This document shows, one piece after another, positions 1 through 61,065 of a DNA stretch of 61,065 bases. Under the pieces are notes generated by a model, which did not search any database, had not been told where the DNA came from, and was given only the letters and a program-made list of their open reading frames with translations. Position 1 is the first letter of the stretch, and each line of letters begins with the position of its first letter. A program made the position numbers and the translations under genes. Where the stretch lies: IMG/VR virus record IMGVR_UViG_3300031758_000076, positions 1-61,065 of that record. One strand, written 5' to 3'. Source of the stretch: a virus.

Positions 1-1069
1 TAGAACTGTTATCGGGAATTAATAGTGCATCGTTGTATTCGGTGGCAATAGACACTAACATATTACCAAATTGTTTTGTCTCCACCTTACCTTTATATTC
101 TGCAACTTGCATAGATTTTTCTACATCGATGACATGGAAGGTAGAATAATCTTCACCATCGCCTCGGGCAACGTCAGCACAAACAACATAAGATTTACCT
201 GCTACAGGGTATTCCCATACCCACAAATTTCCATCAAATCCTTGCTTAGAAATAGGTTCTTGTACATACGTCTTTTTATAAAATTCAATAATATCTGGTG
301 GGACCACGGTATTACCAGAAAAGATAAATGAGGCATCGTGTTCCTGTGATGCTTGCATTTCACCCATGAGTTCTGTCTGACGGTCACGCCAAGCTTGATC
401 ACGTTCTGGGTGTACTCGCCAGTCTAAGAGAATGGGATTGAATCCGTTTTCCTTATTCTCCGCTTGTTGCCACATTTTGTGGAAGAAATTACCAATACCA
501 TTTGGCGTAGAAAGAAGAATTGCTTGACCGCCTGTAGATAACGTACTTGATGCGGCTGTCCAAATAATGTCTGCATCATCAATGAATGCTGCTTCGTCAA
601 GAATTAACAATGACAATGCTTCAGAACGTCCTGCATCCTTACTACTTGCCACGGCTTTAATCTGTGACCCGTTTGAAAATTGTAACGAGAGTTTATTATC
701 TGTTATACATTGTCCACGCAACCATACGGGAAGATTTTGATGCATGAATCTTACTTTTGTGACCAAGTTCTTTGCTGTTTCTTGTTTAGTTGCAATAACA
801 AGAATATTCTTATCTCGGTGAAACAACAATAACCACAGAGAATATCCTGCCACTAACGTAGAAATACCAATCTGACGCCCCTTCAGTACAATATTATAAT
901 CATGTTGTTGAAAATCTTTTAAAGAATTTTTTTGATAATGATATAAATCAAACAACACCCGACCTCGTACCGGGTGTTGTATGAACGAATATTTTGATAG
1001 AAAATATTCTGGACTTATTGCACATTTTTTATATTCCTGCTTAATTAACTCCTTTAACTCCTGTCCCAT
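1..1069 (-). CDS. terL: Terminase large subunit, T4 gp17-like (3' end outside window)
   Basis: ATP-driven DNA packaging motor and headful nuclease acting at the portal of the prohead. My own translation from the ATG at 1069 gives 356 residues before the window ends. It shows a Walker A-type loop (LKGRQIGIS, about residues 62-70), Walker B (LLILDEAAF), the coupling motif (ILLSTPNG) and the start of the RNase H-like nuclease domain (CADVARGDGED). AAGGAGATAAG lies directly upstream of the ATG and fixes the start. T4 gp17 is about 610 residues, so roughly 250 are missing. It follows the 1071-1733 gene with one base between them. Family assignment is secure; nothing else fits this motif set. Confidence 0.96.
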   Translation of the reverse strand, partial: MGQELKELIKQEYKKCAISPEYFLSKYSFIQHPVRGRVLFDLYHYQKNSLKDFQQHDYNIVLKGRQIGISTLVAGYSLWLLLFHRDKNILVIATKQETAKNLVTKVRFMHQNLPVWLRGQCITDNKLSLQFSNGSQIKAVASSKDAGRSEALSLLILDEAAFIDDADIIWTAASSTLSTGGQAILLSTPNGIGNFFHKMWQQAENKENGFNPILLDWRVHPERDQAWRDRQTELMGEMQASQEHDASFIFSGNTVVPPDIIEFYKKTYVQEPISKQGFDGNLWVWEYPVAGKSYVVCADVARGDGEDYSTFHVIDVEKSMQVAEYKGKVETKQFGNMLVSIATEYNDALLIPDNSS

Positions 1070-1070
1070 C

Positions 1071-1733
1071 TTATCTCCTTGCCAATTTATCCCCAACAAT
1101 CACACCTGCGGTGAATGCAACAATTCCAGCAGTTTTCTTACTAATCCATTGGCGGGGTGGTTTTGGCATATTAATTAAGTTATTAACTACGTTTTGTAAA
1201 CTATCACCGCGTTGAGTTGTTAATGCTATTGCACTATCCAATTTTGTAATTTTAAATTGTTGTGCTGTAATTATTTCACGCTGAGTCGTAATAGTACATT
1301 CCGCAGTTTCTAATTGGTCTTTTAAGTTGTAAATAATACCTTCTTGTATTTGAACGACCTGTGCGGTATCCATTGCACTTTCTAGACTATCTTCCAGTAC
1401 GCTAAGTTCTCCCCGTAGTCGTTCACGACTTTGGTTTCCAAGTTCTACTTTTAACGACAATTTTGTGATAGTAGCATCTTTTTGCTTCGATTCATTTGAC
1501 AATCTTACCACTTCGGTTTTTGCAGAATCGGCAAATTGTTTTGTTTTTTCGGCCTGTTCTTGTAACATCGAAAATTCTGCTCTAAATTTATTTAATTTAG
1601 AATCACTCTCACATTGTCCCATACTAAATGCAAAGATTGTTAGCACCACAGCCACCACTATTTGAGATAGTTGTGACAACTTGACAAATTCTTTCAATAG
1701 TTTACGAGTTGCTTCAATTATTTTTTCCGTCAT
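1071..1733 (-). CDS. Membrane-anchored coiled-coil protein, unknown function
   Basis: 220 residues. One hydrophobic segment near the N-terminus (about 20-37), then a long heptad-rich coiled coil (about 45-190), and a second hydrophobic stretch at the very C-terminus (about 202-216) closed by a basic tail. This topology (N-anchor plus coiled coil) recalls inner-membrane spanins, but the C-terminal hydrophobic segment and the position beside the terminase do not fit a classic spanin. The gene overlaps the end of the preceding gene by 20 bases and stops one base before terL, so it is part of the packaging/late run. No family recognised. Confidence 0.8.
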   Translation of the reverse strand: MTEKIIEATRKLLKEFVKLSQLSQIVVAVVLTIFAFSMGQCESDSKLNKFRAEFSMLQEQAEKTKQFADSAKTEVVRLSNESKQKDATITKLSLKVELGNQSRERLRGELSVLEDSLESAMDTAQVVQIQEGIIYNLKDQLETAECTITTQREIITAQQFKITKLDSAIALTTQRGDSLQNVVNNLINMPKPPRQWISKKTAGIVAFTAGVIVGDKLARR

Positions 1734-2304
1734 TCATTTGCGCCTCACATTCTAAAAGATGAGCAGTTAATTCTTGAATATCCTTTTTAAGATCTTCTTT
1801 TATCTTATCAATGTCCACATTCCATTGCTCTATCATTAGGATTCGTTCTTCATCGGCATGAACAAATGACGGAGAAGTTACCGTATCATGATAATGCTGT
1901 AATTCTTTAATATGGTCACGTAATGATGCTACATAATTTTTTTGTAATTTACTCTTTTCATATTCATCCCACTTTCCTTGCAGACGAATTTCTGTTTCTT
2001 CTTTAATGACGCAATCCATACATTTACCTTGCATCATCCAAAATTTGGTATCAAGGCGATGTCCCATAGCTTTATCACATTGAGGACAGAACCATGGCGT
2101 TTTTGCCAAATCTAGTTTGGTAACATTTTGTTTTACACCATTTTTAACCGTCCACTTTTTCCCATCCAAATCTTCCCATACATCGCCTTCATTACGAGTT
2201 TCACTTAATCCTGGACGCCACCCGACTACAATACGTTCGTCGGTCTTTTTCATTACTTCATTAATTTTTCGTCGCACATTATTAATTGCTTCATGGTCTG
2301 CCAT
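1714..2304 (-). CDS. Zinc-ribbon protein, unknown function
   Basis: 196 residues. The middle holds a four-cysteine zinc site, C73-x2-C76 and C95-x2-C98 (FCPQC ... KCMDC), preceded by a Trp-rich segment. The C-terminal half is charged and predicted helical. The spacing of the two CxxC knuckles is typical of zinc ribbons that hold a fold together or bind nucleic acid. It sits upstream of the coiled-coil membrane gene and terL, where T4 relatives keep packaging or head genes (gp16 is the small terminase in T4). Nothing in the sequence proves it is a small terminase, so I leave the role open. Confidence 0.8.
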   Translation of the reverse strand: MADHEAINNVRRKINEVMKKTDERIVVGWRPGLSETRNEGDVWEDLDGKKWTVKNGVKQNVTKLDLAKTPWFCPQCDKAMGHRLDTKFWMMQGKCMDCVIKEETEIRLQGKWDEYEKSKLQKNYVASLRDHIKELQHYHDTVTSPSFVHADEERILMIEQWNVDIDKIKEDLKKDIQELTAHLLECEAQMNDGKNN

Positions 2305-2313
2305 AATAACCTC

Positions 2314-5300
2314 TTAGTCTTGTCTGTTTTTTGGTATACCTGCTCTATTTGATAATCCACGCATTCTTTGACGAATAACAGCCATTGCTGCTCTGTGTGC
2401 AGGATGTTCTTTGTTATAATCCATTGCCGTGTCAATTTTAATTTCGTTACCCGTTTCTGGATTTGTAATACGCATTTTTAATAACGATTTAAATAATGTA
2501 TTTGCGTTTACTTTTTTCTTTGACGCACTTCCATCTTTTTTAGCAGGATATACGGAGATAGGTGCATCGAATGGTGCTGCTCTCCCGAGTACTTTTACCG
2601 GCATCGTATGTCCCAGTGATGCTAATACCGATAATCGTGTATTTCCACCCAACAAATAATAGCCACTTACATGTTTAATAACAACTGGCATGGAAATTGG
2701 TTTCTTTGCTTTAATATCTGTTAACAATCCCGTAACATCCTTCTTATTACCAATCATTTGTTTTAGAATTTGCGTTTTATTTTTCCCACTTAAAATATCA
2801 CCAACGTCACTGTTTTCTAATGCTTTTAATTCGTTTATATCTAACACTTCGGCAGGTGCCTTTTTAATCATATCAATTAATTCATATGAAGAATCTGCTA
2901 GATTTGGAAATGCTTTTAACGTTCGTTCGTTCTTGAAATACTCGTCAATTTCATGTTCCAATTCTTCTTCTGTATGTTCTTTCACATATATATAGACTTT
3001 TAAATTCTCAGAACTAGATTTACTTTCCATCAACATTGTCTCATTCTGTTGCATTGCAGCTTGCACCAATGCTTCTGCTGCTTTTCTAGCCGGATGTTCT
3101 TTTGGATACGTTAATGCTGTAGCAACTAAAATTTTTCTACCAGTGTCGGGGTTTTCAACTCGTTGTCGCAATACCGACTTGGCACGTTTTACTGCTTTTT
3201 CATCTGGTTTTTTCTTACCACGTTTTGTTGGTTCACCGTGCTGAGCAGTTAGTTTTCTGGCTTCTTCCGATTCCGTTGTTGTTTTTACAATCTTATCAAA
3301 GATTTTTTGGTCGAACTTTCCATACACTTTTGTGAAAATTTCTTGTTTTGCACGGTCAGTAATTTGTGGGTCACCCATTACGGCACGAAGTTGTGTTCCA
3401 CTGATATTTTTTCCGTCAATTGACAATTGCATTTCTGGTGCAACAATAAAATATCCTTGGTCTTTAAATCCTTTACGTTCTTCTTCCGGTACATCATCAA
3501 AATTTCTAAAGTATTTACCGCCACTTAAACGTTCCGAGTCCTTTTGACTGACTGCGGTTACATACGTAGTATCTTCAGGTACTTTTTCTAGAATTTCCAC
3601 AGGTGCATATGGATTTTTAACTTGAACAATCATCTCTTCCGGAATATCAAACATTCGGGTCATGATTTCTTGTCTGTCCCTGAACTCAAATGGTGATTTA
3701 ATAGCATCCGTCTTACCGCTAGAAGCTATATATACATTCTCTTTCCCAAATTTCTCCACCAATCCTTCATAAATACTATAATGACCGGCATGGAACGGTT
3801 GGAATCGACCCGTAAAGATTGCAATAGTTCGTTTTGGTGGAGTTTCTGCTGAGGGTTCCGTTGGTTCTGCTGCCGTAGGTTCTGTTTCCGTGGTACCCGG
3901 TGGATTGTATGTTTGTTCGTATTCTTGTTTTGCAACACGATAATATCCATCACCATCTTTCACTAAATAATCACCTGGCTTCATCACCATTGATTGACCC
4001 CACGGAGCCGTAAATGTAATGTCTTCAGTTCCCGTATATGCCGCTACTTGTCGAGGAGATTGTTCAGGTATTTTTGTTCCGTTTGGTCCATCAGCATACA
4101 ATTTATCAAATTTACCTGCCTTGACCACATATTGCTCGCCGGACGGTCCAGACATAATAATGTCGCCTACTTCTGCCACATTTTCAGTTTCTTTACCATC
4201 AGCTGTCACCGTAACAACTTTCAATCCGTCAACGGTATTTTTTGCAAACGACATCGGTTTCATACCTTCTAAGTCTGAGGCATCTCCTATGTCATTGCCT
4301 TGTGCATATTGTTTTGCTTGTTTTGTGGTTGGTTTAAATTCTAATTTAGACGCCACATCTTTTATATCAGTTAGTTCAGGTGTTTTTGGTTCTTCCGATT
4401 CTTTTGGAGCCATTCCAAACTTAAATGTTCCCGTAATTTGATTTATAGGAGCAAATTGTCCGGTAAACTTATAGGGTTTCCCGTTATAAATAAATACCAC
4501 ACCTTCCGATGGGACGATGTTATCAATTCCCATACCCTCCAGACGTTCTAATTCCCTCTGTAGCTTAGCAATCTTATCTGGTTGGTCACTATCTCTGATT
4601 GCTTTAATGGCTTCCAGCACGTCCCGTTTGAGCTGGGCACTGGCCTCTGGATTATTCGATGATAAGAAGTTGGTAACTCTCCGCAATGAGTCAGTTCCGA
4701 CTTGTAAGAAAGTAGTTTCTATCGGCTTAATCATTGCCTTTTGTTTTTGTGCTAATTCATTTTTCTCAAACTCTCTAAACCACTTCTTGGTTTCGTCGTT
4801 CTCAATATCTTTCACCCCAAATTTTTTACTACCGTCTGTCCAACGATCTACTAACCCATTAAATTCCTTCTCGGATAGTTCGATTCCCTTAGATTGCATT
4901 TGTTGAGTAAGTTCACGTTCCCACCAAGCACGACGATAATCTGCTAGGGTAGCTTTGTCATCTAATTCAAATTCTTGAGCAACTCTATCTAACCGACCAG
5001 AATAGTCTTCAGCTTTCTGTTGATACGTCTCTGTTTCGGCATCACTGAATACAATAGTTTTTGGACCGCTAATACCAAATGTTTTTTGTTGTTCTGCTCC
5101 AACCGCAGTAACTGCATCAGCAAATTCCTTTCCATCGGTTGTTGACCGACCAATTTCATTTCCGTCTTCATCATATTCGATAGTTCCATGCATGACCAAG
5201 ACACTTTTCCCATACGGAATGACATTTTGTGTATCTGGGAGGATAACTTCCAAACTCATGAACTTAGAACCACTTCCAAACATTTGCTGAATTTGTTCAG

Positions 5301-6510
5301 GGGTCATTCTTTCTACTGCTGCCTGCAAATCTTCTGCGGCACCAGTAAATGCCTTTTCAATTCCGCCACGCCCAGAAAACATTTGACGAATACCTGCCAC
5401 ATCTAATGCATTCTTTCCACGATTTTTTACATGACTTTTGTTACGTGCAAATACAATTTGCCCATCACGCACGGTAAATGCAATATTTTGCCCATCTAAC
5501 TTTTCGGTGACAGGTGCTTCTTGGTCTAATCCACCTAACAATCCACGATTAATCATTTCTTTCATGTCAGCAAAGGAAAGATCTTCGTCTTCAAACGGGT
5601 GTGCTAAATGTCCTGCAGCACCTCCTTCCACGATTAATCCTTCGGAAAGGAAGATGTTCTTATTCATCTTTGCATAATTACGCATCAATACTCCTGCAAG
5701 TGCATTTGCCTCATTTTCAATTGGCGAACCCGTTGCAGTATCTACTGATGGGGTTGTTAGTTGCCCGTTTTGCATTTGTTTGACATGTACCAATTCATGT
5801 GCAAGCGTACGTAAAATGTCTGCTAATAAACGATTTTTTACGACTACTGCAACCTTATTTAGTTTTGGATTATAATGACCCAAACTCATCATGTCTTTCG
5901 TAGGTTCAATAATTACAAATGTTGGTCTGTCAGTAATTTCCAACTGTTTCATTGCATACAGAACAAATGTAGCAATACTTTTCTTGATGGCATCTTGCTT
6001 CGACGGTGTACGACGTTTTACCGCCGATGGTTTCTTTGGTGTAGACTTTTTAGTTGATTTTTTTGGTGTAGACGCAGTAGTTTTCTTTTCGGGTTTTTTT
6101 GACGGTGTAGATTTCTTGGTCGATGGTTCCGGCGGACTTCCGTCTTTTTTATCTCGACCATGATCTTTTTTTGCTAAACGCCAACCGTTGCCAGGACCAT
6201 CTGGATGATGAACGTCATGGTTTTTCATTTTAGCTTTTCCGTGTTTTTTTACTGCTTTTGCACGATCACGATTCCGTTGGACTCTATCATCTTGCGTATC
6301 ACGTAAATATTTTCTAACTTTTTCTGGATGTCTTTTATAATATCTACGCACACGTTCCGTACTGGACTTTTCCTCTTCTATTGGGTCCAAGTCTGCAAAA
6401 CGTTTTGTAAGTACCTCCTTATCTTCCGGCGGTGGTACTTTCTTAAAGGCTCCAGTGAACCCACTTAATGCGTAATCGGGTGAATCGTACGGATTGTTTT
6501 CTTCTTTCAT
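2314..6510 (-). CDS. Giant multi-domain protein: metallopeptidase + KxDG nucleotidyltransferase-like + NMNAT-like + ParB-like modules
   Basis: 1398 residues, one continuous frame. Residues 1-175 are very basic and Lys/Ser/Thr-rich. About 175-280 is a zinc-peptidase-like domain with HELVH at 238-242 and a downstream ENEANA (E267) that could be the third ligand. About 296-480 carries TEKLDGQN (K337), like motif I (KxDG) of ligases and capping enzymes. About 890-1075 is a cytidylyltransferase-like Rossmann domain with GRFQPFHAGH (901-910) and ISGTQLR (1036-1042), as in nicotinamide-mononucleotide adenylyltransferases. About 1271-1310 resembles a ParB N-terminal domain (GGNTRLSVLASLG). A roughly 40-residue unit occurs twice (about 1112-1153 and 1341-1382, each with KEHPA). 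LSE/G (288-291), IVE/G (293-296) and LME/S (1160-1163) match the T4 gp21 prohead-protease rule [IL]xE|[GAS] and sit at domain borders. Inference: a processed polyprotein carried in the capsid. Each domain call is from motifs only. Confidence 0.85.
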   Translation of the reverse strand: MKEENNPYDSPDYALSGFTGAFKKVPPPEDKEVLTKRFADLDPIEEEKSSTERVRRYYKRHPEKVRKYLRDTQDDRVQRNRDRAKAVKKHGKAKMKNHDVHHPDGPGNGWRLAKKDHGRDKKDGSPPEPSTKKSTPSKKPEKKTTASTPKKSTKKSTPKKPSAVKRRTPSKQDAIKKSIATFVLYAMKQLEITDRPTFVIIEPTKDMMSLGHYNPKLNKVAVVVKNRLLADILRTLAHELVHVKQMQNGQLTTPSVDTATGSPIENEANALAGVLMRNYAKMNKNIFLSEGLIVEGGAAGHLAHPFEDEDLSFADMKEMINRGLLGGLDQEAPVTEKLDGQNIAFTVRDGQIVFARNKSHVKNRGKNALDVAGIRQMFSGRGGIEKAFTGAAEDLQAAVERMTPEQIQQMFGSGSKFMSLEVILPDTQNVIPYGKSVLVMHGTIEYDEDGNEIGRSTTDGKEFADAVTAVGAEQQKTFGISGPKTIVFSDAETETYQQKAEDYSGRLDRVAQEFELDDKATLADYRRAWWERELTQQMQSKGIELSEKEFNGLVDRWTDGSKKFGVKDIENDETKKWFREFEKNELAQKQKAMIKPIETTFLQVGTDSLRRVTNFLSSNNPEASAQLKRDVLEAIKAIRDSDQPDKIAKLQRELERLEGMGIDNIVPSEGVVFIYNGKPYKFTGQFAPINQITGTFKFGMAPKESEEPKTPELTDIKDVASKLEFKPTTKQAKQYAQGNDIGDASDLEGMKPMSFAKNTVDGLKVVTVTADGKETENVAEVGDIIMSGPSGEQYVVKAGKFDKLYADGPNGTKIPEQSPRQVAAYTGTEDITFTAPWGQSMVMKPGDYLVKDGDGYYRVAKQEYEQTYNPPGTTETEPTAAEPTEPSAETPPKRTIAIFTGRFQPFHAGHYSIYEGLVEKFGKENVYIASSGKTDAIKSPFEFRDRQEIMTRMFDIPEEMIVQVKNPYAPVEILEKVPEDTTYVTAVSQKDSERLSGGKYFRNFDDVPEEERKGFKDQGYFIVAPEMQLSIDGKNISGTQLRAVMGDPQITDRAKQEIFTKVYGKFDQKIFDKIVKTTTESEEARKLTAQHGEPTKRGKKKPDEKAVKRAKSVLRQRVENPDTGRKILVATALTYPKEHPARKAAEALVQAAMQQNETMLMESKSSSENLKVYIYVKEHTEEELEHEIDEYFKNERTLKAFPNLADSSYELIDMIKKAPAEVLDINELKALENSDVGDILSGKNKTQILKQMIGNKKDVTGLLTDIKAKKPISMPVVIKHVSGYYLLGGNTRLSVLASLGHTMPVKVLGRAAPFDAPISVYPAKKDGSASKKKVNANTLFKSLLKMRITNPETGNEIKIDTAMDYNKEHPAHRAAMAVIRQRMRGLSNRAGIPKNRQD

Positions 6511-6571
6511 AAAGTAGTATTTGGTAAATATTATAAACTTCTTATAAATAGAGTTTCTACTCTAAAAAACA

Positions 6572-6790
6572 TTACCATGAGCCTCTTGGCCACACTTGTC
6601 CGACCGTTGGAACAACCATTCCGCTCACTGATTGTGTAGGAAGTTGTGTAATTGCACGAGGCTCACTTCCAGAGTATCCTATTATTGTAGGATATGTTAA
6701 CATATACGTAATATGCGAATTCAGATTTATTTGCATTTCTTGTACAGAAGCTGTTACAATTCCTGTGTCTAAAAAAGAACCGGTTGACAT
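6572..6790 (-). CDS. Small protein at the end of the fibre cluster, unknown
   Basis: 72 residues, beginning one base after the stop of the 6792-7736 gene and ending 61 bases before the start of the giant multi-domain gene. Ser/Thr/Val-rich with no charged clusters, no cysteine and no membrane segment, similar in composition to the neighbouring fibre proteins. Probably a small tail-appendage or capping protein translated together with its neighbour. No family recognised. Confidence 0.65.
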   Translation of the reverse strand: MSTGSFLDTGIVTASVQEMQINLNSHITYMLTYPTIIGYSGSEPRAITQLPTQSVSGMVVPTVGQVWPRGSW

Positions 6791-6791
6791 A

Positions 6792-7736
6792 TTATTCGCT
6801 TCTCATAATTAACCGATTATTCGTCGTAAAACTTCTATCGGCTACTATAGAACTATCACTAAATTCAATATTTGATGAAACAAAATAGGTACTTGATGTG
6901 TTATACACATTAATAGTATATGTTGCGTTGGTGACAAAGTCGGACGATTTTACCAATCCCATCATACGCAACAGATTATGTGGTCCATACTGTACCATCG
7001 GTATAAACAATCCTACTGAAAGAAACTGCGCATTTCTTGATGTTGCCAAACTACTGTGTACATAATTTTGAAATGTTTCTGGAACCGGTACTTGACTTGC
7101 ACTGAGTGGCGTGTACATCAAATATGATTGTCTGTATTCTGGTGCATTTGCATTATGTGTTCCTACAATTACTCCCTCGTTTGTAACATTTCCATACACA
7201 TCCTTCGTTCGTTCTACAAATCCAAATGCTGCAGCACCCGGCAAATTATCTGCAATAAGTATACCCATATCGCCACCGGAAATAATACACACTCGGTGGT
7301 CGTACAATGCACCTGAGTTGGGTGCGCCGCCGGTTGTTATTACCATCGACGTTGCTCCCGTGTTACCAATTCCCAACGACCGATTACTGCCCCCGACACT
7401 TCCACTACCATCGTGGTCAAAACCAACGGTAACTGCTACACTATATCGGGTCGTGGATACGGCAATATTCCCATAATCCAATCGAATATATACAGGATAC
7501 CCATTATTGTGCAGTACATCATTCATACTAAATACTTGATATCCCGTCGATCTCGTACTTGCTGGCGGCGGTGTTGCTGAACTTGTGTTAATACCCCCGA
7601 CTGCATTGGTGTTTATCCACCCTGCAGCCGACAAGCTATCTCCTATAACCTTCACAAAACTAGTAAACGATTCTGATGTTGCCGTTGCAGGCGATGCCGC
7701 ATGTAATAATGAGGATGTAACAATAACTGTCATCAA
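6792..7736 (-). CDS. Tail-associated structural protein, paralogue of the 7733-8602 product
   Basis: 314 residues, Ser/Thr/Asn-rich and beta-prone with no enzymatic motif. It shares an ordered set of segments with the upstream neighbour: a 'Y-x-V-F-x-x-N-D' segment followed by an IRLDY/IRVRY strand, then a F-x-F-V/ER element followed by a G-x-x-x-GT turn. This suggests a local duplication that has since diverged strongly. Start and stop overlap the neighbour by four bases, implying translational coupling. Likely part of the tail fibre or baseplate periphery. The role is inferred from position and composition only. Confidence 0.75.
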   Translation of the reverse strand: MMTVIVTSSLLHAASPATATSESFTSFVKVIGDSLSAAGWINTNAVGGINTSSATPPPASTRSTGYQVFSMNDVLHNNGYPVYIRLDYGNIAVSTTRYSVAVTVGFDHDGSGSVGGSNRSLGIGNTGATSMVITTGGAPNSGALYDHRVCIISGGDMGILIADNLPGAAAFGFVERTKDVYGNVTNEGVIVGTHNANAPEYRQSYLMYTPLSASQVPVPETFQNYVHSSLATSRNAQFLSVGLFIPMVQYGPHNLLRMMGLVKSSDFVTNATYTINVYNTSSTYFVSSNIEFSDSSIVADRSFTTNNRLIMRSE

Positions 7737-8602
7737 GTACTCCGTAGTAAAAAGACGTTGTTTGTGTACATATTTGGAGAATTTGTTCCAAAATTTATGT
7801 AATCTCGTTGGGTTCCGTACACGGTATATGGTACAGTTTGTAATATTGCGTTTACGTCGGCAGTAAATGCAACTAATATATTTGGGGTCGGGTTCAGTGG
7901 TCGGCCTGCAAACGGGTAGATTAGACCAGCCACAAATCGTCCGTCATACAACGATGGCCTACGTGATGATTTAGAGTTTGGTATAAATCCGCTTTCTCTT
8001 GATGCCGGTGCATTTCCGTATATGGCAGTTTGCGAATATAAAATTTTTGTGGCAACTACATTTCCTTCTGTACCAAGCATATGAAATCCACTGCCTGTTG
8101 GTTGACCATTCGTACCATACAGTCGTTCAAAAACAAAAAATTGACCGGTTGCCATTTGTGGAAAATAGGCAACCGTCATAAAAGATCCATCTCCACAACC
8201 ATGTATAGTACTACCGGAAACTGGTGTTGTGGTGTATGCGGCAACATTTGATATTTCTGTCAACGTATCAATTCCTGTGAACGATCCAGAACTATTATGT
8301 GCTGTACCCATTTGACAATATAGTTGTACACCATTGATTTGGCCGCCACTAAAATATCGCACTCTAATAAATAATGGATTCGTACTTTGCCACGAATCAT
8401 TGAACGCAAATACGTCATACGTATACTGTTGATTTGCTGTACCAAATGGAGTTAGTGTATTTAAATTATCTAATGAACCCGATTGCACCGTTCTCGTAAA
8501 TCCGCATGTAGTAAATGCTTCACGCACACTTGATACCGTTTCTACTAACGATGCGGCAACCTGCATATTCGGATTTAATATTGATTTATAGTATGATGCC
8601 AT
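7733..8602 (-). CDS. Tail-associated structural protein, paralogue of the 6792-7736 product
   Basis: 289 residues, beta-rich, with few charged residues. It follows the long fibre gene by 12 bases and overlaps the next gene by four. It carries the same pattern of conserved blocks as the 314-residue product downstream (Y-D-V-F-A-F-N-D near residue 60; F-V-F-E-R-L-Y in the middle). No lectin, peptidase or lyase motif is visible. A gene pair of this type at the distal side of a fibre gene often makes the receptor-binding tip or its chaperone, but that is inference. Confidence 0.75.
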   Translation of the reverse strand: MASYYKSILNPNMQVAASLVETVSSVREAFTTCGFTRTVQSGSLDNLNTLTPFGTANQQYTYDVFAFNDSWQSTNPLFIRVRYFSGGQINGVQLYCQMGTAHNSSGSFTGIDTLTEISNVAAYTTTPVSGSTIHGCGDGSFMTVAYFPQMATGQFFVFERLYGTNGQPTGSGFHMLGTEGNVVATKILYSQTAIYGNAPASRESGFIPNSKSSRRPSLYDGRFVAGLIYPFAGRPLNPTPNILVAFTADVNAILQTVPYTVYGTQRDYINFGTNSPNMYTNNVFLLRST

Positions 8603-8614
8603 TACATGACTCCT

Positions 8615-11440
8615 TTATTCTAACACAATTCGATTGAATGACATGGAAATGTCAGTGGTAGTTCCAGACAGATTGGTTACTGTATAATATATAGTTGATA
8701 CCGTCACTGGATCCATGTTTGCCCCGTTTGCTATAGGGGACAATGTATAATTATATAACGCCGGAGAACCGCTTAGAATCAAATCGGTTATGATTCCAGA
8801 ATTATTTGCAGGGTCAGTTCCGATTGGTCGAGTTAAATCACTGTTTACGTATGATTGAGAACCATATAATCTAAGGCGCACGTCGGTATTTACTTGGGTA
8901 GAAAGTAACATAAACGTTTTTCCAAGAGAAATACTTCCGGTGTAATTTTGATTTGGTGATATACTTGCAACATTTGCCGAAACCGTCCCTCTACTCAAAC
9001 TAGTTTGTGACTGATTACTATTTAATGCATATGAAGCCGTTGTTGCAAAACTTGCAGAAGGAACGTTTGTAGATGACCCAATTCGCACCATTCCAATACT
9101 TGCACTTGCATTTATAGGAACGTTGTCACCGTCATTTTCACTAACACCTAGTTGAACAAAACTACCCGACGTTAGATATACCACTGCGCCCGCATGTGTA
9201 CCCGGGTCGTTGTGTTCAAAATATGCAACAGTAGAACTATACCCAACCGTTTCGGTCCCATCTACTACAATCGATATTCTTCTACCTAAGCCAGTGTTGG
9301 CGTTCCAGTGACAATACCCCGATATTGTATACCACCCGTCTGCCCCATTTGGTACTATTAATTTTGTTGGGTCACTTATATCCCAGAAATTCAAATCATC
9401 TCTACGTTCCGTAGTAAACGGAATGTAGTTCAAATTGTTATCTGTTAATGTTAAACTTGCCGACCTATATACATTCACACCGACAGTACTTCCAGTTAGA
9501 TTAACCGTAATTCCAGATAACGATGTTAGTGCATAACTTGATGTTATTGCTGTGTTTGCAAATGACGCACTTGTTGCAAAACTTGCACTAATAGAACTCG
9601 ACGCCCAACTTGCACTAACACTACTTCCTCCCCCAGTCCCGCCATTTAATGCAAATGATGCCGTTACTGCATATGACGCACTTTGAACAGACCCTAATAA
9701 TACACTAGCAGTTGCTGCATATGACGCACTTTCGATTGAACCCAGTAATAGACTAGCCGTGGCAGCAGAAGTTGCTGTACTTGCTGTTGCACTATTTCGT
9801 GCCCAACTACTCGTTCCTAAAAATCCAACTTGATTTACTAAAGAACTGGTAAATGCATTTGCTAATACGTGACCCGTTCTGGTAATTCGTGCCAATAAGT
9901 TACCACCTTGTAATTGAACGGGACGTATACCAAGATTACTTCTAAATTCAAAATCAGTTCCGGCAAATTCTGAACCAATAACAAATTGGTTATTTGAAAC
10001 ATCCCCAGTAACCCCGAACCAGCTGGTAAATCTATTTGTTCTTGCTAAACCAAACACTACACTGGTTTTTGCCGAAGTACCTGTAGTAAAGTGGTATGCC
10101 ACTTGATTGGAATCATTACTTGGGTCAAAGTTTTCATTAACACTAAACCCATTACTTGATTGCGGATAAAATATTTGACTACCCAATACTAATGTATTTG
10201 GGCTGGATATGGCCAGTGAACCGCTGACTACGCTTAATCCAGAAGTTCTTAACGATCCGGTAATTTCTGTGTCACCGATAACTCGTAGTTCTACCGGTAA
10301 ACTACTAGACAATGTTAACGAACCCGTAATTGTCTGATTTCCAATGAATATATTTGAACCGGTGGTTGCAAACGAACCCGTGTTAATTGGTGCACCACCT
10401 CCACCACCATTCAAAGCAAACGATGCCGTTAATGCAGTTGTTGCATAACTTGCGCTGATTGAACTGGATGCCCAACTAGATGAAATTGCATTAGATTGTG
10501 TAGAACCATTCCCATCTGAACCAACCCCAACTTCTCGACCGAGGTCTGCAAATGGTGTGGAAGAATGTCTGAAAAAATCAAATACTGCTTTACAGCCAAC
10601 TGAAGTATTTATCGTTGATGCACAGATACCAACGCGGTTTGGGAGTTGAGTACTAAACCATGATGAAGCAGGTTCACTAAATAATATATCATATTCAACA
10701 CCATCAAACGAACGTGCAAAGTATAATGTAGTTCCATCAAAATCAATTCTATGAAATACTGTCGGTGAAAATGCACCACCTTCATATGAAATTGAATTGA
10801 AACTTGTAAAACTATTATATCTTAAAACTTGTGTATTTAATAGTCGAATATCATTACTCGGTCCACAAAAAATTCTGAAGACTGTAACTTTTCCGCTAAC
10901 CGTATCTCTCAAGTATATTGCAGAATTATGATATGTATTTTTCCCTAAAAGTTCCATTCTAGTAAGTACTGTAAAACCTCCAGTAGGTAAAACTTTTTCT
11001 ATGGCAGTAGGGTTGTCCCCCGAACCAGTCAGTGGAGTTATGATACACCGTCCGTTCAATACTGTAACTGTTCCACTGCCAGTTGCCAAAGTCCATCCCG
11101 ATGGAATTCCACTACCACTGACGGTAAACTCATCATTTAAGACCGACGGATTTGTCGGTGGAGCAAATGGGTCATATTTCGTATAAATTGCTTGACCACC
11201 TCCACCGCCACCGCCATTCAACGCATACGAGGCAGTTAATGCGTATGAAGAAGAATTTGCTGTGTCCGCAATAGAGGCAGTTGGATTTGGCTTGTAATTC
11301 AGTAATACCAATTCACCATTATGTTTTTTAGAGAATAGCCGGCCATCGTAAGAATTAAATGCTAATTCTCCGACTGCCAAATATTGTGGATCTGGTGTGG
11401 AACCTGATGTTGGGTTACTTTTTACAATAATTCCTGCCAT
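8615..11440 (-). CDS. Long tail fibre with Ser/Ala shaft repeats
   Basis: 941 residues. The N-terminal ~50 residues form a compact module (MAGIIVKSNPTSGSTP ... VGELAFNSYDG) that in many marine myoviruses starts virion attachment proteins. After it come several copies of a Ser/Ala repeat (SASYALTASYALNGGGGG and variants, near residues 60-75, 320-345, 545-600 and 625-640) that separate globular beta domains. One of these, after the first repeat block, resembles a concanavalin/LamG-type sandwich. Such repeats give extended trimeric shafts. The same ASYALNGG module occurs in the 13974-16493 product. The gene is between two smaller fibre genes and shares their strand and late-gene setting. Confidence 0.85.
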   Translation of the reverse strand: MAGIIVKSNPTSGSTPDPQYLAVGELAFNSYDGRLFSKKHNGELVLLNYKPNPTASIADTANSSSYALTASYALNGGGGGGGQAIYTKYDPFAPPTNPSVLNDEFTVSGSGIPSGWTLATGSGTVTVLNGRCIITPLTGSGDNPTAIEKVLPTGGFTVLTRMELLGKNTYHNSAIYLRDTVSGKVTVFRIFCGPSNDIRLLNTQVLRYNSFTSFNSISYEGGAFSPTVFHRIDFDGTTLYFARSFDGVEYDILFSEPASSWFSTQLPNRVGICASTINTSVGCKAVFDFFRHSSTPFADLGREVGVGSDGNGSTQSNAISSSWASSSISASYATTALTASFALNGGGGGAPINTGSFATTGSNIFIGNQTITGSLTLSSSLPVELRVIGDTEITGSLRTSGLSVVSGSLAISSPNTLVLGSQIFYPQSSNGFSVNENFDPSNDSNQVAYHFTTGTSAKTSVVFGLARTNRFTSWFGVTGDVSNNQFVIGSEFAGTDFEFRSNLGIRPVQLQGGNLLARITRTGHVLANAFTSSLVNQVGFLGTSSWARNSATASTATSAATASLLLGSIESASYAATASVLLGSVQSASYAVTASFALNGGTGGGSSVSASWASSSISASFATSASFANTAITSSYALTSLSGITVNLTGSTVGVNVYRSASLTLTDNNLNYIPFTTERRDDLNFWDISDPTKLIVPNGADGWYTISGYCHWNANTGLGRRISIVVDGTETVGYSSTVAYFEHNDPGTHAGAVVYLTSGSFVQLGVSENDGDNVPINASASIGMVRIGSSTNVPSASFATTASYALNSNQSQTSLSRGTVSANVASISPNQNYTGSISLGKTFMLLSTQVNTDVRLRLYGSQSYVNSDLTRPIGTDPANNSGIITDLILSGSPALYNYTLSPIANGANMDPVTVSTIYYTVTNLSGTTTDISMSFNRIVLE

Positions 11441-11451
11441 AGTGTTATTCT

Positions 11452-11877
11452 CTAATCAATAATGTATGCATATGCAAATGGTCTACTTGTGACGTTTGAT
11501 ATAATTATATTTAAAAATACTGAAGACACGTTTACGTTTGACCCGGTATTCGTGTATAGGATATTATCAAACACCGATGATACGTTTACGTTTGACCCCG
11601 TGGTTGTGTATAGAATATTATCAAACACTGAGGAGACATTTACTACGGAACCAGTGTTCGTATATAAAATATTATCAAATACAGAGGACACTCTTGTTAA
11701 AGAACTACTTTCAGCTACCCCGACTATTAGTGTTATTAGGTCTTGGGTAATTCTAACGTCAGAACTACCGGATCCTATTAGTACGGTAGTTAAATCTTGG
11801 GTAATTCTAACGTCAGAACTACCGGATCCTATTAATGTAGTGGTTAAGTCTTGGGTAACTCGTAAATCAGTGGACAT
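11452..11877 (-). CDS. Short fully repetitive protein (two tandem repeat families)
   Basis: 141 residues made almost entirely of repeats: first about three units of a 17-residue repeat (V/LRxTQDLTTxLIGSGSSD), then four units of another (VSSVFDNILYTNTGSxVN), then a short tail. The DNA is repetitive too (11,540-11,860), with nearly identical stretches in the first block. Alternating polar and hydrophobic residues and the regular length suggest a beta-solenoid or stacked-strand rod. It sits between two tail adhesin genes and overlaps the next one by one base. It starts with MSTDL; the truncated gene at the right edge of the window begins with a similar STDL stretch. Role inferred: fibre linker or spike. 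Confidence 0.8.
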   Translation of the reverse strand: MSTDLRVTQDLTTTLIGSGSSDVRITQDLTTVLIGSGSSDVRITQDLITLIVGVAESSSLTRVSSVFDNILYTNTGSVVNVSSVFDNILYTTTGSNVNVSSVFDNILYTNTGSNVNVSSVFLNIIISNVTSRPFAYAYIID

Positions 11878-12962
11878 TATGAATCTCTTTTAAAACCCAC
11901 CTCCAATGAATTAAACTCTGCAGGTCTGAATTTGTTTCCTGTGTTAGGATTTATCTCCCATCCAGTGAATTGATCGGTATATGTTATAGATGCAGAAATA
12001 GCATTACTTCCGGTATAATCGGTACTATTAATACGTAATAAATGTTCGACTCCCATTAAATCCGGTCCATCCGCTCTAACAATTGATTTTTTTAACACTG
12101 CTTCAATTGATGATGATATTGGTATTGTACTAAATACCGATGCGGTGTTTGCAGGTCGTAGTGTAAATGTTTCTCTGAGGGGGAAGATTCCGGAAGCTGA
12201 TGCAATTAGGTAACTCGTGTCTCCATCGTTTGGACGTTCGTTAATTGCATTTGCATCAGTCGTTGCCCCGGAAGAAGTCATTTGAGTATAAAATCCAGAT
12301 GCGGATGGAACATAACTTGCCATAAAAAAATTACCATTTCCAATTGACGTATTAAATGACACTCCCGAGGTATTTAATATTAGTAAATCGTCTATAAGTA
12401 TGATTCGATCAGGATTAATTCTATTGTCTATTCTAAACACATTGACTGCTGGAAATACATTACTTGCATTCACGTTTAAACCACTTGCAGAAAATAATAA
12501 CTGTCCATTATTTTTTATTTGTACACTTCCACTACCAAGACTAGCGCTACTAATTACCGAACGTATTTCAAGAAAATTCCATGAATTGAATCGAACTGTT
12601 GCAGTTGACGAGAATATTGTACCAATAGAATTATATATAGTAGTAGTACTGGGAGTAGGAGCTATACCAAATAATAACGTCCCCATATTACGGAATTCAA
12701 TTAAGGCAGTCGAGACATTTGTCACCGGGTATACCGCCACATAACAAATAATTTCTCTATGACTGTTTTGAAAAGAGAAATCCGATGTGTAGGGACTAAT
12801 ATTATTTCCTATCATAAATATTGAACCGGACGGTCTACCCGTTATACCCGATTGATTTCTAGTTAAGGTAGAAGTATTACTACCACCCATACCATATTTT
12901 GTTCTAAACACAGTTGAATTTAATTCATATTCATCAAATGGTTCGTAGAGTAATAACGTCAT
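11877..12962 (-). CDS. Tail adhesin-like protein, LamG/concanavalin-type fold suspected
   Basis: 361 residues from the ATG at 12962, chosen because GGAA lies at proper spacing and the longer in-frame start at 13001 runs into the upstream gene. Beta-rich, almost no cysteine. The N-terminal half resembles a jelly-roll lectin domain, and the C-terminus ends with the pattern WEINPNTG ... EFNSLEVGFK. The 12982-13977 product ends in a matching pattern, FETNPNTG ... NNTQIGF, so the two are paralogues. This terminal motif is common in phage tail proteins. Likely part of the receptor-binding apparatus. Confidence is in the gene, less in the fold. Confidence 0.8.
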   Translation of the reverse strand: MTLLLYEPFDEYELNSTVFRTKYGMGGSNTSTLTRNQSGITGRPSGSIFMIGNNISPYTSDFSFQNSHREIICYVAVYPVTNVSTALIEFRNMGTLLFGIAPTPSTTTIYNSIGTIFSSTATVRFNSWNFLEIRSVISSASLGSGSVQIKNNGQLLFSASGLNVNASNVFPAVNVFRIDNRINPDRIILIDDLLILNTSGVSFNTSIGNGNFFMASYVPSASGFYTQMTSSGATTDANAINERPNDGDTSYLIASASGIFPLRETFTLRPANTASVFSTIPISSSIEAVLKKSIVRADGPDLMGVEHLLRINSTDYTGSNAISASITYTDQFTGWEINPNTGNKFRPAEFNSLEVGFKRDS

Positions 12963-12981
12963 AATACTATTCCAATAAAAA

Positions 12982-13977
12982 TTATAAAATTGTAAAACCA
13001 ATTTGTGTATTATTTACATCAGACAACGAAGACCATGGTGTCCCCGTATTTGGATTTGTTTCGAATATTCCTGCATGATATCGATAACTGTCCAATATTG
13101 ATTCGCTTGGGGAGTATGCAAACGTACTGCCACTTTTAATTGCTATCTGCATAGCGCGTGAACCTGGTTCCGTCTTTCGTGCAAGTGCTTTAACTCCTAA
13201 CCCATATATTTGTGTAACTGACCCGGTATATTCCACCGTTTTGTATAGGTCCATACTATTTGGAAGCGATGCCGATACAAACGTGACATCGTTATCGGGG
13301 GAGTTTCCATCATCTACCATTAATGCATTTGAGCTAGACAGCGGTGTGAAATTTATCGTATCACCTGATGCGGTTGGTGTCGTTGAAAATATTCGTATAT
13401 CGCCTAAAAATCCGTTGGTTGCAGGATTACTTCCTTGTGTGTTTGTTATGTACCAATCCGTTATATATGTAAAGTCGCTCTGTTGATCAACTCTCACTTC
13501 ATCAGCATATGCCAATACACCATTTCGCGTATCTAGTCCAGATGCACTAATTACCGTTTGTGCATTAAGTCTTACGTGCACACTTCCGGAAATATCATCT
13601 ATAACTGCGCCAAATTCATAATAATACCAATTGTTAGACACATAATTTGGTATGGTGTATGTTGCTAATGTAGTACTGCCACCTCTACGCACCGTAATTA
13701 GTCCATTGCTTGATACGAGGTCAACGTGAGTTGTACCATTCTGTCTAATAAGTAGTAGAAAAGTTCCTCCAGTTTGGCGAACTGCCATGCCACAGTATAT
13801 TGGATTTGAACCCGTTACACCTGCAAGTAGGTACGAATTATACATATTTGCCCCAGACGTATTAGATGGCCATCTAGAATAGATGGCACCCACGCCTTGC
13901 ACATTGTAAGTTAGTTTAAAATTTGATGCTATATTGGAAGTAGTCAAACCAAAAAAATTTTGTTCGTATATTATCAT
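12982..13977 (-). CDS. Tail adhesin-like protein, paralogue of the preceding product
   Basis: 331 residues. A beta-sandwich-like N-terminal half (YEQNFFG ... WYYYEFG ... DEVRVD, reminiscent of LamG-type folds with a Trp/Tyr-rich core) is followed by a C-terminal module ending in NPNTGTPWSSL ... IGF. It overlaps the end of the upstream 839-residue gene by four bases and is 19 bases from the next gene. No catalytic motif seen. Likely tail tip or fibre. Confidence 0.8.
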   Translation of the reverse strand: MIIYEQNFFGLTTSNIASNFKLTYNVQGVGAIYSRWPSNTSGANMYNSYLLAGVTGSNPIYCGMAVRQTGGTFLLLIRQNGTTHVDLVSSNGLITVRRGGSTTLATYTIPNYVSNNWYYYEFGAVIDDISGSVHVRLNAQTVISASGLDTRNGVLAYADEVRVDQQSDFTYITDWYITNTQGSNPATNGFLGDIRIFSTTPTASGDTINFTPLSSSNALMVDDGNSPDNDVTFVSASLPNSMDLYKTVEYTGSVTQIYGLGVKALARKTEPGSRAMQIAIKSGSTFAYSPSESILDSYRYHAGIFETNPNTGTPWSSLSDVNNTQIGFTIL

Positions 13978-16493
13978 AATCGTAGAAGTTCTAAAGTTAA
14001 ATTCACACGTTGTATAGTACTACTTGCCGACACATAAAATTTTAATGTATCATTTTTATTTATAGAGGCAGTCCATCCTGCTAATGACGATGATGTATTT
14101 TTCACACTTGCAGATATAAATGGTTTTTCTGATGCTACAATACTATTGGATGCCGTTGGTGGATATGTTGCATATGTACTTTTCCAAATATCAACTGTAA
14201 TACTTCCCGACCTATCTGCAAGTAACGCCCATGATTGTATACTACCACTAAATGGAATTAATATTTCTGCTTTTTCTCCGGTGGTTATTGCGGAGCCACC
14301 ACCATCTATAATTATTCCAACCGTAGACGTTCTCATATTATTGGATAAATCTACTGTATAATTATTATTTGCCCCGCCATCGCTTGCAGAAAATCTACTT
14401 GATAACGATAAAACTCTTTCATTGGTGAGATTACTACTTTGCGAAAGGACTAAATATTGCGATGACAAAGCAAATGCAGCACCATCAATATCGGCCAACG
14501 ATGCAGAGCCGGTGATATAGGTACCACCTTCAGTAAATGCAAATGAGCCCGTTATATTAAGACTGCCGGTAATAACAGCACTTCCAGTAAACGGAAATCC
14601 AGCCCCACTTCCACCATTTAATGCATACGATGCAGTAAATGCATAACTTGATGAAGCAACCGAACTACTATCAAACGGTGTGGTTTTTGAACCAACGAAA
14701 TAGGTTGGAGTGGATAACGTCGATATACCAATAGAATTATTGTTAATATCTAAATAATCTGCCTTGAACGTCAAAACTTTATTTCGATAATTTAAGTTTT
14801 GAAGTAGTGTATCCACTTCATCGGGACTAAAGAAGTCTTCAGTTGCAGTTTTTACGGAAATATTTGAAATACTCCACCAGCCCCCATACACTACGAATCG
14901 TATACCTACTATACTTGCATCTTTAATGTTTGGTATAAAATTAAACTGGGTATTTTCAAAATTTTGTTTTTTGAACGTTGCATTTGGTGTTAATGTTCCA
15001 ATTAACTGTCCACGAGCATCGGGTGTAAGTATTCTAGAACCACTCGTTTCTTGAGTGATTAAATACACTTCCATAGAATAATCAGACTGTGCTAACTCCG
15101 TTGAGCCCGAGTACTTATTGGCAATTGCATCAAACGTTAATGTATATTCACTGTTCGGAAATAATCTAAGACTATTTGTAGACCTGTTACCAATAAAGTA
15201 TGACACATTATTTACATACGAACTACCAACAATCTGCGGAGTTACATTTATTGCGTCCAGTAAGTCTACTTGCGAAGACGTAATTTTCGTAGTTATTAAT
15301 GAAGATGAATTATAGTATGTTGGTAAGGTTGGTTCTATTTGATTTTTTTGCAATGACATTGTGGCAGTATACCAATAGTCATCAACAAGTAAATTTCTAT
15401 TAAATATACCGGTTGGTAAAACTGTACTGGAACTATCTACTGCAAATAATTCTGCCACATCCGTGGTGATATCGCCTAATACAACATATTCACCAGGTTC
15501 TGCGGCAGGTTTATACGAAATTCTAATTTTATGAATTTCACCGGACAATGTACTTAGATTTACAATACGAATTTTTGCGTAAGATACATCATAAATCGTA
15601 TTAGCTACCTCTAACCTATCGTACTCCAACGACAACGAGCCGCTTACCGTTACATTACCAAGTTTATCAAGATTCGTAGTGTAAAGTGTACTACTACTAA
15701 AAAATCCATTCAGTATTAAGGTATTGTTATCGGTATATAATAGAGAACCATTACTTTCTGCAAGTTTACTATTGAAAATTTTCGTTATAGGTAACGATAC
15801 ATTTAAATTTTGAGAAACTCCGGGTGCTGAGTAGGACAGTGACCCAGTAATTCTACCGTTTAAAAATTCCGACGAAAATTTTGATGCAGTGGTAGGACCA
15901 GTTATTTCTAATAGATACCCGTTTGGAAACACATTTAGATATGTGGGGTCAAATTTAATATCCAACGGTTCTTGTAATCGTTGTATAAACGCAGAATAAC
16001 TGGGTTCTAGGTAGAATTTTTCCTCTACGACTAGTTGCGGTGGTTTTGCAAATCGAATAGGAGTTTTGTTTTCAATTCGTGGTGAAATGATTACATCGGT
16101 AGTCCATCTCACATTAAATTTGTCACGCCACTCTGGTGGTATCGGTGTTCCGTTTTTGTAAAACTCTGCACATCCCAGTATTACGACCTTACCCGGTCCA
16201 ATAGGCGTATCACTATATACTTCAATTTGTACCAATCTAGAGTTACCTTCAATAAAATTCGACACCGGTGCACTATACACCGATGTCCCATCTTTATTCA
16301 AGATTTCTACTAATATTTTTGAGTTAGGTTTTAATATTCCAGCACCGGCAATAAGAAACGCGTTTCGACCACCGTAAAAATAACCGTCAAATTGGCTAAT
16401 TTTAAAGTAGTCGGAACGTGTACCTTGGTCTTCAATTAATACATCGTATTTATGAAGATTTAAAGCTAATGTGGACTTTCTGGTTCTTGGCAT
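13974..16493 (-). CDS. Large tail/baseplate appendage protein with an ASYALNGG fibre module
   Basis: 839 residues. The N-terminal ~330 residues contain an Ig-like region with a GGRNAFLIAGAG motif and a PPEWRDKFNVRW segment, typical of large structural proteins that anchor fibres to the baseplate in marine T4-like phages. Near residues 615-635 it carries the Ser/Ala fibre repeat (SSYAFTASYALNGG) also used in the 941-residue fibre, then a short ITGSL repeat block and a compact C-terminal domain. It is separated by only 12 bases from the recombination nuclease gene, so a structural and a replication gene share a run here. Probably the proximal fibre protein. Confidence 0.8.
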   Translation of the reverse strand: MPRTRKSTLALNLHKYDVLIEDQGTRSDYFKISQFDGYFYGGRNAFLIAGAGILKPNSKILVEILNKDGTSVYSAPVSNFIEGNSRLVQIEVYSDTPIGPGKVVILGCAEFYKNGTPIPPEWRDKFNVRWTTDVIISPRIENKTPIRFAKPPQLVVEEKFYLEPSYSAFIQRLQEPLDIKFDPTYLNVFPNGYLLEITGPTTASKFSSEFLNGRITGSLSYSAPGVSQNLNVSLPITKIFNSKLAESNGSLLYTDNNTLILNGFFSSSTLYTTNLDKLGNVTVSGSLSLEYDRLEVANTIYDVSYAKIRIVNLSTLSGEIHKIRISYKPAAEPGEYVVLGDITTDVAELFAVDSSSTVLPTGIFNRNLLVDDYWYTATMSLQKNQIEPTLPTYYNSSSLITTKITSSQVDLLDAINVTPQIVGSSYVNNVSYFIGNRSTNSLRLFPNSEYTLTFDAIANKYSGSTELAQSDYSMEVYLITQETSGSRILTPDARGQLIGTLTPNATFKKQNFENTQFNFIPNIKDASIVGIRFVVYGGWWSISNISVKTATEDFFSPDEVDTLLQNLNYRNKVLTFKADYLDINNNSIGISTLSTPTYFVGSKTTPFDSSSVASSSYAFTASYALNGGSGAGFPFTGSAVITGSLNITGSFAFTEGGTYITGSASLADIDGAAFALSSQYLVLSQSSNLTNERVLSLSSRFSASDGGANNNYTVDLSNNMRTSTVGIIIDGGGSAITTGEKAEILIPFSGSIQSWALLADRSGSITVDIWKSTYATYPPTASNSIVASEKPFISASVKNTSSSLAGWTASINKNDTLKFYVSASSTIQRVNLTLELLRL

Positions 16494-16505
16494 TCAGTAT
16501 CCCAT

Positions 16506-19500
16506 TTATATAGATACACTGGAATATCCATCCTCTTTTTTAATTTCTATGAGGTTGTCTACCATGTCTCTTGCTGTATCTAAGTGACTTACTATAAGTA
16601 TAGTGTCGAAATGAGATTTAAGTAAATTAAACAATATTTGCATAGAATGAAGATGGTCGGCATCAAGTACCCCAAATCCTTCGTCAATAATAAACATGTT
16701 GGACTTCGGAAGATTGCTTGCGTTCAGTAGAGCAACTCGGATTGCTAAACTAGTGATAAATCGTTCCATACCTGAACTGTTTTCAAGTGGCCATATCCGA
16801 TCGTTATCATATGATAATTTTCCGTTAATGTTCTTTCCATCCACCTCAAGTGACACCGAAAAGTCAACAATCTGAGATAGGATATTATTGATTTCTGCTT
16901 CAATATTTGGTATTGCTTTACTCATCAAATCATATGGCACCCCGTCACGACCAACTGCCAGCATATAATGATTATATGCTTCATACGTAATTTCCAGTTC
17001 TTCAGCCTCTTTCAATTTATTTTTTAACTCAGTCTTCTTAGCATTAAGTACAGATAGGTCACCGTGTAATAAACGAAGTTCTCTGTCTATATTGGCAATA
17101 TTTTGTTTGGTATCTGCAATATTACGATGTATTACTTGTAGTTCTTTCTCGACCGTCTGATTGTGTAGAATATTTTCTTCATTCGTCTTGTATACCGAAA
17201 TTTCATCATGAATCTTACCCAACGAAATTTCCACCTTTTCCAAGGTATTTTTTGCGGTAACTAATACGTTTTTAGATTTTTCCACTTCTTGACCAAGTTC
17301 CACTAATTCCTTTTTGAGAACAAGTGCTTCTTCGTAAGAATCTTTATTCCACGCATGTTCCGAACATTCCGTAGCAATAGTTCGAATTGCATCTTCCTCA
17401 ATAATTCGTTCAGCATACAAGTTATCTAACTCTTCGTTGGTCAACTTAACGTCTTCAATAACAGAACGATTATTTTCTACACAGACATCACAGTTTGGAT
17501 TATACTTATATGCTTCCAATTTTGTCTTAAACAATGTCTTTTCTTGAATCTTAGTATTCAATACACGAATACTATTATTTTTCTTCTTAGACAACTCATT
17601 TAACTCATTCCACTTGTCAAATGATACTTGTAAGGCAACCATATCATAATCATTGAAATGTGTGGTGGCTTCCTTCAAATCGGTTTCACTGGAAATTAAT
17701 GCGTATTCCGCAATAGCAACATCTTCCTGAGCAGTCTTTAATTTCTTTTCAGTAGTTACTAATCTATTTTGTAAGTCAGTCCAATTACCCGAAGTCTCTG
17801 GAACCGGTCGCTTGGTTGCATATTTCTCCTTATACTGGGTTTCTATATCTGATAATGTCTGTACAAACGTTTCCTTCCCCGATTCAAATTCATCAATTCT
17901 ATCGGTGACTTTTACAAGATTTTGATGCACGTCCGCCAGTTGGTCTGTTACATCAGACTTCTTAAACCGTTTGAGAATGCCCGTGATTTCTTTTGCTTCA
18001 TCATGTGCAGCATCAAATAATTTATCAAAGATATTCAATCCCATAAACTGAATGAGTAGGTCTTTCCGTTCAGAATGTGACTTGTCAATAAAGAGCGCAT
18101 TACTATTCTGACTACTCAACGCAGTCATGACAAAATCTTCATAGGTTCCGACATATGAACGAATATTAGCATTCGTATCACGACGGTCTTCTCCGTTTAA
18201 ATTCTGCTGACTTCCATCGGGTAATATCTTCCAGAACGAGGCATCTACCTTTACATCGCCATTTTTCTTACGAGTTCCGACGCGTTTAATACCAAACGTT
18301 TCATGATTAATTTCAAAGGCAAGTTCACAGGTAAATGAATCTTTACGATTGTTTAGAATATGGTCACCCTTAAATGCTCTCGGGGTCTTGTCGTATAAAC
18401 AAAACATGAGTGCATCCATAATAGAACTCTTTCCAGAGGCATTTGCAGCAAAAATTCCATACAATCCTTTCATGTCAGAGAAATTAATTTCATTATCTTC
18501 CCCGTATGAAAACATGTTAGAAAACTTAAAGAGTAGTGGGCGCCAATGAATATTTCGGGATTGGTCATCATGAACAATTTTGGAATTCAAATCTTTATTA
18601 ATTTGTTCTATTGCTTTCAATACAGTATCATCCAACGTACTATATTTCTGTGCCAACCAATCATTGATTAACGTATTCTGTAACGAAACGTTTGTTAAAT
18701 CTAATATATCATGTGACTGAATTGTACTTGTGTTCACGTTTGACGGCTTTCTATTCTTATTGACCGACATTTCGATGATGTTGTACTTATTACGAAGTGT
18801 TGTAATGAGTTTCTTAACTTCCGTAGTATCCATATCTCCCGTGAACAATCTCACTCTAGCATTCTTAGGCATGTTCGATGGGTATGTAATACGTGAGTTA
18901 TATACTTCAAGTGTTACATATCCATAATCGTTTTCTAATGGGACAAACTCAAATGACCGTGCCGCAACATTCCACAAACACCACCCGTGTGGGTCCAGTG
19001 TTTCGCCGTGGTTCTGTTGAATAAGTGAACCAGGATACACGATAATTGGATTACGTTCTTTAAGAACCTGCGACGGCTTGTGAATATCTCCAAGTAATAC
19101 CATATCAAATCCATCAAATGTAGAAATATTTACATGACGGTTTGTAATCGTAAAGTTTGCATCAGTCACAGCACCATGAACTGGTCCGTGATATAATGCA
19201 ATTTTATGTGGAGTGTTTAGTTCTGTTGCAACTGGCCACGTATCATGCTCGTCAAAAATAGACATGACAGCAAACTGTGTATCGGCCACTGTTACAATTG
19301 CAGAATCCTTAACATAATATAACTGTGGGTGCTGGAGATTATTCACTAGTGGAGTCAATGCATCCATACGATTAGTATTTGCTAAATTACAGTCATGATT
19401 ACCGGCAATCAAAATCGTTGGAGCAATATCTGCAATATTTTTCAAGAAACGAGAGGTAATTTCAACCATTTCTGGACTCATGTCCGTCTTTGCATGAACG

Positions 19501-19670
19501 ATGTCGCCGGCTAATACGATGACGAAATCTTCTAGTTGCTTCGAACGAATGTCACTATACAGTCGTTCGAATGCAAGTTCGTATTCCTCGTGACGACGAA
19601 ACAATCGAATATGAATATCTGCTAGATGTACAATATGTCGTAATTTTGTAAATGGAACATTTATTTTCAT
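16506..19670 (-). CDS. Fused Mre11-Rad50 (T4 gp47-gp46) recombination nuclease
   Basis: 1054 residues in one frame. Residues 1-365 are the gp47/SbcD phosphoesterase, with the metal motifs LADIH (16-20), AGDIVH (54-59), AGNHD (89-93), YHGPVHG (160-166) and GDIH (194-197). Residues 375-1054 are the gp46/SbcC ATPase, with Walker A at 405-416 (FAANASGKSS), two coiled-coil arms, a zinc hook C727-x2-C730 at the tip, the ABC signature SSGMERF (965-971) and Walker B NMFIIDEGFG (991-1000). T4 makes these as two proteins that resect DNA ends for recombination-dependent replication. Here all motifs of both halves are intact, so the fusion looks functional. It overlaps the primase gene by four bases. Confidence 0.95.
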   Translation of the reverse strand: MKINVPFTKLRHIVHLADIHIRLFRRHEEYELAFERLYSDIRSKQLEDFVIVLAGDIVHAKTDMSPEMVEITSRFLKNIADIAPTILIAGNHDCNLANTNRMDALTPLVNNLQHPQLYYVKDSAIVTVADTQFAVMSIFDEHDTWPVATELNTPHKIALYHGPVHGAVTDANFTITNRHVNISTFDGFDMVLLGDIHKPSQVLKERNPIIVYPGSLIQQNHGETLDPHGWCLWNVAARSFEFVPLENDYGYVTLEVYNSRITYPSNMPKNARVRLFTGDMDTTEVKKLITTLRNKYNIIEMSVNKNRKPSNVNTSTIQSHDILDLTNVSLQNTLINDWLAQKYSTLDDTVLKAIEQINKDLNSKIVHDDQSRNIHWRPLLFKFSNMFSYGEDNEINFSDMKGLYGIFAANASGKSSIMDALMFCLYDKTPRAFKGDHILNNRKDSFTCELAFEINHETFGIKRVGTRKKNGDVKVDASFWKILPDGSQQNLNGEDRRDTNANIRSYVGTYEDFVMTALSSQNSNALFIDKSHSERKDLLIQFMGLNIFDKLFDAAHDEAKEITGILKRFKKSDVTDQLADVHQNLVKVTDRIDEFESGKETFVQTLSDIETQYKEKYATKRPVPETSGNWTDLQNRLVTTEKKLKTAQEDVAIAEYALISSETDLKEATTHFNDYDMVALQVSFDKWNELNELSKKKNNSIRVLNTKIQEKTLFKTKLEAYKYNPNCDVCVENNRSVIEDVKLTNEELDNLYAERIIEEDAIRTIATECSEHAWNKDSYEEALVLKKELVELGQEVEKSKNVLVTAKNTLEKVEISLGKIHDEISVYKTNEENILHNQTVEKELQVIHRNIADTKQNIANIDRELRLLHGDLSVLNAKKTELKNKLKEAEELEITYEAYNHYMLAVGRDGVPYDLMSKAIPNIEAEINNILSQIVDFSVSLEVDGKNINGKLSYDNDRIWPLENSSGMERFITSLAIRVALLNASNLPKSNMFIIDEGFGVLDADHLHSMQILFNLLKSHFDTILIVSHLDTARDMVDNLIEIKKEDGYSSVSI

Positions 19671-20569
19671 TTAAATAACCCGTGCGTAATAAATTCTTTA
19701 AAATTTGTTTGCTTGGCATAAGAAATTTCTTCCCACGCTTGTTCAAATCCCATATCACTTGCATCTTTACCTTGTGTAAAAACTACACGAACATTTATAT
19801 TATGTGTCAATAATCGTCGTTCTAACTTTAACGCATCGGTTCGTGCATCTTCGTCAAGAAAAATAATAACATCTTTAACATGATGTTCAATCAAGGCCTT
19901 TTCTAATACCTTTGGTATATTTTTGCCAAGTAATGGAATCACATTTCTACGCAATGTGATTGCGTCAAACATCCCTTCGCATAAAATTATTGGTTCATTC
20001 CAATCCACCATATTTTCAAAACATATAATGTTTTTACTCACAGGTGGATTTTTATATTTCATTCCTTCGTCGTAGAAGAGTCGGGCGGTGAAGTAATTGA
20101 GCTGATGGTTCCTATCATATGAAGGAAGTATAATTCGATTAGCATACGGGCCTTCTGTGCAAAATCCGATACGGTATCGTAGAATGTCATTTGCGGTAAT
20201 TCCTCGTTGTTTTAAGTAACTAATTGCGTGGTAATATGAATAATTTTTTTCTACTTTCCACAGTGGTTTGTATTCATATGGCAGCTGTAATGTTGTTTCT
20301 ACTGTGGTAGTTTTGTACTTCTGAATCTCTACTTCACCTAGTTCTTCTTTAAATTTTTGTAGTAACGCTTTGGCAACATTTAGTTTTTTTAATAACCAAA
20401 TAATATGTCCACCTTTACTACCGCACACCCAGCATTTCCATTTGTTGGTTAAAATATTAATTGATAATTTCTTTTTTGGATGTGAACAAAAAGGACAAGT
20501 AAATAAATACTCGTCCTTTTGTTGAATATAACTACCTAATAGTTCTTGGAGAAGTGTAAGTATCATCAT
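19667..20569 (-). CDS. DNA primase, zinc-ribbon plus Toprim (gp61/DnaG type)
   Basis: 300 residues. The N-terminal zinc ribbon has C25-x2-C28 and C46-x2-C49 (CPFC ... CWVC). The Toprim catalytic core shows LCEGMFDA (196-203), FLDED (237-241) and a late KDASD (268-272). It makes RNA primers for lagging-strand synthesis. At 300 residues it lacks a helicase domain, like T4 gp61, so a separate helicase (outside the window) is expected. It overlaps the Mre11-Rad50 fusion by four bases. A near-consensus sigma-70 promoter lies directly upstream, inside the end of the next gene, which suggests early expression independent of late structural genes. Confidence 0.92.
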   Translation of the reverse strand: MMILTLLQELLGSYIQQKDEYLFTCPFCSHPKKKLSINILTNKWKCWVCGSKGGHIIWLLKKLNVAKALLQKFKEELGEVEIQKYKTTTVETTLQLPYEYKPLWKVEKNYSYYHAISYLKQRGITANDILRYRIGFCTEGPYANRIILPSYDRNHQLNYFTARLFYDEGMKYKNPPVSKNIICFENMVDWNEPIILCEGMFDAITLRRNVIPLLGKNIPKVLEKALIEHHVKDVIIFLDEDARTDALKLERRLLTHNINVRVVFTQGKDASDMGFEQAWEEISYAKQTNFKEFITHGLFK

Positions 20570-20575
20570 ACTTAC

Positions 20576-20604
20576 AAGTTAACAACAACATTAATTTTTG
20601 TCAA
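20576..20604 (-). promoter_or_regulatory. Sigma-70-type promoter for primase and Mre11-Rad50 genes
   Basis: On the minus strand TTGACA (20604-20599), 17 bases, then TAACTT (20581-20576). The -10 element overlaps the last bases before the primase ATG (20569), so the transcript would have almost no leader; a slightly upstream start is possible. The match to -35 is perfect. Confidence 0.55.
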
Positions 20605-20950
20605 GTTGTTGGAGACGGTTTATCAACTCAAAAAAATGTTCTGCATCCATTGCCACATACATCTTGGTACGGTTTCTTTTAAAGAATAGTACGGGTGCTG
20701 TCCCTTCTTTAGTATTTTTTTCTGCCTGTTCCAACGATGCCCAAATATTCAATTTTTCTTGATTTTTACATTCGGGGGAATACGGGAACACTTTCCGTGC
20801 TGCAGGGCTTAGTTTGATATCCGTCCCCGAGTCTCCCATCAGCGTAGAAACTACGTCATCTGGTTCTAATTGCGGAAAGTGTTCCAGTATTAAATCACGG
20901 AGAGCGTTTTGTAAACGCTTTCCTTTATTTTTTGCGGAGCGAGTTTTCAT
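20591..20950 (-). CDS. PD-(D/E)XK-type nuclease or resolvase, probable
   Basis: 119 residues. A conserved pattern of the PD-(D/E)XK fold can be read: an N-terminal helix with KNKGKRLQ, then GDSGTDIKL (D44), and ECK (E60-x-K62), then a Q-x6-W segment. The spacing of the D and ExK residues matches small phage resolvases and VRR-type nucleases. It lies directly before the primase and the Mre11-Rad50 fusion, a sensible place for a recombination or junction-cutting nuclease. Fold assignment is by motif only. Confidence 0.65.
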   Translation of the reverse strand: MKTRSAKNKGKRLQNALRDLILEHFPQLEPDDVVSTLMGDSGTDIKLSPAARKVFPYSPECKNQEKLNIWASLEQAEKNTKEGTAPVLFFKRNRTKMYVAMDAEHFFELINRLQQLDKN

Positions 20951-20970
20951 ATAACCTCTTTATAAATTAA

Positions 20971-21474
20971 TTAACCCTGTGAACCACGTACACTCGTACT
21001 CGTTGCACTGGACACAACTCTAGTGTTTGCCCATACGTTCAATCCTGGGTCGGACTTTCCACCTGCAAATTGTTTTCCTTTTAATGGCGCATATTTGTGT
21101 AATTTAGAACCGTCAGGTGTCCATCTACCTGCAGTATCTTTAAATTCGGTAAAGCGTGTATTTCCAAAATACCCGGCTGACAGTTTTGCTGGACCCTTGC
21201 CTTCAAATGCAATCTTTAATGCATCGGCTTTCCATCTACTAAGTGGATATGTGCTATTATTAGTAGCTGCAGGAGTTACATTTTTTCCTTCTTTGTTTTC
21301 AACAAATTCACCTTGCCATACGTCATTCGTTCCTTCGTATAATGGATTCCACGGACCACGACCCGTTCCATCAAAAAAGTTTACACCCTTTCTTCCATCA
21401 GATGTTCCCAAGGCTTTTGCTTCACTAATTGTAGCCGAGGTAGACTTGTCATATAATTCTTTTAAAGTTGCCAT
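20971..21474 (-). CDS. Structural-region protein, unknown
   Basis: 167 residues from the ATG at 21474. This start is chosen because TTGGAG sits six bases upstream; an in-frame TTG at 21486 is part of that binding site. The N-terminal helix (MATLKELYDKS) is followed by a Gly/Asn/Lys-rich middle with several W residues, and the end is Ser/Thr-rich. No cysteine and no membrane segment. Found between a tail protein gene and the nuclease gene. It may be a virion component; no family recognised. Confidence 0.75.
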   Translation of the reverse strand: MATLKELYDKSTSATISEAKALGTSDGRKGVNFFDGTGRGPWNPLYEGTNDVWQGEFVENKEGKNVTPAATNNSTYPLSRWKADALKIAFEGKGPAKLSAGYFGNTRFTEFKDTAGRWTPDGSKLHKYAPLKGKQFAGGKSDPGLNVWANTRVVSSATSTSVRGSQG

Positions 21475-21491
21475 ACTATTCTCCAAAAATA

Positions 21492-22424
21492 TTAGGTATC
21501 AAACCTAATAATAAATATCTGGTTAATGTCAAAAGTGCGTTGTATTGGATTGGCTAATTTTGCAACTGCCACCAATTCATATTTATCATTGTACAATCCA
21601 ATTGTTGTTACATACGGTTTTATTATTTTTGAAGCCATTAGATTGTATAAACTGTATCCATTACTACCACTAGTTGGATTAATATTATTTTGCGTTAATG
21701 ATGCAGTTAATTCTCCATTTATTTCATATACATTTTTCATAGATGGATTGAATACCGATATATTATAGTCAGTCGGTTTTAATGTCACGACGGTTTCATG
21801 TCGATGATATTTAACATCACTCTCATAGTCTAGGTATAGAATAGAACTGCTTATTAATTTTAATCCATTCAAACCAATTTCAGTAGTTATAGAACCCGTA
21901 TCATGTTTGACTACTGCAATACCGTTTGAATAAAAGATATTACCCACATACGAACCTGTTCCAGATTGGCTTACGTACAAATTACCAAACGAATCATCCG
22001 ACACGGCCTTTCCTATTTCATCTATAGTTAAAGAAAAGCTTCCAGGCTTAATTCTATCACCATAAAATGATTGTCCCACACTAATAACGAATACATCATC
22101 TGGAAGTCCACTAATACTTGATGACGTAATCGTTCCATGTGTATAAAAATATCCTCGGTCATAAAAAAGATGTTTTATAGATTTATGTAAAGAATATTCT
22201 AAAAACCCAGTGTCAGGATTTTGAGTTCCCTGCACTACCTTATCTGATGCATCAAATTCTGCATTTAAGTTTGCGCGATTTACAATAACTGCTCCTTGTA
22301 AAAACTCAGGAGAAGTTATTTCCATACCATATGAGGAGGATACCAACTGCCATGACATAGGAGTTGAACTATATACTTCTTGAACAAAATAATCTTTTTT
22401 ATTTATTGTACCAAACATTTTCAT
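21492..22424 (-). CDS. Virion structural protein with conserved C-terminal module (paralogue of 22511-23683 product)
   Basis: 310 residues, beta-rich. The last ~45 residues contain YVTTIGLYNDKYELVAVAKL and a closing strand, almost the same as the end of the next product upstream (YITTVGLYNNQNELLAVAKL). This module occurs repeatedly in structural proteins of marine T4-like phages. A long inverted repeat separates the two genes. Probable role: tail or baseplate decoration; no enzymatic residue is apparent. Confidence 0.8.
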   Translation of the reverse strand: MKMFGTINKKDYFVQEVYSSTPMSWQLVSSSYGMEITSPEFLQGAVIVNRANLNAEFDASDKVVQGTQNPDTGFLEYSLHKSIKHLFYDRGYFYTHGTITSSSISGLPDDVFVISVGQSFYGDRIKPGSFSLTIDEIGKAVSDDSFGNLYVSQSGTGSYVGNIFYSNGIAVVKHDTGSITTEIGLNGLKLISSSILYLDYESDVKYHRHETVVTLKPTDYNISVFNPSMKNVYEINGELTASLTQNNINPTSGSNGYSLYNLMASKIIKPYVTTIGLYNDKYELVAVAKLANPIQRTFDINQIFIIRFDT

Positions 22425-22440
22425 AATTTATTTCTCAACG

Positions 22441-22491
22441 AATAACTGACCATTCCCTATATACCTAGTATATAAGTAATGGTCAGTTATT
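22441..22491. repeat. Long perfect inverted repeat between paralogous structural genes
   Basis: AATAACTGACCATT (22441-22454) and its exact complement AATGGTCAGTTATT (22478-22491) form a 14-bp stem. The 23-base loop contains a smaller palindrome, TATATA-cctag-TATATA. There is a short T run (TTTTC) only on the plus side, so it is not a classic minus-strand terminator. It could stabilise or trim the mRNA of the upstream gene. Confidence 0.7.
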
Positions 22492-22510
22492 TTCTGTGTC
22501 TTGTTATTGA

Positions 22511-23683
22511 TTAAAAATCAAGACGTACACGAAGTAGAACTTCTTCATCGAAGCTCTTTGGAACTGGTTTACTTAATTTTGCAACCGCCAATAATTCGTT
22601 TTGATTATTATACAATCCTACCGTCGTGATGTATACTTTAGGATTATTCTTAAAATCCGCATACAACAATGAACCGTTGTCAGGATTGTAGAATGTCGGA
22701 TTATTTGAATAGTTATACGATTTATTTCTTAATCGCACGAAATAGTGCGTCGATGAAATAGTTTCTGCAGAACGCGCTTTGAACGCTTTTCCTGTCTTAG
22801 TTGCTAAATTTAATGAAATAAATAGTCCAGCGTGATTAAACGCAGATTTTTCCACCCCGTAGGTTATACCAGCGGAATGTGTAGTTGGTGCCATCGGACG
22901 AGTACTAGTAATTTTATTTGCCGAGAAAATTGAACTACTGTAGTATGGCGTGGATAGTGCCACCGTGTTTGGTCCAGTAGTCGTACCCGAAGTGTTATTG
23001 AAAAATCCTACATCTGGACAAATTGCTGTTGGATTAAGGACGATGATTCCCAAATCAGGATATACTATACCATAACCAGAACCACTGTATGCAGTGGAGG
23101 AGGTTACCGAACCAGCCGAACCATCTAATGCACCAGAAATAATTGCATATGCACGACCTGCTTTTGTCGTGGATGTTAATGTCGAACTGAGACGTGCTTC
23201 GCCACTGTTATCAATATACGTACGAATTCCGTTTGCACCCGACAACGGAAGTTCCCAGTTACCCGGATCTAACTGCTCACGCATACGTGCTCGTTGAATA
23301 TTAATTACATAAATATGGTCAGACTCAACACCATTAAATGTAAACTTTGTATCGCTTGGGTCTAATAATAAATTTCTATATTGACTATAAATTGCCTTAG
23401 AAGATAACGTGGAAGTTTGATTTTCGGCCAATCCAGGTGAACCGCCACCGTTAATGTGTCCGTATGCAATGGAAAATTGTACTTCTGCATTTGCAGCCGA
23501 TTCACTTGGACTCAAATTATACACATCAAAATAATATTCTTTACTGAATGGAATTTGATTTTGCGTGTCAATGTATAGTTCCGATGTTAACGACCCCGTA
23601 TCACTGGACCACAACCCAGTTGTCACCACCGTTGGATATGCCCGTACGATATCGTCTGTTGAGAGTGCTGTATAGATACTCAT
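22511..23683 (-). CDS. Virion structural protein (VTTxGLYN ... AVAKL module)
   Basis: 390 residues, beta-rich with regular W, Y and G turns. The C-terminal module (VYITTVGLYNNQNELLAVAKL ... LRVRLDF) is shared with the 310-residue product downstream, which marks them as paralogues. The N-terminal half has segments such as EYYFDVYN and IQRARMREQLDPGNW that recur in structural proteins of large marine myoviruses. Located in the baseplate/tail gene run between the 213-residue product and the inverted repeat. Function inferred from position. Confidence 0.82.
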   Translation of the reverse strand: MSIYTALSTDDIVRAYPTVVTTGLWSSDTGSLTSELYIDTQNQIPFSKEYYFDVYNLSPSESAANAEVQFSIAYGHINGGGSPGLAENQTSTLSSKAIYSQYRNLLLDPSDTKFTFNGVESDHIYVINIQRARMREQLDPGNWELPLSGANGIRTYIDNSGEARLSSTLTSTTKAGRAYAIISGALDGSAGSVTSSTAYSGSGYGIVYPDLGIIVLNPTAICPDVGFFNNTSGTTTGPNTVALSTPYYSSSIFSANKITSTRPMAPTTHSAGITYGVEKSAFNHAGLFISLNLATKTGKAFKARSAETISSTHYFVRLRNKSYNYSNNPTFYNPDNGSLLYADFKNNPKVYITTVGLYNNQNELLAVAKLSKPVPKSFDEEVLLRVRLDF

Positions 23684-23695
23684 ATGTATTTCCTA

Positions 23696-24337
23696 TTAGG
23701 TAGTAGTTGCTGGATTAATTATAACTGGGATGGTTATAGTTGCCCCGGTTTGATTTCCTATAATTACCAACTGCGTTTCAGTTCTACGAGTTACGTCACG
23801 GGGTCTAATTGTAAAATCTAATCCTCGTACAACAACTGCATTGGTCATTGGAATATCACCAAAGAATACTGGTACGGTACTCGTTCCTGGTACTGGCGTA
23901 CTACTTATCGTGGCTGCTTCAGCATCATATAATATTGCCGTGTATCCAAACGATGGGCCGTTTAATGTACCTTCGCTAGTGGTGGGGGTTATAGGGAACG
24001 AAGGATTACTTGTATTACTGTACGTAAGCGTAATTGCAGACGTTCCAACTTGTATCGTTGGAATTGAATTTGTTCCTCTATTTAATGTCACCAATTTATA
24101 TCGTAGATTTTGCGTTTCATCTGGCGATGCTTCAACAATTGGCATTCGTTCAATTGCACTACCATAATATGCTGTTCCAAGCGGATGTGCCGTGTCATAT
24201 AATCCATAATCTATTTCATCATCCGCAACCGCAAACTGCGTAACATCGAAAGCAGACCGGCCCATTGCCAACAACTCTCTACCTTTTTTTGTTAAAATAG
24301 CATCCACGGTAATTTCATTTCCCGTTAAATATCCCAT
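23696..24337 (-). CDS. Virion structural protein, tail region
   Basis: 213 residues. The N-terminus (YLTGNEITVDAILTKKGRE) is a pattern common in T4-like structural proteins of marine phages, where it introduces a small conserved domain; the rest is Thr/Pro/Ile-rich beta structure. It follows the 1562-residue tail protein gene and precedes the 390-residue product, with a 52-base gap upstream. No catalytic motifs. Confidence 0.78.
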   Translation of the reverse strand: MGYLTGNEITVDAILTKKGRELLAMGRSAFDVTQFAVADDEIDYGLYDTAHPLGTAYYGSAIERMPIVEASPDETQNLRYKLVTLNRGTNSIPTIQVGTSAITLTYSNTSNPSFPITPTTSEGTLNGPSFGYTAILYDAEAATISSTPVPGTSTVPVFFGDIPMTNAVVVRGLDFTIRPRDVTRRTETQLVIIGNQTGATITIPVIINPATTT

Positions 24338-24389
24338 ATGTGTAAACTCCGATTATGAAAGGTCTAATATAAATATATAGTCATAAAAA

Positions 24390-27300
24390 TTAAGTAACAT
24401 TTAGTTGTCCTCCACCGCCAGTAATTATTTCTTCGTTCGTTTGAGTTGGGGCCACAATTAAATCAGTTCCTTCACTCAAGAATACTTGGATGGGAGAAAG
24501 TCCATCAATTGTAGTATCAATAGTATTTTTACATCCCAAATAATTTCGTCGTTTGATAGAGGTTGAATTATCTCTAAAATATCTATAATGCTTTCTCAAA
24601 TAACCAAATGGTACGCGCCGTTGAATTTGTATTGCAAAATAATACATTGACAAGACAAATCCTATCTTCTCCGCAGGGGTTAAGTTATTTATAGTATAAT
24701 ATAATTTACCTTCCAACAACGAACTGTCGGATACCAATGTCACAATAGGATTTATTATTTGTGCAGTATTTTCTTCATCTATAGAAAGGTCTACGAGTAC
24801 ACCGTCGTCAATATTAGGTGCCTGTGTTACGGGACGGTATATGTCTGTATCTCTAGCCTCCGGAGTTCTATACAATCGTACTCGGATACCGGCAGTATTT
24901 GCTTGAATTGCCAACAATGCGGCAATATTTTGTAATATGATTTGGCCGGTCATAAAAGAATTTCCAGATATATTTTGTATAATATAATTATCCACGAATC
25001 TATTCGGAAAATCAATTGCAGACTCTAGTTCAACGCTAGTTAATTTATAGTTGGTCAATACCGGGTCTGGTACCGTAAATGTGTCAAATACCACACGACG
25101 AGGTTGATAATCAAATTCCGGCGTAAACCGCACCACTTCCCAATTATCTTTATCTAACGAAGGGGGTAGATAGGATGGCACGCTACCCGAATAGAATCGT
25201 GTACCATCGACTGGGGCTGTATATGATGGTCGAGTTTTGAACGCATAATATTTTTTATTACCGGCACGGGCATCTAAAATAACTTGTAAATTTAAACTAC
25301 TAGTTTCACTTACTTTGACTTCTTGTACAACAACATCGTTTAAATTGTATGATGTACCAAATGACCACGTTGTAATTCCTTCAAATTGTTGTGTAGAATA
25401 ATTCCACTGTTGATTTAACGGACGAATATATGCAACACGTTTTTTAATTACTGGAAATTTATACACTCCTTCTGGATGATTGAAGAATGTGTATACTCCC
25501 AAGTCTCTGAAGTCCGCAATTGGTGGTATATCATATAATGCCGGTAAATATATACTTCTCGTCCCACCGTTACGGTCTTTTTCGATTTCCAATCCTAATA
25601 ATTTTCTCGGATAGATTCTATCAAATGGTTCAGCGCCCACGGACCCATAATTATTATCATTGTATGGAATCTTATTCATGTCATAGAAACGTGATTCGAT
25701 GGTACCATTAATAGGAGTATAATTACTTACTAGTACATTTTCATCGATAGTAAGTATTGCACCCTTTATGTCTTGCATATCTGCAAGTATCACATTTTCC
25801 GTTACGTCCACCGAAGATGTCAGTAATGATGTTGTGGCTGTGATAACTGGTGTACTTTCCATTTCTGCTTGTAGCAACGTATATTTTGCCGTAGTTTCCG
25901 GTTCGGGTGCAACTAAACCAGAAACGGTATACGTTGCACTATAATCAGGTCTACTACCAGTCAACGAACCAACCGCTTGTAAGGTTTTTCTAGAGTTATT
26001 TCCGTAAACTCGTGTCTCACGTACTACGGGTACTCTAGTTTGTTCTAGTATTGATTGTTCAATTACTATTCCTTTTAAGGTTGCTGCGCGTGACGGAATA
26101 AAATAATCAACTACCTGATCTAGTACCGAAGATACTTCCGATAGTATTCGGATATATTGATTTACATCTACATCCACATAGTAATATCTATTATAGTAAT
26201 TTTTTAGTCGTTCTAGTGAACGTTCGAAATTTTTATACGTTGTTGTTGGTACACCTAATGCAGTATTTATATTTTCTATACCAAAATTACGTATAATATT
26301 CTGATTTACAATTTCTGTTGGGCAGTTTGCTAGAACTACTCTGTTCTTACCTCTACTAACTTTTTTATTTTTTTGATTTAGTAAACTCTTCGAACGATAG
26401 AGCCGTTTGACTCCATTTACATCCGTTACATTACTAGGATACTCCAATAATTTTATTTTATTAGATATATATGATGTCGTTCCAACCGTGGGCACTAGCT
26501 GTCGAATAACTCTATTAAATCGTGCAATACTTCCCGTTGATATGTTTGACGCAGATACATGTAATAATTGATTAATTGGTACAGAAGTCTCATTTAATAA
26601 CAATGAACTTGATACGAGTAGATCGGTATCAATCTTATTAAATGACAGTTGTACCAGTAGGTTTTCAACTGCCGACGTATATGTATCTCCTGCATTTGAA
26701 CCTGGATCAAAGGCAGTATTTAATATCATTTCATCAGAAACAGAATCATTCCATAGTCTGAACTCATCGATAGTACCTACGAATGAAGAATTCCCGTACA
26801 GTGTACCTATACCACCGAGATATATCGTCTGTGTATTTTGCCAAGCCGAATTGAATGTGACAGATTCAGTTGTATATGAATCGAATAATATATCATCGCC
26901 TTCAGTTTTTATCAAACGTAAACTTGTTTCATCGACAGTACTACGTAATGCAATATTGAATAATTCATTATCAAATATTTCTTCGTAATTAGTAATTATT
27001 GAAGAACTCCCAGACGTATTACGTAATTCAAGTCTACCAATTTTTGGTATAGATGGATGAGGTACGGCTAATAACTCCCATCCATTATTACTATTGATGA
27101 TAGTTGTAATTTTATTGGTATCCAATGCCAAATTCAGTTGTAATGTTTCTGGATTGTTCAGCATTGGAATTTGTATATACGGCATCATTGATGACGTTGT
27201 ACTTGAACTCACTGCAGTTGATGCACTAAAATACAATCCCGTCGAATTTTCGTCAAAAATATAAAATGAGCCTGAACTTGCTATACCAGTTTCTCGTACA

Positions 27301-29078
27301 GTTACTAATGAATTTTTAAAGCCTAATGTTTTTATTAAAGTTAATAGCGATGTTCTGGAGCCCTTGGATTTTACGAAGAACGGTAAGTTATGTAACAATC
27401 GCTTGTACACTTCTGCCGTAATGTCACGACGAGGTTCTTCCTCTAAAGTTCCAAGAATATTATCGGCAAGATTATATATTGAATTAACCGTTGGCATAGT
27501 AAATCCAACTGCTTCTGCAATTTCATTGATTAAATCTTTCGATAATCCTTGATTTGGGTCCAGACCACGGTCGTATATGTATGGGAAATGATCAACGTAT
27601 GGTTTTAATGTATCAAAGAAATGTCCTATCATGGTCACAAAAGTGATATAAGGAGAATTTTCCTCATGTTCACGTACGTGCGTTGGAATAGTATTAATTA
27701 AATTATTTTCATTAAATTCATCGTATCGTTGTGCAATTTCAAGTTGTGTACTAAACCACTCCTCTACTTCAGGACTATACACTGGTGCAATCACATTTCC
27801 TATTTTTGGCCAATATGACGAAGAATTAAATTCCGTTCCAGTATCTGCATACCACGCAGATGCTGTATATGGCAGTGTAGACCCCGATGTGAAGTATAAG
27901 TGTTGTTCATATCTATCAAATGAACGAATGATGTTTTCTTTTTCCAGCGCATATTGCGCACTCTTATCTTGAATAAAAATTGCTGCAGCAGAAGATGTTT
28001 GCATTGAATATACAGATGACGATAGAAACTGTTGTCTGTTATATTCGATGTTTTCTATAAGTTTTAATTTTTCTCTAAATGCCTGCAAACGCATTGTTGC
28101 AGAGCCATAAAAAACAAACTTATTATAGTCTGTAAAATCTAGATTTAGTTCTGCGGAGTCAAAGTCGTATGAGTACCACTTTCTGAATATTTCGTCCTCA
28201 AACGTTTTATTCTTATATAGGTCGTCTGCACCTACAGAACCCGTTTGCAGTGATAATAATTTTAATGTAACATTGTTTAAACTCTTACCGAGACTAAAGT
28301 CTGTTGCTACTCCTAAATTTTTTGGTCTTAAGTATGGTGTTGTATCTATCTGTGGAGGGAATCGTACTCTAATTTTATCAATTACTGTTTTTGCAACTTC
28401 TCTACTCAAAAACACAGGTGTCTGTGTCTGTATTTCGTCGGGAATTGGTTGCAATAATTTTAATTGAATAGTATTTACGGTATTTAAATCTCGTTGACCA
28501 TATCGCTGTGCAACCACTACTGTCTGTTTATCGTCACCGTAGTTTAATAATGTCTTAAGTTCACGCTCCTCATCTATATAATTTCTAATTGCAGCGTTTA
28601 AGAAATCAAATGATGCACTTATCAGTGGCTGAGAAATGTTCACATCAATTAAATCTACTTTTAATTGAAACTGGTACTGAACATTTGCCGTTTGCCGTGC
28701 CGTTACTTCAGGATTAACCCTTATTTTAATAGGATATGTTAGATTGACCTTAATTTTGCTTCTTAATACTGCAGTTGTTGTGACCGTGTTATTATATGTG
28801 TTTGTACTTGACGTATTTTGATTGGGTGGTATACTGGCACTTTGCGATTGTGGAGTTCGATCGGGTGGTAATGCACGTAGGTAGACACCGGCAGGTGCTG
28901 CTTCACCACCGGTTAATACACCTGTTCTATAATTGTTTGCTAGTTGAGGATATCGCTGTTCGTCCACCCACACCCATCCACCCAACGTGGTACGTATTCT
29001 AACGTAATTTGGAGGAATCTCGTTAGCAGTTTCTAAAGAAAGTGCTTCTGCTTCCGTGAGAGGTATTATATTACTCAT
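24390..29078 (-). CDS. Very large baseplate/tail structural protein with LamG-like insertion
   Basis: 1562 residues, one of the two largest genes here. A region near residues 490-600 (HFPYIYDRGLDP ... RLLHNLPFFVKSKGSRTSLL) resembles the conserved part of large baseplate proteins in T4-like and jumbo phages. It is followed by a LamG/concanavalin-like domain (IYLGG ... GTIDEFRLWND, about 640-780) that could bind glycans, then a long structural region (YNRYYYVDVDVNQYIRILSE). Its place after the gp6-gp25 cluster corresponds to T4 genes 7-10 but I cannot align it to any of them by eye. The start is the ATG at 29078, two bases before the end of the upstream gene. Confidence 0.82.
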   Translation of the reverse strand: MSNIIPLTEAEALSLETANEIPPNYVRIRTTLGGWVWVDEQRYPQLANNYRTGVLTGGEAAPAGVYLRALPPDRTPQSQSASIPPNQNTSSTNTYNNTVTTTAVLRSKIKVNLTYPIKIRVNPEVTARQTANVQYQFQLKVDLIDVNISQPLISASFDFLNAAIRNYIDEERELKTLLNYGDDKQTVVVAQRYGQRDLNTVNTIQLKLLQPIPDEIQTQTPVFLSREVAKTVIDKIRVRFPPQIDTTPYLRPKNLGVATDFSLGKSLNNVTLKLLSLQTGSVGADDLYKNKTFEDEIFRKWYSYDFDSAELNLDFTDYNKFVFYGSATMRLQAFREKLKLIENIEYNRQQFLSSSVYSMQTSSAAAIFIQDKSAQYALEKENIIRSFDRYEQHLYFTSGSTLPYTASAWYADTGTEFNSSSYWPKIGNVIAPVYSPEVEEWFSTQLEIAQRYDEFNENNLINTIPTHVREHEENSPYITFVTMIGHFFDTLKPYVDHFPYIYDRGLDPNQGLSKDLINEIAEAVGFTMPTVNSIYNLADNILGTLEEEPRRDITAEVYKRLLHNLPFFVKSKGSRTSLLTLIKTLGFKNSLVTVRETGIASSGSFYIFDENSTGLYFSASTAVSSSTTSSMMPYIQIPMLNNPETLQLNLALDTNKITTIINSNNGWELLAVPHPSIPKIGRLELRNTSGSSSIITNYEEIFDNELFNIALRSTVDETSLRLIKTEGDDILFDSYTTESVTFNSAWQNTQTIYLGGIGTLYGNSSFVGTIDEFRLWNDSVSDEMILNTAFDPGSNAGDTYTSAVENLLVQLSFNKIDTDLLVSSSLLLNETSVPINQLLHVSASNISTGSIARFNRVIRQLVPTVGTTSYISNKIKLLEYPSNVTDVNGVKRLYRSKSLLNQKNKKVSRGKNRVVLANCPTEIVNQNIIRNFGIENINTALGVPTTTYKNFERSLERLKNYYNRYYYVDVDVNQYIRILSEVSSVLDQVVDYFIPSRAATLKGIVIEQSILEQTRVPVVRETRVYGNNSRKTLQAVGSLTGSRPDYSATYTVSGLVAPEPETTAKYTLLQAEMESTPVITATTSLLTSSVDVTENVILADMQDIKGAILTIDENVLVSNYTPINGTIESRFYDMNKIPYNDNNYGSVGAEPFDRIYPRKLLGLEIEKDRNGGTRSIYLPALYDIPPIADFRDLGVYTFFNHPEGVYKFPVIKKRVAYIRPLNQQWNYSTQQFEGITTWSFGTSYNLNDVVVQEVKVSETSSLNLQVILDARAGNKKYYAFKTRPSYTAPVDGTRFYSGSVPSYLPPSLDKDNWEVVRFTPEFDYQPRRVVFDTFTVPDPVLTNYKLTSVELESAIDFPNRFVDNYIIQNISGNSFMTGQIILQNIAALLAIQANTAGIRVRLYRTPEARDTDIYRPVTQAPNIDDGVLVDLSIDEENTAQIINPIVTLVSDSSLLEGKLYYTINNLTPAEKIGFVLSMYYFAIQIQRRVPFGYLRKHYRYFRDNSTSIKRRNYLGCKNTIDTTIDGLSPIQVFLSEGTDLIVAPTQTNEEIITGGGGQLNVT

Positions 29079-29079
29079 A

Positions 29080-29589
29080 TTATTCTATCCTCAACGAATT
29101 TGGAAGTACACGGCGATTATACGGTTGAATAGTAACATTTCTTCTGGCAATATCCGTATTAGTTATATTTGTTACTGCTACATTTATAGAAGTAAGTTGA
29201 TTGTCTAACTGAGCCAAATCTAATACAAAATTATTTACCATAATATCAATATTTAGTATTTCTGACGGTTTAAACGTCTTTGTAATTTTCGTCGTATTAT
29301 TTGCTGCATCTTCGAATACCGCATCGGTTGAAGTCTTTAAAATAAACCAATCTTTGGAATACGTAATTACCGCTTCCAAATCAACATTTGCAGTAATATT
29401 ACGTATATTAAGTGTAGCAACATATGAATTGTCCGTTCCCAACGCATATTCTATAATAGTTGGATTAGTATTTGGCGCCAAATCATACGTAAACATATCT
29501 CCAACAGTCGTTATTTCTGCAATTTCTGGAAATGGTGTATAATTTTCCAAGTATGGTACTTGGCCCGTTGTGAAATTTTTTAGAGGCAT
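29080..29589 (-). CDS. Virion structural protein, tail region
   Basis: 169 residues with alternating beta strands, rich in Asn, Thr and Ile; no cysteine. It is tightly packed between the Pro/Thr-linker protein (3 bases) and the 1562-residue gene (1 base), so it is part of the same transcript. A late helix-strand element (DLAQLDNQLTSINV) suggests an oligomerising C-terminal part. No family recognised. The compact context argues for a baseplate component. Confidence 0.75.
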   Translation of the reverse strand: MPLKNFTTGQVPYLENYTPFPEIAEITTVGDMFTYDLAPNTNPTIIEYALGTDNSYVATLNIRNITANVDLEAVITYSKDWFILKTSTDAVFEDAANNTTKITKTFKPSEILNIDIMVNNFVLDLAQLDNQLTSINVAVTNITNTDIARRNVTIQPYNRRVLPNSLRIE

Positions 29590-29592
29590 ATA

Positions 29593-30570
29593 TTAAAGTT
29601 CCGTTATATCTACATTTAATTTAATTCTTGAATCCCCGTCACCTAATTTATCATATAGTTCCGACCGTATACCTACGGTAAATGTTGTTGAACCTCTAGG
29701 TGTCAACGTAAGTGTACTAGGTGTTATAACAATTTCCGGATTGGTTTGGAACGTTGTGAGAAAAGTACTCGCGTACGAAGGATTAAATGCCCTAATAACT
29801 TGAGGGGGTGGATACCTGTTGGTGCCTCTATTGTATATAAAATTTAATGCAATATTTAAATCCGGTTCAAAACTTACTATAGTAGTTGGTTCCCAACAAA
29901 TACCACCTTCAACCCCTAAATAGTTAGCAGACCTATAATCTGTAGGTATTGGTGCTGTACTAAGTGTACCATCTATACAACGTCTCCATGGTACCACAGT
30001 TGGCGTTGGTGTTGGTGGTACTTGCGGTGTTGACGTTGGTGTTATTATGACAGCCGTGGGCGTTGGCGTTGGCCTTGGACCCGTCACTGTTGGCGTTGGT
30101 GTTGGGCCTGGTGTTGGACTTGGTGTAGGCGTTGGTGACGGACCCGGTGTTGGTGTAGGCGTTGGTGACGGGCCCGGTGTTGGTGTGGGCGTTGGTGTTG
30201 GTGTTGGGCCTGGTGTTGGACTTGGTGTTGGTGTGGGTGGTACTGGTGTTGGCGTGGGGAGAATCACTGGAACGCATCTATAAATTGGTGTAAAATTTAT
30301 CCCCGTCCCCATTCCAACACCAATTCCAACTACTCCTCCCGTTTGAGTTACCCCTTGGAACACACATACAGACCCAGGTGGGCAATTTTGTGCCGCAACA
30401 TCACAATCACTGGTTTGAACTGGTGCAGTCGTTGGCGTCGGTGTTGGTCTTGATGACCCTCCACCAGACGAAGCCTCTCTACACTGCCCGCTAACGCAAA
30501 TTAGCGCCGTGTCAAACAAGGTATTTGAATTGCAATCTGAGTCTGTTCTACAACTGTCACCAATAGCCAT
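29593..30570 (-). CDS. Structural protein with Cys-rich head and Pro-Thr repeat linker
   Basis: 325 residues. The N-terminal ~95 residues contain many cysteines (DSCRTDSDC ... ICVSGQC, then [10 protein letters not shown]), which is unusual because the other tail proteins have almost none. Then comes a Pro-Thr-Pro-Thr linker with Gly/Ser spacers (about residues 100-190) and a C-terminal beta domain (about 195-325). The layout is that of a flexible spacer holding a disulfide-stabilised adhesive head. Disulfides would form only outside the cytoplasm, so exposure on the virion surface is inferred. It lies within the baseplate run. Confidence 0.8.
30001..30290 (-). repeat. Low-complexity Pro/Thr-coding repeat
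   Basis: About 250 bases of degenerate GTTGGTGTTGGCGT-type repeats (plus strand view) encoding [14 protein letters not shown]. The base composition is far more GC-rich than the surroundings. Slippage-prone, so length may vary between isolates. Confidence 0.85.
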
Positions 30571-30593
30571 GTATATATTCCATTTAAATAATA

Positions 30594-31451
30594 TTAACTA
30601 ACTTGTATTCGTCTGTCTGCACTATTCGAAAACGTATTAATTTTTTCATTAACTACTTTTTCTATAATATTTCTATATTCATCTTCTTGTATACGTTCGT
30701 CACCTTTAATAATTATTTCTTCTACCACATATTGATATAAATTCATAACAAATTCATTTAAATCATTTTCAAACTCACTGAGTATACCCAATCGGTCAAT
30801 TTTACCTATTGTTTGTTCGTATGTCTGGTCAACCACTTCTATGCGTTCTATGATGTTACGTGCAGTTACCCCTTCAGTGGAGTCGTTTAATTGAACACCC
30901 GATTTAAATATCTTTTCTGCAACTCCTGCTGCATCAATTTTATTGAATGCCTTTTCAACAAACTCTTTTGCTAAAACATTATTACTTCGTATTGCTGGAG
31001 CGTCAATTGAATTGTTAAATGATAATTGTACTTCTGTTCTAGAATCTGATATTACATCTATATTTAAAATTTTGTTTTCATATGTACCAATTTCATCGGC
31101 AAAAAAGTTGATTGCAACTCTGTAATCACCTGATACTAGAATAATGTTTTTATCTATAAACAATTTAGTAAAGTCAATTCGTAAGTAATTTTTATACGTA
31201 TTATCCGCATACTTCACAGTATGCACTTTTAATACGTCATCCGATAGTTTGACAGTAATACTTAGTACTAACACATTTGTTATAAGAGAGTAGAAATGTA
31301 ATTCTACGTTATCATTATTGTCATACCCAAAACTGGCAGGTATTTCTTCGAATAGAATTAATTCACTTGGATTATTTACTACTCTAGACGCTAAAAATCG
31401 TATATCTGTCTTGGTGGTAATATCACTTCGAAAATTAGTTTGATTTGGCAT
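30594..31451 (-). CDS. Virion structural protein, tail region
   Basis: 285 residues. The N-terminal ~140 residues form a beta-rich domain ([12 protein letters not shown] ... LRIDFTKLF ... [10 protein letters not shown]). The C-terminal half is helical and strongly charged ([14 protein letters not shown] ... [22 protein letters not shown]), suitable for oligomerisation. It follows the 138-residue product by three bases. Proteins with this two-part layout recur beside gp6-like genes in marine T4-like phages, which supports a baseplate role; the exact T4 counterpart is unclear. Confidence 0.78.
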
Positions 31452-31454
31452 ATA

Positions 31455-31871
31455 TTAACCAATCTCCACGGTGTCATCACCGCTAATAAAAACTAGTGTT
31501 AATTCAGTAAAATCTCTATCTATGTTAGCCATTACTTCTCTATTATATCGTTCAAAATAAATAGGAACATAATATCCTTGTGATGCAGTTGGCTGCGTTT
31601 CAATATTTGGACTGACTATAATGGTTGACCCGTCATAATCCAACGGAGTTACAATTTTAAACGGATGGGTATAGGAAATTTCAGGTTGTAATTCTGCCAG
31701 TGATTGTGTAGTCGGTATTACACTAGGATTTATAACCCGTGTATCTACGGTAAATATGTCACCTTCTTGAGAAAAATTTTGAGTTGTTACTGTAATGATG
31801 TCATCATTATTTTTTGGTAATGTCACCAAAAATTTTTGTAGGAATGAATCTAAAAAATTACTCATCGGCAT
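31455..31871 (-). CDS. Small structural protein in the baseplate run
   Basis: 138 residues. The N-terminus (SNFLDSFLQKFLVTL) is a short amphipathic helix, the remainder is beta-prone with repeated ITVTT and YTHPF segments. The start overlaps the end of the preceding gene by 14 bases, indicating coupled translation and probably a fixed stoichiometry with it. No cysteine, no catalytic residues recognised. Confidence 0.75.
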   Translation of the reverse strand: MPMSNFLDSFLQKFLVTLPKNNDDIITVTTQNFSQEGDIFTVDTRVINPSVIPTTQSLAELQPEISYTHPFKIVTPLDYDGSTIIVSPNIETQPTASQGYYVPIYFERYNREVMANIDRDFTELTLVFISGDDTVEIG

Positions 31872-32895
31872 CTACCTTGAATGTATATTTAAATTCTGGG
31901 AAGAACACTAAACTACCGGATTTAATTTTTATATCCACGGTGTAATATCGATTTATTTCCAATGCGGATGTATCCAGTACGAAATATGAACCCGACACAT
32001 CACAACTAATTGCAGAATATTGATCAAAATCATACAACACTGTACCAGAGACATCATCGGTTATTCTGAAATATGATTGCGACGGTAAATAATATGTATT
32101 ACGATATCGTTGTACGGAGTCGTATTTTTTATCTGGATATAAATCTCTGGTAACCAAATACACCTTATCTATCTCGCCACGGGTGTATGCCTCTTTGATG
32201 TTGCGTGGTATTATCGACACGTTACTGTTACGTATTGGTTTCAAACTTCCCGTTTGGAATTGCTGGTCCGACCACACAATTTCTAGCTTAGGTGCAAAGA
32301 TGGTGTGAGTATTTCCAGAAAATACTTTAATATTTCCTTTATTGTTCTGATCTAGTTCATCCCCCGTGGGGTATTTTATTAGTAATCCATTCCACAACGA
32401 TGTACTACCAGATACAACGGGCGCAATGATACTTGTAACATCAATCTTAATATCTTCGATAGGCACGTTTTTCATTACATATGAAGCACTTGGAGTAGAT
32501 ACAAAATCACTGCCAGATGTTGTCCAATTTACCAACCTGTCAGACTCACTCCATGTTGCACCATCTTGCATATTTTTCACATCTTGATAAAAATATCCAC
32601 TACCCTCTACCCAACTACTTGATATCGGATATACGTTTAATTGCTGATAACGTTTTACATTTTTTGCATTTGCTATACGAAAATGTAAATAATATTTTGC
32701 ATTACTTGGATATTGCTGCGCAGATGGTATATCAAAATTAATTAATGCACGGACTGATGAGGATGCATACATAACATCCCCGTCAAGCGTACGAGTTAAC
32801 TTACCAATTTCTAAAATTTCATCCAAACCGGTATTAATGGTCGGGTATCGTTGATATATTGTGGTATCTTGTGTGGGTGATAAAAACGTTCTCAT
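31858..32895 (-). CDS. Structural protein with DNRLRE-like beta domain
   Basis: 345 residues. The start (RTFLSPTQDTTIYQRYPTIN) followed by SVRALINFDIPS is the signature of DNRLRE-like beta-sandwich domains, found in bacterial surface proteins and in phage structural proteins. The C-terminal half has a second beta domain (VYLVTRDLYPDKKYDS ... YFRITDDVSG). It lies immediately after the gp6 gene, and the next gene overlaps it. A baseplate or tail-surface component is the best reading. The domain call rests on the visible pattern only. Confidence 0.8.
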   Translation of the reverse strand: MRTFLSPTQDTTIYQRYPTINTGLDEILEIGKLTRTLDGDVMYASSSVRALINFDIPSAQQYPSNAKYYLHFRIANAKNVKRYQQLNVYPISSSWVEGSGYFYQDVKNMQDGATWSESDRLVNWTTSGSDFVSTPSASYVMKNVPIEDIKIDVTSIIAPVVSGSTSLWNGLLIKYPTGDELDQNNKGNIKVFSGNTHTIFAPKLEIVWSDQQFQTGSLKPIRNSNVSIIPRNIKEAYTRGEIDKVYLVTRDLYPDKKYDSVQRYRNTYYLPSQSYFRITDDVSGTVLYDFDQYSAISCDVSGSYFVLDTSALEINRYYTVDIKIKSGSLVFFPEFKYTFKVDADE

Positions 32896-32907
32896 ATATT
32901 ATCTCAT

Positions 32908-34893
32908 CTATTGTCTAGCGTAGCCCACAATATCGGTTTCTGGATATCGTATTTCAAATATACACGGGTCAAGCGATGGATAGATAATGTCATCTTCAAT
33001 TGCCTCATCGATAGGATATCGATATTCGAAATAATCTCTTCCATCTTTGAATTTATATTTGTTGGTAACAATAACGTCGGTGACCGTTTGTACTCCTTCC
33101 ACTGACCCAATTGTTAATCGTAAATCATTCATAATAATTGGTTGATTAATTTGCCACTTGTCTATATTGAAAAATTGTTTAATTGCATCGATACATCGGG
33201 CAATTACATCATTCATATTATAATTTCTGTACACGATGATACGAAATTCCACTGCAATATTAACCACAAATGCATCAATAATATTTACATCGTCTGTCAA
33301 CATACGATATTGTTCTAAATATTTTGCCAAATTTTTCTTAACTAATGCGTTAAGTGGTGCTAAACGCCGTTCGGCATTATATCCCAATACGTACAAATTG
33401 ATTGAATTTGGAGCAACTGGATCGTATACATACGTTCTATTATTAAACGGATTTGCGTCATTATTTACTAGCAACGTTTCTGGATTTTGAGATTCTATTT
33501 CGCTAATTTGTTCGTCTCTGACAACAAATACTTTTGATATTTGTCCAAATTTGGATGGCATTGCCAACGAACGAACCACGTAATCTTTATCAGTAACTAC
33601 TCTGTTTTGTGCATTAAAAAATGCTAAGGCATTTTGTCGAATTTCTTCAACAGTTTCTATATTACCGCCACCCCTAGCAGGTTCTTCGTTTTTTATTGCT
33701 AAACTAGCCACCACTTCAGCAAATAAATTTTGTTCTGCTGCAGTGTAATCGGACCCCAAATTTGCAATTAATGGAAAATCTACCTTATTTATGGTATTTG
33801 ATGCCACATTTGATTCAATTCCACCACCAACTAAATACGTCACTGTTAATGTGGTATTTGCCGGAGCCAATCCAAAACTATCACTCTGTAAGAAATCTGA
33901 AGGGTCTAAACTTACGTTTGCAATTCCTTGATTATATTTTGTATTTGCAATTTGTCCGGAGTTAAGTGTTACTAGTTCATCATCTAAGTTATTAGTTCCA
34001 GACCCAAACCATAATTCCATTTTTAAATTTGAATTTACACGAGTAGTAAATCTTCTAGGTTTTCTACGCAACACTGCCAATTTTGCAGGAGGTAGTGAGT
34101 TTATTTCCAGTGTATCTTCTGCAAAAAATCCATCAGGCGTACGTGTAGAAATATTTTTTTCTTCTAGAATTAAATCTTGACCGAGATAATCAACCTCATA
34201 CCAAGGATTGTTTTCACTATCAACTACACCAACAATTGAAACGACATTCGAATCTGGTATTTCTACTCTCGTAAATTTTTGTGCAGAGCCAAAAGTAAAT
34301 GTGACTGTTTTTAAATCTGCCGACACTAATTTTATTTTTTTAGATACCACATACATTGTAGGTGCATTATTGATATCTCTGGAAAGAATTCTAATTGTTC
34401 TACCCGACGCGTCTGCAAAATCTACATCTTGAATTGACCTAAATGATTGTATCGGAGGAACGTCTGTAGAAAATTTAGAGTTTGTCAGTACTCTCAAAAA
34501 AAATCGTTTATCCGGTTCGTAATTGTTTAATGCGCCGAGTGCTGGAACCATCTGATATATGGTCGCTTCCACCGTAGAAGTTGCAGTTAATTTTGGTTTG
34601 TATCCAAGTGCTTGGGATATTGCTACAACATTTTGCCTTTCTTTGGCGAACAGTAGTAAATTTTCTTTATATTGATTGTCTATGTAAAATGACATTACAT
34701 CACCGATATATGCTGCCATTTCCATAAACATCATGCCAGGTGACGCTTCATTAAAATCCGTATACGTGTTTGGATAGTACGTTCTAGCAAATTCAATCAA
34801 ATTTTGACGGAATTCGGAGAAATTTTTTGATAAATAATTTACATCTTTAAAATTTGGTGTAAATTTTTTAGTTATAGATTGGTTTACTGCCAT
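32908..34893 (-). CDS. 6: Baseplate wedge protein, T4 gp6-like
   Basis: 661 residues, the same length as T4 gp6 (660). The N-terminal region (DVNYLSKNFSEFRQNLIEFA ... PGMMFMEMAAYIGDVMSFYI) is the well-conserved gp6 core, and the C-terminal part has the baseplate J-like segment (EEIRQNALAFFNAQNRVVTD ... DYVVRSLAMPSKFGQ). gp6 dimers join the six wedges into the ring of the baseplate. It lies ten bases after the gp25-like gene, the usual order in T4-like phages. Confidence 0.95.
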   Translation of the reverse strand: MAVNQSITKKFTPNFKDVNYLSKNFSEFRQNLIEFARTYYPNTYTDFNEASPGMMFMEMAAYIGDVMSFYIDNQYKENLLLFAKERQNVVAISQALGYKPKLTATSTVEATIYQMVPALGALNNYEPDKRFFLRVLTNSKFSTDVPPIQSFRSIQDVDFADASGRTIRILSRDINNAPTMYVVSKKIKLVSADLKTVTFTFGSAQKFTRVEIPDSNVVSIVGVVDSENNPWYEVDYLGQDLILEEKNISTRTPDGFFAEDTLEINSLPPAKLAVLRRKPRRFTTRVNSNLKMELWFGSGTNNLDDELVTLNSGQIANTKYNQGIANVSLDPSDFLQSDSFGLAPANTTLTVTYLVGGGIESNVASNTINKVDFPLIANLGSDYTAAEQNLFAEVVASLAIKNEEPARGGGNIETVEEIRQNALAFFNAQNRVVTDKDYVVRSLAMPSKFGQISKVFVVRDEQISEIESQNPETLLVNNDANPFNNRTYVYDPVAPNSINLYVLGYNAERRLAPLNALVKKNLAKYLEQYRMLTDDVNIIDAFVVNIAVEFRIIVYRNYNMNDVIARCIDAIKQFFNIDKWQINQPIIMNDLRLTIGSVEGVQTVTDVIVTNKYKFKDGRDYFEYRYPIDEAIEDDIIYPSLDPCIFEIRYPETDIVGYARQ

Positions 34894-34903
34894 TAATTAT
34901 CTC

Positions 34904-35284
34904 CTAAAACGTCAAAATTATTGTATCTCTAATATTCGGATTTCTTCTGAGCCTATATCCCACGTATAATTGTAGTCTATTGTTATCGATGTCAATAGGT
35001 GCAGAATTTAACTCAAATTGTACCAGTTCTAAGAACGGCATCCATCGTTCTACTGCGTCAACCACCGACAGTCGTGCCCCTTCAATATTTTCAGCGGTAA
35101 GTTGCTCAAATAAGTAATCATGGATACCACAACCAAATTCGGGTTGATGAACTCGTTCCCCCTTTCTAGTAAGTATCAGATTTATAAAATTTGACTTAAC
35201 TTGTGTTAACGTATCGAACGATTGTTCAAAATATCCAGTATTTCCCAATTTAAGGGGTAGAGTAATTCCTATGCCCTGCGCCAT
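34904..35284 (-). CDS. 25: Baseplate wedge protein, T4 gp25-like (GPW/gp25 family)
   Basis: 126 residues; T4 gp25 has 132. The conserved core reads KSNFINLILTRKGER and PEFGCGIHDYLFEQL, followed by a helix (ENIEGARLSVVDAVERW). In this family the EFG ... L motif starts tail sheath polymerisation at the baseplate. It sits between the small 109-residue product and gp6, as expected. Confidence 0.95.
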   Translation of the reverse strand: MAQGIGITLPLKLGNTGYFEQSFDTLTQVKSNFINLILTRKGERVHQPEFGCGIHDYLFEQLTAENIEGARLSVVDAVERWMPFLELVQFELNSAPIDIDNNRLQLYVGYRLRRNPNIRDTIILTF

Positions 35285-35292
35285 ATATCATC

Positions 35293-35622
35293 TCAAGTGA
35301 GTTTTAGTTTCTTCATTAACTGTGAATAATCTTTAGTAACCGCCTTCACTACTTCTGGATCAACATCTCTTGGTGCATTTTCTGGTAACGGTACCGCCAT
35401 ATTGTTTGTAGTTGCACGTAACGTCTCTCCATCATATGTAAGACCCATGAGTTCAGATAATCTACCTCGGTCCAAGGTAGGTTTTTTCTGGGGTGGTTGC
35501 GTTTTATTCTCAGAAAGTTGTTTTATTTCAACAACTGCTTCAGCAAGAAGTTCTGGTAATACACGCTTCACCTCTTCTTCAACTATAGTTCGTATATATG
35601 CTTTTAATAATTGCCTGTCCAT
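35293..35622 (-). CDS. Small helical protein in the baseplate run, unknown
   Basis: 109 residues. Strongly helical N-terminus (LLKAYIRTIVEEEVKRVLPE), a Gln/Pro/Lys linker, then DRGRLSELMGLTYDG and a final Asp/Lys-rich helix. No cysteine. The gene follows the Ala-rich product by 22 bases and precedes gp25 by eight. Similar-sized helical proteins are encoded at this place in several marine T4-like genomes; their role is not known to me. Confidence 0.75.
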   Translation of the reverse strand: MDRQLLKAYIRTIVEEEVKRVLPELLAEAVVEIKQLSENKTQPPQKKPTLDRGRLSELMGLTYDGETLRATTNNMAVPLPENAPRDVDPEVVKAVTKDYSQLMKKLKLT

Positions 35623-35644
35623 ATAAATGTCCTGTATGTGAGGG

Positions 35645-36214
35645 TTATTCTTTTACCGTTGGTAGTGATAACGGGAGTGTTGGTAATTTTGGTATCGTTG
35701 GTGGCTTTGGAATACTTGGAAGTGCCGTCAACGATGTCGGTGGTTTCATCGGAAATGTAAAATTTTCTTTTGCTTTTTTTAAATTTTGCTTACTTACTTT
35801 CTGTTTCAATTCTCGTAACTCTTTTTGTGCTCTTAAAAAAACAATTGTTGCTAATACTTTTGGATCTAAAATAGGAGGTTTTAGATATAATGCCAAACCT
35901 GCTGCAAGTAATGGCCCAAGAAATGCCGCTTTATCTTTTAGTTCTTCTATTTTTTTATCCTTTTCTTGCTCCAACTTAGTTTGTTGCTCTCCGACTAACT
36001 TTTGTGCTTCTGCTTTTGCTTGTTGCTTTAATAATTCAGGGTCTTTCGTTCTTGGTAGTTTTTTTAACTTTTCTGCAGCCGCACCTGCAGCAGGTGGTAT
36101 TACTGCTGTGGCCGCAGAAGCTGCAGAGGAGGCTGCAGCATTTGCCGCAGATGATGCTGCTCCAGTGGCAGCCTTTTTTGTTACATTAATTGCATTGGAT
36201 ATTGCATCTGACAT
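35645..36214 (-). CDS. Ala-rich amphipathic/coiled-coil protein, unknown
   Basis: 189 residues. The first ~50 are almost only Ala, Ser and Thr. Then comes a charged coiled coil (LKQQAKAEAQKLVGEQQTK ... EKDKKIEELKDK), one hydrophobic segment (FLGPLLAAGLALYL, about 98-111) and a Pro/Leu-rich tail (SIPKPPTIPKLPTLPLSLP). Such composition is seen in tape-measure-like fragments and in proteins that contact the membrane during DNA injection. It lies next to the gp5-like hub gene, so a role at the tail tip is possible. Unsupported beyond that. Confidence 0.75.
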   Translation of the reverse strand: MSDAISNAINVTKKAATGAASSAANAAASSAASAATAVIPPAAGAAAEKLKKLPRTKDPELLKQQAKAEAQKLVGEQQTKLEQEKDKKIEELKDKAAFLGPLLAAGLALYLKPPILDPKVLATIVFLRAQKELRELKQKVSKQNLKKAKENFTFPMKPPTSLTALPSIPKPPTIPKLPTLPLSLPTVKE

Positions 36215-36215
36215 A

Positions 36216-37736
36216 TTATACGGTCCTATAGTAGTTATCAGTTAATGTCCATGTGTTGTTTTCAATAACTGTCGGTTTACCCGTTTTAAAGTTATTTTCT
36301 ACTATCTCAGGCACTTCATTTCCTAACTTAACAAATCCATCTCCACTGTTAAACGGAGCACCCGAAAATGCGGTTGGAATAGATTGACCAGGATTTGGCA
36401 GTACTAACTCTCCATATAACCTAATCAGTCCCGCCATAATATCTGGATTTAATAATCCCGGCCCAACGGGCGTGATTACATGTGCTGCAGTAGCCGGGCC
36501 CGGGACTGGGAGAGGGACTATGGTAGTAGTTGCATCTACCCATGGAAGTACTGCTGAAGGCGTTCCCATCAAGGTTACGATGAGTCTCGCCAACCACTTC
36601 GATAAACTTGTTCCACCGACCATAGGTTCAGCATCACCCGTTACACTACCAAAATATAATTTATCTGCTACAAAGGATATGGCGTTTTCTGCAATAATCG
36701 ACACGTTATTACCCACAGATATCGTATAATCATTGTCTGCAATATTGTCAATGTTTCTGCTTGCCAAATTTCGTATATCAATATTTGCAGTTAATATGAT
36801 ACTACTGTCGGTATCTACTGCCGTATTTTTAAAACTGTTCAAGTAAATTTCTTCTTGGGCAAACATCATGATGTGCGTTTTCTTTGCACCCAATACAATC
36901 CGGTCGGAGTTTAATATAATTGACGCACCATCATACTGCTGTGGTGGGTTTTTTATAGATCTATAAAATGAACCTACATTTATTGTAGTGGGTTCGTATG
37001 GAATTACTTGGTCTGATGTCATCCATATAGATGATGCATCTTTATTCACATCCTCCAAAATTAATCCGAAGATTTTGTCGCTTGTACATGCGTCAGTTTC
37101 AACGTCCTTTGCTTGTCCAGTTCTTAGTATCAAATTAGGAGCCATTCCTTTACTACTTGGATCTATTTGACTTGAACCAAACCGTATAGAGTGTCCCATT
37201 CGACCTTGAAATAATACATCTCCTTCAAAGTGCTTCAAAGGACGTACTCTACTATCAGGTTTGTAGTATTCACCAAATTGATGCGGTTCTGACTCAATTT
37301 CACCATTACCGGACGTAGTGGGTGAACTTAATTTTTTAGAACGATTATTTAATGCGTCATTCAATTTTAACATTGAATTTTCTTGCAGTCTATGTGCAAT
37401 ATTAACCTTTCTCATATAGAAAAAGTTACCTAAAAACTTATGCAATACAACAAACTCTCCAAGTAATGGTAATTCTTGTATAGTTGTATCCATTGGTTCT
37501 GCCCAATCCAACAACTCGTCATCTCTACCATCATGTACAGAAAAAATTCGTACCTTTATCATACCGACATTATAACCATCTGCGGAGTATTGTGGGTGGA
37601 AATGATCAACAATCACATCCACCACAATTGCTTCGTAATAGGATTTAGTTACTGATTTTGCAGAATCACTTGTTGTTGATGTTGCTAATAAACCCGAAGG
37701 TTTTGTTCTAGTAACGTATCTATTCCCAGATGCCAT
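36216..37736 (-). CDS. 5: Baseplate hub protein, gp5-like (OB-fold, no lysozyme domain)
   Basis: 506 residues. The N-terminal ~130 residues match the OB-fold of T4-like gp5 hub proteins (AIVVDVIVDHFHPQ ... GMIKVRIFSV ... LPLLGEFVVLHKFLGNFFYM). A central part contains GRMGHSIRFGSSQ and NLILRTGQ, usual in gp5 homologues of marine phages. The lysozyme domain present in T4 gp5 is absent; a separate lysozyme-like gene is at 39179-39703. A C-terminal Val/Ile-rich stretch (IILTANIDIRNLASRN) may start the spike. It forms the centre of the baseplate and pierces the outer membrane. Confidence 0.88.
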   Translation of the reverse strand: MASGNRYVTRTKPSGLLATSTTSDSAKSVTKSYYEAIVVDVIVDHFHPQYSADGYNVGMIKVRIFSVHDGRDDELLDWAEPMDTTIQELPLLGEFVVLHKFLGNFFYMRKVNIAHRLQENSMLKLNDALNNRSKKLSSPTTSGNGEIESEPHQFGEYYKPDSRVRPLKHFEGDVLFQGRMGHSIRFGSSQIDPSSKGMAPNLILRTGQAKDVETDACTSDKIFGLILEDVNKDASSIWMTSDQVIPYEPTTINVGSFYRSIKNPPQQYDGASIILNSDRIVLGAKKTHIMMFAQEEIYLNSFKNTAVDTDSSIILTANIDIRNLASRNIDNIADNDYTISVGNNVSIIAENAISFVADKLYFGSVTGDAEPMVGGTSLSKWLARLIVTLMGTPSAVLPWVDATTTIVPLPVPGPATAAHVITPVGPGLLNPDIMAGLIRLYGELVLPNPGQSIPTAFSGAPFNSGDGFVKLGNEVPEIVENNFKTGKPTVIENNTWTLTDNYYRTV

Positions 37737-37737
37737 A

Positions 37738-38124
37738 TTATTTGTTCAGTTGTTGAATGGACTGTTCTAGTTCATATTGTTCATTAATAACCGTTTCAAA
37801 ATCAGTTTTTATATTATTTAATAATTGCAATTTTTCTTCTTCACTCAACATATCGCCTGCAGAATTACTTTTCGTTCCAACTGAGACTATTCTTTGTGCA
37901 ATTTGAGCCAGTCTAACTAAATGTTCATCGTTTTTAACATTGACCTCTAGAAAATCTTTAACCACTGGGCCCAGCACGGCAGCGTCTTCAGGCGTTCGTA
38001 TTAATTTTAACATACTTAATACGAGTTGGTCTATTTGTTGTCGCTTTTTATCTGTATTTTTATAGATGTCTGAAAACAAGTCTGATAATGTTTTTCCATC
38101 GAAAAGTTCTGTGTCTAAGGACAT
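37738..38124 (-). CDS. Small helical structural protein, unknown
   Basis: 128 residues, almost entirely helical (SDLFSDIYKNTDKKRQQIDQ ... LVRLAQIAQRIVSV ... EQYELEQSIQQL). It starts 40 bases downstream of the gp55 stop and ends one base before the gp5-like gene, so it is probably the first gene of a late structural transcript. The gap upstream (38125-38164) holds TATTTATAAATC on the minus strand. Conserved in this position in several marine T4-like phages as an uncharacterised protein. Confidence 0.78.
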   Translation of the reverse strand: MSLDTELFDGKTLSDLFSDIYKNTDKKRQQIDQLVLSMLKLIRTPEDAAVLGPVVKDFLEVNVKNDEHLVRLAQIAQRIVSVGTKSNSAGDMLSEEEKLQLLNNIKTDFETVINEQYELEQSIQQLNK

Positions 38125-38164
38125 ATAATTTACCTTAAAGTGTCTGATTTATAAATAGTTATTT

Positions 38165-38926
38165 TTATTGATTACAGACGAAAAACATGGATGGATCGGA
38201 TAAATGTCCTGACCTACGATATTCTTTCATTTGCTGTAGTACGTGTGCTTTCATTTTATTGATAACTTTGGTTATATGCACTGTTTTATTATCCGTCATC
38301 TCACGTATCAGCACGTATAAGGCTTTTTTATTAAAATTTTCAATAGTATTTGCCCGTTTCATCAATTCAACAACCGCATTTGCAATTTCCTTATCACGTT
38401 TTTTCTTAAAAATGCGGTCCAAATTAAAATCCCAATATTGAATCAATAACTCCATAAAATCACTAGTATCCCTTTGAGATGATTCTACCTCTGGTTTTGT
38501 AGTGAGCACCTCTTCTAATAAGAAAGACTCGTCACTGGACGGGTCAACTATATGCGTTGACCGCAATTCATCCCGGTACGAGTTATTATTATGTAACACT
38601 AGATAGTTTTTTGCCACCACCGAAAAATACGAAAATGCCTTTCCTTTGTTCTCCGTATATTTGTGTAGGTTTAACACTAAGAACGATACCACTTGATTTT
38701 TTATGTCTTCGAAATTTCCATCTATATAGGGAAATTTAAATCTATTGATAACATTTTCGGCAAGTTTATCTATTGCTGGATGAATTTTTTCACGAAAGAT
38801 AATTTCTCTTTCCTCCAAATCATCCATTTTATTAAACTTCACAATTGCCTTTTCAGTTTCATCGGTAAAATACATCTTACCTAATTTAGCTCTACGAATT
38901 TCCAAATCAGTTTTCTTTGTTTTCAT
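38165..38926 (-). CDS. 55: Late-transcription sigma factor, T4 gp55-like
   Basis: 253 residues; T4 gp55 has 185. The conserved core is easy to read: MYFTDETEKAIVKFN, IHPAIDKLAENVINRFKFPY, then IKNQVVSFLVLNLHKYTENK and GKAFSYFSVVAKNYL, which corresponds to sigma region 2. gp55 binds host RNA polymerase with gp33 and the sliding clamp and recognises TATAAATA-type late promoters. It is the last gene of the uvsE-to-gp55 run, which starts from a sigma-70-type promoter, so it can be made before late transcription. Confidence 0.92.
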   Translation of the reverse strand: MKTKKTDLEIRRAKLGKMYFTDETEKAIVKFNKMDDLEEREIIFREKIHPAIDKLAENVINRFKFPYIDGNFEDIKNQVVSFLVLNLHKYTENKGKAFSYFSVVAKNYLVLHNNNSYRDELRSTHIVDPSSDESFLLEEVLTTKPEVESSQRDTSDFMELLIQYWDFNLDRIFKKKRDKEIANAVVELMKRANTIENFNKKALYVLIREMTDNKTVHITKVINKMKAHVLQQMKEYRRSGHLSDPSMFFVCNQ

Positions 38927-39182
38927 CTACATCTACCCCATATAAAATAGGACGAAGGTTGGAAAGTATATCAACTAACTGTTGAAATACAGTCCCAACC
39001 TCGTCATCGGTTTCAAACATTTGCCTTGAATCTATTAACCGCATGTTTGCTAACGTTACGGTTAATGCTGAATAGAATTCTTCTATACTCTCTTCGTACA
39101 CCGAAATCTTTTTTGTTAAGTTCCACACTACATAAGAAAGTATCAAACATAAGACTGCTAAAAATACTGTCAATATCATCAT
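38907..39182 (-). CDS. Small membrane protein upstream of gp55
   Basis: 91 residues with one N-terminal transmembrane segment (ILTVFLAVLCLILSYVVWNL) followed by a helical, acidic cytoplasmic part (about 25-91). It overlaps the gp55 gene by 20 bases and the lysozyme-like gene by four. Small anchored proteins of this type accompany gp55 in other marine T4-like phages; role unknown. Confidence 0.8.
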   Translation of the reverse strand: MMILTVFLAVLCLILSYVVWNLTKKISVYEESIEEFYSALTVTLANMRLIDSRQMFETDDEVGTVFQQLVDILSNLRPILYGVDVDENKEN

Positions 39183-39703
39183 ATCTGCGGTAAGTTGAAG
39201 TTACTGAAATAACTCATATATTTTGTAATGGTTGTTCCTCGTGCATCAGCAATATTTGCACCTCGACCCGTTAAGAAAGCACGTACCCCACCACTACCTG
39301 CAAAATGTGCACCGGCTAAAATTCCAGCTCGTGTTATTTTCACACCGTTTACGACCTTACCATTATATTTTCTAATCAACGGGGCAAGTTCTCGGTGATT
39401 TGCTTTCATGTAAGCTAACATAACACTATCCTGTAACTTGGAATCTCGTAAAAATTGCTTTTGTGATGTATTAAATCCCAACGCTTTTACTGTACCTGGA
39501 CTAAATTGATACTTACCCATCATACCAAATTCATTTGTAATTTTATGATTTCCACCACTTTCAATGTATGCCACTCGTTTCATGAATAATTCAACCTGCG
39601 TTGGTTGGGACATTGGAATCTTTTTTACTGTGACGTTGGGTAATTTATCGGTGATAAATACGGCTAATGCCAAAACACTTATAAAAATTAGTTTTTTCAT
39701 CAT
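39179..39703 (-). CDS. Exported lysozyme-like muralytic enzyme, probable
   Basis: 174 residues. The first 18 form a signal peptide or signal anchor (KKLIFISVLALAVFI). The active-site region IESGGNHKITNEFGMMGKY (about 47-65) has a Glu (E48) in a lytic-transglycosylase/lysozyme setting, with the FGxxGKYQF motif of phage and bacterial muramidase-type enzymes. It would cut peptidoglycan in the periplasm. A signal-anchor-release type endolysin is possible, which would make export independent of a holin. The gene lies between gp55 and the nucleotide enzyme, away from the plus-strand lysis cassette. Confidence 0.8.
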   Translation of the reverse strand: MMKKLIFISVLALAVFITDKLPNVTVKKIPMSQPTQVELFMKRVAYIESGGNHKITNEFGMMGKYQFSPGTVKALGFNTSQKQFLRDSKLQDSVMLAYMKANHRELAPLIRKYNGKVVNGVKITRAGILAGAHFAGSGGVRAFLTGRGANIADARGTTITKYMSYFSNFNLPQI

Positions 39704-39710
39704 AATATTC

Positions 39711-40730
39711 TCACGTTAGTAGATGTGGTTGACCCTCCCGTGCACCAGCATTGGTGACCACCACATATTCTGGATGAAACTCTTGAAGGTTATTTGCTCC
39801 AGCATAAGACAGAGCTGAACGTAGCCCATCAAGTAATCTTTCAATTGTGAAATTGACAGAACCTTTAAATGGTACAACGGTTGATTCACCTTCAACATTT
39901 CTAGGTGCTTGCCCGTGTACCGTTTTTGTTTCCAAAGATGCCGCTCCACGGTATCGTTTATACAGACCGTTTGACTTCTCTATAATTGCACCAGGCGCTT
40001 CTTTGGTACCTGCCAACAGTGACCCTAAAATAACCGAACTGGCTCCAACTGCTAGTGCCTTGGCAATATCACCACTGTTACGAATGCCACCGCAAGCAAT
40101 AACTGGTACCGTTACTACGTCACTACAATCTTCAAGGGATGTAACATTTGGAACACCGAACCCAGTTTTTACTCGGGTAGTACATAATGAACCACCACCA
40201 ATACCCACTCGGATTGCATCTGCTCCCCAATATTCAAGGTCTATTGCGGCTTGTTGAGTTGCAACATTTCCAGCAATAATATCTACATGAACGGGTAGAT
40301 GTTTTTTTAGATTGGTTATAGCATCTTTTACGAACTTATGGTGTCCATGTGCCACATCTATTAATATAACATTAGCACCTGCTTTTGTCAACTCCTGTGC
40401 TCGTTCTAAATAATCACCATTTGCACCGACTGCTGCCATAACATGTTGCGTCCATGTTGAATTTAGCCGCACCTGTCTACTGGTAGATACTACTTCATGT
40501 GCTTGTGGTTCAATTGGCATAAACCGATGAATACATCCAATTCCCCCTAGTTCGGCCATTGCTGCAGCCATAAAACCGTCACAGACCGTATCCATTGGCG
40601 AGGCAATTAACGGAACCCTAAGAGAATAATTAGTAGTCAACTGTGTTGTTAGGTCAATATTTTGACGAGATTCGATTTCACTGTATGACGGAAGTAATGT
40701 TATATCGTCATATGTTAGTGCCGTTTTCAT
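39711..40730 (-). CDS. GMP reductase / IMP dehydrogenase family enzyme
   Basis: 339 residues, a complete TIM-barrel purine oxidoreductase without CBS domains. The catalytic loop reads GGGSLCTTRVKTGFG (C183); CTTRVKTG is the form found in GMP reductase, and no Arg-Tyr dyad is visible in the short flap after RYRGAAS, so GMP reductase (GMP to IMP) is favoured over IMP dehydrogenase. IMP/phosphate-binding glycines (CGGIRNSGD, LGSLLAG) and the C-terminal GLRSALSYAGA are present. E. coli GuaC has 347 residues. It would shift the host purine pool during infection. Neighbours: glycosyltransferase (3 bases) and lysozyme-like gene. Confidence 0.9.
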   Translation of the reverse strand: MKTALTYDDITLLPSYSEIESRQNIDLTTQLTTNYSLRVPLIASPMDTVCDGFMAAAMAELGGIGCIHRFMPIEPQAHEVVSTSRQVRLNSTWTQHVMAAVGANGDYLERAQELTKAGANVILIDVAHGHHKFVKDAITNLKKHLPVHVDIIAGNVATQQAAIDLEYWGADAIRVGIGGGSLCTTRVKTGFGVPNVTSLEDCSDVVTVPVIACGGIRNSGDIAKALAVGASSVILGSLLAGTKEAPGAIIEKSNGLYKRYRGAASLETKTVHGQAPRNVEGESTVVPFKGSVNFTIERLLDGLRSALSYAGANNLQEFHPEYVVVTNAGAREGQPHLLT

Positions 40731-40732
40731 AT

Positions 40733-41359
40733 TTACCTCACAATAGTCTGATACAGTTCATTCTGCTTTCTCTGTCGGTCAATATCCTTGATATGATAAA
40801 GTGACCATTCTTCTTCGGCGGGAAGTGGTGCTTGCGTCTTATGACCGACAATACGTTCGTGGACCTTACCTTCCCACTTAATATCTACATGATTACGATA
40901 TAAACGAGTCTGATAATCGGGGAACATGACCCACCCATGTTCGTTTACTTGCCATCCCCAACGTTTAATATCATCATCGGTTAACCCGTTTACTACATTG
41001 ACGCGAGGAATGAGGAATAAATCAATGCCATTGTTGTCCACGATATCGTGTAGATATGTTAATAGATTTGGATTGAACGTTTCATCTGCATCAATTTGGA
41101 AAATATAATCACCCATGCACTGTTCTGTCAAGAAATTTTTATGACCGGCAAAATCTTTGTTTAAGGCATGTTGATGAAGCTTAATAGAGCCAGCTCGTTC
41201 ATATCCCTCTAACACATTAATCGTAAATGGGTCAGTGGAAAAATCATCAACCACGACAATTTCATCACCAGACGTTTCACAAAACGGAACCAATTGGTCC
41301 AATAAGTCTTGAATATATTGTCCTTCGTTGTGTGTAGTAATTGCAAAACTAATCATCAT
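40733..41359 (-). CDS. Glycosyltransferase family 2
   Basis: 208 residues, single GT-A domain. Motifs in order: SFAITTHNEG near the N-terminus, VVVDDFSTD (nucleotide-sugar binding, about 36-43) and QIDADE (D90-A-D92 metal site). The C-terminal end has W-G-W and H-I-K-D elements of bacterial GT2 enzymes. It would transfer a sugar from a nucleotide donor, perhaps to phage DNA, to a virion protein or to host surface sugars; nothing decides which. The gene starts within the last bases of uvsE, and overlaps it by four bases. Confidence 0.9.
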   Translation of the reverse strand: MMISFAITTHNEGQYIQDLLDQLVPFCETSGDEIVVVDDFSTDPFTINVLEGYERAGSIKLHQHALNKDFAGHKNFLTEQCMGDYIFQIDADETFNPNLLTYLHDIVDNNGIDLFLIPRVNVVNGLTDDDIKRWGWQVNEHGWVMFPDYQTRLYRNHVDIKWEGKVHERIVGHKTQAPLPAEEEWSLYHIKDIDRQRKQNELYQTIVR

Positions 41360-42255
41360 GGTAAACTCCGATACTTGAATAGTGCCAGTTCTTTTGCTTT
41401 TGCCTCAAGGTCAAAATCTAAGGTAAGTCCAAAGTCTTCAATTTTATTGAACACATAATCTGCATGAGCACGTGGGTTACCACTTACATTCTCGTTGAGA
41501 TTCTTACTCTCACTATAATGAAAGAGTGGCGTAATTGAACGAGGCCATGTACTTGCCGCAAGTTTTGCTGCATCTTCGGTTGTCAACCCATCTGGGTGAA
41601 ATTGATGGTGAAAATAATCAAATGTAATCGGAATACTTGTTCGTGCATGAATATATTCGAACAACTGCTTTACAGAAAAGGCCGACTGCTTATCGTCGTT
41701 TTCTACAACCATACGATTTCGACAATTTTCGGAAAGTCGGTTGTAACTAGCAATCCAACGGTCGGCGGTTTCTTTGGAAAAGTTCATACCGACATGGATG
41801 TTCAATGCGTTGTATGGTGTTGCGCTCAATCCCATGAGGTCAAACACAGTAGAATGTAACTCCAAATCCTTGATGGAATTTTCTACAACTTTGTCTTTTA
41901 CGGAACCCAGTTTGACAAAGTGGTCGGGGTGAGCAGTAATACGTTGACTGCGGAATGTTGCAAGTTGACCAGCAAGCACCAGTGTGTCGGCAATTTCATC
42001 ATAATCGGGGAGGTTACGTACATCGTATTCACTTCCCCACGGGAAAATTCCAGAACCCATACGAAAGACTTCTACGTCATTTTCGTAGTTCCATTCAATA
42101 ATCTTCACAAGGTCTTTGGCGTTAAGAAGTGCCAATTCAGAGGCATACTTCAAGCCTTTCTCTTTGAAAGTACGTTGAATCATACCTCTACCTGTGGTGA
42201 TTTTCTTTTTCTGCAACGTCATATTGATACAACAATAACCGACATTATGGGGCAT
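41356..42255 (-). CDS. uvsE: UV-damage endonuclease (UvsE/UVDE family)
   Basis: 299 residues, the full length of the family. Conserved pieces: VGYCCINMTL at the start, RMGSGIFPWG, RITAHPDHFV, NALNIHVGMNFSKE, MVVENDDK, ITFDYFHHQFHPDG and PLFHYSES, which provide the metal-binding His/Glu/Asp residues of this TIM-barrel enzyme. It nicks DNA 5' to UV photoproducts and starts repair. This points to a sunlit habitat. It heads the run uvsE-GT-guaC-like-lysozyme-gp55 behind a sigma-70-type promoter (42285-42313). Confidence 0.95.
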   Translation of the reverse strand: MPHNVGYCCINMTLQKKKITTGRGMIQRTFKEKGLKYASELALLNAKDLVKIIEWNYENDVEVFRMGSGIFPWGSEYDVRNLPDYDEIADTLVLAGQLATFRSQRITAHPDHFVKLGSVKDKVVENSIKDLELHSTVFDLMGLSATPYNALNIHVGMNFSKETADRWIASYNRLSENCRNRMVVENDDKQSAFSVKQLFEYIHARTSIPITFDYFHHQFHPDGLTTEDAAKLAASTWPRSITPLFHYSESKNLNENVSGNPRAHADYVFNKIEDFGLTLDFDLEAKAKELALFKYRSLP

Positions 42256-42284
42256 GTAAATAACCTATTAGTTGAGATGATTGT

Positions 42285-42313
42285 AATCTACCAAATCACA
42301 CATACAATGTCAA
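42285..42313 (-). promoter_or_regulatory. Sigma-70-type promoter for the uvsE-to-gp55 run
   Basis: Minus strand TTGACA (42313-42308), 17-base spacer, TAGATT (42290-42285). The start of transcription would be near 42278, 23 bases before the uvsE ATG. Perfect -35, 4/6 -10. Confidence 0.7.
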
Positions 42314-42316
42314 GTA

Positions 42317-43294
42317 TTAAATCCGTGAATTTATACGACTGTTATAATAGTTTATTGCATTTTGATTATTTTCCCAAAGTTCTTTATTACTCCAATCAAA
42401 ATTGGGATTTGTAAATTCCACTCGTTCTTGCGGTACCTCTACTACGATACTTTCTTCTTCCGACGTAGGTGGGTCGTTTACGATTTCATCGGAATATATG
42501 GTATATACCTTTTCATCACTATCCGTACTACCTTTTAACAGAAAATTTACAGCAATTACGAGAGCAACTGCCAACGGGTCAAATACTAAAACAATGACGA
42601 ACGTGAACCATTTGACCACCGTATCAAGGTCAGTTCCCAATATTTTTGCAATATAGACGAAAGTCCCGATATCACCATTTGTTTCAATTTCCACACGTTT
42701 GCTAATATTGAGGCCATTTAAACTATCCCTCTGAGCTGAAAGGTTGGTTATTTCGTTTTGTAAACTCGTAACATTTTTGTCTGCCGCATTTAACGCATTT
42801 TGTGCTATCCTAATAGAACTGCTGTTACCCGACGTTGACTTAGAAACTAATTGGTCCAATCGTGTTTCTTGTTGGGACCGTAGAGTTATTAATTGATTAA
42901 GACGGTCTTCCTTACGTTTAATATCTTGGTCGATACTGTTTATCCTACCCTGGTTTGTTTCGATGTTAGCGGTCAACGCTAGGGGTGTAGCGGCCACTTT
43001 AGCGTAGGCAGACGATAAATACCCATAGATACCGGCGGATGTAATAATCATTAATATGACAGCAGCAGTCGATAAATAATATTTAAGAGTTTTTGGAATT
43101 TCTTTCCAATATTGATATAAGAATGAAATACTCACGATTTTTCCTAACTCTAATGCAGATGCCATAATTCCCGCACTAAGTGCAGCACCTGCAAATAATT
43201 TTGCAATGCCCGTGACAGAGAAAATAGCCGCACATAAAGCCACAAATGTGGCTGTTAGTGACGTTGCCGTAATAAGTGATGTTCGTGTATTCAT
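42317..43294 (-). CDS. Multi-pass membrane protein with central coiled coil
   Basis: 325 residues. Two or three transmembrane segments in the first ~100 residues (LCAAIFSVTGIAKLFAGAAL; YLSTAAVILMIITSAGIYGY), then a periplasmic or cytoplasmic coiled coil (about 115-200, SIDQDIKRKEDRLNQL), a transmembrane segment at about 225-255 (FTFVIVLVFDPLAVALVIA) and an acidic tail. The FDPLAVALVIA segment is a hallmark of an uncharacterised membrane protein found in many marine myoviruses. Ends just downstream of the uvsE promoter; role unknown. Confidence 0.85.
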   Translation of the reverse strand: MNTRTSLITATSLTATFVALCAAIFSVTGIAKLFAGAALSAGIMASALELGKIVSISFLYQYWKEIPKTLKYYLSTAAVILMIITSAGIYGYLSSAYAKVAATPLALTANIETNQGRINSIDQDIKRKEDRLNQLITLRSQQETRLDQLVSKSTSGNSSSIRIAQNALNAADKNVTSLQNEITNLSAQRDSLNGLNISKRVEIETNGDIGTFVYIAKILGTDLDTVVKWFTFVIVLVFDPLAVALVIAVNFLLKGSTDSDEKVYTIYSDEIVNDPPTSEEESIVVEVPQERVEFTNPNFDWSNKELWENNQNAINYYNSRINSRI

Positions 43295-43361
43295 TGAATT
43301 TTGGTAAAAGGAATGGATAGAACACTATATATTATATATACTCCAACCAATCAGAATTACT

Positions 43362-44258
43362 ATGATTATACTAGATACTATGAGTTGGCAACATTTTGTT
43401 CAACTAGATTATATCAGAAGACTTCCGTTAAATGAACAATTAAAACGATACAATTATTATTTAATGGAACAGCAAGCAATGCAAGTAACCGTGAATAATA
43501 CCGCAGCGGCGGCCGGGGGTGGTCAATCAAGTTTACAAATTCAAGAAGAGCCTACATCCGGTGGGCAAATCTTAATGGGTGTTGAATTTATTGAGGAGAC
43601 ACTTTTTCCTCCTGGGTGGAACTTTAATTTCAGAGTTTATTTTCCGGAATCATCGGAAGTTTTGGCAACATTAAATAATACTTTGATTACTGCAAACTTC
43701 GACGATGGATTTTCTGCAACTTATACAGAATATACCACTGATAATTCACTGTATGAATTTGATATTTACAGAGCAATTCCCACATTTCTTAACGGAACCA
43801 CGTCCGTTGTCATTAACGTAAATCCTTCTACGTATGTTAGTAAACTATTAGTTGCTGGCCTAATTGGTCCTAATACCAATTCGCAATACATTAATTCCAT
43901 TTCTTTTAGCAATTTCCCGAATGTAACTAGGTTAGAACTACCTTACCAACCGATTACTACATTAGATATATCAACTCTACCCAATTTAGAAATACTGTAT
44001 GCTGATAATACTAATTTAACTTCTTTGACGTTTACTACATTACCCAATTTACTTGAAATTGACTTGAGAGATGGTGCCCTATCGGAAAGTATGATAACAC
44101 AAATATTAGTTGCACTGGATGCAAATGGGTTGACGAACGGATATGCTGACTTTGTTAATAATTACAGTGGAACTAACGCAGCAATTACGAATCAAACTGG
44201 ATTAGATGCGATTGATAATTTGACTGCAAAGGGATGGGCTGTATCTGTAGCCACGTAA
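43362..44258 (+). CDS. Leucine-rich-repeat protein, monocistronic plus-strand gene
   Basis: 298 residues (or 292 from the ATG at 43380, MSWQHFVQLDYIRRLP, which matches the usual start of marine phage tail-linked proteins; no good ribosome binding site decides). An N-terminal helical segment and a beta domain are followed by leucine-rich repeats (about 175-235: NVTRLELPYQPITTLDIS, NLEILYADNTNLTSLTF, LLEIDLRDG) and a cap ending in LTAKGWAVSV. The same repeat-plus-cap unit occurs twice in the 58623-60821 product. It is the only plus-strand gene in this part, with its own strong terminator, so it is expressed separately. Host-surface or receptor contact is inferred. Confidence 0.82.
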   Translation: MIILDTMSWQHFVQLDYIRRLPLNEQLKRYNYYLMEQQAMQVTVNNTAAAAGGGQSSLQIQEEPTSGGQILMGVEFIEETLFPPGWNFNFRVYFPESSEVLATLNNTLITANFDDGFSATYTEYTTDNSLYEFDIYRAIPTFLNGTTSVVINVNPSTYVSKLLVAGLIGPNTNSQYINSISFSNFPNVTRLELPYQPITTLDISTLPNLEILYADNTNLTSLTFTTLPNLLEIDLRDGALSESMITQILVALDANGLTNGYADFVNNYSGTNAAITNQTGLDAIDNLTAKGWAVSVAT

Positions 44259-44279
44259 TACGTACACATTGTAAACGAA

Positions 44280-44310
44280 AACGGGTCGCTGATGGCGACC
44301 CGTTTTTTAT
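44280..44310 (+). terminator. Intrinsic terminator after the leucine-rich-repeat gene
   Basis: Stem AACGGGTCGC / GCGACCCGTT (44280-44289 with 44295-44304) with a 5-base loop, followed by a T-rich run. Ends the plus-strand gene 21 bases after its stop. Confidence 0.9.
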
Positions 44311-44333
44311 TGCTCCATATTTTAAGGTTTTAT

Positions 44334-44399
44334 GGTGGAACGTAACTGTTAAAAGATCACCCCCTAGTCAGTTAGCAGTTACGTTAGTGTAGGTACCAC
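44334..44399. other. Conserved-looking stem-loop between lrr and hsp20 genes
   Basis: AACGTAACTG (44339-44348) and CAGTTACGTT (44376-44385) form a perfect 10-bp stem, extended by GTGG/CCAC at 44334-44337 and 44396-44399. It lies in the 191-base gap between convergent genes and could be a terminator-like 3' structure for hsp20 or a small RNA. No strong T run follows on either strand. Confidence 0.5.
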
Positions 44400-44449
44400 A
44401 ATGGCAAATTAGACATCCACACATACTAAACCTCCATTTTTGATTGTAA

Positions 44450-44950
44450 TTACTTGATTACCACCGTCTTAGCTTTAGTCTCCTGCGTTTGAACTTTTCG
44501 TGGAATAGTAATATAAAGTAACCCATTATTGAACGTTGCCTCAACCTTATCGGCATCCAACTGGTCAGTGAGCCTAAATGACCGACTAAACGAACTACGT
44601 TTGAGTTCACGGAGAAGATAAACAGATTTATCAGTTTGCTCGACCTGTTGGGAGGCTTTTCCAACAATACTCAATACATCATCTTCAATTTGAATGGAAA
44701 TATCTTCCTTATGGAATCCTGCAATTTCCGCTTCAATTTCAACTTTATCATCAAATGAAAGAACATTAACCTTTGGATAAGCCGCCTTACTGAAGGGTTC
44801 AATTCCAAATCCTTTGTAGAGGTCTGGGAACTGTCCTCGGAATGCTTCATCGAAGAATCGGTCAAAAGTGTTGACCAGATTGTCACGATTGAATTCCATT
44901 TCTTTTTCAATAACCGACTTTGGTACTCGCTGAATTGTCCACTTTGTCAT
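44450..44950 (-). CDS. Small heat-shock protein, Hsp20/alpha-crystallin family
   Basis: 166 residues from the ATG at 44950; GGAG six bases upstream decides against the in-frame ATG at 44962, which is part of that binding site. The N-terminal ~60 residues (LVNTFDRFFDEAFRG) precede the alpha-crystallin domain (KVNVLSFDDKVEIEAEIAGF ... LRELKRSSFSRSFRL ... FNNGLLYITIPRK), with the family's G-L-L-x-I-x-I-P motif at the end. It keeps unfolded proteins soluble, here probably during virion assembly. Hsp20 genes are common in marine T4-like phages. Confidence 0.95.
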   Translation of the reverse strand: MTKWTIQRVPKSVIEKEMEFNRDNLVNTFDRFFDEAFRGQFPDLYKGFGIEPFSKAAYPKVNVLSFDDKVEIEAEIAGFHKEDISIQIEDDVLSIVGKASQQVEQTDKSVYLLRELKRSSFSRSFRLTDQLDADKVEATFNNGLLYITIPRKVQTQETKAKTVVIK

Positions 44951-45038
44951 AAAAATCTCCATATTTGGACGTTACCATTTCCACTATTGGACAATGGTAT
45001 ATAAGACCTCCATAGAGCGTCTTACATGTATAAATATT

Positions 45039-45671
45039 TTAAATGTTGAAATCCAATCTAATTTTATCCTTTTCCACCTTCGTAGAAAGGTGGTCCGCCC
45101 AGTGAATGATATAGGGTAAATTAACTTTCATGGTATCACTTCCCAAATACGCATCATTTCCCTTACCATAATTACCATCAGACAGTTTGATTGCCAACCA
45201 TTCATTTTCCGTTACCTGAATTCCGTACTTCTGAAGTAGCATTAAGCCTCGTTCGGGTGGATTAAAGTACTGTAATTGGTCATTGCGCTTGTACAATTCG
45301 CCACGCTTTCGATGCCAATCAGAATCCTGTGGAATATAGTATGGCTGGTCCTCAACACCAAGCTTTCCTAAGTCATGGTTCATTGCTGAAAAAATTAATT
45401 CCTGTTTGGTAAAGTCAATATATCCACCGCAGGTCTTATATAAGGATGCCATCTTCAACGATGTGTCAATCACACGTAATACGTGGTCAAGATACCCACC
45501 AGGAAAACAGTTATGAAACTGTACTTTTCCGGATGCTGGCGCAGTTACCAACTCTGTCTCAAACACCTTATACAGAGTCTTTAACTGCTCGGCACGTGAA
45601 TCCTGTTCAACGTATGCCATGAATTTATTATAATTTTCCTGAATAACTTCTTCTGTGTGCATTTCTAACAT
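45039..45671 (-). CDS. HD-domain phosphohydrolase
   Basis: 210 residues. HD metal site: H63 (GGYLDHV), H99-D100 (SAMNHDLGK) and D193 (IHWADHLS). The middle contains YKRNDQLQYF and GLMLLQKYG. HD-domain enzymes of this size hydrolyse nucleotides or phosphodiesters; the substrate cannot be told from the sequence. A good AAAGG site precedes the ATG at 45671. Similar proteins are frequent in marine T4-like phages close to Hsp20. The gap 44951-45038 before hsp20 contains two small inverted repeats. Confidence 0.88.
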   Translation of the reverse strand: MLEMHTEEVIQENYNKFMAYVEQDSRAEQLKTLYKVFETELVTAPASGKVQFHNCFPGGYLDHVLRVIDTSLKMASLYKTCGGYIDFTKQELIFSAMNHDLGKLGVEDQPYYIPQDSDWHRKRGELYKRNDQLQYFNPPERGLMLLQKYGIQVTENEWLAIKLSDGNYGKGNDAYLGSDTMKVNLPYIIHWADHLSTKVEKDKIRLDFNI

Positions 45672-45692
45672 GATAAATAACCTTTTGAAATA

Positions 45693-46226
45693 TTATGTTG
45701 TCTGTGTGAGTATCTTACTAACGCGCTTTTGACTGTGTTTCATCCACAACTCGAATAACGTCGGGACGGTTGGCTTTTTCTGTAACTTCATGTTGACTTC
45801 ATCTAAGTCGTAATCTGCCTTTTTGTTGTTACACGTTGAACAGGCCGTCACAAGATTTTCCCAGGTGTCTTTACCGCCTCTAGATTCTGGAATAATGTGG
45901 TCCCGTGTTAAAAACTCAAACGACCTGAACTGTGACCGATGTCGTGTACAGTACTGGCATGTGTAATTGTCACGTATAAACAGATTTCTTTGCGTTAAGA
46001 CTGCAGATGTTTTGAAAATTTTTCTACCGCGAACGAACTGCTTTAAAGCAACCATAATAGGAACTTTTAAAGTAGTGGACGGTGACCGTACCACCATCGT
46101 TGGATGTTCTTCCACAACAATAGCTTTACCTTCAAGGATTAAAATAAGTGCCCGTTTAGAAGTAACAACTGCTATTGGTTCATATGTGGAATTGAGAACA
46201 ACGCATCTAGTTGTTTCAAATTCCAT
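45693..46226 (-). CDS. HNH endonuclease
   Basis: 177 residues. Zinc-binding C90-x2-C93 (YTCQYC), the DH of the HNH motif (TRDHIIPESRGG, 109-118), N124 (WENLV) and a second pair C129-x2-C132 (ACSTCNNKK) are all present, as in McrA-type nucleases. The N-terminal 80 residues are a small beta domain found in this HNH subfamily in bacteria and phages. It is not embedded in another gene, so a free-standing homing nuclease, a packaging helper or a host-DNA nuclease are all possible. Confidence 0.9.
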   Translation of the reverse strand: MEFETTRCVVLNSTYEPIAVVTSKRALILILEGKAIVVEEHPTMVVRSPSTTLKVPIMVALKQFVRGRKIFKTSAVLTQRNLFIRDNYTCQYCTRHRSQFRSFEFLTRDHIIPESRGGKDTWENLVTACSTCNNKKADYDLDEVNMKLQKKPTVPTLFELWMKHSQKRVSKILTQTT

Positions 46227-46229
46227 AAA

Positions 46230-46532
46230 TCATCTCTCTGAGATTAGTTTATTAATGTGATATTGTTTAATCAACGTATCGGTTTTACGTGCATATTCAT
46301 ATTCTTCTGCTTTTATGAATATGTCAAGTGCGCTAGTCAATGTGTCTAACACACGTTTTTTGGGAATCCATGCAAACATCGTATTATCTTCAAACTTAAA
46401 TAACTCAATTTTATCTGCCGGGTCATCTAAATTCTTTTTAATTTCCCGTATAATAAACTTATACACTAATATCTCATTTTCTCGTAAGAATCGTTCCCAC
46501 ACGAGTGCAGATTTATTTGGTAGAACTATCAT
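46230..46532 (-). CDS. Unknown small protein
   Basis: 100 residues, mixed alpha/beta with a helical C-terminus (LDIFIKAEEYEYARKTDTLI). The ATG overlaps the stop of the preceding gene (ATGA-type overlap), showing coupled translation with the zinc-ribbon protein. Typical of the compact accessory genes of this phage; no family recognised. Confidence 0.75.
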   Translation of the reverse strand: MIVLPNKSALVWERFLRENEILVYKFIIREIKKNLDDPADKIELFKFEDNTMFAWIPKKRVLDTLTSALDIFIKAEEYEYARKTDTLIKQYHINKLISER

Positions 46533-46936
46533 GGTTTTTTACTCTTAGTAGATATAGTTTTCTTCTTTCTACCGACTTTCTTGGCAGGGGTCTTTACTGT
46601 CTTATCCTTGGATTTAGAGTTTCCATTCTTACGCAACAACTTAATCTCAGCTGGATCTGTGACAATCTGACCCTTGGAATATACAATCCCATCCTGCTCA
46701 TAATATTGCTTGAAATGCCAGCCACGAGGTTTCTTCGATTCACTAGAATCTTTAGATTTATAACCGGGTGGTGGTGCAATCATTTTCTGGACACAATAAC
46801 AGCACGTTACTTTACCAACATCGGCAGGTACTTCTACTTCCTCGACATTACATTCCGTACAGGTCAGTACATGTCGTCCAGAAATTTTTGATACCATTGC
46901 TTTCGAAAGTTTTTTAATACGTCGTGTCAGAACCAT
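46529..46936 (-). CDS. Zinc-ribbon protein with basic tail, putative nucleic-acid binder
   Basis: 135 residues. C26-x2-C29 (CTEC) and C45-C46-x-C48 (CCYC) form a small zinc ribbon. A WHFK segment precedes a strongly basic tail (KKVGRKKKTISTKSKK). Such a layout is usual for phage proteins that bind DNA, RNA or ribosomes. Its neighbours are all very small unknown genes upstream of the HNH and HD genes. A weak sigma-70-like promoter lies within the upstream gene. Confidence 0.78.
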   Translation of the reverse strand: MVLTRRIKKLSKAMVSKISGRHVLTCTECNVEEVEVPADVGKVTCCYCVQKMIAPPPGYKSKDSSESKKPRGWHFKQYYEQDGIVYSKGQIVTDPAEIKLLRKNGNSKSKDKTVKTPAKKVGRKKKTISTKSKKP

Positions 46937-46937
46937 A

Positions 46938-47192
46938 TTACATCCGTTTCCAAAGTTTAAATTTGTGCTGCCAAAGTTTAACTAAACTATTATACCGTTC
47001 AATATTTGTCAATGGGTGATTTATATACATCATTTTTTCGTATTGCTCAATTAATCGTTTTGATGTACGTAAATGATACAACGTGGTTGGTCTATAAAGA
47101 AGTATTCGTATTTTTTCTTCTAGTCTGACCATATCTTCGTCATCAAGACAATATTTGTGTATTCCCATTCTACATAAAAATATACGCCACAT
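46938..47192 (-). CDS. Unknown small protein beside the tmRNA
   Basis: 84 residues, basic and helical, with many Arg, Lys, Tyr and Leu residues and no membrane segment. Located 49 bases from the tmRNA 3' end. A TTGACA-N17-TAGTTT element on the minus strand lies inside it (47012-46984) and may serve the next gene. No family recognised; small genes like this often encode host-takeover factors. Confidence 0.65.
   Translation of the reverse strand: MWRIFLCRMGIHKYCLDDEDMVRLEEKIRILLYRPTTLYHLRTSKRLIEQYEKMMYINHPLTNIERYNSLVKLWQHKFKLWKRM
46984..47012 (-). promoter_or_regulatory. Possible internal sigma-70-type promoter
   Basis: Minus strand TTGACA, 17 bases, TAGTTT (3/6 of the -10). It would serve the zinc-ribbon gene. 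Weak on its own, but the spacing and -35 match the other promoters in the window. Confidence 0.35.
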
Positions 47193-47240
47193 ACAAATCT
47201 CCGTAATATTACTTTAACAGAAACCTATATGGTACTACAG

Positions 47241-47578
47241 TGGACCCGAGGGGAATCGAACCCCTGTCCGAGATTGCTTCCTATTAAGGATTTATGTGTG
47301 TAGTCAGTTATTGAAATTCATTCAGTTCTCGTTAACTAACAAACGTAAACTGAACATAGAACCGAAGTATCACCTTGAATACGGTTCCTATCAAGGCTAT
47401 ACCACATGAATAAACAAATTAACCCTATGTGGTCATCTCAGATTAATTCGTCAGGCTGCAATTAAGCAGCGAGGGCTAAATTATAGTTGCCAGTTAGTAT
47501 TTTTGGTCTGTTTTACTCGTCTTACCAAACGAGACACAACGCTTAATCATCTACACCCCGTCGAAGCCGGTCGGGCCC
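47241..47578 (-). ncRNA. ssrA: Phage transfer-messenger RNA (tmRNA)
   Basis: 338 bases. The 5' end GGGCCCGACCGGCTTCGAC and the 3' T-arm/acceptor (GGGGTTCGATTCCCC then CGGGTCCA) pair as the alanine-tRNA-like domain; G3 pairs with U, the identity mark for AlaRS. The terminal CCA is not encoded. The tag frame reads GGC AAC TAT AAT TTA GCC CTC GCT GCT TAA (47491-47462): GNYNLALAA with a glycine resume codon, ending in the LAA degradation signal. It frees stalled ribosomes and labels the product for proteolysis. A host tmRNA would normally suffice, so a phage copy may replace a degraded one or alter the tag. Confidence 0.95.
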
Positions 47579-47585
47579 TAAAAAT

Positions 47586-47747
47586 TTAAATCTTTGGTAC
47601 ATCTCCATTGGAACCGGTGTCGTCGTCACCACCGACACCAGTACCACTATTATGTGGCAAGGTCTTTGAACTTTCTTTATTAGTAATTACACGTAAAACA
47701 AGTAAGAAAATCGCAATGAATATAACCACGCCTAAAAATGTATTCAT
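47586..47747 (-). CDS. Tiny single-span membrane protein
   Basis: 53 residues from the ATG at 47747; longer in-frame starts overlap the upstream gene by a lot, and this start sits just after its stop. One transmembrane segment (FLGVVIFIAIFLLVLRVI) and a Gly/Asp-rich tail. It lies eight bases from the tmRNA 5' end and is probably co-transcribed with the other small membrane protein. Function unknown. Confidence 0.65.
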   Translation of the reverse strand: MNTFLGVVIFIAIFLLVLRVITNKESSKTLPHNSGTGVGGDDDTGSNGDVPKI

Positions 47748-47758
47748 AAAAATCTCGG

Positions 47759-47980
47759 TCAAAATAAGTGGTTTCTTAACAGTTTTAAGAAAGTTACTAG
47801 TAGTATAATACATGCAGATAATACTACCAATATAATTGGTGATAATACAAGTAACCAAGAATACTGAATATAACTCAAAATTTTCAGTACTATTAGTACT
47901 AGTTCGGCGACTAAAAGAACCGTATATGGTCCCACATCAACCGTTACATATAACTTTTCTTTATTGGAGTTCATAGCCAC
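47759..47980 (-). CDS. Small hydrophobic membrane protein
   Basis: 73 residues, two transmembrane segments (VLLVAELVLIVLKILSYI and LLVLSPIILVVLSACIILLV) with a short basic end. Begins about 7 bases downstream of the -10 of a sigma-70-type promoter, so it is likely expressed early. Candidates: holin-like or host-membrane modifier; nothing decides between them. Confidence 0.7.
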   Translation of the reverse strand: MAMNSNKEKLYVTVDVGPYTVLLVAELVLIVLKILSYIQYSWLLVLSPIILVVLSACIILLVTFLKLLRNHLF

Positions 47981-47986
47981 CTCTGT

Positions 47987-48015
47987 AATATAAATATGGA
48001 ACTAGTAAAAGTCAA
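47987..48015 (-). promoter_or_regulatory. Sigma-70-type promoter for small membrane proteins and tmRNA
   Basis: Minus strand TTGACT (48015-48010), 17 bases, TATATT (47992-47987). A second TTGACT overlaps it five bases upstream, with a 22-base spacer to the same -10. It is the nearest promoter upstream of the tmRNA, with two tiny genes between. Confidence 0.55.
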
Positions 48016-48016
48016 G

Positions 48017-48481
48017 TCAACTTTTTAAATTATGTATTGTCGTTAACGACACTATTTGATATTGTTGTATACCTGACGGGGTGTATACATTAATTTCATC
48101 ATTGATAGATTTATTATATAATGCTTTTCCGATGGGGGAATTTACCGTAACTTCTTCATATGAAGTTTCTTCATCCGATACTTCACATGAAATTAATTTA
48201 ATTTGTCGTTTTACATGCGTCCGTTTACATAAGAGTTCAACCAGCGAACCTACGCCTACATGTGTATACGATATTAATTCAGAGTTACGGGTAGTTTCAG
48301 CATGCAAACGTTTATTTAATTGAATTAATCGTGCGTTCAAAAAATACTGTCTAGACAAAATTTCAGAATATTCAGAACTTTCTAACACATCTCCTGAAAA
48401 GGTAGCTTCTTGTAACTCTTCTGGAATCGTTACTGACAATTCATATCGAATTCGTTCAATTTCTTTTTCAAGGGTAGTCAT
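48017..48481 (-). CDS. greA: Transcript-cleavage elongation factor, GreA homologue
   Basis: 154 residues; bacterial GreA has about 158. The N-terminal coiled coil carries the tip acids D31 and E34 (GDVLESSEYSEI, aligned with GDLKENAEYHAA of E. coli GreA), the residues that coordinate the catalytic Mg ion. The C-terminal domain ends with VTVNSPIGKALYNKSINDEI and a closing beta hairpin, as in GreA. It would rescue backtracked RNA polymerase and suppress pausing on phage DNA. Between it and the next gene upstream lies a hairpin. Confidence 0.9.
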   Translation of the reverse strand: MTTLEKEIERIRYELSVTIPEELQEATFSGDVLESSEYSEILSRQYFLNARLIQLNKRLHAETTRNSELISYTHVGVGSLVELLCKRTHVKRQIKLISCEVSDEETSYEEVTVNSPIGKALYNKSINDEINVYTPSGIQQYQIVSLTTIHNLKS

Positions 48482-48503
48482 TTAATTATTGGTATAAAGT
48501 CAA

Positions 48504-48537
48504 AATAGAAATGAGGAAATTATTCCCCATTTCTATT
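48504..48537 (-). terminator. Inverted repeat, possible terminator before greA
   Basis: AATAGAAATG and CATTTCTATT form a perfect 10-bp stem (48504-48513 / 48528-48537) with further GG/CC pairs inside. On the minus strand it is followed by TTGACTTT, a weak T-run. It would end the 48575-48859 transcript ahead of greA. Confidence 0.5.
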
Positions 48538-48574
48538 CTGATAAGTATAACGTGTTTTTTGAAAACCTTCGTTA

Positions 48575-48859
48575 TTAACGAACCGTCCATGCGTTAATTC
48601 GACGCCGCTTAGCTGCGGGACGACTTGATGGAACCTGACCAATTACATCGAAATTACCGTCACGGAGAACGGAATTGATAAGGGACAGACGAGTATAAAT
48701 CTCGTTCTTTCGGAAACCCTGTCGGTCAAGATACACATGAGCGTCATCGGCGGTTACCATTGAACCGTTACGACGACGGACAAGACTATACAACCAACTA
48801 CGCATTCCACGTACTGTGCGGTCATACCTCTGCGGTGATACAATTCGTTCTGACATCAT
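48575..48859 (-). CDS. Small basic protein, putative nucleic-acid binder
   Basis: 94 residues from the ATG at 48859 with AGAGG seven bases upstream; an earlier in-frame ATG lies upstream of the promoter and is not used. The sequence is strongly basic and helical (TVRGMRSWLYSLVRRRNG ... AAKRRRINAW) with a winged-helix-like spacing of helices. Expressed from the promoter at 48940-48968. May bind DNA or host polymerase; no family recognised. Confidence 0.7.
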   Translation of the reverse strand: MMSERIVSPQRYDRTVRGMRSWLYSLVRRRNGSMVTADDAHVYLDRQGFRKNEIYTRLSLINSVLRDGNFDVIGQVPSSRPAAKRRRINAWTVR

Positions 48860-48939
48860 AACATAACCTCTTATTTTAATAATATGTAGGATTGATAGTA
48901 TCGAATGTGGTTTTCCTACGTAATCACATTCACAATTAA

Positions 48940-48968
48940 TATCTAATGACAAATTTTGTACTTGTCAA
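48940..48968 (-). promoter_or_regulatory. Sigma-70-type promoter upstream of the 94-residue gene
   Basis: Minus strand TTGACA (48968-48963), 17 bases, TAGATA (48945-48940). Leads to a leader of about 75 bases before the ATG at 48859. Confidence 0.65.
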
Positions 48969-48972
48969 GGGG

Positions 48973-49203
48973 TTAGTGATTACTCTGAATAGAATAACCC
49001 GTTTCGTTGGACAGTTCGGTAAGAATATTCTGTAGTGTTGCCGCCGTCCCTTCAAAATCCCCATACCATACAGTACCGAATTCTGGTGTGGACAACGTAA
49101 CATTCATGAGCACATTCTTACCATATGCCATAGTTCCAGCTGGTCCAAGACGGCGACTAATAACATCTACCACTGGAACAATATCTTCTTCTACGTAAAA
49201 CAT
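48973..49203 (-). CDS. Unknown small acidic protein
   Basis: 76 residues, start ATG with CGAGG nine bases upstream. Beta-rich with a central YGDFEG turn; no membrane segment, no cysteine. Located just before the promoter of the next transcription unit. No family recognised. Confidence 0.65.
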   Translation of the reverse strand: MFYVEEDIVPVVDVISRRLGPAGTMAYGKNVLMNVTLSTPEFGTVWYGDFEGTAATLQNILTELSNETGYSIQSNH

Positions 49204-49218
49204 AATACCTCGTAAAAA

Positions 49219-49539
49219 TTATTGTTGAGAAAGAATGCTATCCACATGCTTTACGTAACATGGGGTGCACAAGCAAAGTGGTTCTTGTAACCACTCACCA
49301 AATCGACGAAAACCGTATTCGCCACAATGTTCACATGTTTTTGCTGAGTCACGTTCAATTTTATATGCAAAACAATCTAATATAAATTGTAGGTGCGTGT
49401 CACCTGTTTCAAACTTTATACGCAACATAGCGTTATAACGTTCTATACTTAGAATATTTACTTCACTCATTGAGGTTTTAACGTATTCAACGTGACTCTC
49501 AAATAAGTTTCTCCAACCTAATCCAAAATTATTTAACAT
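49219..49539 (-). CDS. Small zinc-finger protein, unknown
   Basis: 106 residues from the ATG at 49539, chosen because the promoter -10 (49592-49597) would make an earlier start (49590) leaderless. A four-cysteine motif near the C-terminus (CEHCGEYG ... CLCTPCY) forms a zinc finger. The N-terminal part is helical and charged. Preceded by a promoter with consensus -35 and TATACT, so early expression is likely. Confidence 0.72.
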   Translation of the reverse strand: MLNNFGLGWRNLFESHVEYVKTSMSEVNILSIERYNAMLRIKFETGDTHLQFILDCFAYKIERDSAKTCEHCGEYGFRRFGEWLQEPLCLCTPCYVKHVDSILSQQ

Positions 49540-49591
49540 AACGTTTTTTCTTTTCTTTTTGGTTCTTTTTCTTTTATAGAACGTATACATG

Positions 49592-49620
49592 AGTATACTA
49601 CGTACTACTACGTTTGTCAA
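49592..49620 (-). promoter_or_regulatory. Near-consensus sigma-70 promoter
   Basis: Minus strand TTGACA (49620-49615), 17 bases, TATACT (49597-49592). One of the best matches in the window; drives the 106-residue zinc-finger gene. Confidence 0.78.
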
Positions 49621-49677
49621 GACGTATTAATACTGTTCATATTGTATATTGTAATGTGCGCACATTACATCAAGATT

Positions 49678-49842
49678 TTATTCCGTGAAAGGAAGTTTTT
49701 TCATTTCATTGAATAACTGCGTATCTTCTGATACCTCTGGTATCTCTGCAGTTTTTACAGTTTGTTTCTGTTCGTACTTCTTTTCGGCTTTCTTTTTAAT
49801 CTTGTTCATCAAAGATTTGAGTTGCTTTTCGTTGGGTAACAT
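49678..49842 (-). CDS. Small lysine-rich protein, 54 residues
   Basis: Read directly: MLPNEKQLKSLMNKIKKK ... FTE, a charged helical peptide. Its ATG overlaps the stop of the 140-residue gene (TGATG), showing translational coupling. It is too short to be found by usual length cut-offs. No family recognised. Confidence 0.6.
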   Translation of the reverse strand: MLPNEKQLKSLMNKIKKKAEKKYEQKQTVKTAEIPEVSEDTQLFNEMKKLPFTE

Positions 49843-50264
49843 CAGTCCTCTTCTTCGTCGTTAAAATCGTCATCTGGGTCAAACATCTTTTTCAACTTGT
49901 CAAGTTCATCGTCCGTAAAATACTCGTCAGTGTTACCGTCACGTTTAATTTTCTCAATTAGTTCGTCCACAGTTCGTGCGGTATATTTACCATCGGTAGT
50001 TTTATACATCACCTTACTATTAGAACCATTAACGGTATCAACTACATTTTCTGTCAAACGAATGAACTCACTGAAACTATTACTAATTTTAGTTAGTAGC
50101 TGTTCCATTACAAAAACCTTACTGAGAGTGGCCGTTAGTCCGGCATGAATCTGTTGGATTTGTACTTTCATATTCATTATATTTATAAAATTTAAAAATA
50201 AAATAATGATTGAAAATAGATGAATTACCAATGAAACAACTAAAATCACTTCCGTGGTAGACAT
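49842..50264 (-). CDS. Membrane-anchored acidic protein
   Basis: 140 residues. One N-terminal transmembrane segment (VILVVSLVIHLFSIIILFLN), a helical middle and a very acidic C-terminus (PDDDFNDEEED). It shares the layout of the small anchored protein next to gp55 (38907-39182): anchor, helical body, acidic end. Followed directly by the coupled 54-residue gene. Confidence 0.75.
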   Translation of the reverse strand: MSTTEVILVVSLVIHLFSIIILFLNFINIMNMKVQIQQIHAGLTATLSKVFVMEQLLTKISNSFSEFIRLTENVVDTVNGSNSKVMYKTTDGKYTARTVDELIEKIKRDGNTDEYFTDDELDKLKKMFDPDDDFNDEEED

Positions 50265-50283
50265 TAATTATTTGGTTAAAAGT

Positions 50284-50565
50284 TTATTTGATATTGTCGA
50301 GTACATATTCCGTACACAACGATTCGGCCTTCATAACCAACAAAGTGTCACGTGCAGAACGAGAAATACTCAGCAACGTGGGACATGACGTGCCTTTCTT
50401 GGCAACATCATTAGTTGTCTTAATATTATACAACGTGGTTCCTACTTTGTAAAGTAGGGCAATACAAATTACCACGTATAGTACATTTAATGATTGCTTA
50501 AGTCGGTCGTTTACGGGTAGTTTTTTAGTAGTCTTCGGTGAATTCGTTTTCGGTGTCGTCGTCAT
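50284..50565 (-). CDS. Small single-span membrane protein
   Basis: 93 residues from the ATG at 50565 with GGAG at good spacing. A basic N-terminus (PKTTKKLPVNDRLKQ), one transmembrane segment (LNVLYVVICIALLYKVGTTL) and a C-terminal part with two cysteines. It overlaps the preceding gene by 41 bases. Unknown role. Confidence 0.7.
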   Translation of the reverse strand: MTTTPKTNSPKTTKKLPVNDRLKQSLNVLYVVICIALLYKVGTTLYNIKTTNDVAKKGTSCPTLLSISRSARDTLLVMKAESLCTEYVLDNIK

Positions 50566-50755
50566 AACCTGTCTCCATACGTTCGATACTATCTTCATCG
50601 TCAACAATTTCGATTCCAATAATACCGTCTTGGGTAAGTAAATCAGATGTGTCGATTGCATTCTCTACATAATCAACTGCATCTTCTGGGGACTCTCCCC
50701 ACACGGTAAGTTTTACATATACCGCATATTTCTCTAATTTTGTATCGTCTATCAT
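50525..50755 (-). CDS. Small acidic protein, unknown
   Basis: 76 residues, strongly acidic (EIVDDEDSIERMETGYDDDTE), beta-alpha-beta-like first half. First gene behind the promoter at 50780-50808 and coupled to the next gene. Small acidic phage proteins often mimic DNA or bind host factors; this is only a suggestion. Confidence 0.7.
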   Translation of the reverse strand: MIDDTKLEKYAVYVKLTVWGESPEDAVDYVENAIDTSDLLTQDGIIGIEIVDDEDSIERMETGYDDDTENEFTEDY

Positions 50756-50779
50756 ATGTTGTTCTCCAAATGTTTCCTA

Positions 50780-50808
50780 AACATACACCTCTATTTATAA
50801 ATTGTCAA
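50780..50808 (-). promoter_or_regulatory. Sigma-70-type promoter, leftward
   Basis: Minus strand TTGACA (50808-50803), 17 bases, TATGTT (50785-50780). TATAAATA, as in T4 late promoters, also lies in the spacer on the same strand (50799-50792). Divergent partner at 50839. Confidence 0.68.
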
Positions 50809-50838
50809 GAGGTAAAAATATATATTAATATATGGTAC

Positions 50839-50866
50839 TTGACAATTCATATTTTTGTGTTAAATT
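50839..50866 (+). promoter_or_regulatory. Sigma-70-type promoter, rightward
   Basis: TTGACA (50839-50844), 16 bases, TAAATT (50861-50866) with TGT just before it (extended -10). It starts the plus-strand operon at 50893. Confidence 0.6.
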
Positions 50867-50892
50867 GAAACATTCCCCCATCACATTCGGAT

Positions 50893-51102
50893 ATGAAACA
50901 TATATATTTACTATCTACGGTCGTACTAATAATAACTAATATATTTAGTCTTTGGTATGTACGTAAATATAAACAGTATTCTATAAAATTATTTACCCGT
51001 GCATGGATGTTGGAACGAAAACTCATTCATATATATAAGGATTCGAACCCAGACGTTCAGTTAGATATCCAAGACACATTAAGCAAGATTACCCCGTTAT
51101 AA
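50893..51102 (+). CDS. Small membrane-anchored protein
   Basis: 69 residues: N-terminal transmembrane segment (YLLSTVVLIITNIFSLWYV) then a charged helix. First gene of the rightward operon, 26 bases after the -10 region. No family recognised. Confidence 0.7.
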   Translation: MKHIYLLSTVVLIITNIFSLWYVRKYKQYSIKLFTRAWMLERKLIHIYKDSNPDVQLDIQDTLSKITPL

Positions 51103-51117
51103 GTTTAGGAGCAGTCT

Positions 51118-51621
51118 ATGGTAAAACCAAAACGCATTACCAAGAAAGTATTGTTCGCTAAAACCATAGAAATACTTCAACCCAAACTAAACCTACAAGA
51201 TTGGTTAATTGTAGTAAAATATTCTCGTCACATGAAGGCCTCACTGGCAGACTGCCGGGCTCAGCCTGAGTACCGACAGGCAACCATCCGACTAAGTTTG
51301 TTAAATAGTAAAAATTATCCATATTATGGGATTGTATCGGCGGCAATCCATGAAATGTTACATTGTATTGTGTGGCCGTTGACGCAACTAACCGAGGATT
51401 TTTCTCGAAAAGACAAACATAAAATGGAATTGGTTCGTCGATATGACGAATCGGTTATTACGCATCTAGAACGTGCATTCACCGATACTGCATTACCATA
51501 TCTCCAGCAAGAGTTGATTAAACAGGGATATCAAGATATATTCCCAACGTTTGAGAATATCCGATTGACACATGAAAAGCCACGTGCTAAAAAACGTGTA
51601 GCTAAAAAAAGAAGTAAGTAG
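51118..51621 (+). CDS. Zinc-metallopeptidase-like protein (HExxH)
   Basis: 167 residues. AAIHEMLHCIVWPL contains H78-E79-x2-H82, the zinc site of SprT-like and phage ImmA-like metallopeptidases. The N-terminal half (LQDWLIVVKYSR ... ATIRLSLL) and the basic tail (AKKRVAKKRSK) fit small phage members of the family. It could cleave host proteins or act on DNA-bound proteins. AGGAG lies nine bases before the ATG. It is followed directly by the tRNA-Cys. Confidence 0.8.
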   Translation: MVKPKRITKKVLFAKTIEILQPKLNLQDWLIVVKYSRHMKASLADCRAQPEYRQATIRLSLLNSKNYPYYGIVSAAIHEMLHCIVWPLTQLTEDFSRKDKHKMELVRRYDESVITHLERAFTDTALPYLQQELIKQGYQDIFPTFENIRLTHEKPRAKKRVAKKRSK

Positions 51622-51625
51622 CAGT

Positions 51626-51708
51626 GGACGAGTGGCTGAGTGGCTGAAAGCAGGAGTCTGCAAAACTCTTGGAGAAATCCCACGCCGGTTCGAATCCGGC
51701 CTCGTCCT
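51626..51708 (+). tRNA. tRNA-Cys(GCA) with long variable arm
   Basis: 83 bases. Acceptor GGACGAG/CTCGTCC, D-arm GCTGAGTGGCTGAAAGC, anticodon stem GGAGT/ACTCT with loop CTGCAAA (GCA), variable arm of about 13 bases with its own GGA/TCC stem, T-arm GCCGG-TTCGAAT-CCGGC. Discriminator U73 and GCA fit cysteinyl-tRNA synthetase, but the D-arm and variable arm are those of serine tRNAs. CCA is not encoded. It stands apart from the main tRNA cluster, between two protein genes. Confidence 0.88.
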
Positions 51709-51730
51709 TAAATTTTGGGAGGATAGTTAT

Positions 51731-52102
51731 ATGAAGGATGAAATATTTGTATTCGGTAGTAATTTGGCTGGGAGACATGGTAAGGGTGCGGCCTTAACTG
51801 CCTATAAAACCTACGGTGCAGTGTATGGACAAGGCCATGGATTGCAAGGCAAGAGTTATGCAATCCCAACAAAAGATGAACAGATAAAAACGTTACCGTT
51901 ACAAAAAATTAAAAAATACGTAGACCAATTTATAAAGTTTGCCAGACTGAATCCTGACATGCGGTTTAAAGTGACTGCAATTGGGACGGGCTTGGCCGGT
52001 TATGATGAAGTAGATATAGCACCAATGTTCAGTGAAGCCCCCGACAACTGTATTTTACCCGTTGGGTGGCGTAATTATAAACAGACTTCCGCACACATTT
52101 AA
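51731..52102 (+). CDS. Macro-domain-like phage protein (A1S_2505 type)
   Basis: 123 residues from the ATG at 51731 with GGGAGG nearby; longer frames begin inside the tRNA and are false. FVFGSNLAGRHGKGAAL is the signature start, followed by GLQGKSYAIPTKD and FKVTAIGTGLAGYDEVDIAPMF. These match a family spread in phages and bacteria whose fold resembles macro domains that bind ADP-ribose. Substrate not known. Confidence 0.82.
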   Translation: MKDEIFVFGSNLAGRHGKGAALTAYKTYGAVYGQGHGLQGKSYAIPTKDEQIKTLPLQKIKKYVDQFIKFARLNPDMRFKVTAIGTGLAGYDEVDIAPMFSEAPDNCILPVGWRNYKQTSAHI

Positions 52103-52114
52103 CCGAGTAACCTT

Positions 52115-53185
52115 ATGAAACCCCGCACGAAACCACGCACACTGTTTATATTAAAGTATAGACATCAATCGGGTGGCAGTAAAACACTACTAAAGCACTC
52201 AGGCTTATTTAATTCAGCAATGTTTGTTCACGAAATGTTGCTGGCAAATGGATATGATTCACGTTTAGTACAAGTTATTGATAATAATGAAATTGACCGC
52301 CAAGTCACACTAAACAAACCAGATGTAGTTATTATTGAAGCACTCTGGGTAGTACCAGAAAAGTTTGAAGTGTTACGGAAACTACATCCTAACGTAAAGT
52401 GGATAATTCGATTACATAGTGAACTGCCGTTCCTATCAAACGAAGGTATTGCAATGGATTGGATTAACCGATACGTGGTTCAACCAAACGTGTTTGTATC
52501 AGCTAACTCTGAACGAGCTCAACGCGATTTGTCCAAGTACTTAGCAGCACATGCAAACACTGAATTAAAGGATAAATTAGTATATCTACCAAATTATTAT
52601 CCAACCTCAAAAAATGCAGTGGGGTCTAAACTATTTGTCAACGGTGACACCATTAATGTCGGATGTTTTGGTGCAATTAGACCGATGAAAAACCATCTGT
52701 TACAAGCCGCAGCTGCTGTACAATACGCAGAGAAACATGGATTGCGATGCAATTTTCACATCAACGCCGGTAGAGTTGAAGCACGTGGGGATGAAGTATT
52801 GAAAAATCTTCGTGCGTTTTTTGATGGATTAGGCACAAAGCATAATCTAGTTGAACATGGTTGGTTAGACCGCAGAGATTTTTTGCAGTTAGTTAAAACG
52901 ATGGATATTGGATTACAGGCCTCGTTGTCCGAAACATTTAACATTGTTTCAGCCGATTTCGTCAGTCAAGATGTACCGATTGTTACTTCCAGTGAAGTGT
53001 CATGGATGCCAAAATTCTTTGTGGCGTCACCGACAGACACGGAAAGCATTGTGTGTGCAATGGAACGTACATTATTTTATGACCGTCATTTTATCTGGAC
53101 AGAGTGGCAGTGGAGAGCAATGAAAAAATATGTTACACAATCAGAACGTGTGTGGTTGCATACGTTACCAAAATTCCTAATCTAA
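52115..53185 (+). CDS. Glycosyltransferase, GT4-like (GT-B fold)
   Basis: 356 residues. N-terminal Rossmann-like half, then a C-terminal half with GAIRPMKNHLL (nucleotide-sugar loop), VEHGWLDRRDF and LSETFNIVSADFVSQDVPIV, which replaces the usual ExFG/S motif area of GT4 enzymes. It could glycosylate phage DNA, virion proteins or host surface molecules. It is the second glycosyltransferase in the window; the two differ in fold, so they probably act on different steps. Confidence 0.88.
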   Translation: MKPRTKPRTLFILKYRHQSGGSKTLLKHSGLFNSAMFVHEMLLANGYDSRLVQVIDNNEIDRQVTLNKPDVVIIEALWVVPEKFEVLRKLHPNVKWIIRLHSELPFLSNEGIAMDWINRYVVQPNVFVSANSERAQRDLSKYLAAHANTELKDKLVYLPNYYPTSKNAVGSKLFVNGDTINVGCFGAIRPMKNHLLQAAAAVQYAEKHGLRCNFHINAGRVEARGDEVLKNLRAFFDGLGTKHNLVEHGWLDRRDFLQLVKTMDIGLQASLSETFNIVSADFVSQDVPIVTSSEVSWMPKFFVASPTDTESIVCAMERTLFYDRHFIWTEWQWRAMKKYVTQSERVWLHTLPKFLI

Positions 53186-53194
53186 GGAGCAGTT

Positions 53195-53446
53195 ATGTTA
53201 TCAAAGTTAGACCCAAACCAAAAATTAAAATTGGTCGGTTATCTGAAGGACTTCAGCACATCACTTACCCGTGTGGAAGCTGAACGAGATTTACAAAAGG
53301 TTTTAAAGGGTGACGCCTGTGAAGAATTTGATATTAGTAAGAAAGTGTTTACTAAACTTGCTAAAACCTATCACAAGCAAAACTTTGCAGATGAAGTAGC
53401 TGACCACCAGGAGTTCGAAAAACTCTACGAAGAAGTCACGAAATAA
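53195..53446 (+). CDS. Unknown small helical protein
   Basis: 83 residues, helical and charged (LSKLDPNQKLKLVGYLKD ... DLQKVLKGDAC). GGAG is seven bases upstream of the ATG. Last gene before the terminator at 53502. No family recognised. Confidence 0.72.
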   Translation: MLSKLDPNQKLKLVGYLKDFSTSLTRVEAERDLQKVLKGDACEEFDISKKVFTKLAKTYHKQNFADEVADHQEFEKLYEEVTK

Positions 53447-53501
53447 CGTTAAAATAACTACTTATTACAAAGGTTCTCTGTATTCTAGGGAACCGCACAG
53501 G

Positions 53502-53533
53502 CGCCACGTTCCCTTATGGAATGTGGCGTTTTT
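53502..53533 (+). terminator. Intrinsic terminator in the plus-strand operon
   Basis: CGCCACGTTCC / GGAATGTGGCG stem (53502-53512 with 53518-53528) followed by TTTTTG. A smaller hairpin GGTTC/GAACC lies just before. It separates the glycosyltransferase unit from the lysis-like cassette. Confidence 0.85.
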
Positions 53534-53562
53534 GTTATGTAAATATTTTTTCGGAGATACCT

Positions 53563-54033
53563 GTGAAAAAAGTTGATTTGAAGCAGACGAAGCTGTTAGC
53601 TGATATCGAACTGAAAAAGACCGAACTGCTCGCAGAACTGGAATTAAAAAAATTAGAAGGTGAACTACGCCGCGCAGAATCTGGGTCAACCTCAAAGGAA
53701 GTAGCAAGTAAATACATCGGCAAAAGTGCCATTCCGTGGATTGTATTACTCGTGGTGGTCGGTGTAGTCTCCAGTAGATTCTTACCCACAGAATCACTCC
53801 CCGCCGTTATTGGACTCGTATCAACCGCTGTTATGGCATTGATTACGATGTTGGCGGGAATTACGGGAACAAAAGAAAAAGAAGATAAGCCAGAGATTGA
53901 AATTATCAAGAGCCTTATTAAACAACTTGATGCTGCCCGTGAAGATATGAAGGTGGAAATTGACGGAGATAATGTGGTTATTGCCAAGGGTGAAACGACT
54001 ATGAAAACCACAGGAAAGGTACGAGGTAAATAA
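53563..54033 (+). CDS. Membrane protein with N-terminal coiled coil, holin-like candidate
   Basis: 156 residues from the GTG at 53563 with CGGAG upstream; an ATG-started frame begins inside the terminator and is rejected. Charged helix (KQTKLLADIELKKTELL), then two transmembrane segments (IPWIVLLVVVGVVSSRFL; VIGLVSTAVMALITMLAGIT), and a polar C-terminus. First gene of the lysis-like cassette. A holin role is possible but the charged N-terminal helix is longer than usual. Confidence 0.72.
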   Translation: MKKVDLKQTKLLADIELKKTELLAELELKKLEGELRRAESGSTSKEVASKYIGKSAIPWIVLLVVVGVVSSRFLPTESLPAVIGLVSTAVMALITMLAGITGTKEKEDKPEIEIIKSLIKQLDAAREDMKVEIDGDNVVIAKGETTMKTTGKVRGK

Positions 54034-54035
54034 GC

Positions 54036-54416
54036 ATGTTTATTCCTAACAAAACAGTTAACCTAATAAAAACACTAGCATTAATTCTACTGTCTGTGCT
54101 AGTGGTAGTTATCGTGGGTCAAAGTGTTTTGTATCTCAAGTTGTCAAATGCAAATAAAACAGAACTTGGTGCAATCAAAAGTGAGGTCAATATAAGTAAA
54201 AAATTTGATACGCTTATCACCACCAACCAACGCAGTATGGAAACCGACTTAGTATATACTCAAACTCAGGTTGATTCACTAAATCAAGAAATTAAAAAAT
54301 TACAAGTTTCGGTTGATGGATTATTATTCAACACACAGTTGTTAATCAACAATGAATGTCAGGTTACGCCGTATTACATGGATAAAAGTCTATTAGAGAT
54401 GTGTAAAAAACAATAA
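54036..54416 (+). CDS. Single-span coiled-coil protein, inner-membrane spanin candidate
   Basis: 126 residues. One N-terminal transmembrane segment (LALILLSVLVVVIVGQSVLY) followed by a long coiled coil (about 60-105) and a short tail with two cysteines. This is the layout of an Rz-type inner-membrane spanin. No lipoprotein partner is seen nearby, so the assignment stays tentative. Located two bases after the preceding gene. Confidence 0.72.
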   Translation: MFIPNKTVNLIKTLALILLSVLVVVIVGQSVLYLKLSNANKTELGAIKSEVNISKKFDTLITTNQRSMETDLVYTQTQVDSLNQEIKKLQVSVDGLLFNTQLLINNECQVTPYYMDKSLLEMCKKQ

Positions 54417-54443
54417 ACTTTACATTTTGTTACGGAGTACGGT

Positions 54444-54782
54444 ATGCTAAAAAAATTTGTTGAAATTTTCAAAGATAATAATGATTGGAATGAAAAAACC
54501 ATAATTGGATTTCTATCATTTGCCGTCATGGTGGCAATTGCAACTATTGATTTGGTTACGGGATTGGAAGGCGTGAATCTCGAAATTAAAGATTATATTT
54601 ATCAATCATTTGTATATTTAACTATTGGGTCGTTTGGAATTGCTGGGTTAGAAAAATTCTCACCTGTCAATAAGGTAAAGGCCGAACGGCAGTACGAAGA
54701 TAATTCATCTGATATTGATGTAGATGTGAATATTGGTTCATCATCAAAAGAATGTCCAAATTGTGGCACTCAATGCGAATAA
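54444..54782 (+). CDS. Small two-span membrane protein, holin candidate
   Basis: 112 residues. Two transmembrane segments (IIGFLSFAVMVAIATIDLVT; IYQSFVYLTIGSFGIAGLE) and a hydrophilic end carrying CPNCGTQC. Size, topology and place beside the NUC1 and transpeptidase-like genes suit a class II holin. The C-terminal CxxC ... C is unusual for holins. The stop overlaps the ATG of the nuclease gene. Confidence 0.72.
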   Translation: MLKKFVEIFKDNNDWNEKTIIGFLSFAVMVAIATIDLVTGLEGVNLEIKDYIYQSFVYLTIGSFGIAGLEKFSPVNKVKAERQYEDNSSDIDVDVNIGSSSKECPNCGTQCE

Positions 54783-55402
54783 TTGTAGCGGTAATTTTAT
54801 TATTTTTTGCAGTCACACTTGAGGCACAGGATACTGTTCGTATAAAGCATAAAAATTACCAAACGGTATTTTCAAAAGCGAGAAAGTATCCAGTGCGTGT
54901 TGAGTGGGTGGTTACCAAGAAAAAATTAACCTGCAAGGTACCGGTAAAACGGTATGATAAATTTGAACCGGACCCAGAGTTATACAGTGAAAGCAACGTC
55001 GGGGCGTCATATTTTAGTTCTGGATTTGATAGAGGTCATATCTCACCGGCTGCCGACGCACGATGTGATGCCGTTTCTATGCAAGAATCATTTTATTTCA
55101 CGAATATGGCACCGCAGTATCCGGGATTAAATCGTGGACAGTGGAAAGAATTAGAAGAGTGGACTCGTGAACAAGCATTGGTTCATGATTCTATCAAGGT
55201 GTCTGCGGGATGTATTGGAAATAAACAGAAAGTAAAAGCTATCACCGTACCAACACATTGTTGGAAAGTGATACAAATTACTAAACAAAAAACCACGTTA
55301 GGATTTGTATTTCCGAACCAACCAGAAAAAACGGTTTCGTTTGAACAACATAAGGTTTCGTTAGATAGTATTAAAAAATTAACAAAGTTTACCTTTAAGT
55401 GA
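54773..55402 (+). CDS. Secreted non-specific DNA/RNA nuclease (NUC1/EndA family)
   Basis: 209 residues from the ATG at 54773, which overlaps the preceding stop. Signal peptide at 1-19 (RIIVAVILLFFAVTLEAQ). The catalytic motif DRGHISPA (86-93) carries the active His, with the family's metal-binding N and PQ ... N ... W further on (FTNMAPQYPGLNRGQW). These enzymes cut single- and double-stranded nucleic acid with Mg. With a signal peptide it acts in the periplasm or outside, where it could destroy incoming rival phage DNA or recycle released nucleic acids. Confidence 0.9.
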   Translation: MRIIVAVILLFFAVTLEAQDTVRIKHKNYQTVFSKARKYPVRVEWVVTKKKLTCKVPVKRYDKFEPDPELYSESNVGASYFSSGFDRGHISPAADARCDAVSMQESFYFTNMAPQYPGLNRGQWKELEEWTREQALVHDSIKVSAGCIGNKQKVKAITVPTHCWKVIQITKQKTTLGFVFPNQPEKTVSFEQHKVSLDSIKKLTKFTFK

Positions 55403-55411
55403 GGATGTCTT

Positions 55412-56008
55412 ATGTCGTTTACTCGTGAACAAATCGAAGCCGCTGTTAAGAAAAAAGGATATGCGTGGTTCGAAGGAGCAAAAGATTTTGATGTGAACAT
55501 TGTAGGAATTCGTAACGCTTCAACTGGCAAGAAAGTCACCAACGTGTTTGATGATTGGATGACAATTTCATATAAAGAAGGTGGTGTTTGGAAATTTCAT
55601 ATCTGGCCATGCACAACTGATCCCGGTACCAAAGCCGTCAGAGAATTCAGTAATCCAAATGGTGTGGCACGATTAGTACCAAATCAGTATCGTGGGTCGC
55701 ATATTATTAGATTGCATCAAGGAAAGTATGAAGCATTGGGTCAGCAAAAGCCCGTCAAAGTATATCGTGACAAAAATAAAGATATGACATTTGATGAAAC
55801 AACCATCCAAGAAGGTTTATTTGGTATCAATATTCATCGTTCCAACCCCAAAACCGAATCAGAATTTGTGGAAAATTGGAGCGAAGGGTGCCAAGTATTT
55901 AAACGTGTAAAAGATTTTAATTTATTTATGCAGATATGTAATAAAGCAAAAGATATACATGGAAATAGTTTTACCTACACGCTTTTAACCTCAGCGGATA
56001 TTGGATAA
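55412..56008 (+). CDS. L,D-transpeptidase-like (YkuD-type) cell-wall protein
   Basis: 198 residues. The second half carries GINIHRSNPKT (H142) and WSEGCQVF (C160), matching the His ... SxGC catalytic pattern of YkuD-type enzymes. The N-terminal half is a small mixed domain. No signal peptide, so it would need a holin or act from outside. Enzymes of this kind cross-link or trim peptidoglycan. It fits the cassette; a role as endolysin or as cell-wall modifier is possible. Confidence 0.72.
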   Translation: MSFTREQIEAAVKKKGYAWFEGAKDFDVNIVGIRNASTGKKVTNVFDDWMTISYKEGGVWKFHIWPCTTDPGTKAVREFSNPNGVARLVPNQYRGSHIIRLHQGKYEALGQQKPVKVYRDKNKDMTFDETTIQEGLFGINIHRSNPKTESEFVENWSEGCQVFKRVKDFNLFMQICNKAKDIHGNSFTYTLLTSADIG

Positions 56009-56012
56009 TACG

Positions 56013-56354
56013 ATGGAACCCGTAACGTTAAATTCACTCTGGATTATTATCGGTATAATAATGGCATCTGGTGGTGCAGTGGTTTCTGCGTTCAAAATTA
56101 TTGGTGCAGCAAAAGATAGAATTTCAAAATTAGAAGGACGAGTATATAATTTAGAACGTGCTCTAAATGATAACCATGAACAAACCAGTAGTTTGGTGGA
56201 CACAATTAAAGATATTCAAGAAAGTTTGTCAGACATTCGTATTACACAAACAGAAATGCGTGTGACATTAATTGGGTCGGACGGCCAGAACGGTTTACGG
56301 GCAGAATTACGAGAATTAAAAACAGAACTGCGGGAATTAGTGAATAAAATTTAA
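56013..56354 (+). CDS. Small membrane/coiled-coil protein
   Basis: 113 residues from the ATG at 56013; GGA lies upstream. One N-terminal transmembrane segment (SLWIIIGIIMASGGAVVSAF) and two coiled-coil stretches (ISKLEGRVYNLERAL ... LRELKTELREL). It resembles the hemolysin-XhlA-like phage proteins found next to holins. Last gene of the operon. Confidence 0.72.
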   Translation: MEPVTLNSLWIIIGIIMASGGAVVSAFKIIGAAKDRISKLEGRVYNLERALNDNHEQTSSLVDTIKDIQESLSDIRITQTEMRVTLIGSDGQNGLRAELRELKTELRELVNKI

Positions 56355-56365
56355 TCTTATCTCAC

Positions 56366-56394
56366 TTGACAAAAAACACCCCGCTGAGTATAAT
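56366..56394 (+). promoter_or_regulatory. Perfect consensus sigma-70 promoter inside a terminator
   Basis: TTGACA (56366-56371), 17 bases, TATAAT (56389-56394). It fully matches the bacterial consensus. The -10 is the loop of the terminator hairpin (56375-56414), so it starts transcripts at about 56401, in the 3' arm. Confidence 0.88.
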
Positions 56395-56417
56395 AAAAAA
56401 CTCAACGGGGTGTTTTC
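56375..56417 (+). terminator. Terminator at the end of the lysis-like operon
   Basis: AACACCCCGCTGAG (56375-56388) pairs with CTCAACGGGGTGTT (56401-56414), one mismatch, followed by TTC. On the minus strand the stem is also followed by a T run, so it may work in both directions. The loop holds TATAAT. Confidence 0.85.
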
Positions 56418-56451
56418 TTTATATCTTATATAGTTATTAGTTTACATCCCC

Positions 56452-56480
56452 TTGACAAATCATGTTGATGGATGTATGTT
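56452..56480 (+). promoter_or_regulatory. Sigma-70-type promoter before the first structured RNA
   Basis: TTGACA, 17 bases, TATGTT (56475-56480), preceded by CCCC and followed by AAAT: CCCCTTGACAAAT is repeated at 56664-56676. Confidence 0.72.
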
Positions 56481-56486
56481 ACAAAA

Positions 56487-56667
56487 GTTGATTGACAATA
56501 CGGGGTTGGTGGTCCTGCTTCCCAAGACGGGGGTAGTCAACCATCTGGACTAGCACATGGTTGGCAGGGTTGAGTCGCTAGTCACGACAATAGAGGCACC
56601 TATTACAAGGCACAAGAACGGCGGAATTACACATATGACAACAGCCGGAACCGTTCACCACCACCCC
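56487..56667 (+). ncRNA. Structured RNA of about 170 bases, unknown family
   Basis: Closed by GGGGTTGGTGGT (56502-56513) with ACCACCACCCC (56657-56667), an 11-pair stem with one bulge. Inside, CAACCAT / ATGGTTG form a 7-bp hairpin. It starts about 7 bases after the promoter -10 and its 3' arm touches the next promoter. There is no tRNA T-arm and no reading frame of interest. No known family was recognised. Confidence 0.55.
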
Positions 56668-56696
56668 TTGACAAATAATACTCGATAAGTTATACT
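56668..56696 (+). promoter_or_regulatory. Near-consensus sigma-70 promoter
   Basis: TTGACA (56668-56673), 17 bases, TATACT (56691-56696). Directly abuts the closing stem of the upstream structured RNA. Confidence 0.78.
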
Positions 56697-56702
56697 TAAA
56701 GA

Positions 56703-56776
56703 GTTGACCGACAGTAGAAAGAACTACCACTACACAAGTGAGTGACCCTCCGATAAGGGGAAGGTAGTCGGTCCCC
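56703..56776 (+). ncRNA. Small structured RNA before tRNA-Glu
   Basis: GACCGAC (56706-56712) pairs with GTCGGTC (56767-56773) and TACC (56725-56728) with GGTA (56763-56766), giving a compact fold of about 70 bases, tRNA-sized but without T-arm or anticodon. It begins 7 bases after TATACT. Ends just before tRNA-Glu. Confidence 0.5.
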
Positions 56777-56780
56777 CAAC

Positions 56781-56852
56781 GCCGCGTTCGTCTATCGGTT
56801 AGGACATGGCCCTTTCAAGGCCAGAAGGCGGGTTCGATTCCCGCACGCGGTA
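56781..56852 (+). tRNA. tRNA-Glu(TTC)
   Basis: 72 bases. Acceptor GCCGCGT/ACGCGGT (G1-U72 wobble), D-arm GTCTATCGGTTAGGAC, anticodon loop CTTTCAA, T-arm CGGG-TTCGATT-CCCG. CCA not encoded. Reads GAA/GAG. Confidence 0.92.
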
Positions 56853-56904
56853 CTTCTCGTCAACTTCGTAGAGTGATTTGACGTTAAATTGAGAACTCTA
56901 CCGC

Positions 56905-57030
56905 CGGGCCTATCTGGCGCAGAGATAGGTGCTTGGCAACGTGTCGGATGTTGCACAAGGTTGGAGGGGAACAGTTCTAGACTGTGCGGGTAACCTTGGA
57001 TACTTAGAACGTATCCGAATCACCTTCCCC
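56905..57030 (+). ncRNA. Structured RNA with four tandem hairpins
   Basis: Perfect stems in order: CCTATCT/AGATAGG (56909-56929), GCAAC/GTTGC (56936-56954), AAGGTT/AACCTT (56957-56997) enclosing ACAGT/ACTGT, and GGATAC/GTATCC (56998-57016). GGGGAA in the third loop can pair with TTCCCC at 57025-57030. No tRNA features. The density of exact stems exceeds chance in this AT-rich genome. Family unknown. Confidence 0.55.
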
Positions 57031-57036
57031 ACCTTT

Positions 57037-57107
57037 TGGCCTCTCGTCTATCGGTAAGACAATTGACTTTGGATCAATGAAGCGTGGTTCGATTCCACGG
57101 AGGCCAG
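57037..57107 (+). tRNA. tRNA-Gln(TTG)
   Basis: 71 bases. Acceptor TGGCCTC/GAGGCCA, discriminator G, D-arm GTCTATCGGTAAGAC, loop CTTTGGA (TTG), T-arm CGTGG-TTCGATT-CCACG. Reads CAA/CAG. Confidence 0.92.
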
Positions 57108-57113
57108 TTTTAC

Positions 57114-57182
57114 GCGGTTTTGGTGTAATGTAGCACGGTTGGCAACCAGCTGACATGTCCGGTGCAAGTCCGTGAAACCGCT
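57114..57182 (+). pseudogene. tRNA-like element, degenerate or atypical
   Basis: 69 bases. Acceptor GCGGTTT/AAACCGC is perfect, the D-arm (GTGTAATGTAGCAC) and T-loop (TGCAAGT, one change from TTCAAGT) are recognisable. The anticodon stem GTTGG/CTGAC is possible but the loop CAACCAG has A where U33 is needed, and the T-stem has a mismatch. CACGG/CCGTG and GCAC/GTGC give alternative folds. Either a decaying tRNA or a tRNA-like RNA with another task. Confidence 0.6.
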
Positions 57183-57185
57183 CTA

Positions 57186-57258
57186 GGTAATATATTATGT
57201 GAGTTTTCCAGTGTTCTCTGAGCCTTGATATACTCTCCAATGGACATAATATATTACC
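57186..57258 (+). ncRNA. RNA hairpin with perfect 15-bp stem
   Basis: GGTAATATATTATGT (57186-57200) and ACATAATATATTACC (57244-57258) are exact complements with a 43-base loop. It lies between the tRNA-like element and tRNA-Ala and may guide processing of the tRNA transcript. Confidence 0.6.
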
Positions 57259-57263
57259 AAAAT

Positions 57264-57334
57264 GGGCTCGTAAGCTAACGGGAAACTGGGGCCTTTGCAA
57301 GGCTCACTTGTGGGTTCGATTCCCACCGAGTCCA
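57264..57334 (+). tRNA. tRNA-Ala(TGC)
   Basis: 71 bases. Acceptor GGGCTCG/CGAGTCC with the G3-U70 identity pair of alanine tRNAs, discriminator A, loop TTTGCAA (TGC), T-arm GTGGG-TTCGATT-CCCAC. Reads GCA and others. Confidence 0.92.
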
Positions 57335-57335
57335 C

Positions 57336-57364
57336 TTGACAAAATAAGTTCAACTGGTTAAGTT
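57336..57364 (+). promoter_or_regulatory. Sigma-70-type promoter inside the tRNA cluster
   Basis: TTGACA (57336-57341), 17 bases, TAAGTT (57359-57364). Starts one base after tRNA-Ala and would start transcription a few bases before tRNA-Leu. Shares CACTTGACAAAA with the promoter at 56366. Confidence 0.65.
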
Positions 57365-57376
57365 ACAAAGAGTTAC

Positions 57377-57449
57377 GCCATCGTAGCCCAACGGCAGAGG
57401 CGGGAGACTTAAAATCTCCATAGTGTGGGTTCGAATCCCACCGATGGCA
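57377..57449 (+). tRNA. tRNA-Leu(TAA) with short variable loop
   Basis: 73 bases. Acceptor GCCATCG/CGATGGC, D-arm GCCCAACGGCAGAGGC, loop CTTAAAA (TAA), variable region only about 5 bases, T-arm GTGGG-TTCGAAT-CCCAC, discriminator A. Bacterial leucine tRNAs normally have a long variable arm, so the body is atypical. Confidence 0.88.
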
Positions 57450-57460
57450 CTTGTAGTAAT

Positions 57461-57534
57461 GCATCCCTAGTGTTAACGGTTAGCACAATAGACTTTTAAT
57501 CTATTAGGTCTGGGTTCGAATCCCAGGGGATGCA
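57461..57534 (+). tRNA. tRNA-Lys(TTT)
   Basis: 74 bases. Acceptor GCATCCC/GGGATGC, loop CTTTTAA (TTT), T-arm CTGGG-TTCGAAT-CCCAG, discriminator A. Reads AAA/AAG, the main lysine codons in this AT-rich genome. Confidence 0.9.
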
Positions 57535-57544
57535 CTGAAATAAC

Positions 57545-57660
57545 GTGCCATACATAGGGATGGCTTGGTCGCAGGACAACCCTGTGGCGACGGTGTGAGT
57601 AGTGCGCACTACTCCCGTGGTAACGACGGCTCCATTCCAGTAAAAGGGGAATCGTTACAA
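57545..57660 (+). ncRNA. Structured RNA with four hairpins
   Basis: Perfect stems GCCAT/ATGGC (57547-57564), GTCGC/GCGAC (57568-57591), GAGTAGT/ACTACTC (57597-57614) flanked by ACGG/CCGT, and GTAACGA/TCGTTAC (57620-57658) enclosing ATTCC/GGAAT. Little sequence is left unpaired. Lies between tRNA-Lys and tRNA-Ile with no tRNA features. Family unknown. Confidence 0.58.
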
Positions 57661-57665
57661 ATTTA

Positions 57666-57740
57666 CCGTCCTGAGCCAGCTAGGTTGAAGGCGTCCGTCT
57701 TATAAGCGGAATATGCTGGGTTCAAATCCCAGAGGGCGGA
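57666..57740 (+). tRNA. tRNA-Ile(TAT)
   Basis: 75 bases. Acceptor CCGTCCT/AGGGCGG, D-arm GCCAGCTAGGTTGAAGGC, anticodon stem TCCGT/GCGGA with loop CTTATAA (TAT), T-arm CTGGG-TTCAAAT-CCCAG, discriminator A. It reads AUA directly, a rare arrangement in bacteria, which use lysidine-modified CAT tRNA. Confidence 0.82.
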
Positions 57741-57756
57741 CTAGTTATGTGAGAAT

Positions 57757-57830
57757 GGTCCTTTAACTCAGTTGGTTAGAGTGCTCCGCTCATAACGGAA
57801 GAGTCGTGGGTTCAAGTCCCACAGGGACCA
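57757..57830 (+). tRNA. tRNA-Met or tRNA-Ile2 (CAT)
   Basis: 74 bases. Acceptor GGTCCTT/AGGGACC, D-arm CTCAGTTGGTTAGAG, loop CTCATAA (CAT), T-arm GTGGG-TTCAAGT-CCCAC. The body (GGNCC start, TTCAAGT loop) resembles E. coli tRNA-Ile2 more than elongator Met, so lysidine modification to read AUA is plausible. Confidence 0.85.
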
Positions 57831-57854
57831 CTGCTTTTTGATAATTGTATTAAC

Positions 57855-57938
57855 GCTGCGGTCGCCTAACGGTTGATGGCCCTAGTTTTGTAAACTAGCA
57901 CATAAGAAACATTGTGGGTTCGAATCCCACCCGCAGCT
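57855..57938 (+). tRNA. tRNA-Thr(TGT) with long variable region
   Basis: 84 bases. Acceptor GCTGCGG/CCGCAGC, loop TTTGTAA (TGT), variable region of 15 bases, T-arm GTGGG-TTCGAAT-CCCAC, discriminator U. Threonine tRNAs normally have a 4-5 base variable loop, so the body is unusual. Reads ACA and others. Confidence 0.82.
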
Positions 57939-57954
57939 TTGTAGTATGATGTAT

Positions 57955-58028
57955 AGAGGTGTGGGCTAAAGGCTAGCCGCTTCGTTTGGGACGAAGACAT
58001 CAAGTGAGTTCGATTCTCACCACCTCTA
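57955..58028 (+). tRNA. tRNA-Pro(TGG)
   Basis: 74 bases. Acceptor AGAGGTG/CACCTCT, loop TTTGGGA (TGG), T-arm GTGAG-TTCGATT-CTCAC, discriminator A. The A1-U72 pair is uncommon. Reads CCA and others. Confidence 0.88.
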
Positions 58029-58031
58029 CTT

Positions 58032-58152
58032 AAAATGTGTGTTGACTTATGGGCATCCACTTGTATGCCGAAGAGGACACGATACTAGGACGCTAGTACA
58101 CCGGAGTCCTCACAAGTACAGAAGAATTTGTCACTCTTCTGCACACATTTTT
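58032..58152 (+). ncRNA. Structured RNA with pseudoknot potential
   Basis: Closed by AAAATGTGTG (58032-58041) with CACACATTTT (58142-58151). Inside: GGCAT/ATGCC (58052-58069), GAGGAC/GTCCTC (58073-58111) enclosing ACTAG/CTAGT, and CAGAAGA/TCTTCTG (58119-58141). The loop of the first hairpin, ACTTGT (58059-58064), can pair with ACAAGT (58112-58117), forming a pseudoknot. The 3' end runs into TTTTT. No tRNA features. Confidence 0.62.
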
Positions 58153-58154
58153 AC

Positions 58155-58228
58155 GGACAATTAGCTCAGCTGGTTAGAGCATCGCTTTTACACAGCGAGG
58201 GTCGGCGGTTCGAATCCGTCATTGTCCA
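58155..58228 (+). tRNA. tRNA-Val(TAC)
   Basis: 74 bases. Acceptor GGACAAT/ATTGTCC, D-arm GCTCAGCTGGTTAGAGC, loop TTTACAC (TAC), T-arm GGCGG-TTCGAAT-CCGTC, discriminator A. Last gene of the cluster. Confidence 0.92.
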
Positions 58229-58232
58229 TAGA

Positions 58233-58607
58233 TTATGATATTTCTTGTATACGAGATAACTGCCGCCGAAACGGTCGTATATATTCTTGTAAATAATTTA
58301 ATTCTTCTGGTAATGCCGAAACGAATTCGTTTGTATATTCGTTAGTAGCAACTAATGTGATATTACCGCCAATATTTCCACTTGGCGCAAGTTCTCGGTT
58401 TATAATATATTTTGGAAAAAATTGATAATACGATTGTAGAGTGGTATGATTGACTTGTGTATAGATACATAACATTACGTCTGGTCGTATATTAGACTGA
58501 GTGGAATAAAATAGTTCGATAGGTGCACCGACAACTTCCTCAATATCAGAGGCTGTCGGTATTTTGTTATATTGAAATACTCTAGGAAATTTTAATATAC
58601 GATACAT
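58233..58607 (-). CDS. Unknown protein, fibre region
   Basis: 124 residues, mixed alpha/beta, with a Tyr/Gln-rich middle (LQSYYQFFPKYI) and a basic helical C-terminus (LQEYIRPFRRQLSRIQ). It converges with tRNA-Val four bases away. It follows the large adhesin gene, so it might be a tail-fibre assembly factor. No family recognised. Confidence 0.7.
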   Translation of the reverse strand: MYRILKFPRVFQYNKIPTASDIEEVVGAPIELFYSTQSNIRPDVMLCIYTQVNHTTLQSYYQFFPKYIINRELAPSGNIGGNITLVATNEYTNEFVSALPEELNYLQEYIRPFRRQLSRIQEIS

Positions 58608-58622
58608 AATATTCTCGTAGGA

Positions 58623-60821
58623 TTACGGCCACCGTGCTAACATTGCATCACGGAAATCTAAGGCCTGTTGTTGTGATATAGATGACGTAAAAATTGCAAT
58701 TTCTTTAAAGGTAACTTTGGCAGGATTCGTATAATTTGCATTAATCGGTACATCCCCAAATGCTTGTCCGAAAAACAAGTGTGTACACGCCGGCCACGCA
58801 AACCCCGCGGGGCCGGCCGAACCATAATCACTGACAAACGACAGAGTTTGTGCGCTTCCGGTGTAATTGTAATAATTTACCAGTGTGTTTATTGACGAGG
58901 AATCAAGACACTCAGTGTAATCAATCCAAAAACTTTTTGTGGGAATTGCAGTAAGCCCGAACTCGGGCCTCCAACGATGATAATCATAATATAATCCACC
59001 ACTGTTTATTAAATTGCTATTTTGAATTACATTAAGCGCATAACCCACTGGGGTATAGGAGGGGAACCCACTAGTATACCCAGTTATATTAATATAATTA
59101 CGTATTGTAAAAAAATTATCAACGTTTTCGATAAAGTACGAATGTCCCATGAACGTGTAATCGTGCCAAGAAGCAGTACTTGGGGCGGGATAATCTTCAA
59201 CATCCACCCGCATAAAAATACGTTTCATCACGTTGAATTTTGCTGACGGATCGACGGTTACTGCATACGAACTTGTAACCGAACTAGTAAGATGTGCGCC
59301 ACCAAAGGTAACGCCATTAACAGCCGACGATGCACTTGGATTAAACAACATCAAATCCATTCCGCCAGAAACTGCCGCCCATGTACTTCCCGACAAGCCG
59401 ATATCTGCTCGCCACCAATAGTCGGGCCGACCAGACCCGGTAAATGAACTTGATATGCACACGGATGGGAAATCTGGAGACGATGGAGTGAGTGGCGTTG
59501 GGACGGAACAGGTTTCGTTGGTATACACTTTCCAATGCTTACGAGTTAGCGTACGTGCCGATGAAATACTTGCAGATGATGGGGGTTCCATTAATGATCC
59601 GGTGAGGGCTACTTGACCTCCAAAAATACCGTTAGTATTAAGACTATTTAAAATATTTGTTGCACTTGAATCTGATAAACTGGTGTTTATTATATAGGCA
59701 GTACTAACATTTTGTAACGTGTCGTGCGTAATATCTGTCAACTCCTCATGCTCTCTTATGTCTAAATACGACATGGAGGTAAATCCTTGAAGATTTAAAT
59801 TGGTAATATTGGCATATGGACCATTGGTGGAACTACTAGGCAGCCGTGCAATAACTATACTCTCTACAGCTCGGCCATCGCTAAGAGAAATTGTTGCATC
59901 ACTATTTGCTGAAAACGATGGGTTGTTCCATTTATCATTGTGAACCATTCCGTCGAAAGTGACAACCGACCAAGACATGAATCGTTTTCGTGATGAATCT
60001 ATACCAGTTCCCCAATCATAGTATATATTTGTCCAAGTTGTTGGATACGAGAGTGGTTGAATAACTGGAGCAGAACTGTAATTATTATTCAGACCCAAAC
60101 TTGCACCGGTCACGGGCGTATGTATACGCATACTCATCGTAGCCGGTGGTTTGGGAGTACCGTCATTAATAATGATAGTATATCCATTTTGTCGCATCTC
60201 ATTTACAAGAGCAAGACCGCCGGAACTGGGTATTGCCATGTCATCCCCCGCAAAATATATTGTATATGCGCCTATATAATATAATTTTTCTAATAAGTCA
60301 TCTATAGTTGATGTAGAAAGATTATTACAAAATGAGGCATCAAAAGTAGATAAACTTATCGGTTCTCCTGATAACCCCTCTTGGTTTACAGGATCACCTA
60401 TCTCAATATGCAATAGTTGGTCGTTGTGAGATAGATACAAGTCTTCCAGCTGGTCACATCCGCGAACATCGATAATAGGTATGGAAGTTCCCTGTAAATA
60501 TAAATTATATAAATTTGGAAACTGTCCCCATGAACCACTAAAATTAACTATTTTAGCACTACCGGTACCTTCATCGAACTGGCCAATGTCATCTATATAA
60601 GAGTGATTAAAATACATGTACTCTGGCCGAAATCTATTATCAATCGTAATATTAACCGTTTTATTTGAACCGGTGTCGGTATATGACTGACTTTGATAGA
60701 AGTCTTCGCTACGAAGACTCGTATATGTTCCATCCCCCCAACTAGAAGATATAACTGGTAACGGTTCTCGCCAGTTACTATATATTTCTACATAAAATGT
60801 ATCATTTTTTATATTAGACAT
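58623..60821 (-). CDS. Tail adhesin with two leucine-rich-repeat units and a lectin-like end
   Basis: 732 residues. Leucine-rich repeats near 95-150 (FPNLYNLYLQGTSIPIIDV, LEDLYLSHNDQLLHIEI) and 340-390 (ITNLNLQGFTSMSYLDI) are each closed by the cap module also seen in the 43362-44258 product (STIDDLLEKLYYIGA ... GGLALVNEMRQNGYTIII). The C-terminal ~250 residues (PDYWWRADIGLSG ... EIAIFTSSISQQQALDFRDAM) look like a concanavalin/LamG-type sandwich. Such architecture suits receptor binding. Starts at the ATG at 60821, nine bases after the stop of the edge gene. Confidence 0.84.
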   Translation of the reverse strand: MSNIKNDTFYVEIYSNWREPLPVISSSWGDGTYTSLRSEDFYQSQSYTDTGSNKTVNITIDNRFRPEYMYFNHSYIDDIGQFDEGTGSAKIVNFSGSWGQFPNLYNLYLQGTSIPIIDVRGCDQLEDLYLSHNDQLLHIEIGDPVNQEGLSGEPISLSTFDASFCNNLSTSTIDDLLEKLYYIGAYTIYFAGDDMAIPSSGGLALVNEMRQNGYTIIINDGTPKPPATMSMRIHTPVTGASLGLNNNYSSAPVIQPLSYPTTWTNIYYDWGTGIDSSRKRFMSWSVVTFDGMVHNDKWNNPSFSANSDATISLSDGRAVESIVIARLPSSSTNGPYANITNLNLQGFTSMSYLDIREHEELTDITHDTLQNVSTAYIINTSLSDSSATNILNSLNTNGIFGGQVALTGSLMEPPSSASISSARTLTRKHWKVYTNETCSVPTPLTPSSPDFPSVCISSSFTGSGRPDYWWRADIGLSGSTWAAVSGGMDLMLFNPSASSAVNGVTFGGAHLTSSVTSSYAVTVDPSAKFNVMKRIFMRVDVEDYPAPSTASWHDYTFMGHSYFIENVDNFFTIRNYINITGYTSGFPSYTPVGYALNVIQNSNLINSGGLYYDYHRWRPEFGLTAIPTKSFWIDYTECLDSSSINTLVNYYNYTGSAQTLSFVSDYGSAGPAGFAWPACTHLFFGQAFGDVPINANYTNPAKVTFKEIAIFTSSISQQQALDFRDAMLARWP

Positions 60822-60830
60822 AAATATCTC

Positions 60831-61065
60831 TTAAGTAAACACAGGGTCATATGATGGGAACGTTATTTCAAAACTCATAGTAGCAGGTAACGACACACTT
60901 CTGGAAATATATACTACTGATCCAGACAAGGAATTTGTAGTAGTATTTATTTCTTGTCGATTATATGCGTATGGTGCGCCTTGTGAACCACTTCCCCACA
61001 GGGTAATATCAAACTTATAATATTTGTTATTAATCGTATCATGCATCACTAAATCAGTAGAGACT
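60831..61065 (-). CDS. Fibre-like protein, 5' end outside window
   Basis: At least 77 residues; the frame stays open to the window edge (VSTDLVMHDTINNKYYKFDI ...). The pattern NNKYYKFDITLWGSGSQG recurs in tail-fibre modules of large phages, and the ending ATMSFEITFP is beta-rich. Ends nine bases before the adhesin gene. Probably a tail-fibre protein; only the end is seen. Confidence 0.65.
   Translation of the reverse strand, partial: VSTDLVMHDTINNKYYKFDITLWGSGSQGAPYAYNRQEINTTTNSLSGSVVYISRSVSLPATMSFEITFPSYDPVFT

Follow-up and report, generated by a model that had tools for sequence, protein, structure and literature searches.

The sequence analyzed here, hereafter the window, spans positions 1–61,065 of the viral IMG/VR record IMGVR_UViG_3300031758_000076 (61,065 nt), and its source is a large uncultivated phage. 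The end of the window is a tRNA array of ten genes (56781–58228) with non-coding elements in the gaps. Elsewhere, a phage tmRNA lies at 47240–47578. The features of the array and its upstream flank, with the method by which each was assigned, are as follows.

56373–56416, + strand: terminator-like hairpin with 17-nt arms and a T-rich tail, closing the upstream gene (inverted repeat, sequence)
56452–56480, +: promoter P1, TTGACA-17-TATGTT, upstream of S1 (promoter scan)
56487–56498, +: leader motif GTTGATTGACAA, common to the array promoters of relatives (sequence comparison)
56499–56667, +: S1, candidate structured RNA with closing stem GGGGTTGGTGGT/ACCACCACCCC, between P1 and P2 (folding)
56668–56696, +: promoter P2, TTGACA-17-TATACT, upstream of S2 (promoter scan)
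56703–56776, +: S2, candidate cloverleaf-like RNA (stem search, folding)
56781–56853, +: tRNA-Glu(UUC) (tRNA scan, Rfam)
56856–57035, +: S3, conserved structured RNA family (covariance model, covariation, per-sequence helices)
57036–57108, +: tRNA-Gln(UUG) (tRNA scan, Rfam)
57114–57182, +: S4a, tRNA-Gly-like RNA with a degenerate T-arm, in the Gln–Ala gap (alignment)
57186–57258, +: S4b, hairpin whose AT-rich stem of 15 bp, GGTAATATATTATGT/ACATAATATATTACC, is perfect, in the Gln–Ala gap (stem and repeat search)
57264–57335, +: tRNA-Ala(UGC) (tRNA scan, Rfam)
57336–57364, +: weak promoter-like sequence, TTGACA-17-TAAGTT, below the scan threshold (sequence)
57377–57450, +: tRNA-Leu(UAA) (tRNA scan, Rfam)
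57461–57535, +: tRNA-Lys(UUU) (tRNA scan, Rfam)
57545–57660, +: S5, candidate structured RNA (stem search, folding)
57666–57741, +: tRNA-Ile(UAU), anticodon according to ARAGORN (ARAGORN, Rfam)
57757–57831, +: tRNA-Met(CAU) (tRNA scan, Rfam)
57855–57938, +: tRNA-Thr(UGU) (tRNA scan, Rfam)
57955–58029, +: tRNA-Pro(UGG) (tRNA scan, Rfam)
58030–58154, +: S6, conserved structured RNA family (covariance model, covariation)
58155–58228, +: tRNA-Val(UAC) (tRNA scan, Rfam)

A sequence-only reading of this locus had proposed at least five structured RNA segments that fill nearly all of the space between the tRNAs, lack coding frames and share no sequence with one another. Most of the gaps between the ten tRNA genes are indeed filled, the five segments contain short ORFs only and no convincing gene, and a repeat search found nothing common to them except tRNA repeats and promoter pieces. 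The bounds and the list of elements required correction. The first segment as drawn (56487–56667) begins with the leader motif and stops exactly at the −35 box of P2 (56668), leaving 56499–56667 as the RNA candidate; the third was too short, omitting the 5′ H-type pseudoknot of S3; and S4a and S4b had been missed. The pseudoknots of S3 and S6 had not been seen. Rfam 15 returned no gathering-level match for S1–S6 and no match at or below gathering level for the five original segments; sub-gathering matches, which fell on the terminator-like hairpin ahead of P1 and on tRNA antisense, were dismissed as chance or mirror matches. A blastn search of INPHARED with the whole region matched tRNA genes, and the adjacent tail-like protein, used as a query, retrieved no relatives.

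P1 (56452) and P2 (56668) are consensus promoters of the sigma-70 type, and the leader motif GTTGATTGACAA appears to resemble rRNA boxA. The weak promoter-like site has a counterpart in two relatives (L015 and L018), in which TTGACAAA follows tRNA-Ala at the same place.

S3 begins 2 nt after tRNA-Glu and ends at tRNA-Gln, and a covariance model identified it in 22 contigs, comprising 12 distinct sequences. Its 5′ part forms an H-type pseudoknot (CGTCAA/TTGACG and GTAGAGT/ACTCTAC), accompanied by a second pseudoknot (AAGGTT/AACCTT) and several hairpins. We counted covariation on a seven-sequence alignment because the pooled ten-sequence MAFFT alignment misplaces helix A2 in a divergent subgroup. 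Of the cells, 88.1% were paired, and 19 pairs were doubly changed; slid partners reached no more than 47.5% and 8, respectively. The compensatory changes lie far above both slid and shuffled controls. When the arms of helix A2 were swapped between sequences, at least 7 bp formed in 67% of own pairings and 29% of cross pairings, a control of only moderate discriminating power, since the arm is identical in several phages. S3 is single-copy by repeat search, and blastn found no S3 in INPHARED. Matches to an S3 search pattern included one in a bacterial genome (L159), a chance match inside an apparent cold-shock protein gene. Among the contigs newly matched by a tRNA-free pattern, three (L185, which another search had also retrieved, L186 and L194) are real; the remainder reach less than 19 bits, if they score at all, and no tRNA turned up in any that were scanned. 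Identification of S3 as the tmRNA was rejected, the phage tmRNA sitting at 47240–47578, as were a group I intron (no Rfam match) and a coding gene (longest closed ORF 16–39 aa).

The S6 covariance model identified five contigs. S6 is closed by the stem AAAATGTGTG/CACACATTTT, carries a 3′ hairpin whose GTCA loop is able to pair with an invariant TGAC, and contains a covarying pseudoknot (ACTTGT/ACAAGT). Its alignment has 86.8% paired cells against at most 46.1% for controls, and its compensatory changes likewise lie far above slid and shuffled controls; blastn found no S6 in INPHARED. In the window and in L142, S6 constitutes the entire gap between two tRNAs. It lies 91 nt from the next tRNA in L015 and 74 nt from the previous tRNA in L006, and flush ends are therefore not universal.

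S3 and S6 are thus established by comparative evidence, and we regard it as nearly certain that they are conserved structured RNA families. Their sizes range from 124 to 188 nt; they have no T-arm and no tRNA similarity by Rfam, and neither contains a long ORF. No target or binding partner came to light, nor any likeness to host RNAs or antitoxins. The sequence-only reading had named compensatory changes in related phages as a check on its structured RNAs, and on that evidence its claim stands firmly for S3 and S6 and weakly for S1, S2 and S5, for which no relatives were found.

The position of S3 raises a question about its role. Every one of the 12 distinct sequences has a tRNA 0–1 nt downstream, and in 11 of them it is tRNA-Gln, even where the upstream neighbor is an ORF (L142 and L185). 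Such constancy would also be explained if the structures are cis-acting spacers that insulate the tRNAs while these fold or steer the processing of the tRNA next to them, with S3 as a tRNA-Gln leader and the excised piece as waste. We nonetheless consider this account unlikely: many tRNAs of the same arrays are only 2–10 nt apart with no spacer, L018 has S3 without an adjoining tRNA-Gln, the conserved core of S6 is kept beside differing tRNAs (Val, Thr and Ser), and covarying pseudoknots over 125–185 nt would seem to exceed the needs of an insulator.

The remaining elements differ in how far folding and conservation support them. Minimum free energy (MFE) z-scores, computed against dinucleotide shuffles, are −5.1 for S6, −4.0 for S4b, −2.3 for S2, −2.1 for S3, −1.8 for S5, −1.7 for S1 and −0.8 for S4a; the ten tRNAs range from −2.0 to −4.4, and random 125-nt pieces of the window average −0.2 (s.d. 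1.1; 6.7% at or below −2). S1, S5 and S4a fold just modestly better than shuffles, and energy alone therefore does not establish them. S2 has a 7-bp closing stem (GACCGAC/GTCGGTC, 56706–56712/56767–56773) and no T-loop. For S1, S2, S5 and S4b, we found no relatives in the loci examined or in INPHARED (blastn of the region), which sampling may explain, and no homologs with compensatory changes in the same searches. Other RNAs occupy the same slots in relatives, so slot RNAs are a feature of a phage lineage, and these four elements are probably lineage-specific occupants of those slots.

S4a, judged by alignment, is clearly a tRNA-Gly derivative, having its acceptor stem and D-arm in common with the tRNA-Gly of L018. 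Neither ARAGORN nor Rfam RF00005 calls it a tRNA, and it probably cannot translate, lacking elements needed for decoding. It occurs in three phages in all, conserved at 98.6% in L185 and 87.8% in L015, and thus is not in free decay. Its descent from a tRNA, the modest folding of S1, S5 and S4a, the lack of relatives for S1, S2, S5 and S4b, and a gap in L042 that holds a tRNA missed by ARAGORN would all suit a view of the segments as decayed tRNAs, introns or debris that merely look structured. For S3 and S6, which have no tRNA similarity, covariation far above controls refutes that view, and with S4a conserved as it is, we judge it improbable for the array as a whole. That the RNAs are intron-like or endonuclease-associated invaders of tRNA arrays is more improbable still: a group I intron lies beside tRNA-Leu halves in a relative's array (L018, 10439–10629), relatives' arrays hold small genes whose sequences suggest HNH or similar endonucleases, and segB sits in the T4 tRNA cluster, but S3 and S6 occur once per record in a single syntenic place per genome, leave the tRNAs uninterrupted and match no intron model.

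The sequence-only reading had also likened the segments to RNAs C and D of phage T4. T4 RNA C (species 1) and RNA D (species 2) adjoin the T4 tRNA cluster, flush with tRNA-Arg (annotation NC_000866), and the likeness to S3 and S6, as small phage RNAs beside phage tRNAs, is one of position only. The T4 RNAs lie at one end of their cluster, whereas S3 and S6 are interleaved among tRNAs; RNA C has a true T-arm, which S3 and S6 lack; and stability has been reported for the T4 RNAs, whereas for S3 and S6 it is predicted. Homology was not borne out: the S3 and S6 covariance models scored at best a non-significant 4.9 bits at RNAs C and D (E = 1.4, RNA C), and blastn against them returned just 8-nt words, one 18-nt match of 78% and tRNA T-arms. 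GOLLD and ROOL are ornate, pseudoknotted phage and prophage RNAs without known function, often near tRNA islands; both form nanocages, and GOLLD members often exceed 800 nt (PMC12286853). S3 and S6, also pseudoknotted, resemble them only in lying near tRNAs; they measure just 124–188 nt, and neither has an Rfam match to the GOLLD or ROOL models. The phiTE pseudo-ToxI, a phage non-coding RNA akin to pseudoknot antitoxins, acts by mimicry to block a toxin of a defence system (PMC3475682). S3 is like it, and like type III antitoxins, in fold type alone, through its 5′ H-type pseudoknot; type III antitoxin RNAs are tandem repeats, whereas S3 is single-copy, larger and without an Rfam family, and a repeat search found no antitoxin-style tandem array of short pseudoknots. 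Phage tRNAs also act against retron Eco7 (PMC11555353), and tRNA-rich phage regions serve in counter-defence against tRNA-cleaving defences (PMC11555353; PMC10264068). Those arrays work with real tRNAs, in contrast to the non-tRNA S3 and S6 and to the tRNA-like S4a.

The overall best explanation, to which we assign a probability of roughly 0.5, is that S3 and S6 are excised, trans-acting phage RNAs. They would be co-transcribed with the tRNAs from the sigma-70-type promoters of the phage. Their edges are flush with tRNAs, so tRNA processing by RNase P and RNase Z could release both: cutting of the upstream tRNA 3′ end by RNase Z or exonucleases would free the 5′ end of each RNA, and RNase P, in maturing the 5′ end of the next tRNA, would free the RNA's 3′ end. 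Once freed, the RNAs would fold into compact pseudoknotted structures and may act in trans: each would bind a protein or ribonucleoprotein of the host, with counter-defence or control over host RNA metabolism as the likeliest purpose. Judged from sequence and layout, excision as stable RNAs is probable, and for action in trans the chances appear about even; a specific role in counter-defence, suggested by analogy, is possible but doubtful, and the decoys, regulators or defence-blocking RNAs of the sequence-only reading stay conjectural. More speculatively, and with a rather small chance of being right in full, the tRNA array might be an expression and processing platform with a core of S3 and S6 and interchangeable S1, S2, S5, S4a and slot RNAs of relatives, which tRNA enzymes would excise and which would serve as RNA mimics that block proteins of host defence or translation control.

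T4 RNAs C and D are annotated merely as small stable RNAs. S3 and S6 add further RNA families in the kind of place occupied by these and by GOLLD and ROOL, and they are small, single-copy and defined at their edges. Their alignments and covariance models make them searchable families with testable predicted ends. Should S3 and S6 prove to be stable excised products, the output of phage tRNA arrays would not be limited to tRNAs, and this would bear on the retention of such arrays by large phages.

Two of the sequences between the tRNA genes of this window, a 61,065-base IMG/VR virus record that carries myovirus baseplate and SbcC-like genes, are established by covariation as new RNA families, S3 and S6. 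Four others, S1, S2, S5 and S4b (56499-56667, 56703-56776, 57545-57660 and 57186-57258), are candidates, each from a single genome so far. The sequence-only reading had described at least five unknown structured RNAs among the tRNAs: all five segments that it listed are present in the gaps and covariation bears out S3 and S6, but S1, S2 and S5 stay single-genome candidates without relatives found, and two further elements in the Gln-Ala gap were overlooked. As had been stated, the gap segments appear non-coding, with a convincing protein in none of them, and an Rfam 15 search matched no gap element of the window. The setting comprises the following features:

56781-58228, + strand, array of 10 tRNA genes near the window's right end
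56373-56416, terminator-like hairpin between the upstream gene and the tRNA array
56452-56480 and 56668-56696, consensus promoters
56487-56498, leader motif GTTGATTGACAA, which in this or variant form also follows the array promoters of L010, L149, L173, L175, L178, L179, L180 and L183
47240-47578, - strand, tmRNA gene with tag GNYNLALAA

A tmRNA with the identical tag is also encoded by two loci of related phages, L004 and L006.

Energy-only evidence for the gap RNAs is mixed. Against a background z of mean -0.2 (s.d. 1.1) and values of -2.0 to -4.4 for the window's tRNAs, S6 (-5.1) and S4b (-4.0, an AT-rich hairpin) are outliers, S2 (-2.3) and S3 (-2.1) are moderate, and S5 (-1.8), S1 (-1.7) and the gap element S4a (-0.8) lie inside or near the background. 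Across loci, inter-tRNA segments that hold no long ORF are more stably folded than matched background (z ≤ -2 in 31% versus 9%; Mann-Whitney p = 3e-6), in a set that is not independent, as homologous segments recur, and that includes at least one tRNA missed by ARAGORN (L042 1793-1863). Because energy scoring of this type is blind to pseudoknots, we searched for relatives.

The protein encoded immediately upstream of the array (55412-56008), which has PHROG matches including a weaker one to endolysin, served as the query and returned 59 IMG/VR loci, several with a syntenic tRNA array, usually in the order Glu, Gln, Ala, Leu, Lys, Ile, Met, Thr, Pro. When the gap segments were compared with these loci by blastn, S3, S4a and S6 were recovered; additional members came from DNA patterns derived from the first alignments and were confirmed with covariance models, R2 for S3 and R1 for S6. 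The totals are 22 contigs for S3 (12 distinct sequences), five for S6 and three for S4a, and neither model gave a convincing match beyond tRNA arrays.

S3 (56856-57035; family length 177-188 nt) opens with a classical H-type pseudoknot, CGTCAA-CTTC-GTAGAGT-GAT-TTGACG-TTAAA...ACTCTAC. The first helix of this pseudoknot takes the forms CGTCAA/TTGACG, CGTCAG/CTGACG and CGTCC/GGACG, and the second is largely different in sequence from phage to phage while retaining pairing. Downstream lie a second, shorter pseudoknot, AAGGTT/AACCTT, less certain because only some members pair fully as aligned, and several hairpin or long-range helices. Compensatory changes in related phages, the test set beforehand, were found: the seven-sequence alignment has 19 doubly changed pairs versus at most 8 when partners are slid by 1-3 columns, and 88.1% standard pair cells versus at most 47.5%, although a structure read from one member tends to beat slid versions on paired cells, which makes the doubly changed pairs more reliable. 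No shuffle equalled the alignment on any of three measures (paired fraction, doubly changed pairs, covariation score), a comparison that kinship among sequences alone can win. Each of the 12 sequences has a tRNA starting 0-1 nt 3' of S3, and in 11 of them it is tRNA-Gln. On the 5' side, tRNA-Glu lies within 4 nt in nine of the 12; its place is taken by a short coding-like stretch in L142 and L185.

S6 (58030-58154) fills the gap between two tRNAs exactly, both in the window and in L142. Its closing stem is AAAATGTGTG/CACACATTTT in the window and TAGATGTGTG/CGTACATCTA in L015 and L018, and its 3' hairpin (CAGAAGA/TCTTCTG or CAGAAAA/TTTTCTG) carries a loop GTCA that can pair with an invariant TGAC beside the closing stem, a pairing beyond the reach of covariation because both sides are invariant. 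The second pseudoknot covaries (ACTTGT/ACAAGT, ACCGA/TCGGT, ACTGA/TCAGT). Here too the relatives hold compensatory changes, with 86.8% of cells paired versus at most 46.1% in slid controls and 9 doubly changed pairs versus at most 6, in an alignment of five sequences whose central part (P3, P5, P6) is badly aligned in two.

No relatives of S1, S2, S5 or S4b emerged from the related loci compared, nor did a blastn search of INPHARED with the region yield any. The S1 slot, from the array promoter to tRNA-Glu, is occupied in other phages by different folded sequences: L006 and L009 have a closing GGGGTTGGT/ATCAACCCC and similar, with a CCAGAGTGGGT core that also occurs in L149, and the closed sequence in L175 is different again. 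The slot is thus retained, but its content is not. Clustering the inter-tRNA gaps of 22 loci gave many more groups, one of them a conserved, non-coding element of ~200 nt in the Gly-Thr (or Gly-Leu) gap of eight contigs, absent from the window:

L175 6397-6650, L178 8235-8484, L180 5000-5128 and L181 4641-5077, array orientation, element GCAGGACGAGTCTTACTCGG...GGACAACATCTTTCCCGC

S4a (57114-57182) is likely a conserved, degenerate relative of tRNA-Gly, judging by the alignment of its 5' half to the tRNA-Gly adjoining S3 in L018. It is 98.6% identical to L185 (9542-9613) and 87.8% to L015 (7456-7529), and retains a 7-bp acceptor stem and D-stem while lacking one D-loop G, U33 and a normal T-loop, with a fixed T-stem mismatch. 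Glycine identity resides in G1-C72, C2-G71, G3-C70, C35, C36 and U73. These elements appear intact, suggesting that S4a may still be charged; translation is unlikely, and S4a is possibly a non-translational tRNA. Separately, the Glu-Ala gap of L009 (16463-16540) holds a sequence that resembles tRNA-Gln but has an abnormal T-loop, GGGGCAGTACCACC, and is uncalled by ARAGORN; L010 has a normal tRNA-Gln in that place. tRNA-Leu(UAA) is apparently split by a group I intron in L018 (10262-10704; Rfam match at 10439-10629) and L010 (12069-12423; gap similar in sequence), and small genes resembling HNH or similar endonucleases by sequence lie in the arrays of L009 (16958-17452), L015 (8042-8545) and L018 (10866-11593).

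The proposed likeness to RNA C and RNA D of T4, which the annotation of NC_000866 places at 70908-71171, adjoining tRNA-Arg at one cluster end, does not extend beyond position: both R1 and R2 miss them, and a genuine T-arm is present in RNA C. GOLLD and ROOL lie near phage tRNA islands and are of unknown function (PMC12286853); they share this location with S3 and S6 but are far larger and lack a match to either. Unknown structured phage RNAs near tRNAs are a known kind; new here are their small size, their number, the pseudoknots and the way they lie flush among the tRNAs. The open-licence literature that we searched yielded no account of small pseudoknotted RNAs interleaved with the tRNAs of phage arrays, although one may exist elsewhere.

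The leader motif GTTGATTGACAA and its variants lie 10-30 nt past the -10 box of tRNA-array promoters; TTGA(C/A)AA occurs in 16 of 82 promoter downstream regions, chiefly those of array promoters, versus 3% of random 60-nt pieces. We take the motif to resemble rRNA boxA, which promotes antitermination across long untranslated RNA; such antitermination would suit these tRNA arrays. Maturation of precursor tRNAs involves cutting by RNase P on the 5' side and by RNase Z or exonucleases on the 3' side. An RNA that lies flush between two tRNAs would thereby be freed at both ends without signals of its own, and compact pseudoknots would shield the released RNA. S3 and S6 would most likely act in trans, with a host protein or ribonucleoprotein as their target. 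Our leading guess for this role is counter-defence, because phage RNAs have been demonstrated to act so, as with pseudo-ToxI (PMC3475682) and the phage tRNAs that counter retron Eco7 (PMC11555353).
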